From NCBI GenBank assembly GCA_027063985.1, contig JAMOQN010000202.1, positions 1 through 35,629 of the forward strand: 35,629 nucleotides of DNA, given 5' to 3'. This document shows positions 1 through 35,629 of the stretch, in pieces. A program made the translations under genes and the position numbers. Numbering within the stretch: position 1 is the first letter of the stretch; the number at the start of each line of letters is the position of its first letter. Under the pieces are notes generated by a model that saw only the letters and a list, made by a program, of their open reading frames with translations, did not search any database and had not been told where the DNA came from. Source of the stretch: Desulfohalobiaceae bacterium (GTDB lineage Bacteria; Desulfobacterota; Desulfovibrionia; Desulfovibrionales; Desulfothermaceae).

Positions 1-23
1 TTGTACAAGTTCCATAATATAAT

Positions 24-55
24 AAAAAAGGGCCAGGCATTTAGCCTGGCCCTTT
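24..55 (-). terminator. Rho-independent terminator of the porin gene
   Basis: Perfect 12-bp stem AAAGGGCCAGGC (27-38) / GCCTGGCCCTTT (44-55), 5-nt loop, U-tract on the minus-strand transcript. Confidence 0.9.
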
Positions 56-82
56 AGTGGCGTCAGGAATTATTAAATACAA

Positions 83-1552
83 TTAGAAGTCATAGGTAAA
101 ACCAAAGGTTACGAGATAAGCATCGTCATCTAGGTAATCTTTATTGTTATTCCATTTTTTCCATGTATCATCGTCCATATCTAAAGATGCATATCCAAGC
201 TCTAATACTGCAGCAAGGTTTTCATAGATTTTATATTTATTAGTGAGCATTACCTGGATAAATGAGTCTTCATCAGTTAACTGATAGGTAGTATACCCTT
301 GAGGTAAATAGTCTGGTCCATATTTTTTCACTAAATCACTATCATTCGTACCCTCACCATATTCAATGGCAAAGGTGGATTTAAGATTTTCAATGAAAGA
401 AATGTCTTTTAAGGCAAAACCAATCAACCAAAGTCCCTGGGGAGAATCTTGCACCAAGGAATAGTTATTGTCGTTAAATGGAAATGTAGTTGTTGATCCA
501 ACAGCAAATCCACCAGGTGTTCCCCATCCATCAGATGCAAGTACAGGAATAGTTTCACTGCCATCCCATGGATTATCATCATCTCCAGACATATAGAAGC
601 CATAAATAGATGGAGTCATATTGTCCATTTTGTAGTCTATGGAAAGGTCCACATACCAGCCCTCTCTATCACCAATATCATCACGGGTCTTTCCCAGATA
701 GGTTAATTCTGCATCACTATCGAGATTTCCATAAATAATATTACCCTTTACAACTATAGGCTGGAACATGGATATTTCATAAGCCATACCAGCATACCAG
801 AGGTCTGCAGAATCATTTTTTAAGCGAGCTCCTGGTATATTACCATCAAAATAAGCTTGTAGTCCTCCTGAATGCACATACACCTCACCACCATCTGGAA
901 GGGCCTTCTTCTCTATAGATACATAGGCTAGATAAGGTGTAATCTTTGTACCTTCCAATTTTACAGGCACTGACAAGAAAAATGCATCTATTGCTTGCTC
1001 ACTTTCACGGCCAATACCAGCCTTTTTTCCATCCTTATAATTCAACCAAGGTCTTGCCCATCCTAGGGTTATGCCAAACATATCATTTATTGGAGCAGTT
1101 ACAATTGCACCAGTGATATCGCCATTAAATACTGGGCTAACACCAAATGTTCCAGGAAGGGACATGCCCTGGGCACCAATTTTAAAGGTGATATCAGTAT
1201 TGGGCCATTTAAATGCAAGCATTGCCCTTTTTAATTCGGTATTAGTAGCAGTATCCATTCCAGCGCTTCCCTTACCATATCTAATACGATCGTCTCCATT
1301 ACCCCAAGTGGTGTCAAATTCAAGGGCCAATGTTGCCTTTAAATTCTCATTGGCAATAAAATCAAAATAAGGTCTCAGTCTTTGGGCTGCGGTAAATTCA
1401 CTGCCATCATTATCGTCATCAAAATTATAGTTTGTAACATGAGACACATAAGCCCTAAAATAACCATAAGTCTTAAGCTCTGTAGCAGATGCACACATGG
1501 CATAAGATAGGACAAATGCCCCTGCCAGAACTGCTAAAAGTAACTTCTTCAT
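83..1552 (-). CDS. Outer-membrane porin (Desulfovibrio-type homotrimeric porin-like)
   Basis: 489-aa ORF with signal peptide (MKKLLLAVLAGAFVLSYAMCASA), beta-strand/aromatic-rich sequence, C-terminal Phe (VTFGFTYDF); SD AAGGAGG upstream. Confidence 0.85.
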   Translation of the reverse strand: MKKLLLAVLAGAFVLSYAMCASATELKTYGYFRAYVSHVTNYNFDDDNDGSEFTAAQRLRPYFDFIANENLKATLALEFDTTWGNGDDRIRYGKGSAGMDTATNTELKRAMLAFKWPNTDITFKIGAQGMSLPGTFGVSPVFNGDITGAIVTAPINDMFGITLGWARPWLNYKDGKKAGIGRESEQAIDAFFLSVPVKLEGTKITPYLAYVSIEKKALPDGGEVYVHSGGLQAYFDGNIPGARLKNDSADLWYAGMAYEISMFQPIVVKGNIIYGNLDSDAELTYLGKTRDDIGDREGWYVDLSIDYKMDNMTPSIYGFYMSGDDDNPWDGSETIPVLASDGWGTPGGFAVGSTTTFPFNDNNYSLVQDSPQGLWLIGFALKDISFIENLKSTFAIEYGEGTNDSDLVKKYGPDYLPQGYTTYQLTDEDSFIQVMLTNKYKIYENLAAVLELGYASLDMDDDTWKKWNNNKDYLDDDAYLVTFGFTYDF

Positions 1553-1613
1553 ACCAAACTTCCTCCTTCTGCCTTTTTTTGTTAAACAAACCTGACGCCA
1601 CCAACGACCAAAA

Positions 1614-1641
1614 AATATAAACAGGTTCTAAATAAAATCAA
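1614..1641 (-). promoter_or_regulatory. Putative sigma70-type promoter of the porin
   Basis: On the minus strand: TTGATT (1641-1636), 16-nt spacer, TATATT (1619-1614); predicted TSS around 1607. Confidence 0.5.
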
Positions 1642-1658
1642 GCAAAATTTTGCAGAAA

Positions 1659-1692
1659 GTAAAAATTTTTTTACTGTAAAATTTTTTTTACT
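1659..1692. promoter_or_regulatory. Tandem pair of 17-bp near-palindromes upstream of the porin promoter
   Basis: GTAAAAATTTTTTTACT (1659-1675) directly followed by GTAAAATTTTTTTTACT (1676-1692). Confidence 0.45.
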
Positions 1693-1797
1693 CAAAATTC
1701 CTATTAATTTTAAATATTATATCTGATATAGACAAAGAAAATAATTTGTAGCATCCTTAGACATATCAAGGGTTAAATAAACTCCAAAGGTGAATTT

Positions 1798-4700
1798 ATG
1801 ATGACAAAAAAGAAAATTTTTCAGGCTATATTCTTCTCTCTTTTGTCAATTTTCATCTTTTATTTATCTTTGAGCGTTACCCTAAATAACTTCTTACCCA
1901 CACTCACGTCAAAAATAAATAAGATCCAAAAAAATCTTATTTCATACGACAAAGTGGACTTAGAGCTATTTCCATATCCTGGGATTAAAATATCCAATTT
2001 AAAAATAAAAATTGAAAAAACAATAAAACTTAAATTTAAGAGAACTGATATTTTTGTGAACTTCGTAGGTCTCCCCTCCCATAAATTTCTTGGCATAAAA
2101 GCGAGTTTTGGAACTATTTTTCTCTATAATCTGGATCTTACCCAAAGAAAACAAAACAAATCCTTTTCTATCCCCAAAATTCCAGTGGAATTTATAGAGC
2201 TGTCAAATATCTCTGCAAACACCAAGCTAAACGAACTGGACCTTAAGCTGAACAAAGTTTATACCTTTATTTCCCTGAAAAAAGATAAAATTAGCCTAAA
2301 ATGCAGAGGTAAATCAAATCTAACAAAAAATTTCAATATTGAGGGACAACTAACTAAAGATCAAAAAGGAATAAGTGCCAAGCTCCACCAGCTTGACTTA
2401 AATAAGTTATTTAAAATACTCCCCCAAAATTATTCATATTTTAAAGACATCTCTGGGCTAATTAATACAGACATTAGGCTTGAGATAAAAGACAAACAAA
2501 TAACAGCAAAAATTAACACAACTTCAAGGGAACTGCATCTAGGCAATAAAATTGAGAAACTGGAATTAAAACTAGCAGCCCTAATAGATAACAAGACACA
2601 CCTAAGCAAAATCATTATAAAAAACTTCCACACCAAATATCCATATATAAATATTGCAGGAAAAATAGAAAGCTCTCCAAATAAAACAAATGTTAAAATA
2701 ACAGGCCAGAAAATAAATATCTCCAATTTGATAGAATTTTACAAAAAATTTCCTTTAAAAAACCCTATTTTAGACACTGTGTTTTCAATTGCCAAAGGTG
2801 GGATCTTGTATAACAGCTCCTTTGATCTGGAAAAAATAAATCATAAGAGTACCTGGAGTCTTGGAGGAGAATGTGCAGATACAGATGTCTTGATACCCTA
2901 TTTTAAACTTCCGCTAAAAAAAGTCTCTGCAAAAATAAATATCAAAAACAACGTTCTTATGTGTAGAGAAATAAAAGGATTTTATAGAAATTCAAAGATT
3001 CAAAATGGATATTTAGACCTTGGTTTAAATAAAGATTTAACTCCTTTTGTTATTAATACGCACATTTATTTTGATTTAAAGGACCTAAATCCACTTTTAA
3101 ATATACTCCAGGTATCTGATAAAATTACCAATGAACTAGAAAAATTAAATATCAATTCTGGCAATTGCACAGGAATTTTTACCTTAAACAAAAATTCAAA
3201 CAAATACTTATGGAAGGTAATTACCAAAAAAATTAATATGAATGCAAAAGTAAAAAATACCCCTCTAAAGCTTAATGCTGATCTTTTTTCCATTACAAAT
3301 GGCAATATTTATGTAAAAAATGCAAATATAAATCTGAAAAGGTCTAGATTAAAAAATGTAGTTTTAAGTACAGATTTCAATTCAAAGGATATAAAATTGC
3401 TATTAAATAATTCAAAAATAGATATAAAAGAAATAAAAGATGTCTTTAACAATTTTTTTCCATTAAATAATAGACTTAACATAATAGGGAGTCTGTTTTT
3501 AAACAAATTAAAAGTCCACTACAATTACCATCAAAAGAAACTAGAAGACTATCTATTCCTTGGATCAATATCTTATTTAAGAATAAAGGAGTTAAATTTA
3601 AAAAACAAGCTACCCAAAAAAATTAATGTCTCAGTATCAGGTGGCAATTTTTCTATATTACCACAAAATTTAAAGTTAACATCCGTTACAATTAACACCC
3701 TAAAATCAAAAATAAAATTAAATTATCTGAAATTAATGGGTAACGTAGAAAGTCCTAAGTCAGTAAAAATGGAATTTTCAGGAGACATATCTAAGGAAGC
3801 TCAAGAAATCTTAAAAAAAATTAACCCCTATATGAAATTCATAAAAACAAATAAAAGCCTTCACTTAAGGCAAATGAAATTTAATATGACCAGCCAGGAT
3901 ATAAAGGTCAATGGAGATATGATATTAAACGGGATTTTTACTAACTTACAGGTAGAAAAAAATCCTCAAAAATTTTCTTCTGAGCTTAGTTTAAGCTACA
4001 ATGCTACAAAATGTAGCATTCAATTTAACAAACAAAAAGAAAAAATCTTTATTAATTTCAAAGGAAAATTAACACACAATGCAGTAGATAGACTACTTGT
4101 AAAAAATCCTTATTTAAAAGATAAAATCGCTGGTAATTTTAGTTTAAATTTTTCTTTAAATCCATTTTACATTATAAATTCCAATGGGTTCATAAATATA
4201 AATTCCATGACCATTGCTCCTGATTTAGGGTTATCAATAAACCAACTCAGTGCGAACTCCAACAACAATGTGATTTTAATTAAAAAATCTTTAATTTATT
4301 TATTTAAGGACAAGATAAATTTATACGGGAAGATACATTTAATAAAGGGACGCAATAACATAAATATAAGACTAAAATCCCATACATTACATCTTGATCC
4401 TTTAATTAATAAATTTAGCAAAAAACATTCTACTAACTCAAATGTAAAATTAACAGGAACTGTTTACTTTAATATTAAAAACACTTTTTATAAAAAGCGT
4501 GTTATCAGAGATATAGATGGAAAAATACTAATTAACAATGGTTTTAAAGAATTAAGGATATACAAAGGTTTTTTGTGTGCATTACCAATAAAAGCTGTTT
4601 TAAAAAATGATAAAAAGACAAAAAAACTAGATGTAAAGATATCCTCACCAAATTTTCCCATACAAGATACGTTACAATGCCTTGTATCTAGCCAAAAGAA

Positions 4701-5289
4701 ATCGATTACTGGAACATCAAAAATAAAGATAACTCTCCATGCAGATCTAAATGATAATCCTATTAAAACCCTTAATGGAGATTTTTTCTTTGAATCAAAA
4801 GATGGTAAGATCTTTAAACTCACATTAATATCCCAGATCCTGAGTATCATAAATTCAACAGAAATATTTTTTGGCAAAATTCCAGACCTGGGAAAAGTGG
4901 GTTTTAAATATACAGACCTCCAGGCAATAGGTATCATTAAACACGGATGCCTGATATTAAAAAAATCCTACCTAAACGCTACCAATATGGAGCTTGCCTT
5001 TCATGGAAACATTGATTTAAATACAAAAAAAGTAGATTTAATAGTCCTATTTTCCCCTTTAAAGACAGTTGATCGGCTCGTGAAAAAGATTCCTATTCTG
5101 CGAAATATAACTGGCGGAAATTTGGTAGTAATTCCCTTTCAGGCCAAGGGCACAATTGACAATCCAATAATAATTCCCTTATCTCCCAAGGCAGTTGGGT
5201 CTGAGGTCGTAAAAATCTTAAAAAACACCATAAAATTGCCATTTACCATATTTCAGCCAATTCGACCTCATAAAATAAATGAAAAATAA
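1798..5289 (+). CDS. AsmA/TamB-like large periplasmic/envelope protein
   Basis: 1163-aa ORF with one N-terminal TM; repetitive beta-rich sequence; AsmA-like C-terminal region (LNATNMELAFHGNIDLNTKKVDLIVLFSPL...). Confidence 0.75.
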   Translation: MMTKKKIFQAIFFSLLSIFIFYLSLSVTLNNFLPTLTSKINKIQKNLISYDKVDLELFPYPGIKISNLKIKIEKTIKLKFKRTDIFVNFVGLPSHKFLGIKASFGTIFLYNLDLTQRKQNKSFSIPKIPVEFIELSNISANTKLNELDLKLNKVYTFISLKKDKISLKCRGKSNLTKNFNIEGQLTKDQKGISAKLHQLDLNKLFKILPQNYSYFKDISGLINTDIRLEIKDKQITAKINTTSRELHLGNKIEKLELKLAALIDNKTHLSKIIIKNFHTKYPYINIAGKIESSPNKTNVKITGQKINISNLIEFYKKFPLKNPILDTVFSIAKGGILYNSSFDLEKINHKSTWSLGGECADTDVLIPYFKLPLKKVSAKINIKNNVLMCREIKGFYRNSKIQNGYLDLGLNKDLTPFVINTHIYFDLKDLNPLLNILQVSDKITNELEKLNINSGNCTGIFTLNKNSNKYLWKVITKKINMNAKVKNTPLKLNADLFSITNGNIYVKNANINLKRSRLKNVVLSTDFNSKDIKLLLNNSKIDIKEIKDVFNNFFPLNNRLNIIGSLFLNKLKVHYNYHQKKLEDYLFLGSISYLRIKELNLKNKLPKKINVSVSGGNFSILPQNLKLTSVTINTLKSKIKLNYLKLMGNVESPKSVKMEFSGDISKEAQEILKKINPYMKFIKTNKSLHLRQMKFNMTSQDIKVNGDMILNGIFTNLQVEKNPQKFSSELSLSYNATKCSIQFNKQKEKIFINFKGKLTHNAVDRLLVKNPYLKDKIAGNFSLNFSLNPFYIINSNGFININSMTIAPDLGLSINQLSANSNNNVILIKKSLIYLFKDKINLYGKIHLIKGRNNINIRLKSHTLHLDPLINKFSKKHSTNSNVKLTGTVYFNIKNTFYKKRVIRDIDGKILINNGFKELRIYKGFLCALPIKAVLKNDKKTKKLDVKISSPNFPIQDTLQCLVSSQKKSITGTSKIKITLHADLNDNPIKTLNGDFFFESKDGKIFKLTLISQILSIINSTEIFFGKIPDLGKVGFKYTDLQAIGIIKHGCLILKKSYLNATNMELAFHGNIDLNTKKVDLIVLFSPLKTVDRLVKKIPILRNITGGNLVVIPFQAKGTIDNPIIIPLSPKAVGSEVVKILKNTIKLPFTIFQPIRPHKINEK

Positions 5290-5298
5290 GGAACTTTT

Positions 5299-6216
5299 AT
5301 GGAAAAAAATTTTCATTCTCTTCCAAAAAACGCCAAATGTACAAGATGTAAAAAACAGGCTATCTTGAGGCTTCCATCCCATAATGCCAAATTTTGTAGA
5401 GAATGTTTTATCCATTTTTTTGAAACTGCAGTTATAAGGGCAATGAAAAAAATAAAAGTCCCCAAAGATACTCCAATTATGGTGGCTGTGTCTGGAGGAA
5501 AGGATTCCTTGGTCCTTTGGGATATTTTAAATCGACTTGGATACAAGACTAAGGGCATACACATAGACCTTGGAATAGATGAGTTTTCACAAAAGTCCAT
5601 TGAGGCCATTGAGAAATTTGCTAAACAGAGGAACCTGGAGTGGATTAAATATGATTTAAAAGATTTTGTTGGTCATAGCATGGTTGAAATACACAAAAAA
5701 ATTAGAAGAAAAATATGCTCTTTTTGTGGCAAATTAAAAAGACAACTTCTAGATATAGCAACTGTAGCAGAAGGTTTTAAGGTAGTGGCCACAGGCCACA
5801 ACTTAGACGATGAAGCTGGCCGTCTTCTGGGAAATTTACTTGGAAAACGTCTTCAATATGTAAAAAAAACATACCCATATTTACCTTCGCCCCACCCCAA
5901 AATACCAGCCAAGATAAAACCATTATATCGACTGGAAATAAAAGAGATCTTGATTTATGCAGAACTAAACTCAATACAACCTGTTGAGATTGACTGCCCC
6001 CTGTCTAAAGGGGCAACTTCAAGAAAATTTAAAATGGCACTTGATCTTCTAGAAGACCAAATGCCAGGCATAAAGAGGAATTTTCTATTTAGTTATATTG
6101 AAGACAACAAGCCAATAGATACGTTTGAAAATTACAATGAATGCAAAATTTGCGGCTACCCCACATACTTAGAGTTATGCAATCTATGTAACATTAAAAA
6201 ACAACTTAGCTCATGA
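5299..6216 (+). CDS. tRNA 2-thiolation protein of the TtuA/TtcA/Ncs6 family
   Basis: PP-loop SGGKDS; N-terminal CTRCKK...CREC and C-terminal CKICGYPTYLELCNLC zinc-finger motifs; central CSFCG cysteines. Confidence 0.85.
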   Translation: MEKNFHSLPKNAKCTRCKKQAILRLPSHNAKFCRECFIHFFETAVIRAMKKIKVPKDTPIMVAVSGGKDSLVLWDILNRLGYKTKGIHIDLGIDEFSQKSIEAIEKFAKQRNLEWIKYDLKDFVGHSMVEIHKKIRRKICSFCGKLKRQLLDIATVAEGFKVVATGHNLDDEAGRLLGNLLGKRLQYVKKTYPYLPSPHPKIPAKIKPLYRLEIKEILIYAELNSIQPVEIDCPLSKGATSRKFKMALDLLEDQMPGIKRNFLFSYIEDNKPIDTFENYNECKICGYPTYLELCNLCNIKKQLSS

Positions 6217-6689
6217 AACAGGCATCTGAGATTATCTTGGATATAATTGATAAAAAAGGAGGAAGAGAAAAATTTGCCCTAATTCGCCTCTGGAAGAATT
6301 GGGAAAAGGTCTTGGGTAAAGACTTGGCACAACTTGCAAGGCCTATTGGAACCAAAGGAAAAACAGTGATAATAGGGGTAGAAGACAGCATACTTATGCA
6401 AGAACTTACCTTTTATTCTCCAGATATTTTAAAAAAAATTAATCAATTTCTAGGAAACGAATTATTTGACAAAATCACATATAAATTGTTAGAAGACAAA
6501 GCTCCTCTTGACTCTATTGTTTTAGAGAAAAAAGAAAAACAGGGGAAAGATAAGATCAAAATTCCAGATATTGTTGGATATTTAAGGGAAAGTATTTCCC
6601 CAAAAAGTCCAGTATATAAGGCCTATATAAAATATTTAGAATGCATTGAGAAAATAAAAAACCTTAAGGAGGAGTCCCATAATGAGTGA
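6213..6689 (+). CDS. DUF721 (DciA-like) family protein
   Basis: W-x5-LG...A.P...G..L.V.V..S.....L.......L...LN-like pattern typical of DUF721; 4-bp overlap with upstream gene. Confidence 0.65.
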   Translation: MKQASEIILDIIDKKGGREKFALIRLWKNWEKVLGKDLAQLARPIGTKGKTVIIGVEDSILMQELTFYSPDILKKINQFLGNELFDKITYKLLEDKAPLDSIVLEKKEKQGKDKIKIPDIVGYLRESISPKSPVYKAYIKYLECIEKIKNLKEESHNE

Positions 6690-7029
6690 GGAAATTACCC
6701 TGGAGTCCTTGGAACTAAAAAAGCCATTGGAAAAAATGACTGCAAAAGAGCTCAGGCAGCTTGCAATGGAAAAGATTCCCCAAATTGTTGGGGCATCAGG
6801 TATGCAAAAAGAAGAACTATTGTCAAAGATCAAAGAAGTACTTGGCATTGAAGAACAAGGAGCTGTTTCTCCATACAAAGAACAAATTTCAGAGTTAAAA
6901 AGAGAAATAAAAAGACTCAGACAGGCAAAATTAGAAATACCAAGAAAAAACAGAAAGGAAAGAGACAAGATTAGAAAACAAATTAAGAAACTTAGAAGAA
7001 AAACTAGAATTTTAGCCAGTGCCAGTTAA
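6682..7029 (+). CDS. Rho_N (Rho termination factor N-terminal)-like domain protein with basic coiled coil
   Basis: MTAKELRQLAMEKIPQIVGASGMQKEELLSKIKEVLG resembles Rho_N; highly basic helical C-terminus. Confidence 0.7.
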   Translation: MSEEITLESLELKKPLEKMTAKELRQLAMEKIPQIVGASGMQKEELLSKIKEVLGIEEQGAVSPYKEQISELKREIKRLRQAKLEIPRKNRKERDKIRKQIKKLRRKTRILASAS

Positions 7030-7036
7030 AAAATAC

Positions 7037-7065
7037 TTGACAGGTGAAATAAAAATCTATATGTT
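7037..7065 (+). promoter_or_regulatory. Promoter of the tRNA pair
   Basis: TTGACA (7037-7042), 17-nt spacer, TATGTT (7060-7065), just upstream of tRNA-Gln. Confidence 0.75.
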
Positions 7066-7080
7066 CTCTTTCTCGTTGAT

Positions 7081-7151
7081 TGGGGGATCGTCTAGTGGCA
7101 GGACGCTGGGTTCTGGCCCCAGTAGCCGGGGTTCGAATCCCTGTCCCCCAG
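7081..7151 (+). tRNA. tRNA-Gln (anticodon CTG)
   Basis: Acceptor TGGGGGA/TCCCCCA, anticodon arm CTGGG-TTCTGGC-CCCAG, T-arm GGTTCGAATCC, discriminator G. Confidence 0.95.
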
Positions 7152-7167
7152 TTAAGTTCTCAAAAAA

Positions 7168-7242
7168 GTCCCCATCGTCTAGCTCGGTCTAGGACACCGG
7201 CCTTTCACGCCGGCGACAGGGGTTCAAATCCCCTTGGGGACG
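7168..7242 (+). tRNA. tRNA-Glu (anticodon TTC)
   Basis: Acceptor GTCCCCA/TGGGGAC, anticodon arm CCGGC-CTTTCAC-GCCGG, T-loop GGTTCAAATCC. Confidence 0.95.
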
Positions 7243-7300
7243 TTAAAGAAAATCAGGACGCTAGAAAGAACCTACATTAATATTCACCCTGGTTGGCAGT

Positions 7301-7326
7301 CCTGACCGTAAATCCTGACCGTAAAT
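7301..7326 (+). repeat. Perfect 13-bp tandem duplication
   Basis: CCTGACCGTAAAT (7301-7313) repeated immediately at 7314-7326. Confidence 0.9.
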
Positions 7327-7329
7327 TTT

Positions 7330-7360
7330 AAAAAGCCTCTATTTTATTAGAGGCTTTTTT
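7330..7360. terminator. Bidirectional Rho-independent terminator between tRNA-Glu and hemA
   Basis: 12-bp stem AAAAAGCCTCTA / TAGAGGCTTTTT, 6-nt loop, flanking A/T tracts on both sides. Confidence 0.9.
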
Positions 7361-7429
7361 ATTTTTTGAGTCAAAAAACAATAAATAAACATCAGACTAC
7401 TCAATCTCACTCATACTTTTACTTTGGAG

Positions 7430-8710
7430 CTACTTTTCATCCAATTTAAAAATATCCCTTATTAAGGATGTATATTCCCTTACATCCACTCTTTCCCTTT
7501 TAGATTTGTTTTTTAAAAAAGAAATTGGATAGTGGGAAAATTTTTTTATTAGAGATGAGGCCAGTGTCTTTAATATCTCTTCAGCTTCAGGATCCTGTGT
7601 TAATTTTCCAAGCCTCTTAAAACTCTTTTTTACTTCTGCTTCTGCTATATCTTCAAATTTGTCAATTAAGTCCTTAATTGTGGGATTTAGAGACAAAGAC
7701 CTTAGCCATGTTTCAAATTTTTGTACTTCTTCCTTTATAATAGACCTTGCTATTTCAGCTTCCCTTGCCCTCTTCTCTAAATTTTCAGATACAACATCCT
7801 TTAAATCATCAATGTCATAAAGATAGACATTGTCTAAGTTATTTACATCAGGGTCAATATCACGTGGAACTGCTATATCAATAAAAAACATTGGTCTATA
7901 TTTTCTCTTCTTAATAATAACCTTCATATCCCTTTGATGTATAATAGGTTCACTTGCTCCAGTAGAAGTGATTATTATATCCCTATCAACTAAGAGATCA
8001 AAAAGTTGAGAGAAGGAATACCCAACTCCACCAAATCTCTTTGCAAGTTCCTTTGCACGGGAAAGTGTTCTATTTACTACTACAATGTCTTTTACTCCTG
8101 AATTGATTAGATGTTGAGCTGCCAGCTCTGCCATTTCCCCAGCACCTATTAACATGGCCTTTTTATTATCTAAATCAGAAAAAATCCTCTTTGCAAGCTC
8201 TACTGCTGCATAACTAATGGATACTGCACTATGGGCTATTTTTGTCTCGGTTCTAATGCGCTTTGCAACAGAAAATGATCTGTGCATGAGTCTGTTTAAA
8301 ATAGATTTCGTAGTCTTACTGTCAGCTGCTATTTTATAGGCTTCTTTTAATTGGCCAAGGATCTGGGGCTCACCTACTACCATTGAATCTAAACTGGCTG
8401 CCACTTCAAATATATGAAAAATTGCATCCTTGTCCTTGTATGAATAAATGCAGGGCAAAAGATGCTCTTTTTGCTCACCACATAAAAAAGCCCATCTCTC
8501 AATCACCCAAGGGGTAGGATCTATTTCTTTTTTACCCACAAAAATTATCTCTACCCTATTGCAGGTTGAAAGACATAGGATTTCGTCTATTAAATTGTTA
8601 GAGACGTCTAAAAAATCTCGTGGTGACACACCTGTTAAAGCAAATCTCTCACGAACCTCAACAGGCGCTGTCTTGTGATTTATTCCAATTAGATATATAT
8701 GCTTTTCCAT
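7430..8710 (-). CDS. hemA: Glutamyl-tRNA reductase
   Basis: GINHKTAPVEVRERFA, LSTCNRVEI, GEPQILGQLKEAY, GAGEMAELAAQHL motifs. Confidence 0.97.
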   Translation of the reverse strand: MEKHIYLIGINHKTAPVEVRERFALTGVSPRDFLDVSNNLIDEILCLSTCNRVEIIFVGKKEIDPTPWVIERWAFLCGEQKEHLLPCIYSYKDKDAIFHIFEVAASLDSMVVGEPQILGQLKEAYKIAADSKTTKSILNRLMHRSFSVAKRIRTETKIAHSAVSISYAAVELAKRIFSDLDNKKAMLIGAGEMAELAAQHLINSGVKDIVVVNRTLSRAKELAKRFGGVGYSFSQLFDLLVDRDIIITSTGASEPIIHQRDMKVIIKKRKYRPMFFIDIAVPRDIDPDVNNLDNVYLYDIDDLKDVVSENLEKRAREAEIARSIIKEEVQKFETWLRSLSLNPTIKDLIDKFEDIAEAEVKKSFKRLGKLTQDPEAEEILKTLASSLIKKFSHYPISFLKNKSKRERVDVREYTSLIRDIFKLDEK

Positions 8711-8723
8711 ATCAAGTCCTAAA

Positions 8724-9533
8724 TTATCTAAAACTATGATGAGTTGGAAAAAGTGAATTAATCACCAGAAAAGAGATAAGACTCAAAGTAAAAATCCACG
8801 CTATCAAAATGGCTGGCTTTCTTCCTTTCCATCCAATGGCCATCCTCTGGTGAAATAGGTATGCAAATAAGACCCACACCACCAAGCTCCACACCTCTTT
8901 TATGTCCCATGAAAAAATCTTGTGCCAGGTCAAAGATGCCCATATAAAACCAGATAGGATTCCAATCGTAAATAGAGGAAATCCTATTCCAACAACAAAA
9001 TGATTTATTCTATCCAATGTTTCCAGGGAGATTCCTTCTATTTTAAAGGACGTTGTTGATGATTTTTTCTTTATCTGATTGTGTATGTATAAATAAAAAA
9101 TACCAACAGCGAATCCAACTGAAACCATTGCAATAGAGAGAAACAAACAGAAAATGTGTGTACCAAACCATAACATACTCATGGTCTTTGGTACTGGCAA
9201 CGTTTTTGTATTTATGAGATTTGATGAGATAAAAAATATAAGTGCCAAAGGCGAGATCATTAAAGATAAAAATTTTATCTTCATTTTCCATATCAAAAAT
9301 AAAAACACAAGTATAATAGACCATCCAAATAGACTAAAATAAAATTGCCCTTTTGACAAAAAACTATCATGAAAAATATTTAAAAATAAAATTAGAGAAT
9401 GAGCCAAATATCCAACTAGTATAAACAAATTTGATATTCTATCTAAAACTGAATTTTTTTTATGGATAGCAATAATACATAAAATAAAGGCGATAATATA
9501 TGTTATTGAAACAAAAATATTAAAAAATACCAT
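8724..9533 (-). CDS. Cytochrome c assembly / HemX-like membrane protein (CcsA family)
   Basis: Multiple TM segments; W...W..K..WS...W..YA-like motif (SWDIKEVWSLVVWVLFAYLFHQR); adjacent to hemA. Confidence 0.85.
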   Translation of the reverse strand: MVFFNIFVSITYIIAFILCIIAIHKKNSVLDRISNLFILVGYLAHSLILFLNIFHDSFLSKGQFYFSLFGWSIILVFLFLIWKMKIKFLSLMISPLALIFFISSNLINTKTLPVPKTMSMLWFGTHIFCLFLSIAMVSVGFAVGIFYLYIHNQIKKKSSTTSFKIEGISLETLDRINHFVVGIGFPLFTIGILSGFIWASLTWHKIFSWDIKEVWSLVVWVLFAYLFHQRMAIGWKGRKPAILIAWIFTLSLISFLVINSLFPTHHSFR

Positions 9534-10191
9534 TTAATAACTCCATTATTTTTTCTTCATTTTGTTCCCTTAAAACACTCTTTATCCTCTTTTTTATGTA
9601 ATCTAAATCTCTATTTTTTATTGCTAAAATAAATCTATCTTCTATAAAACTATTAAAAATCTTTTTGTTCTCATCACTTGTTTTATCTTGAGAAATGATA
9701 ACAGGTCTGAGCCTTCCAAGTATCCTGGTCAAAACAACCAATTCATCACCTATTGCATTGGCTATTATTTTTTTTAAATATCTGGACATTGCAGGACTTT
9801 TGCCACCAGTGGAAATTGCAATTTTTATTATATCTTTATCTACAATTGATGGGACTATAAAAGAACATAAATTTGGTCTATCTACTACATTACATAAGAT
9901 ATTCCTGTCATGACACAGCTTAGATATCCTTTTGTTTAGATCTAAATTACTGGTGGCAACTATGACAAGAAACTTATTGTCAAGGTCTTTTTCTTGAAAC
10001 TCCCTGTTTTTAACCTCCACAAACTTGGGCAAAGATTTTTGAAAATCATTTGATACATATGGATCCACAACCAATATTTTTTTTGGAGTTGCTTTACATA
10101 AGATCTGTATCTTTCTTTTTCCTACAGATCCAGCCCCCACAACCAGACATTCTTTGTCTTTTAGATCTAAAAAAACTGGATAATAGTTCAT
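9520..10191 (-). CDS. Precorrin-2 dehydrogenase / sirohydrochlorin ferrochelatase (CysG N-terminal-like)
   Basis: YYPVFLDLKDKECLVVGAGSVGKRKI; VVDRPNLCSFIVPSIV; ISTGGKSPAMSRYLK. Confidence 0.93.
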   Translation of the reverse strand: MNYYPVFLDLKDKECLVVGAGSVGKRKIQILCKATPKKILVVDPYVSNDFQKSLPKFVEVKNREFQEKDLDNKFLVIVATSNLDLNKRISKLCHDRNILCNVVDRPNLCSFIVPSIVDKDIIKIAISTGGKSPAMSRYLKKIIANAIGDELVVLTRILGRLRPVIISQDKTSDENKKIFNSFIEDRFILAIKNRDLDYIKKRIKSVLREQNEEKIMELLNGIF

Positions 10192-11384
10192 TATTCCACT
10201 TTAATAGCAAGTCCTTTTAAATACTTGCCATATTTTAGGGCTGGAGGATATGGGTGATCCACTCCAGCGCACATCTCTTTTAATATTGAAATATCTCTTC
10301 CACAGTCAAGCGCACATTCCATGATGATTTTTTTAAATTGCAGAAGGTCTACTAGTCCTGAACAGGAAAAAGTGATTAAATAACCACCTGACTTTAGAAT
10401 TTTTAATGCCCTTTTATTTAATTTTTTATAACCAAGTATCCCGTCTTTTAAATCAGATGTCTGCTTTACAAATTTAGGTGGGTCTAATATGACAACATCA
10501 AATGATTCTTTTGCTTCAATATATTCTTTAAGTGATGCAAAGACATTTTGTCTTTTTATTTCATATCTGCTTTTTTCTATATTGTTTAGTAACATATTTT
10601 CTCTTAGTATTTTCAATGAATCTATAGATGTATCGATATTTATTACTTTTTTAGATCTGTTTTTTAATGCATGTAAACCAAATCCGCCAGTATAACAAAA
10701 GCAGTTGAGAATATTTTTATTATAGGAAATTTTACCTAAAAAATATCTATTCTCCCTTTGATCTAGATAAAATCCTGTTTTATGTCCTTTTTTTATATCA
10801 ACATAAAATTTAACATCCTTTTCTTGGATTTCTATTTTATCTGGAATTTCCCCAGATAATGTCCTGCTTACTGGATTTAGACCTTCTTTTAACCTGACAT
10901 CCACATCAGATCTTTCATATATACCATATGGATTTATTTCTTTTATTAAATAGGATAAAACTATATCCTTTATTTTTTCCGCTCCACAACTTAAGAATTG
11001 GCAAACAATATATCCATTGTAATAGTCTATTATAAGCCCAGGAAGAAAATCGCCTTCAGAATTAACAATCCTGTATGCATTGGAATTAATTAATGGATCC
11101 ATATCTTTTCTATAAGAATACGCCCTATGTAATCTCTTAAAAAAGAACTCCTCATCAATTTTTTTATCAATCATTCCAAAGGATAACATCCTAACACGTA
11201 TCTGGGATCTAGGGGAATACCAACCATATCCCAATTCTTCCTTTTTATAAGACAAAACCAATACCACATCACCATATCCTGGATCACCAACAACCTTTGA
11301 GATAGCCCCAGAAAATACCCAGGGATGTCTTCTTTTAACTGGGATTTCCCTTGATTTTTTTAAAATTACTATTTTTTCTCTCAT
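10191..11384 (-). CDS. Class I SAM-dependent rRNA methyltransferase (RlmI family)
   Basis: N-terminal PUA-like RRHPWVFSGAI; GHKTGFYLDQRENR; CFCYTGGFGLHA; LDPPKFV. Confidence 0.93.
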   Translation of the reverse strand: MREKIVILKKSREIPVKRRHPWVFSGAISKVVGDPGYGDVVLVLSYKKEELGYGWYSPRSQIRVRMLSFGMIDKKIDEEFFFKRLHRAYSYRKDMDPLINSNAYRIVNSEGDFLPGLIIDYYNGYIVCQFLSCGAEKIKDIVLSYLIKEINPYGIYERSDVDVRLKEGLNPVSRTLSGEIPDKIEIQEKDVKFYVDIKKGHKTGFYLDQRENRYFLGKISYNKNILNCFCYTGGFGLHALKNRSKKVINIDTSIDSLKILRENMLLNNIEKSRYEIKRQNVFASLKEYIEAKESFDVVILDPPKFVKQTSDLKDGILGYKKLNKRALKILKSGGYLITFSCSGLVDLLQFKKIIMECALDCGRDISILKEMCAGVDHPYPPALKYGKYLKGLAIKVE

Positions 11385-11605
11385 TCTTGTGGATAGATCA
11401 CCTCAAGTCCAATCTCTTTTTTTAATCCAGTAAGAAAGTGTTCCAACTCCTCTTTTTGGTCTTCTAGGTAAGAAATCTTTATAATTGCCTCAAATCTATC
11501 AATTACACTCATGTAGCATAGGTTTTCATAGCTTTCCAAAATAAACTTAAAATATCCAATTTGGTCCCTTGGGATCTTTACATACACCCGTTTTGAATAG
11601 ATCAT
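11381..11605 (-). CDS. DUF4911-like small protein
   Basis: Start at 11605 (MIYSKRVYVKIPRDQIGYFKFILESYENLCYMSVID...) gives an ATGA overlap with the upstream gene; sequence resembles DUF4911. Confidence 0.7.
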   Translation of the reverse strand: MIYSKRVYVKIPRDQIGYFKFILESYENLCYMSVIDRFEAIIKISYLEDQKEELEHFLTGLKKEIGLEVIYPQE

Positions 11606-12666
11606 AGGAGTTTTGCACCTTCTTCTGTGACAACCACCATATGTTCCCATCTCACACCGCCCCAGTCTGGGAAGTAAAGCCCTGGTTCTATGGTTACAAC
11701 CATACCTGGTTTAAATATTTTATTGTTTCTAGGACCAAGAGCTGGAGCTTCGTGGGTATCTAAACCAATGCCATGGCCAAGGGCATGGGTAAAATTATCA
11801 CCTACACCATTTTCATTGAAAAAATCTTTTACTAAAAAAAATAAATCCTTAATCATCATCCCAACTTTTAAATTCTCTATTGCCAGCCTCTGCGCACTTA
11901 TAACCAAATCCAGCACCCTGGAAAAATAATCGGGCACTTTATCTCCAACCCAAAAGGTCCTTGTTTGGTCAGAGCAATAATCTTTATATCTTCCCCCAAT
12001 ATCTATAAGCAAACATCCATTTTTCTGCACTTTAATTTTACCAGGAATATAATGGGGCTGTGCTGCATTTTTCCCATATGCAACAATGGGATTAAAGGCC
12101 ATTTCTGTAGCCCCAAAATCCCTGAAGATTTTTTCTATTTCCCATGCCAGTTCCTCTTCTGTAACTCCAATAAGCTCCATTGAGTTTAGTTTATCAAATA
12201 CATTGTGGTTTATTTTTACTGATTCTTTAATAAAATTTATTTCGTCCTCATCTTTTATTTCCCTTAAAGATTCGACTATTCCCTTATATGGATGTAAATT
12301 TACAGATTCTGAAAGGGATTTATAAAACTCATATGTCATTATATTTGGCTCAAAACCAATATCTTTTAACTTATTTTTTATTAAGAATTTCTTAATTTCT
12401 TCTTCCTTATTGCTTGTATAAATAAATAAATAATCTTTATCCCATAATTTTTGAGCAGTTTCAAAATATCTTGGATCTGTTAAAAGATAATCTTCATTAT
12501 TGGGTAAAATCAATATACAACCAGCACTTTCATTACATTGGGGATCGTGTAATTCAAATCCACTTAAATAAAATCTATTTGCAGGATGCAACACTAAGTA
12601 TGCATCAAGATTTAACTCTTTTATTTTCTTTTTAACCTTTTCTCTCCTTTTAATAAATCTGTCCAT
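11602..12666 (-). CDS. M24 family Xaa-Pro aminopeptidase
   Basis: LLIDIGGRYKDYCSDQTRTFWVG; HALGHGIGLDTHEAP; VVTIEPGLYFPDWGGVRWEHMVVV. Confidence 0.93.
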   Translation of the reverse strand: MDRFIKRREKVKKKIKELNLDAYLVLHPANRFYLSGFELHDPQCNESAGCILILPNNEDYLLTDPRYFETAQKLWDKDYLFIYTSNKEEEIKKFLIKNKLKDIGFEPNIMTYEFYKSLSESVNLHPYKGIVESLREIKDEDEINFIKESVKINHNVFDKLNSMELIGVTEEELAWEIEKIFRDFGATEMAFNPIVAYGKNAAQPHYIPGKIKVQKNGCLLIDIGGRYKDYCSDQTRTFWVGDKVPDYFSRVLDLVISAQRLAIENLKVGMMIKDLFFLVKDFFNENGVGDNFTHALGHGIGLDTHEAPALGPRNNKIFKPGMVVTIEPGLYFPDWGGVRWEHMVVVTEEGAKLL

Positions 12667-12678
12667 GTATCTAACCTC

Positions 12679-13443
12679 TTATTTATTTTTGATCCTGGCA
12701 AATATCAAAAATCCAGTATGCGCAACCATCCTATCATCAGGCCTAAACCTTTCATAAATTGGTTTATATCTTCTAAGCATTATCTCAACCACGTCTATAT
12801 CAATAAAAGGTCCTTTTTCTAAAGCCTCTAGCAACTTAGTAACTTGATTAGTTGTGGGGAGCAAAAATCCAACTACACTTCCATTTTTTACTACTTCAGC
12901 AAGCTGCTCTACATATAACCAGGGCTCCCTTACATCTAAAAAGCCACAATCCATACTTTTAAATCCAAAACCTTCACTTATATCTCTCACCTCTAACACC
13001 ACCCTGGATTCAAGACCAGCCTTGGTTAAATTTTTTTTACACAATGATACAAATTCCTCCCTTCTATCAAAACTATAAACCTTTCCAGTCTCACCAACCA
13101 TATAGGCAAAAGACATGGTAAGGGAACCAGAACCACATCCAGCCTCAACCACCTTACTCCCTGGTCCAACTCCAAGACGAACTAGAATATAGCCAATGTC
13201 CTTGGGATAAATAATTTGAGTCTTTCTCTCTATATTTTTTATCAAATCATAGAGTGTTGGTTTTAAAATATGGTAAACTTTACCTAGATGAGTCTTAATT
13301 TCATCACCAAAATCCTTTTCCAAGACCTCTGAGATATCGATCTTTCCATGGTGGGTGTGGAGCTCCTTTCCTGCCTCAACTGTCATAAGATATTTCTTGC
13401 CTTGGGGGCTAACCAGTTGTATTAATTCTCCAGGGGATATCAT
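12679..13443 (-). CDS. trmI: tRNA (adenine-58-N1)-methyltransferase (TrmI family)
   Basis: IIYPKDIGYILVRLGVGPGSKVVEAGCGSGSLTMSFA; FDRREEF. Confidence 0.9.
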   Translation of the reverse strand: MISPGELIQLVSPQGKKYLMTVEAGKELHTHHGKIDISEVLEKDFGDEIKTHLGKVYHILKPTLYDLIKNIERKTQIIYPKDIGYILVRLGVGPGSKVVEAGCGSGSLTMSFAYMVGETGKVYSFDRREEFVSLCKKNLTKAGLESRVVLEVRDISEGFGFKSMDCGFLDVREPWLYVEQLAEVVKNGSVVGFLLPTTNQVTKLLEALEKGPFIDIDVVEIMLRRYKPIYERFRPDDRMVAHTGFLIFARIKNK

Positions 13444-13586
13444 TTATACATCTCCTACTAATTTGGTAAAATTATGCTCATAAATCAAATTCATATATCC
13501 ATAATCCCCTTAGGTCAACTTTTACACGTAACTGCATATTTTTTTGTTTATATTAAAAAAATGACAAATAGGAGAGAGTTGTAAGA

Positions 13587-15038
13587 ATGGCCATAAAAAG
13601 AAGACAGATGTTAATTTCAATATTACCAGGGGAACTAATTGAAGTGGCATTAATTAAAGACCACACACTTGATGAATACTATGTTGAGATGCTAAGTACC
13701 CATAAAATAAAGAGAAATATATATAAAGGGGTGATCCACAATATAGACACATCCCTTCAGGCGGCATTTGTAAATTATGGGGACAAGAAAAATGGGTTCC
13801 TACAAATAGACGAGATACACCCAGATTACTATACATCAGACTTAAGGCCACAAAAGGGACAGAAATTCCCGCCAATTCAAAGGGTATTAAAGCCTGGTCA
13901 GGAGATATTGGTCCAGATAGTAAAAGAACCCACTGAAAATAAAGGTGCATTTTTAACTACTTATCTCACCCTTCCTGGCAGATATCTTGTCTTAACTCCA
14001 GGGAAAGAACAGGTGGCTATTTCAAGGAAGATTGAAGATGATGAAGAGAGACAACGACTTAAAATGGTAATCAATGAGTTCAAGCTGGAACCAGGATTGG
14101 GAGTAATAGTGAGGACTGTGAGTGAAGGTCAAAACAAAACAAACCTATTTCGGGATCTCCAATTTCTAACAAGACTCTGGAAGGACATCAAAAAAAAGGC
14201 CATGGAAGAATCTGCCCCTTGCCTTATTTATGAAGAAAAAGATCTGGCATTTAGGGCAATTAGAGATTATCTAACCTCTGATGTCAAACATATATGGGTA
14301 GACAATAAAGATGTGGCGCGCAAATTAGAAGAATATGTGAATCTTGTATTTCCAAGACGAAAAAACATGGTGAAGTGTTATCTATGTGATGAGATTGACC
14401 TATTTGACAAATTCCATATAAAAGATCAAATAAAAAAAATCTTTGATAGACGGGTAAAATTACCTTCAGGAGGAGAAATAGTAATAGACCAAACAGAGGC
14501 CCTAACTGCCATTGACATAAACTCAGCAAAGGTTTCTGGTGAATCTTCTTTTAAGGACATGGCATACAAGACAAACTTAGAGGCCACAAAAGAGATCGCC
14601 AATCAACTGAGATTGCGGGACATAGGTGGACAAATTGTAATAGATTTTATAGAGATGAAAGATAAAAAATATGCCAGGGAGGTTGAAAAACAACTTAAAA
14701 CATACCTTAAAAATGACAAGGCCAGAACCTCTGTAGGTAAAATATCTAAATTTGGGCTTTTGGAAATTGTAAGGCAAAAAATGGGCTCATCAGCAATCTC
14801 CAGTATATATAAAGAGTGTCCAAAATGTAAGGGAATGGGACATGTGGTGAGTATAGAGTGGAGAGCTGCCCAGGTACTAAAAAACATCCACAAACAGATT
14901 TCAAAACAAGATTCACCTAATCCCTTAGAATATATCCTTGAAAAGGAACTGTGTCTTTATCTTTTGAACAATAAAAAACAAACCTTAATTGATATGGAAA
15001 AAAAATACCATAAAAAAATTTTAATAGAAGAGATATAA
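13587..15038 (+). CDS. rng: Ribonuclease E/G family
   Basis: KGVIHNIDTSLQAAFVNYGDKKNGFLQIDEIHPDYY (S1-like), LPSGGEIVIDQTEALTAIDINSAKVSG, GLLEIVRQKM, CPKCKGMG. Confidence 0.95.
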   Translation: MAIKRRQMLISILPGELIEVALIKDHTLDEYYVEMLSTHKIKRNIYKGVIHNIDTSLQAAFVNYGDKKNGFLQIDEIHPDYYTSDLRPQKGQKFPPIQRVLKPGQEILVQIVKEPTENKGAFLTTYLTLPGRYLVLTPGKEQVAISRKIEDDEERQRLKMVINEFKLEPGLGVIVRTVSEGQNKTNLFRDLQFLTRLWKDIKKKAMEESAPCLIYEEKDLAFRAIRDYLTSDVKHIWVDNKDVARKLEEYVNLVFPRRKNMVKCYLCDEIDLFDKFHIKDQIKKIFDRRVKLPSGGEIVIDQTEALTAIDINSAKVSGESSFKDMAYKTNLEATKEIANQLRLRDIGGQIVIDFIEMKDKKYAREVEKQLKTYLKNDKARTSVGKISKFGLLEIVRQKMGSSAISSIYKECPKCKGMGHVVSIEWRAAQVLKNIHKQISKQDSPNPLEYILEKELCLYLLNNKKQTLIDMEKKYHKKILIEEI

Positions 15039-15041
15039 GCC

Positions 15042-15593
15042 ATGAAAAAAAAGAGAATTTTACTCCACATATGTTGTGGGCCATGCGCAATTTACCCTAT
15101 ACAAATATTAAAACAAGAAGGATTTGAAATTTTAGGTCTTTACTATAATCCAAACATCCACCCATTAAAAGAGTATTTAAAAAGAAAACAAGCGCTTCAA
15201 ACTGTTTCAAAAGAATACAACATAAAAGTAATTTATAAAGACGATGAATATAATCCCATTAATTATTTTAGAGAAGTTATTTATAGAGAAAACAATAGAT
15301 GTTTTTATTGTTATCACATGAGAATTGAAAAGACTATATCTATAGCCAGAAGGGGAAAATTCGACTATTTTACAACTACACTTTTATATAGTAAATTTCA
15401 AAAGCACGATACAATAAGCACTTTATGTAAAGACCTATCAAGAAATAAGGGTGTAAAATTTTATTATCACGACTTTAGAGAAGGATGGAAAATTGGAATC
15501 GAAGAAAGCAAAAATTTAGGTATATATAGGCAACAATATTGTGGTTGTATCTTTAGTGAATTTGAAAGATACAAAAATGAATTAAAAACATAA
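15042..15593 (+). CDS. queH: Epoxyqueuosine reductase QueH (DUF208)
   Basis: LLHICCGPCAIYPIQIL, YYNPNIHPLKEY, R...RCFYCYHMR, YRQQYCGCIFS. Confidence 0.92.
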   Translation: MKKKRILLHICCGPCAIYPIQILKQEGFEILGLYYNPNIHPLKEYLKRKQALQTVSKEYNIKVIYKDDEYNPINYFREVIYRENNRCFYCYHMRIEKTISIARRGKFDYFTTTLLYSKFQKHDTISTLCKDLSRNKGVKFYYHDFREGWKIGIEESKNLGIYRQQYCGCIFSEFERYKNELKT

Positions 15594-15598
15594 AAATT

Positions 15599-16714
15599 AT
15601 GTTGTTATATATACACTTTCCCTTTTGCAAGTCCAAGTGTATTTATTGTAGTTTTTATTCTGTAAAAATCAATGATGAATTAGTAAAGTTATATTTAAAT
15701 GGATTGTTTGAGGAAATTAAATATTGGAAAGACAAATTACCTGATGTTAAATTTAAGTCAATATACATTGGTGGTGGTACGCCCAGTATCTTGAAATTAG
15801 AATATTTAGACCAGATAATTAATGCATTATTTAAGAATTTTAAATTTGAAAACTACATAGAGTTTAGCTTTGAAGGCAATCCAGATTCCCTTAAGGATTT
15901 AGTTTATCTAAAGGAATTAAAAGGTTTTGGTGTCAATAGAATTAGTATTGGCATTCAAAGTATAAGAGATAATTATCTCAAGTTCCTTGGAAGGACACAT
16001 AGTGCAAAGGACGGAATATTTTCAGTGAAACTTTGCAATCTGGCAAAATTTGAGAATATAAACATAGATCTCATATGGGGTCTTCCAGAACAAACAGTGG
16101 CCTCATGGTTGCACGACTTAAGACAAATATGCAAATTAGATATCCAGCACATATCCTGCTATGGTCTAACAGTTGAAAAAGACACAAAATTGCACACCAT
16201 GGTGAAAAAAAACATGGTGAAATTACCTAATGAAAATAGACTTGCTTCATTATACATAGGTGGTGCTGATTTTTTAGAATCTAGAGGATTTATTCAATAT
16301 GAAATATCTAATTTTTCTAAACTGGGGTATGTCTGTATGCACAATATGGGCTATTGGGAACAAATGGACTATCTTGGACTTGGTCCATCAGCGGTCTCAA
16401 CCATAGGGAACAAAAGATGGGAAAATTCTAAAAATATTGTGGAATATTCTCAAAACCCTTGCAGGCGCAAAGAAATAAAATTAGATAAAAAAGACCATAT
16501 AAATGAATTTATAATGCTTAGCTTAAGGACAACACGAGGACTAAATCTTAAAGAATATGCCAAAAAAACTGGCGAAAATTTCTGGAAAAAACACCATAAA
16601 ATGATCAATTTACTTCATAGAAACAATCTGGTAAAAATAAGAAAGGGATATTTAAGTCTAACTAAAAATGGTTTTTTAGTGAGTAATTCTATAATTGGAA
16701 ATTTTTTTATTTAA
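15599..16714 (+). CDS. HemW-like radical SAM protein (coproporphyrinogen oxidase-like)
   Basis: YIHFPFCKSKCIYCSFYS CX3CX2C motif; YIGGGTPSIL; GIQSIRDNYLKFLGRTH; GLGPSAVS. Confidence 0.92.
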   Translation: MLLYIHFPFCKSKCIYCSFYSVKINDELVKLYLNGLFEEIKYWKDKLPDVKFKSIYIGGGTPSILKLEYLDQIINALFKNFKFENYIEFSFEGNPDSLKDLVYLKELKGFGVNRISIGIQSIRDNYLKFLGRTHSAKDGIFSVKLCNLAKFENINIDLIWGLPEQTVASWLHDLRQICKLDIQHISCYGLTVEKDTKLHTMVKKNMVKLPNENRLASLYIGGADFLESRGFIQYEISNFSKLGYVCMHNMGYWEQMDYLGLGPSAVSTIGNKRWENSKNIVEYSQNPCRRKEIKLDKKDHINEFIMLSLRTTRGLNLKEYAKKTGENFWKKHHKMINLLHRNNLVKIRKGYLSLTKNGFLVSNSIIGNFFI

Positions 16715-16716
16715 AC

Positions 16717-17241
16717 ATGAGTGTTTCAAATATCTCTCTAATAGGCATGCCTGGTTCTGGGAAGTCAACAATTGTCAAAAAACTTGCCAGGGCACTGAAC
16801 TTTACCTGGATCGACACTGACTTATTAATTGAATCCTGGTTTGGCACATCTCTACAGGAGATAAGAGATAGGCTGGGAAATAAAAATTTTTTAAAAGCCG
16901 AAGAATTTATTGTTTTAAATTTATATGTCAACAAGTGCGTAATTGCAACAGGTGGAAGCGTTGTTTATAGTAAACATGCAATGAAATACTTAAAAAGGTT
17001 AGGACCAGTAATTTATTTAAGATGCAGCTTAGAGGAAATTAAACACCGTGTATCAAAAAATCCAGAACGTGGACTTGTAATAGAAAAAGGTCAGGATTTA
17101 TCGGACTTATACAGAGAAAGGACACCCTTATACCAAAGTTATTGCGATTTTGTAGTAGATACTGACAAATTAAGTGTAAATCAATGCATTGAAAAAATTG
17201 TAAACTGGATACAACATGAAAAAAAACAAAATAAAAAATAA
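16717..17241 (+). CDS. aroK: Shikimate kinase
   Basis: LIGMPGSGKSTI Walker A; DTDLLIE; ATGGSVVYS; RTPLYQSYCDFVVDTD. Confidence 0.85.
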   Translation: MSVSNISLIGMPGSGKSTIVKKLARALNFTWIDTDLLIESWFGTSLQEIRDRLGNKNFLKAEEFIVLNLYVNKCVIATGGSVVYSKHAMKYLKRLGPVIYLRCSLEEIKHRVSKNPERGLVIEKGQDLSDLYRERTPLYQSYCDFVVDTDKLSVNQCIEKIVNWIQHEKKQNKK

Positions 17242-17833
17242 AACTCTCATTTCAAAACAAAAGCAAAATCTATTTCTTCAGTTAAAAGAGTTGTATAATC
17301 ACATGGAATCAACATATAATGATATTGCAAATAAGATTGGACTTACGTGTGATAGCTGTGAAAATAACTGTTGTACAAGCTATTTCCAGCACCATACACA
17401 CATTGAATGGGCATATTTATACAAGGGGTTAAAATCTTTATCAGATACTAAACAAGAAGAAATCTTTATGAGAGCAAAAGAATATGTTAAACTATCAGAA
17501 AAAAAATTATTAAAAAATGAACCAATCAAAATAATGTGCCCTTTAAATGAAAAGGGAAAATGTATTCTCTACAAATACAGGCTCATGATATGCAGATTGC
17601 ATGGCATTCCAAATGTTGTGAAAATGCCAAATGGTGTTATGAAAAAATTTTCTGGATGCTACAGATGTGTACAAATAACTAAAGACAAGCCATATTTCCC
17701 TATAATGGATAGGACTCCATTTTACATTAAGTTAGCAGAATTAGAAAGAAAGTTTAAAAGACTTTTAGAAAAACCCCTAAAAAAAGTAGATCATACCCTT
17801 GCAGAGATGATTGTATTAGGAGAACCAAGATGA
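17216..17833 (+). CDS. YkgJ-like cysteine cluster protein
   Basis: TCDSCENNCCTSYF...CPLNEKGKCILYKYRLMICRLHG cysteine pattern. Confidence 0.75.
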   Translation: MKKNKIKNKTLISKQKQNLFLQLKELYNHMESTYNDIANKIGLTCDSCENNCCTSYFQHHTHIEWAYLYKGLKSLSDTKQEEIFMRAKEYVKLSEKKLLKNEPIKIMCPLNEKGKCILYKYRLMICRLHGIPNVVKMPNGVMKKFSGCYRCVQITKDKPYFPIMDRTPFYIKLAELERKFKRLLEKPLKKVDHTLAEMIVLGEPR

Positions 17834-18300
17834 AAAAAAATAAATTAATCTTATTTTTAATTATCATACTTAATTCATGTTCAACGCCAATGGTATTACA
17901 TCTAAAAAAGAATAGGTTACTCACAAATCAATCCCAAATTTTAACCATGAAATACATTGAATTTCACTACACATGCTATCAAAAGGGAAGTAATTTTTAT
18001 GTAAAAGGATTTGCATATCCAAGGAGAGAAAAATTGCCCCCTTGGGGAGACACCCTAGATGAATTGTGGTTGGGGATATACCTCTGTGATAAGTATGGAA
18101 AGGTATTGGCCCAGGACATAAACGTGTATTCACCTCAAAAAATAAACAATAAAGGACTTTTCTTTGAATTTAAACTAGAGCCCAAAGATTTTGGGGCACC
18201 TGGTCCTTTATACATTACCTTTGGATATCGTCTAAAAATAATTGGAAGTTTAAAAAATCAGCCCAAGGTATTTTTTGCCATTGAAAAGGCCATTGAATAA
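17830..18300 (+). CDS. Predicted lipoprotein of unknown function
   Basis: Signal peptide with lipobox-like LNSC (ILNSCSTP); ATGA overlap with upstream gene. Confidence 0.7.
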   Translation: MKKNKLILFLIIILNSCSTPMVLHLKKNRLLTNQSQILTMKYIEFHYTCYQKGSNFYVKGFAYPRREKLPPWGDTLDELWLGIYLCDKYGKVLAQDINVYSPQKINNKGLFFEFKLEPKDFGAPGPLYITFGYRLKIIGSLKNQPKVFFAIEKAIE

Positions 18301-18303
18301 ATC

Positions 18304-18522
18304 TTACTTGTACCTATATACAATCCTTCCCCTTGTTAAATCATAAGGTGAGAGTTCTACCTTCACCTTATCACCTGGCAAGATTCTAATATAATATTTT
18401 CTCATCTTGCCAGAAATATGACCTAATACTTCGTGGCCATTTTCTAACTCCACCTTAAACATTGCATTGGGTAAGGCCTCTTTTACAATTCCAGTTACTT
18501 CAATGCTTTCTTCTTTTGCCAT
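18304..18522 (-). CDS. infA: Translation initiation factor IF-1
   Basis: [72 protein letters not shown]. Confidence 0.98.
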
Positions 18523-18537
18523 AATCTGTCCTCCTTT

Positions 18538-19047
18538 TTATAAGTTTTTCCATTCAAGTTTTATATGTTTAATATCATTAAATTGCAGAATTGCATACCC
18601 TTTTGGATTCCCTTTAGCATATGTAAAACTACCTGGATTTAAAATATACTTTGTCTTTGAAACCTCCTTAAAAAAACGCATGTGTGTATGTCCAAAGAAC
18701 AAAAAATTTACATCATCAGAGAACCGCTTTGTAATATCTCTGTCAATGTTGGAAAAGTCAAGATCATATCCATGCAAAAAACCAAATTTTATATTATTTA
18801 ATTTTATTTCTTGCTGTGAAGGTATATTTTGGGTCCATGCTCCAAAGTCCATATTGCCGCACACCCCAAAAAATCTGGGATGAGAATTTAAATACAAATA
18901 CACATCTTCATTGGTATAATCACCAAGATGAAATATGGCATCCATATCATATAATGTGGATTCAAACTCTTTAATAAGGATGTTATTTGGCACTGACATA
19001 TGGGTATCTGAAATTACTGCAATTTTCATTTTTCCTCCAATCAACAA
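18538..19047 (-). CDS. YfcE/MJ0936-like metallophosphoesterase
   Basis: MKIAVISDTHMS at residue 7; HLGDYTN; VCGNMD; FGHTHMRF; LNPGSFTYAKG. Confidence 0.9.
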   Translation of the reverse strand: MLIGGKMKIAVISDTHMSVPNNILIKEFESTLYDMDAIFHLGDYTNEDVYLYLNSHPRFFGVCGNMDFGAWTQNIPSQQEIKLNNIKFGFLHGYDLDFSNIDRDITKRFSDDVNFLFFGHTHMRFFKEVSKTKYILNPGSFTYAKGNPKGYAILQFNDIKHIKLEWKNL

Positions 19048-19052
19048 AAATT

Positions 19053-19609
19053 TTATTCACGCTCATCAGACTCAGCTACCTCAAAATATAGCTGAAACTT
19101 TAGGGGTAAGTTAAAGGATCTCATTACATCTACATATGGTTCACCCTGTTTTATCAATGAAATAACTATATTTGACAATTTTCCATCTCCCAAAATAGAG
19201 TTTAAAACAATATCCTGCACCCTACCATCTGGATTAATTTTAACAGTGACCAAAACTGAACCAGTGGTGTCAATTACACTATTTTTCCAAAGCAAATCAA
19301 TTTTTTTTTTAAATTCTCTAATGCAAGAGCCAGATTCTCATCCTTTACTGGATTTTTTAAAAGTCTGCCTTTAATACTTCTCTGTTCATATGGATAGGTT
19401 GAAATTGAAAAATTTTTAACTCTATTTTTCTTTATATTTGCCCTATTTGCACTGTTATTTTTTTTGGATACATTGTATAAAGTCAATATTAAATCTTCTT
19501 TTGATAATTTAATAGAACTTATCACAAAAAAACTTAGGTGGAGTAACAGGGACAACAAAAATGCACTACATAGCCATTTTATTTTTTGCCGTTTTTTGTT
19601 GCCCACCAA
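19053..19609 (-). pseudogene. TonB/TolA-like protein split by a frame change at an A10 tract (possible frameshifted, slippage-expressed or phase-variable gene)
   Basis: ORF 19274..19609 carries an N-terminal TM; ORF 19053..19295 carries a TonB-like C-terminal domain (TGSVLVTVKINPDGRVQDI). A single added A in the 10-A run (19301-19310) gives ...ENLKKKIDLLWKNSVIDTTGSVLVTV... without a stop. Confidence 0.75.
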
Positions 19610-20223
19610 TCTTTATCTACTCCTTGAAACCACCAATCTGTGTGGTCAGTTTCCAGTATTTTTTCAGCTAACTCGCGTCCTGCATCAGTCCTGAGCCTTT
19701 CAAGTGCATATTTTATCCATGTCTCAGCATAGGGATTTCCAAGGTCCATCTGTTCTTTTAAATTCAATATAAGATCTAATTGATCTGCATCTTGTGCAAT
19801 TTCAGCTTCCTTTGATTCCACCTCTTCAAGTTCTGTAAGCAAAGGTAGTACCAAATCTTCCAAAGGGGTATTTTTTAGGGCATCAGATATTGCCTTGTTT
19901 TCTTTTGCCCTGTTGTATCTCCTATACACATAATTAAAATCACCAGTCCTTGCCTCATGTAAATCATGAAACAGACACATAAGCACTATTTTTTTCCAGT
20001 CTAAATTCTCCTTTATACCAAGAATAAGACCTATAATTGCGGTCCTATAGGAATGTTCTGCAACATTTTCTGAACCAGATCCCAAAAACTGATATCCAGT
20101 CCTTGGGGTCTTTTTTAACATACCCACTTCAAATAAAAAATCTGCAATTCTTTTTAAAAGAAAGTCTTTTTCCACTCCTTTTTGCATAGCTAATACTCCA
20201 TATTTCATTATCTTCCACAACAC
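19579..20223 (-). CDS. HD-domain phosphohydrolase (YfbR-like)
   Basis: [49 protein letters not shown]. Confidence 0.88.
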
Positions 20224-22724
20224 TTTTTATATTTTAAACCACTGCCACAAGGGCAGGGATCATTTCTTCCAATCTTTTTTCCCTTTCTCCTATAAGGTGT
20301 TCTTTTTGGCGCCTCTTCTGTATTATCAGAATACCTTAGATCCTTTGTCTGGTCCTCATGTTTTAGGTCTTCTTCTGATACTTCCTGAAACTTAATATGG
20401 GTTAGGGCCTTAATTGTGTTTTCCTTTAAAAGATATAACATCTCTTGAAATAGCTCAAATCCTTCTTTTTTGTATTCTTGTTTTGGATCCTTTTGACCAT
20501 AACCCCTAAGGCCTATTCCTTCCCGCAGATAATCCATATTTAGAAGATGTTCTTTCCAGAACCTGTCTAAATTTTCAAGCAAAAAGAACCTGAGTATATC
20601 TTGATAATGTTCCCCTGCCTTTATTTTTAGTTCTTCAATGATCTTTTCCACCTGTTTTTTTACTTCTTCTTTAGATGGAAAAGAATCTTTCTTAAGTTCA
20701 ATGTATCTATCTAATCCAAAGACTTCTATGAGCTTTTTATTTATAAACTCAATATCCTCTTCCTTTGACTTATTCTTTTTTTGCTCTATGTCAAAATAGA
20801 TATCATCTATAAGGTCATCTATAAATTCAAAAACAGTTGGTTCTAAGTCCTCAGCTACCATCCATTCTTTTCTCTTTCTGTATATCACCAGCCTTTGCTG
20901 ATTTAACACATCGTCATATTCTAAGAGTTGTTTTCTTATCTCAAAGTTTTGCTCTTCCACCCTCCTCTGGGCATTTTCTATTGCCTTTGAAATTAATTTA
21001 TTTTCAATAGGCTGTCCTTCATCCACCCCAAGTTTATCCATAAATGAAGAGATTTTATCTGATCCAAAGAGCCTCAAAAGGTCGTCTTCCAAAGACAGAT
21101 AAAACCTTGAGCTACCAGGATCTCCCTGTCTTCCTGCCCTTCCCCTTAGCTGATTATCTATTCTCCTGGATTCGTGCCTCTCTGTTCCCAGAATATGGAG
21201 TCCGCCTAGCTCTCTTACCCCTTCACCCAGTTTTATATCAGTTCCTCTACCTGCCATATTTGTGGCAATTGTGACCCTTCCTTTTTCACCTGCCTTGGCC
21301 ACAATCTCTGCTTCCCTCTCGTGGTGTTTTGCATTTAACACTTCATGGGGAATCTTTAGTTTTTTTAGCCTCTTTGAAATAAGTTCAGACTTTTCTATTG
21401 AAGTTGTTCCCACCAAAACTGGCCTGCCCTGCTTATGCAGATCAACTATCTCCTTTACAATAGCATTAAATTTCTCCTTCTGGGTCTTATATATAACATC
21501 TGGATAATCAATCCTTATCATTGGCTTGTTAGTTGGGATAACAACAACATCCAGGTTATAAATCTCTTTAAATTCCACTGCCTCTGTATCAGCAGTACCA
21601 GTCATACCAGCTAATTTTTTATACATCCTAAAAAAATTCTGAAAGGTAATGGTGGCCAAGGTCTGATTTTCTTGCTGAATTTTGACCCTTTCCTTTGCCT
21701 CTAAGGCCTGGTGAAGGCCATCACTATATCTTCTGCCAGGCAAGACCCTGCCTGTAAACTCATCAACAATTAAGACTTCTCCATCTCTTACAATATAATC
21801 CACATCCCTTTGAAACAAATAATGGGCCTTTAATGCCTGCAAAATATGGTGCTGATAGGTTATGTTCTTTGGATCAAATAAATTATCAAGACCCAATATC
21901 TCCTCACATCTCATCACACCTTCTTCTGTCAACAAAACAGTCTTGTACTTTTCATCTACTGTAAAATCCCTATCTTTTTTTAGTTTTGGAATAATTGCAT
22001 TGATCTTTTTATAAAGTGAAGTGGATTCCTCAGCAGGACCTGAAATGATCAGCGGAGTCCTGGCTTCGTCAATTAAAACTGAATCTACCTCGTCAACAAT
22101 GGCATAGTGAAGGTCCCTTTGAACAAGCTGTTCTGGATAAAATTTCATGTGATCCCTTAAATAATCAAAACCAAATTCATTGTTTGTACCATATGTAATA
22201 TCACAATTATATGCCTCTTTTCTCTCTTCATCTTCCATATTAGATAAAATAACCCCAACAGTGAGTCCTAAAAATTTATATATCTCCCCCATCCATTCAG
22301 CATCTCTTTTTGCCAGGTAATCATTTACAGTAACCAGGTGGCAGCCCTTGCCTTCAAGGCTATTTAAAACAAGGGGCATAGTGGCAACTAACGTCTTTCC
22401 CTCACCAGTCTTCATTTCTGCAATCTTTCCCTGATGAAGGGCAATTGCCCCCATTACCTGCACATCAAAATGTCTCATGCCCAGTGTCCTTTTTGCCGCC
22501 TCCCTAACAAGGGCATAAACTTCAGGCAAAAGGTCATCTAGACTCCTTCCTTTTTCAACTTCTTCTCTGTATTTATTTATTTTTGCAGGAAATTCATGAT
22601 CCTTTAATTTGACCATCTCCTGTTCAAAGCTATTTACCCTGTCCACAAGAGGACGAATAGATTTTAAATATCTCTCATTCTTTGTTCCAAAGATCTTTTT
22701 TGCCAAAAAATCTAAAAAAAACAT
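20208..22724 (-). CDS. secA: Preprotein translocase SecA
   Basis: [35 protein letters not shown]-terminal zinc motif [18 protein letters not shown]. Confidence 0.99.
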
Positions 22725-22768
22725 ACCTGTCTCCTCAAAAAAATTTATTTACACATAATGACTTGAGA

Positions 22769-23884
22769 CTAAAATTCAAATAATTCTAACCAATGATACA
22801 CTCGCTTAAAATCGCCAGTTAGACAAAATTGCATAATACATCCAGAACACCCAGATACAATTATTTCGTCCTTTGCTACATTTTCCCAAAATCTTTCACC
22901 CAATATATCACACAATCTGGGATTTTCCAATCTCGTACACCCCCCAAAACCACAACAATCACTAAGTGATCTATATTTAATTTTAAAATTATCCAAAAAT
23001 TCCAAAAAACTTTTGTGTAATTTATCGTCTAAATGACATGGCTTATGAAAAAGAAATTTATGCGAATTTTCAGTAATCTCTATACTTTCAATATTTGCAA
23101 TAAGTTCTGTCATATATGTAAGAGAGCTTAGCCAATCATCTCTTAGGGTTTCATCTTCAATAAGTGATGCATTTTTTCTTAAATATGACCAGCATGTAGC
23201 ACAAAACACGAGTATTTTGGGATTTCCAAGTTGTTGCCAGAGTTTTACATTAGAATTAAAAACTTCTCTAGCACCTTTTATATCACCAGCAAAAAACATG
23301 GGATATCCACAACACTCCCATTTAAGTATACCTTCTACATTATAAAATAATCCTGCGATATTAGATGCAGCCTCAAGCCAATTCTTTTTTAAGTAAGTTC
23401 CTACACAACCTCCAAAAATAACCGCCCGTTGTTTTTGTTTTTTATTTTTAAAGACCTTTATTTTAAAAAGACCTTTCTTATCTCTATTTTCAAAAAAATT
23501 CCCAAGCTGTTTTATTTTTTTTAAATGGGGAATTATGTCTTTTATTTTGAATCCATTTTTGATCAATGGAGATAACTCAGGTAAATGTTTTACTATTTTC
23601 AAATACAGCCATCTTCTAAAATTAGGAGATAAAGACCTTATATTAGCGACCTTATCTGGGATATCGATCCCCTGGGTACATACCTCGTAACACCTTAAAC
23701 AGCCAACACAATTTCCTAAAATTCTATCAACATTTTTTATATCAAGACCCTTTTTTTGTATCTGAGAATAGACAAATGCCTTTGCCCTGGGAGAATATTC
23801 CTCAAATTGAGTTACATTAAAAACTGGACAAACCTCAAGACACTTTCCACAAAGAAGACAATAATCTTGATAAAACTTTTCCAT
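22769..23884 (-). CDS. GlcF/HdrD-like Fe-S oxidoreductase subunit
   Basis: Two ferredoxin motifs (CLLCGKCLEVCPVF, CVGCLRCYEVCTQG) and CCG domains (WECCGYPMFFAGD, SDCCGFGGCTRL). Confidence 0.88.
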   Translation of the reverse strand: MEKFYQDYCLLCGKCLEVCPVFNVTQFEEYSPRAKAFVYSQIQKKGLDIKNVDRILGNCVGCLRCYEVCTQGIDIPDKVANIRSLSPNFRRWLYLKIVKHLPELSPLIKNGFKIKDIIPHLKKIKQLGNFFENRDKKGLFKIKVFKNKKQKQRAVIFGGCVGTYLKKNWLEAASNIAGLFYNVEGILKWECCGYPMFFAGDIKGAREVFNSNVKLWQQLGNPKILVFCATCWSYLRKNASLIEDETLRDDWLSSLTYMTELIANIESIEITENSHKFLFHKPCHLDDKLHKSFLEFLDNFKIKYRSLSDCCGFGGCTRLENPRLCDILGERFWENVAKDEIIVSGCSGCIMQFCLTGDFKRVYHWLELFEF

Positions 23885-23894
23885 ATTTCTTTCT

Positions 23895-23978
23895 CAAATC
23901 ACTAATCACAATTCACAAATCACCACTCACCAATCACCAATCACTAATCACGAATCACGAATAACCAGTCACCAATTC
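23895..23978. repeat. Degenerate heptamer array, 12 units of consensus CNAATCA
   Basis: In-phase units: CAAATCA CTAATCA CAATTCA CAAATCA CCACTCA CCAATCA CCAATCA CTAATCA CGAATCA CGAATAA CCAGTCA CCAATTC. Confidence 0.93.
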
Positions 23979-24100
23979 AAAGAAGTTTTTGGATGATATA
24001 GCATAAAGACCATACAATCAAGCATGGATACCTTGGACTCTAAATTTCCCATCTAAAAAGCCCAAATTTTATCTATATAAAATTAAATCCAGTTTACTCC

Positions 24101-24128
24101 TTGACAAGAAAAAATTTTAAGGTTTAAC
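24101..24128 (+). promoter_or_regulatory. Putative folD promoter
   Basis: TTGACA (24101-24106), 16-nt spacer, TTTAAC (24123-24128). Confidence 0.45.
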
Positions 24129-24199
24129 AGGTAGTGAAAAACGGAGTTTTGGGTTGCTATAAAAATTTGATATTAACAAACATAAAAAGGAGTATTTTT

Positions 24200-25111
24200 A
24201 TGACAGCCAAATTAATTAAAGGAACAGAAATTAGAGAAGAGATCCTTGCAGAAATTGAACAAGAGGTAAAAGAAATCAAAGAAAAACATGGAGTAGTACC
24301 TGGACTTGTAACTATCTTGGTTGGAGACAACCCAGCATCAGTCTCTTATGTAACCCTTAAAATCAAAACTGCAAAACGCCTTGGATTTCATGAAGTTCAA
24401 GACACAAGACCAGCAGACATCTCAGAAAAAGAACTACTTGATTTAATTGATAAATACAACAAAGACGACAGTATCCACGGAATATTAGTACAACTTCCCC
24501 TTCCAAAACACATTAATGAAAAAAAGGTATTAAATGCCATTGACCCAGACAAGGATGTTGATGGTTTCCATCCTGTAAACGTTGGAAGGCTGATGATTGG
24601 AGGCGATGAAGTCAAATTTCCACCATGTACACCAGCTGGTATTCAGGAACTCATTGTCCGCTCTGGAGTTGAGACAAAAGGTGCAGAAGTGGTGGTTGTT
24701 GGTAGGTCCAATATTGTTGGAAAACCAATTGCAGTTATGATGATGCAAAAAGGTAGAGGCGCAAATGCAACTGTTACTGTGGTTCATACAGCAACAAAGG
24801 ATTTGGCTTCCCATTGTAAAAGGGCAGATATCTTGATCGTTGCCGCAGGTGTTCCTGGCCTTGTTAAACCTGAATGGATCAAACCAGGTGCATGCGTAAT
24901 AGACGTTGGAGTCAACAGGGTTGGAGAAAAACCAAGCAAAAAAGATCCAAATAAAATGGTTCCAATCTTAAGGGGAGATGTTGATTTTGAAGCAGCAAAA
25001 GAGGTAGCTGGTTGGATCACACCTGTTCCAGGTGGCGTAGGACCAATGACAATTACAATGCTTATGAAAAATACACTCCGTTCTTTGAAATTCAAACTTG
25101 GAATAGCATAA
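24200..25111 (+). CDS. folD: Bifunctional methylenetetrahydrofolate dehydrogenase/cyclohydrolase
   Basis: DNPASVSYVTLKIKTAKRLGF; GILVQLPLPKHINEKKV; DVDGFHPVNVGRL; VGRSNIVGKP; PVPGGVGPMTI. ATG at 24200 preceded by AAAAAGGAG; the 24134 start is a less likely upstream GTG. Confidence 0.97.
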   Translation: MTAKLIKGTEIREEILAEIEQEVKEIKEKHGVVPGLVTILVGDNPASVSYVTLKIKTAKRLGFHEVQDTRPADISEKELLDLIDKYNKDDSIHGILVQLPLPKHINEKKVLNAIDPDKDVDGFHPVNVGRLMIGGDEVKFPPCTPAGIQELIVRSGVETKGAEVVVVGRSNIVGKPIAVMMMQKGRGANATVTVVHTATKDLASHCKRADILIVAAGVPGLVKPEWIKPGACVIDVGVNRVGEKPSKKDPNKMVPILRGDVDFEAAKEVAGWITPVPGGVGPMTITMLMKNTLRSLKFKLGIA

Positions 25112-25119
25112 AAATTTAT

Positions 25120-25285
25120 GGGTTAGGGGGTTTATTGGGTTTAGGGTTGCGGGTTAAATTGTTCAACGTTCAACGTTCGATGTTCAATGTTTAAGGAACC
25201 TAGAACCTAGAACTTAGAACATAAAACTTAGAACCTTCTTACTTAGAGGGTTAAACCCAACAAACCCAATAAAACCCCTTTAGCC
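25120..25285. repeat. Nested mirror-image heptamer arrays between convergent folD and cmk
   Basis: GGGTTNA-type units (25120-25157), NGTTCNA units (TGTTCAA CGTTCAA CGTTCGA TGTTCAA TGTTTAA, 25160-25194), reverse-complement units (GGAACCT AGAACCT AGAACTT AGAACAT AAAACTT AGAACCT, 25195-25236), then inverted GGGTTTA-like arm (gggttaaacccaacaaacccaataaaacccc). Confidence 0.9.
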
Positions 25286-25300
25286 TCCCCATTTTAACAG

Positions 25301-25963
25301 TTATCCTTTAATACTTTTAAGCAACATATCTACTACTTCTGATATATTTAAATTAGACGTATCAATTATCAAAGCATCCTCAGCAGGTTTTAGGGGAGCG
25401 ATTTCTCTGGATGAATCTTGTTTATCCCTTTTTTCTATATCCTTTAAAATCTTTTCATAATCCGCATCAAACCCCATTTCTCTTAATTGCTCAAACCTCC
25501 TTTTTGCCCTTATCTTTGCCGATGCTGTTAAAAAAAACTTAAAGTCTGCATCCTTAAACACAACTGTCCCCATATCCCTACCTTCGGCTACCAGTGAGTG
25601 CTTTTTGGCTATTTCTCTCTGCTGAGCGGTCAAATATTTTCTCACAAAGGGCTCTTTGGCCACCTTTGATGCAACAAAGCCTATTTCCTCACTCCGTATC
25701 TCATCCCCCAAAATTTTATTATTCATGGCCAAAGAAAAATCTTCTCCGTTATACACAAGATCAAACTTCAAGGAAGATAAAATCTCTTCTAATTTATCAA
25801 AATCTTTAGGCAAATTACCTAAGATTAGGGCCACACCTCGATACATTGCACCAGTATCTAAATAGGCAATATTTAATTTTTTAGCCAAAATCTTTGCAAC
25901 AGTAGTCTTTCCAGACCCTGCAGGCCCATCTATGGTAATTATAATTCTTTTGGATTTTTCCAT
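25301..25963 (-). CDS. cmk: Cytidylate kinase
   Basis: ITIDGPAGSGKTTVAKILAKKL; YLDTGAMYRG; AEGRDMGTVVF; RDKQDSSREIAPLKPAEDALIIDTSNL. Confidence 0.97.
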   Translation of the reverse strand: MEKSKRIIITIDGPAGSGKTTVAKILAKKLNIAYLDTGAMYRGVALILGNLPKDFDKLEEILSSLKFDLVYNGEDFSLAMNNKILGDEIRSEEIGFVASKVAKEPFVRKYLTAQQREIAKKHSLVAEGRDMGTVVFKDADFKFFLTASAKIRAKRRFEQLREMGFDADYEKILKDIEKRDKQDSSREIAPLKPAEDALIIDTSNLNISEVVDMLLKSIKG

Positions 25964-27061
25964 TTAACCACCCTGTAAAATTTGTTTTAGATAATGGATA
26001 AATAACTTGTTTTCATCTTCTCTTCCAACCGATACCCTGAGATAATCATCTAAGCCATAAGATTTAAGTGGTCTTATAATAATACCCTTTTTTAATAACT
26101 CCTCAAAAACAACATTAGCATCAATAGGTGGTTTAAACATCAAAAAATTGGCCTGGGATGGATATAGTGTGCAGTCAAGTTTTTCCATCTCTTCTTTTAG
26201 ATATTTTCTACCTTTAATTACTGTATTTCTTGTGTGTTCTATAAAGGTAAAATCATCTAGCACTTCTATTGCAGCCTTTTCTGCCATCAAGTTTACGCTA
26301 AAGGGAAGTTTTACCCTTTTTATGTAATCTGATAGTTTAAAAGGTAAAATTCCATATCCTATCCTCAATCCCGCCAGCCCATATAATTTAGAAAATGTCC
26401 TGATCACCACCAAATTTTTATTATCTAATACATGGTTTATACATGAACAATTTTCTGGATCATCGCAAAATTCAACATACGCCTCATCAACCACTACTAA
26501 GATATTTTCAGGAATTTTGCATAAAAATTCAATTATATCTTCTGAGGACACACAATATCCAGATGGATTGTCTGGATTTGTGATAAATATAATTTTGGTA
26601 TTCTCATCTATCGCATCTAACATCCCTTTAAAATTAAAGGAAAAATCCTTATTTAAAGGAACATACTTAACAGAGATCCCATGGAATTTTGCCTGCATCC
26701 TATATATGGAAAAACTTGGATCAAACACCACTATATTGTCTCTATAAGGAACAGCCAACACCCTTATAATGAGATCAATTATCTCATCTGAACCATTTGT
26801 AACCACAATACACTCATCAGGGACGTTTAAAATATCAGATAGTTTCCCAACTAACTCTGGATTCCCACTTTGAGGATACCTAAATGCATAAGGACTAAAC
26901 TTTTTAATAACCTCCACAACACGTGGAGACGTTCCTAAAGGATTTTCATTGCTTGCCATTTTTATTACATTGGCCAAATTGTATTTCTTCTTTATCTCCT
27001 CAATGGATAGCCCAGGAGAATATGGAGAAAAATCAAGTAGTTCTTTTCTAATCTCTAGCAT
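25964..27061 (-). CDS. hisC: Histidinol-phosphate aminotransferase
   Basis: MASNENPLGTSP; NPDNPSGYCV; VVDEAYVEF; RTFSKLYGLAGLRIGYG. ATG at 27061 has GGAGG upstream; ORF track gives 27073. Confidence 0.93.
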   Translation of the reverse strand: MLEIRKELLDFSPYSPGLSIEEIKKKYNLANVIKMASNENPLGTSPRVVEVIKKFSPYAFRYPQSGNPELVGKLSDILNVPDECIVVTNGSDEIIDLIIRVLAVPYRDNIVVFDPSFSIYRMQAKFHGISVKYVPLNKDFSFNFKGMLDAIDENTKIIFITNPDNPSGYCVSSEDIIEFLCKIPENILVVVDEAYVEFCDDPENCSCINHVLDNKNLVVIRTFSKLYGLAGLRIGYGILPFKLSDYIKRVKLPFSVNLMAEKAAIEVLDDFTFIEHTRNTVIKGRKYLKEEMEKLDCTLYPSQANFLMFKPPIDANVVFEELLKKGIIIRPLKSYGLDDYLRVSVGREDENKLFIHYLKQILQGG

Positions 27062-27096
27062 TAATCCTCCCAATTAGAACCTTTTCTTAAGATAAA

Positions 27097-27759
27097 TTAA
27101 AATCCACAATCTTCATTTATCAAAATTATCTTTATCCTCTTTGGTGGAAAAGATTTTTCAGTTATGACCCATACATTGCACACCCTATCTGGACTATTGC
27201 AATCCTCACACTTAAGGGTCTTTGCGCAGGGTGTCTTTCTATTGAGCCTAAGTGTATTTATTGGAGCTGCAAATCCCTTTATCCTATTTATTGCCTCTTC
27301 AAGGTCTGTGACTATTTTGTTTCTCCCAATTAAAAGGGTCACATACCTGGGACCAAAGGCTATACCCCCTACCCTATTGCCATATCCATCTAAATTAACT
27401 AACACTCCATCTTCAGTTACTGCATTGGTACCAGTGATAAAAAGATCAGATAAAAGGGCCTGCCTCCTTCTCTCAATAAATTCATCCTTTGGAATGGTCC
27501 TGTCATAGGTATCTATTACTTCATAATCTTTTGATTCTTTGAAAAAAGAATATATACCAGAATCTACTACAGTTAGAGATCCTCCAAATGATACTTTTTT
27601 AATATCTTCTAATTTATTTAAAATCTGCTTTATAAATAGCTGTTTTACGTCAGAAAGTTTTGGCGCTATAAATACTTCAAAATTATTTTTTTCTAAAGCT
27701 TGTTTTAATAAATTTAGTTTTTTTTCAAAAAAATTATCTAACATATCTTTTGTATTCAT
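27097..27759 (-). CDS. LUD-domain (LutC/YkgG-like) lactate-utilization protein
   Basis: VSFGGSLTVVDSGIYSFFKE; DLFITGTNAVTEDGVLVNLDGYGNRVGGIAFGP; TPCAKTLKCEDCNSPDRVCN. Confidence 0.88.
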   Translation of the reverse strand: MNTKDMLDNFFEKKLNLLKQALEKNNFEVFIAPKLSDVKQLFIKQILNKLEDIKKVSFGGSLTVVDSGIYSFFKESKDYEVIDTYDRTIPKDEFIERRRQALLSDLFITGTNAVTEDGVLVNLDGYGNRVGGIAFGPRYVTLLIGRNKIVTDLEEAINRIKGFAAPINTLRLNRKTPCAKTLKCEDCNSPDRVCNVWVITEKSFPPKRIKIILINEDCGF

Positions 27760-27782
27760 ACTACACCTCCAAATATAATAAA

Positions 27783-29156
27783 TTAATACGCCTTTCCTGG
27801 ATTCATAATGTTATTTGGATCAAAAATACTCTTTATTTTTCTCATAAGATTTATCTCTGTATTTGAAAGCTGTTTGTCAATTAGATCCAATTTCAAAATC
27901 CCAACACCATGTTCTCCAGAAATAGTACCACCTATTTCTATGGTCTTTTGTAATATTTTGTAACTTACTTTATGTGCAGTTTTTTCCATATCATCACTGT
28001 ACATTATATTTACATGTATATTCCCATCTCCTAGATGTCCAAAACAAAGTATAGGTATATTAAATTTTTTTCCTACAGACTTAGACTCATTTATGATTAT
28101 TGGTACTTTAGATCTTGGGACACAAATATCCAGTGCTATTTTCTTTTCACCCATCTTATGGGATGCTGGATTTATAAGACGCCTAACCTCCCATAATTCT
28201 TCTTCTCTTTTTTTATCTCCACCCCTCTCATAATATTTAATATCCAGCTCTTTAAATAATTTTTCACAATTATAAATCGCCCCTTCCACCTCTTTTTCAT
28301 TGCCGTCAAACTGTAATAAAAGCATTGCGTCAATACTTTTGGGTATCTCCACTTTACCAAGTTGTCTTATACAATTTAAGACGTCTTTATCCATAAATTC
28401 CATTGCCACTGGAATTAGTCCTGTCTTTAGAATCTTTGCTGCGACCTCTATGAGTCGTTCCAGGGAATTAAACCCAACCAAAATAGATATAGATTTATCT
28501 GGCAGGGGCAAAAGTCTTAAAATTATCTTTGTAAAAAAGCCCAATGTCCCCTCTGATCCAATCATAAGAGATTTAAGATCTAACCCTACTACATCTTTAT
28601 GCGACCTACCTCCAAGGGAAAGAATCTCTCCTCCAGGAATACACACATCCAATCCCAATACATAATCCTTAGTGACCCCATACTTTACAGCGCGAAGCCC
28701 ACCTGCGTTTTGGGATACATTGCCTCCAATAGTGGAAATTTTAGCTGATGCTGGATCTGGAGGATAAAATAAGGATTTTTGTTTTAAGACCCTTTGAAGA
28801 TCTCCAGTAACTACCCCAGGTTCTACTTCTGCCACATAGTCCCTATCATCTATATCCAAAATCCTGTTGAGCTTCAAAGTAGAGACAACTATTCCGCCAT
28901 AAACAGGGACACAAGCGCCAACAACATTGGTTGCCCTTGCCCTGGGTATAATTGGGATTTTATTTTTATTTGCCCATTTAAGTAATTCTTTTACTTGACT
29001 AACTGAGGAGGGTCTAACAACTATAGAAGGCCATGCAAATTTTTTGCTTGCATCTGTTCCAAATATTAAAATCTTTTCTCTTTCAAACAATACATCTTGT
29101 TCTCCAAAAAGAGAGAACAAAAATTTTTTATGTTCTTTTTTTGGCTTAAATGTCAT
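27783..29156 (-). CDS. FAD-binding glycolate/lactate oxidase subunit (GlcD-like)
   Basis: PRARATNVVGACVPVYGGIVVST; GGNVSQNAGGLRAVKYG; GSEGTLGFFTKIILRL; CFGHLGDGNIHVNIM; GEHGVGILK. Confidence 0.93.
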   Translation of the reverse strand: MTFKPKKEHKKFLFSLFGEQDVLFEREKILIFGTDASKKFAWPSIVVRPSSVSQVKELLKWANKNKIPIIPRARATNVVGACVPVYGGIVVSTLKLNRILDIDDRDYVAEVEPGVVTGDLQRVLKQKSLFYPPDPASAKISTIGGNVSQNAGGLRAVKYGVTKDYVLGLDVCIPGGEILSLGGRSHKDVVGLDLKSLMIGSEGTLGFFTKIILRLLPLPDKSISILVGFNSLERLIEVAAKILKTGLIPVAMEFMDKDVLNCIRQLGKVEIPKSIDAMLLLQFDGNEKEVEGAIYNCEKLFKELDIKYYERGGDKKREEELWEVRRLINPASHKMGEKKIALDICVPRSKVPIIINESKSVGKKFNIPILCFGHLGDGNIHVNIMYSDDMEKTAHKVSYKILQKTIEIGGTISGEHGVGILKLDLIDKQLSNTEINLMRKIKSIFDPNNIMNPGKAY

Positions 29157-29158
29157 GG

Positions 29159-29623
29159 CTACTTATATTTAGACATTTCCCTTGCAATGTCCATCTTTAT
29201 AGCCTTTCTCTTTAATTCTTCCCTTCTATCCCTAATATTTCTACCCCTACATAAGGCAATTTCTACCTTTGCCCACGGACCCTTTAAGTAGATTTTCAGG
29301 GGTATGACTGTAAGCCCTTTTTGTTGAACCTTTCCCTGGAGGGATAAGATCTCCCGTTTGTGGAGCAAGAGTTTTCTATCTCGCTCAGGTTCATGGCCAA
29401 GATAAGAGGCCTTTTCATAGGGTGCGATGTGAAGACCTATTAAATAGGCCTCTCCTTTGTGAAATCTTACATAGCTATCTTTAAAATTCACCTTCCCTTG
29501 TCTAATGGACTTGATTTCTGAGCCCGTTAAAACCAGACCTGCCTCACGCTTCTCTAAAATATCATAAAAGTGAAAGGCCTTTTTATTGGTTGCTATGACT
29601 TTTATTTTTTCCTTTTGCGACAT
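29159..29623 (-). CDS. smpB: SsrA-binding protein
   Basis: ATNKKAFHFYDILEKREAGLVLTGSEIKSIRQGKVNFKDSYV; AKVEIALCRGRNIRDRREELKRK. Confidence 0.98.
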   Translation of the reverse strand: MSQKEKIKVIATNKKAFHFYDILEKREAGLVLTGSEIKSIRQGKVNFKDSYVRFHKGEAYLIGLHIAPYEKASYLGHEPERDRKLLLHKREILSLQGKVQQKGLTVIPLKIYLKGPWAKVEIALCRGRNIRDRREELKRKAIKMDIAREMSKYK

Positions 29624-29638
29624 AACTCATTTGTCCTA

Positions 29639-29735
29639 TGTTCCATGTTGTATGTTCAAAGTTCAATGTTCTATGTTCAAGGTTCGATGTTCTACGTTCA
29701 AAATTCGAAGTTGCTGTTCAAAGTTCTAGGTTCTC
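29639..29735. repeat. Degenerate heptamer array, 14 units of consensus NGTTCNA
   Basis: TGTTCCA TGTTGTA TGTTCAA AGTTCAA TGTTCTA TGTTCAA GGTTCGA TGTTCTA CGTTCAA AATTCGA AGTTGC TGTTCAA AGTTCTA GGTTCTC (one 6-nt unit). Confidence 0.93.
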
Positions 29736-29777
29736 TTCTGTGTATCTTACTCACACTGATCACCCACACTGTTCACT

Positions 29778-31547
29778 TTAATTATCAAAAAAAGAGGTAT
29801 AAAATGTTAGTTCTTCAGGAATCTTATCAAACACCTTTTCCTTAACTATCCTGTTGTTTTCCTTTACTGAAGAATTTTGCAAGATCTTATTCAGTAAATC
29901 TTCGCACTCTTTTTTAGACAACATTCGAATTACACGTTTAACGCCAGGGACGGAATGGGGAGTAGTGCTAAGGATATCCACTCCCATGCCAATTAATAAA
30001 GGTATACAAAAGGGATCTCCAGCCATTTCTCCGCACATTGACACATAAATTCCAGCTCTTTTTGCAACATCCACTGTGTGTTTGATACTTTTAATTATAG
30101 CAGGGTGCAAGGGCTGAAACAGATGGGACACGTATTTGTTGGTGCGGTCAATGCCAAGGGAATATTGGATAAGATCGTTTGTGCCAATACTAAAGAAATC
30201 GACTTCCTTTGCAAGGTCCTCTGCCACCAACACTGCAGATGGTAGCTCAATCATAATCCCTACAGGGATATCCCTTTTATACGACTTACCCTCTTTTTCA
30301 AGTTCATTTTTTGCCTCTTCTAAAACCCTTTTTGCATCTCTAAGTTCTTCTAAACCTGATATCATTGGAAACATAAGTAATGCATTTCCCGCCTCAGCTG
30401 CCCTTAAAATTGCCTTTAATTGGGTTTTAAATATCTTTTTAAACTTTAAACAAAATCTAATAGCCCTTAGCCCCATGGCAGGATTGGCCTCTTCCAATTT
30501 TTCAAATCCCTTTCCTATCTTATCCCCTCCAGCATCTAATGTCCTGATAACCACTGGCTTTGGAGACATAATGGATACAAGGTCCCTATATTCTTCGTAT
30601 AATTCATCTTCACCAGGCAACCTTGATCTATATAAATAAGAGTATTCGGTCCTATACAGACCAATACCCTCAGCTGCATAATCTAAGGCTGAACTGACTT
30701 CCTCAAAGAGTTCAATATTGGCCATTACTTTAACGTGGAATCCGTCCTTTGTTTTACCTGGAAGCCCACTTTGTTGAAACAACTCCCTTTTGTATTGCTC
30801 AAAGCTTATCTGCCTCTCAGTATACTCATATATCTCTTCTTCTTCTGGTTCTATCAATATCCTACCTGTAAATCCATCAACAATGATAAATTCATCGTCT
30901 AAAATTTGATTCTCAACGTCTTCTATCCCCACTATTGCAGGAATCCCAAGGGTCCTTGCAACAATTGACACGTGAGAGGTCTTTCCCCCCTGGGCTGTGA
31001 CAAATGCCATAATTTTACTTACATCTAATTCAACTGTATCTGCTGGCGTTAATTCGTGTGCCACTAATATTACTCTTGACTTAATGGGCTTTAATTCTTC
31101 TCCAGCTCCGATCAAATTTCCAATTACCTTTCTACTGAGAAGCTTGAACTCACTAATTCTAGTTTTAAAAAATTCGTCCTCTATCCCATTAAACGTCTTT
31201 TCTATATCTCCAATACCCTTTTCAACGGCCCATTCTGCATTTAATTTCATATCCTTTATGTATTTAGTTATCGCATGTTTTAGTTTAGGGTCTTGAAGCA
31301 TCATTATCTGGGTATCAATAATAGAGGAATATTCGGTCTGTTCTTCTGGAATTTTTGCCTTTAATTCTTTTAAATTTGATATTGTAAGTTCAAAGGCATC
31401 TTCCAGACGTTTTATTTCTTGCTCAACTAATTCTTCAGATATGTTTTGTATGGGAGCAAGACAAAAGTGGTCTCTGGTCAAAATATATGCATGTCCTATT
31501 GCAACTCCTACAGAAACAGGTATACCCTGAAGGATCTTTTTTGCCAT
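29778..31547 (-). CDS. ptsI: PTS enzyme I (phosphoenolpyruvate-protein phosphotransferase)
   Basis: GGKTSHVSIVARTLGIPAIVG; GIGLYRTEYSYL; RTLDAGGDK; NPAMGLRAIRF; FSIGTNDLIQYSLGIDR; SMCGEMAGDP. Confidence 0.97.
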   Translation of the reverse strand: MAKKILQGIPVSVGVAIGHAYILTRDHFCLAPIQNISEELVEQEIKRLEDAFELTISNLKELKAKIPEEQTEYSSIIDTQIMMLQDPKLKHAITKYIKDMKLNAEWAVEKGIGDIEKTFNGIEDEFFKTRISEFKLLSRKVIGNLIGAGEELKPIKSRVILVAHELTPADTVELDVSKIMAFVTAQGGKTSHVSIVARTLGIPAIVGIEDVENQILDDEFIIVDGFTGRILIEPEEEEIYEYTERQISFEQYKRELFQQSGLPGKTKDGFHVKVMANIELFEEVSSALDYAAEGIGLYRTEYSYLYRSRLPGEDELYEEYRDLVSIMSPKPVVIRTLDAGGDKIGKGFEKLEEANPAMGLRAIRFCLKFKKIFKTQLKAILRAAEAGNALLMFPMISGLEELRDAKRVLEEAKNELEKEGKSYKRDIPVGIMIELPSAVLVAEDLAKEVDFFSIGTNDLIQYSLGIDRTNKYVSHLFQPLHPAIIKSIKHTVDVAKRAGIYVSMCGEMAGDPFCIPLLIGMGVDILSTTPHSVPGVKRVIRMLSKKECEDLLNKILQNSSVKENNRIVKEKVFDKIPEELTFYTSFFDN

Positions 31548-31562
31548 AGTATCACCCTTATG

Positions 31563-31841
31563 TTATAATTCTCCAAATCCCTCTTCTATTAATGATTTTA
31601 TATTTTTTATCGCCTCTTTTGCATCCTCGCCCTTTGCAATTAGTTTTATTGATTTTCCCTTGGGCGCAGCTAAGGTTAAAATATCTAATATACTCTTTGC
31701 ATCTACCTCTGTTTTATCCATAATTATTTTTATATCAGATTTGTATTTACTGGCTTCTTTGGCTAAAATAGCAGCTGGTCTTGCATGAAGTCCTAAGCTG
31801 TTATTTATTATTACCTCAGAACACACTAACTCTTCTTTCAT
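31563..31841 (-). CDS. ptsH: PTS phosphocarrier HPr
   Basis: NSLGLHARPAAILAKEASKY (phosphorylatable His) and VDAKSILDILTLAAPKG. Start MKEELVCSEV at 31841 preferred over 31883. Confidence 0.93.
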   Translation of the reverse strand: MKEELVCSEVIINNSLGLHARPAAILAKEASKYKSDIKIIMDKTEVDAKSILDILTLAAPKGKSIKLIAKGEDAKEAIKNIKSLIEEGFGEL

Positions 31842-31857
31842 ATTTTTTCCCTTTGTT

Positions 31858-32595
31858 TTACAAAAAGAACAATATACCAGCAACCAATATTACTACTAAT
31901 AACTCCCTTGATATTATATTTTTATAAACAAGAAAAGATGAAATAGAAATTACTATTCCACCTATGAGAAAAAAATGAAGATGATCATATTTTGACAAAC
32001 ACGATATCCTATACCATACAAAAACAAGTAAAACTCCATTAATAATTTTCAATCGATTTGCCCACCCAATTAAATTTATTTCCTTCATCTGCTGAAAAAA
32101 AGCAAGCCCCCTGCTCCACCCCTTCCAAAAAATTACAAATCTAAATAATTGTAGGATTAAAAAGGAAAAAATAAAAAATATTAGGCCCCAAATCTTTTGG
32201 CCATATAAAACAAACAACACCTCTGCCAATGCCCAGGTAACAAGCAAAGAGCCCCCAAAAAACGAATCTCCAATAGCACTTAATGTATATGCTGATGTCT
32301 CCTTTATGGCCTCAAGGGCCTTAGGTGATATCATTTTCTGGGAAATCCTGGATTCTATAAATAAGAAATACCCAACTAATAATGGCAAAAAATAAGGATG
32401 AGAATTGTAATGGGACAGATATCTTTCTCTTGCTTTCTTATATTCCGATAAGTTGTCACCATAGAATAATCTCAGTCCTGGATCCATAATATAGAGCAGA
32501 CCAAAATTCTGCAGCCCCTTAGTATTAAACATACTGCCTATTAAATAGGTTCTAAAAAAGCATTTTATTAGGGTATATAATTCCTTTTTACCCAT
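31858..32595 (-). CDS. PTS mannose-type IID component (ManZ-like)
   Basis: RTYLIGSMFNTKGLQNFGLLYIMDPGLRLFYG; RYLSHYNSHPYFLPLLVG; SAIGDSFFGGSL; adjacent to ptsH/ptsI. Confidence 0.88.
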   Translation of the reverse strand: MGKKELYTLIKCFFRTYLIGSMFNTKGLQNFGLLYIMDPGLRLFYGDNLSEYKKARERYLSHYNSHPYFLPLLVGYFLFIESRISQKMISPKALEAIKETSAYTLSAIGDSFFGGSLLVTWALAEVLFVLYGQKIWGLIFFIFSFLILQLFRFVIFWKGWSRGLAFFQQMKEINLIGWANRLKIINGVLLVFVWYRISCLSKYDHLHFFLIGGIVISISSFLVYKNIISRELLVVILVAGILFFL

Positions 32596-33439
32596 TTTTT
32601 ATTCTCAAATAGAGATTGTACACCTCTTTCTTGCTCCACCCTGTGCTGGCATCCAACACCCTTTCCACCAAATCCTTGCCCTTTACATTACTTACCATCT
32701 CTTTCTTTATCATGTTAATGAGATCTGGCTCACTGGTCCTTAACCCTTTTTTTTGTGGTGGAGATATAATCACCGTGATCTCGCCCTTTAACTCTCCTAT
32801 TGTCTCATACTTTGAAAGGGGAAAGAAGATTACATCTTCATACATTTTAGTGAGCTCTTTAACAATGGCAACTTCCCGTTCTCCCTTCAATGTTTCATAG
32901 GCAACTTGTAATGTGTGTTTTAGTCTGGACTTTCTCTCAAAAAATATCAATGTGGTGTTAATTGTTGCAAAAGGGGTCAAAGTGGCCTTTATATCGCCTT
33001 TTTTCCTGGGCATAAATCCCAAAAAAGTAAAAGGAATAGGTTCTATTCCACTAATCATGAGTGCAGCAATAGGGGCACTTGGACCAGGTACTGCAGATAC
33101 CCTGATTTTCCTTTTTCTGCACTCCCTAACAAGCAAAAAACCTGGATCAGAAATAACCGGTGAACCTGCTTCTGACACCAGAGCCACATCTTTACCATCT
33201 TCTAGTATTTTTAATATACTATCTAATTTTTCTTTCTCCACCTTATCATAATAACTGACCAGTTTTTTCTTAGAAATCCCAAGTAGATTTAAAAGATTGC
33301 CAGTGGTCCTTGTATCTTCACAAGCTACCACATCCACCTGATTTAAAACCTCAATGGCCCTTTTTGAAATATCACCAAGGTTGCCAATAGGTGTTGCCAC
33401 TATCCAGAGTGTGCTCAAGCGTGAAGGCATTTTTTTCAT
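32588..33439 (-). CDS. rsmI: 16S rRNA (cytidine-1402-2'-O)-methyltransferase
   Basis: LWIVATPIGNLGDISKRAIEVLNQVDVVACEDTR; SEAGSPVISDPG; AVPGPSAPIAAL. Start uncertain, as this ORF overlaps yraN by 68 nt. Confidence 0.94.
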   Translation of the reverse strand: MKKMPSRLSTLWIVATPIGNLGDISKRAIEVLNQVDVVACEDTRTTGNLLNLLGISKKKLVSYYDKVEKEKLDSILKILEDGKDVALVSEAGSPVISDPGFLLVRECRKRKIRVSAVPGPSAPIAALMISGIEPIPFTFLGFMPRKKGDIKATLTPFATINTTLIFFERKSRLKHTLQVAYETLKGEREVAIVKELTKMYEDVIFFPLSKYETIGELKGEITVIISPPQKKGLRTSEPDLINMIKKEMVSNVKGKDLVERVLDASTGWSKKEVYNLYLRIKNG

Positions 33440-33776
33440 GTTTTATATCTATGTTATCACCCTTTTTAGTGATCCCTATAATATCAAATCTGACTTTTTT
33501 GTGCCATAATTTATTTTTTGTTAAATAAAAAAGCGCTGCTGCAAGTATCCTCTTTTGCTTAGCCACATTAACAAATTGAACAGGCTCCCCAAAATTCTCA
33601 CTTGATCTAGCCTTTACTTCAACAAAAACCAATTGCCCATCTCTCTCAGCAATAAGATCAATCTCTCCCTTTTTGGTTCTAAAATTCCTCTCCAAAATTT
33701 TATAACCTTTTTTCCTGAAAAATTTTATTGCAACATCCTCTCCTATGTTGCCTAATCTGCTTTTTCTATTAAACAC
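33372..33776 (-). CDS. YraN/UPF0102 family protein
   Basis: GNIGEDVAIKFFRKKGYKILERNFRTKKGEIDLIAERDGQLVFVEVKARS. Confidence 0.93.
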   Translation of the reverse strand: MFNRKSRLGNIGEDVAIKFFRKKGYKILERNFRTKKGEIDLIAERDGQLVFVEVKARSSENFGEPVQFVNVAKQKRILAAALFYLTKNKLWHKKVRFDIIGITKKGDNIDIKHEKNAFTLEHTLDSGNTYWQPW

Positions 33777-34363
33777 GACTTATCCCAGAATAATTCCTTT
33801 ACCCCTTTAAAGGTCTTCCTATGGATCTTACACGGACCCATTATTTTTAATCTCTCTAGATGAAGTCTTGTAGCATAACCTTTGTGATTTTTAAAGCCAT
33901 AGTCTGGATATTTTTTGTCCATCTCGTGCATTAAACGATCCCTAAAGGTCTTTGCCAGGATAGATGCAGCTGAAATCTGGGGTATTTTATCATCACCTTT
34001 TTTTACACAAACTACCTCTACATCCTTTAAATTTGGAGCATAAATTCCATCAACATATACAATATCAGGTTTAATAGACAATCTGGAAAAAGACCTTTCC
34101 ATGGCGAGCAAAGATGCCCTTAAGATATTCAGGACATCAATTTCCTTAGGGGTTGCCATACCAATACCCCATGATATGGCAACCTCTTTTATTTGTGTTT
34201 CTAAAACATATCTTTTTTTTGATGATATTTTTTTTGAATCCCGAAGGCCTGGGAGAGAATAATTAGGCGGCAAGATAACCGACGCAGCCACAACGGGACC
34301 GGCCAAACATCCACGGCCGGCCTCGTCTATGCCTGCAATTATTTGATGAATCTTTTCATTCAC
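33752..34363 (-). CDS. rnhB: Ribonuclease HII
   Basis: IAGIDEAGRGCLAGPVVAASVIL; LRDSKKISSKKR; VYVDGIY; SAASILAKTFRDRLM; HKGYATRLH. Confidence 0.96.
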   Translation of the reverse strand: MNEKIHQIIAGIDEAGRGCLAGPVVAASVILPPNYSLPGLRDSKKISSKKRYVLETQIKEVAISWGIGMATPKEIDVLNILRASLLAMERSFSRLSIKPDIVYVDGIYAPNLKDVEVVCVKKGDDKIPQISAASILAKTFRDRLMHEMDKKYPDYGFKNHKGYATRLHLERLKIMGPCKIHRKTFKGVKELFWDKSCLIEKAD

Positions 34364-34467
34364 CTACAACTCTTTAACCTCAGCTTTGGTCATTTTTACT
34401 TAGGTTACTCATTTGAAATCATTAACAACATACAACAACCACAAGACCCTAAACTTTACAAACTAAA

Positions 34468-34818
34468 TTAATAGATATCCCTTGATTTAATCCTTGCAGC
34501 TTTACCTTTTCTATCTCTTAAGTAGTAGATCCTAGATTGACGCACTTTACCACGATCAACTACTTCAATCCTCTCAATTGAAGGAGAATGAAGGGGAAAT
34601 GTGCGTTCAACACCAATCCCTGAAGAGATCTTACGAACAGTAAAGGTCCTGTTGGTTCCACTCCCTCTAACCCTTATTACAGTACCCTTAAACACCTGTA
34701 TCCTCTCTTTTTCGCCTTCAATCAACCTGATGTGAACATTGATTGTGTCACCTGCCCTAAACTCGGGAATATCATATCTCATATGGTCCTGTTCGATTTT
34801 TCTGATGATATCGTCCAT
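34468..34818 (-). CDS. rplS: 50S ribosomal protein L19
   Basis: [77 protein letters not shown]. Confidence 0.98.
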
Positions 34819-34939
34819 TTCCTTCTCTCCTTAAAAATTTTTTTCACCACAAAGACGAGTTTAATTATCCCATTTTTGTATTTGAGTCAACAAAAAGAAA
34901 AGGCCCGAGATGATTTTATTAAAAACAAACTTTTTCCCA

Positions 34940-34968
34940 TTGACAAAACCAAAAAGTTAGCATACAAA
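34940..34968 (+). promoter_or_regulatory. Putative promoter of the MarR-family regulator
   Basis: TTGACA (34940-34945), 17-nt spacer, TACAAA (34963-34968). Confidence 0.45.
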
Positions 34969-35053
34969 CTTTTTTAAACTCTTTATCAAAGACCATATAT
35001 TAATTGTTAACACTAAAAATTTAAACCATTTCTCGCAACAGAAAGTTAGTTTT

Positions 35054-35503
35054 ATGAACCAACTAAACTTGAAAGAATTTTTAAGGGAAACTGATTGTTA
35101 TATTTTTTTGATAGCAAAAGTATATCAAAGGGCGCATAAAATACTCCAATCTAAGTTAAAGTCCTATGGACTTACCAATGTCCAACATCTAGTTTTAGAG
35201 GCATTGTGGTTAATGCCTGGTCTGACTTCAATGGAATTATCCAGAATACTCAACATTGATAAAGCCACCATCTCAGGGATTGTGGATAGACTAAATAAAG
35301 GCGGTTGGATCGAAAAAAAAGAAGATAAATCTGATAAAAGAATTATCAGGCTCTTTCCTACAAAAAAAAGTTTGGCTATTCAAAAGGATCTGATTGAAAT
35401 CAGAAAACAGGCAAATGATGAGTTGCTTGTAAATTTTTCTCTGGAGGAAAAACTTTTATTTAAAAAATTTTTATTAGAAATATTAGAAAACAAGGAGGGG
35501 TAA
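35054..35503 (+). CDS. MarR-family transcriptional regulator
   Basis: wHTH pattern: GLTNVQHLVLEALWLMPGLTSMELSRILNIDKATISGIVDRLNKGGWIEKKEDKSDKRIIRLFPTKK. Confidence 0.92.
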   Translation: MNQLNLKEFLRETDCYIFLIAKVYQRAHKILQSKLKSYGLTNVQHLVLEALWLMPGLTSMELSRILNIDKATISGIVDRLNKGGWIEKKEDKSDKRIIRLFPTKKSLAIQKDLIEIRKQANDELLVNFSLEEKLLFKKFLLEILENKEG

Positions 35504-35506
35504 GCC

Positions 35507-35629
35507 ATGGAAGACGTTTACAAAAAATTGGCAAAGGTATTGGACTCAATGCCTCAAGGATTTCCTCCAACACCAGATGGATTGGAAATCAAGATCTTAA
35601 AAAAGGTCTTTGAACCAGATGAGGCAGAA
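35507..35629 (+). CDS. Partial ORF running off the window; possibly a 4Fe-4S ferredoxin-type protein
   Basis: ATG at 35507 with GGAGGGG upstream; MEDVYKKLAKVLDSMPQGFPPTPDGLEIKILKKVFEPDEAE resembles N-termini of sulfate-reducer 4Fe-4S proteins; no cysteines visible yet. Confidence 0.5.
   Translation, partial: MEDVYKKLAKVLDSMPQGFPPTPDGLEIKILKKVFEPDEAE

Follow-up and report, generated by a model that had tools for sequence, protein, structure and literature searches.

The mRNA of DESULF_POR1-type porins in the Desulfovibrionales carries two short complementary segments, one in the 5'UTR and the other at the foot of the intrinsic terminator, whose letters vary between species with their complementarity retained, and which, on this comparative evidence, almost certainly pair with each other. 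The pairing probably takes place in cis. That pairing in cis also stabilises the porin mRNA is considered an evenly balanced proposition, and the complete proposal is advanced more tentatively: an order-wide panhandle, missing in a paralogue-rich genus, in which the 5' end pairs in cis with the terminator foot, the resulting helix stacks on a 5' hairpin and on the terminator, and the message is protected without Hfq or ProQ.

The porin gene and its complementary arms in the window

The window analysed here is a stretch of 35,629 nt from a Desulfothermus-like genome of the Desulfovibrionales, and a direct reading of the sequence places the porin as its first gene (Table 1). The porin of such bacteria that has been studied, DVU0799 of D. 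vulgaris, is the major porin and among the most abundant outer-membrane proteins, and a deletion mutant was not obtained (PMC5686591). DVU0799 probably belongs to the same NCBI family as the window porin.

Table 1. Features of the porin transcription unit in the window
Feature	Position	Strand	Remarks
Intrinsic terminator hairpin	27..55	-	Perfect; 12-bp stem, 5-nt loop, U-rich tail; could stack on the long-range helix
3' arm of long-range helix	56..67	-	mRNA CCUGACGCCACU; adjoins terminator stem (55..27); exact 11-mer 57-67
AU-rich 3'UTR linker, stop codon to 3' arm	68..82	-	From sequence
Porin CDS	83..1552	-	489 aa; NF033939 DESULF_POR1, full-length match, E 2.2e-127, 425 bits (cut-off 250)
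Shine-Dalgarno sequence AGGAGG	1562..1567	-	From sequence; outside the helix
5' arm of long-range helix	1591..1602	-	mRNA GGUGGCGUCAGG; -50 to -39 from ATG; exact 11-mer 1591-1601
Predicted sigma-70-type promoter, TTGATT-16-TATATT	1614..1641	-	Prediction only

The segment GTGGCGTCAGG at 57-67 is the exact reverse complement of CCTGACGCCAC at 1591-1601, an 11-nt match that had been pointed out in an earlier note on this DNA and is borne out by direct reading. Written in the mRNA sense, the 5' arm is GGTGGCGTCAGG (1602..1591), 39-50 nt ahead of the ATG, and the 3' arm is CCTGACGCCACT (67..56), immediately 5' of the terminator stem; together they give a helix of 12 bp, counting one terminal G-U pair. 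The transcription start site (TSS) predicted from the promoter lies at ~1607, about 5 nt ahead of the 5' arm.

The strength of this helix was compared with that of other genes of the same genome using the stacking sum in a scan of 192 genes, for which no terminator was required (an earlier scan of ~200 kb that did require a terminator gave only 6 units). The porin flanks formed the strongest helix of all, with -29.5 kcal/mol against a mean of -11.5 and a standard deviation of 2.3, and the p value against dinucleotide shuffles was at the floor of the test (0.005). Abundance of the 11-mer elsewhere in the genome, named in the earlier note as an argument against its reading, was not encountered: the 11-mer, and even its 9-mer core GGCGTCAGG, has three occurrences in the 1.77-Mb assembly (84% complete), of which two are the porin arms and one lies inside a cstA-like coding gene. 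The same note had judged the match non-random, which holds good, but its estimate of 50x50/4^11 ignores base composition and the free choice of features in a 35-kb window; the case against chance is therefore taken from the comparative data and not from that estimate.

Conservation and covariation across the order

Among the closest relatives, Desulfothermus okinawensis JCM 13304 (G002), of the same genus as the window, carries the arms GTGGCGTCAGG/CCTGACGCCAC, and a Desulfohalobiaceae MAG of that genus (G003) carries GTGGCGTCAGG/CCTGGCGCCGC, in which two substitutions convert pairs to G-U and every pair is kept. In G004 the contig begins within the porin gene and the 3' arm is kept. The porin of G005, with 40% protein identity, has arms GGCGTCAGG/CCTGACGCC and that of G009 GGCGTCAGGCG/CGCCTGACGCC.

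A porin of the DESULF_POR1 type is present in 104 of the 120 Desulfovibrionales genomes searched, and 110 usable porin loci from 23 genera and 6 families made up the comparison set. Across these loci the letters of the arms vary and the complementarity stays, as in GGTGTCAGG/CCTGACACC (L021), GGAAGTGGCA/TGCCACTTCC (L073) and GATGAATGCG/CGCATTCATC (L042), and in the further diverged pairs GCGTCAGGAAC/GTTCCTGACGC (L020), TCACTTGGGTT/GACCCAAGTGA (L029), GAGTGTGGAA/TTCCGCACTC (L043) and TGAAGGCTCA/TGAGCCTTCA (L102). The score of a locus was the Turner stacking sum of the strongest gap-free helix that the 100 nt upstream of its start codon can form with the segment reaching from the stop codon to the terminator. 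Gapped RNAduplex energies computed for all 120 nt of the 5' region separated matched (-24.7) from mismatched (-20.4) flanks noisily and were replaced by these ungapped sums, gapped duplexes on narrowed regions being applied for two-part helices.

With each genus represented by a single locus, matched 5' and 3' flanks averaged -19.6 and flanks swapped between genera -15.0; the weakest matched resample (-18.0) was still stronger than the strongest among 2000 swapped sets (-17.5). Since both sides are maximised identically, this contrast is not a selection effect. It persists in the 35 loci (12 genera) outside genus g13 that lack GTCAG in the 5' flank, at -15.95 matched vs -12.39 swapped, none of 5000 swaps being as good. 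Against dinucleotide shuffles, the loci outside g13 reached p<0.05 in 47 of 72 cases and p<=0.01 in 33 of 72. At least one locus at p<0.05 was found in 19 of the 22 genera other than g13, a level more easily reached by genera with many loci; two of the three remaining genera, g23 and g30, have two-part helices in the gapped test (p 0.045 and 0.005, respectively), and in the third, g26, an end-to-end helix was not found by the shuffle test.

Covariation was also assessed in 28 aligned arm pairs with the GTCAG core, in which 89.6% of cells are paired against 25-42% when the arms are slid, and the covariation score is 0.157 against 0.103 shuffled and at most 0.066 slid; these rows were aligned via their own best helix, which favours pairing, a bias of which the genus-swap test is free. 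Within the eight core columns, G-U takes the place of a Watson-Crick pair in 8 cells and A-C occurs once, and in the adjoining column one genus (g15) has A-C, so that its helix is 8 bp. Replacement of Watson-Crick pairs by G-U wobbles points to a helix that acts as RNA and not as DNA. The covariation in relatives for which the earlier note had called is thus present in many genera of the order, and supports its reading of the match as an RNA contact between the two UTRs.

These observations also bear on the reading of the two copies as DNA sites, either inverted repeats recognised by an invertase or a pair of operator half-sites bound by a single regulator, which is regarded as very improbable. 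Conservation of the core GGCGTCAGG as a sequence in many genera would suit such sites; however, f4, f6, g22, g9, g25 and g27 have arms of different sequence with complementarity retained, G-U pairs are tolerated, and the second copy is located in the 3'UTR, at the terminator. The invertible segment, which was the third model of the earlier note, is not supported: the arms co-vary between species, keep G-U pairs and span only ~8-16 bp, and the porin had one orientation in every locus read, none being seen with the gene inverted between promoter and terminator.

Genus g13, probably Desulfovibrio in the strict sense, has many porin copies per genome, and 2 of its 38 loci reached p<0.05 against dinucleotide shuffles, which is the chance rate; loss of the helix thus accompanies porin expansion. 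Genomes of this genus such as G019, G097 and G117 carry many DESULF_POR1 copies and are devoid of the helix. Distant porin homologues at 23 loci from other orders of the phylum gave no such helix signal, and the end-to-end helix, as far as these genomes allow it to be traced, looks like an innovation of the Desulfovibrionales.

Geometry of the arms

The positions of the arms are constant relative to the signals of the transcript. Loci with a clear helix have the 5' arm mostly at -80 to -24 relative to the ATG, its end lying 24-72 nt upstream of the start codon, and the Shine-Dalgarno (SD) sequence is consequently not covered by the helix. The 3' arm ends mostly within ~12 nt of the terminator stem, distances being inflated in a few loci (e.g. 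L020, L051) where the terminator call is wrong. At loci with a clear promoter, in most of f1 and f6 and in g22, g28 and g9, the 5' arm begins ~6-13 nt past the predicted TSS; TSS distances were left out at several g15 loci and at L019, L023 and L055, where promoter prediction is unreliable. In g14, L045 of g16 and f4 the arm begins at ~+25 to +30, and a hairpin fills the gap, in most cases ending at or near the arm. Hairpins immediately 5' of the 5' arm are present in 15 of 49 loci, compared with 13% in shuffles. When the 5' and 3' UTRs were folded jointly with a neutral spacer, the 5' hairpin (where present), the long-range helix and the terminator followed closely upon one another in many loci.

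Possible modes of action of the helix

According to the favoured model, the porin mRNA bears complementary arms at its 5' end and at the terminator foot, and on completion of transcription these would pair within one molecule, closing the mRNA as a panhandle. In genera with a 5'-terminal hairpin ahead of the 5' arm, the hairpin, the long-range helix and the terminator could be stacked end to end. Such a panhandle would hide the 5' end and the 5'UTR from decay starting there, for example by RNase E/G, and would leave the ribosome site free, so that the mRNA of this very abundant porin would be expected to last long. Stabilisation is favoured over repression because the 5' region would be tied to the terminator foot, the SD sequence is open, the window also encodes an RNase E/G enzyme (13587-15038) and porins of this kind are very abundant; 5' stem-loops are known to protect mRNAs (review PMC7509114). 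Counting against protection, the predicted 5' end in the window extends a few nt beyond the helix, and the TSSs are predictions that are not clear in some genera.

The first model of the earlier note was a ~50-nt sRNA, consisting of the 3' arm and the terminator, which RNase processing would release from the mRNA and which would bind porin 5'UTRs in trans, giving a feedback such as that of OppZ and CarZ of Vibrio. This rival is considered unlikely. The arm just 5' of an intrinsic terminator has the usual layout of a 3'UTR sRNA and is complementary to its own transcript, as in OppZ/CarZ (PMC7398697), and an AU-rich linker precedes it in the window. A sRNA-like element antisense to a porin mRNA is moreover present in a related genome (G005). 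Recent paralogues with common arms (G099, G036, G075) could cross-regulate, their arms being able, to judge from their sequences, to pair across mRNAs as well as within them. However, OppZ is released through cleavage by RNase E and depends on Hfq, and pairing over a long distance within its own transcript was excluded (PMC7398697), whereas profile searches for Hfq (PF17209) and for ProQ (PF04352) found neither in any of the 22 Desulfovibrionales genomes searched, with the positive controls responding. In L020, L041 and L095 the 3' arm begins just 8-9 nt past the stop codon, leaving scant space for processing. Although sRNAs independent of Hfq exist, pairing in cis is preferred on three grounds: neither Hfq nor ProQ was found, the 5' arm is situated 5' of the ribosome-binding site and outside the region where ribosome occlusion usually occurs, and, apart from the arms themselves, the core is found in the genome only in the cstA-like gene. 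Diverged paralogues within one genome (G052; G030; L020/L051 of G082) pair best with themselves, which agrees both with action in cis and with autoregulation in trans. Of the three models in the earlier note, the one in which the mRNA ends pair in cis gives the best fit, and the OppZ/CarZ-like sRNA retains in its favour the position of the element before the terminator.

Pairing in cis might alternatively lower expression, either because ribosomes load more slowly from the 5'UTR or because a substrate for RNase III is created. The precedent is icaR of S. aureus, in which complementary 5' and 3' UTR segments of one mRNA pair, translation is blocked and RNase III cuts the duplex (PMC3868564); the stacked helices of several porin loci jointly exceed 20 bp. 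Repression is nevertheless quite unlikely here. The icaR 3'UTR is long and its anti-SD motif UCCCCUG pairs with the SD sequence, lowering expression (PMC3868564), whereas the porin 3'UTR is short and, with the 5' arm ending where it does, the SD sequence is uncovered. For so abundant a porin a permanent brake is also less expected, although a conditional brake is possible. Stabilisation by the panhandle accordingly remains the preferred reading.

Comparison with known systems and significance

The nearest parallel is the hbs mRNA of B. subtilis, in which, as summarised in a review, a 14-nt helix between the 5' and 3' UTR shields the mRNA against RNase Y, which would otherwise cleave it in the 5'UTR (Braun et al. 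2017, via PMC7821165). On that summary, both systems have a helix of similar length joining the two UTRs of one mRNA; hbs is a single gene of a Firmicute, whereas the porin helix belongs to the Desulfovibrionales, co-varies throughout the order and has its arms near the TSS and at the terminator, and its protective role is proposed from these features.

The ompA mRNA of E. coli, which encodes a major outer-membrane protein, bears a local 5'-terminal stem-loop. It resembles the porin message in having a structure at the 5' end of the mRNA of a major outer-membrane protein, but the ompA structure is a local hairpin, whereas the porin 5' arm would find its partner at the 3' end of the mRNA, with a local hairpin added in some genera.

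Three contacts between 5' and 3' UTRs within an mRNA, RNAIII, icaR and hbs, all from Firmicutes, are named in a review of bacterial 3'UTRs from 2021, which states that a wider use of such contacts among bacterial genes calls for more investigation (PMC7821165). A literature search found no report on porin UTRs of Desulfovibrionales. The porin helix is a strong candidate for such a contact outside the Firmicutes, being present with covariation in many genera of an order in which neither Hfq nor ProQ was found in the 22 genomes searched. Culturable sulfate reducers thereby offer porin genes in which the question can be tested, the natural variants serving as ready compensatory mutants, and the helix may help to explain how one gene can supply a membrane protein in such abundance.

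Other observations

Apart from the porins, a gene with HDOD and HD domains (L170:2870-4096) has 5' and 3' flanks that are complementary to each other over an AT-rich stretch of 25 bp. A search of Rfam at the porin loci gave nothing over the gathering score, with sub-threshold matches only, in 7 loci.

The sRNA-like element of G005 lies upstream of its second porin, at ~2678-2755 of L018 on the minus strand (G005:C25), and has a 12-bp stem and a U run in ~75 nt. It has 19 nt of perfect complementarity to positions -25..-7, over the SD sequence, of the other porin mRNA of that genome (L017, G005:C44), and also holds CCTGACGC, the core of the 3' arm of the L017 mRNA. The arrangement resembles that of MicF beside ompC. 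A search within the genus for a second antisense site to the porin 5'UTR gave no strong candidate.

Upstream of the porin promoter, the window contains an AT-rich inverted repeat, AGTAAAAATTTTTTTAC / GTAAAATTTTTTTTACT, at ~1658-1692, and similar boxes, GTAAAAAAA(A/T)TTTnAC, precede many porin genes throughout the order, constituting a candidate regulator site or UP-like element. Divergent from the porin, the plus strand at 1798-5289 encodes a large protein that matches YhdP below the threshold and may be an envelope protein of the AsmA/YhdP kind.
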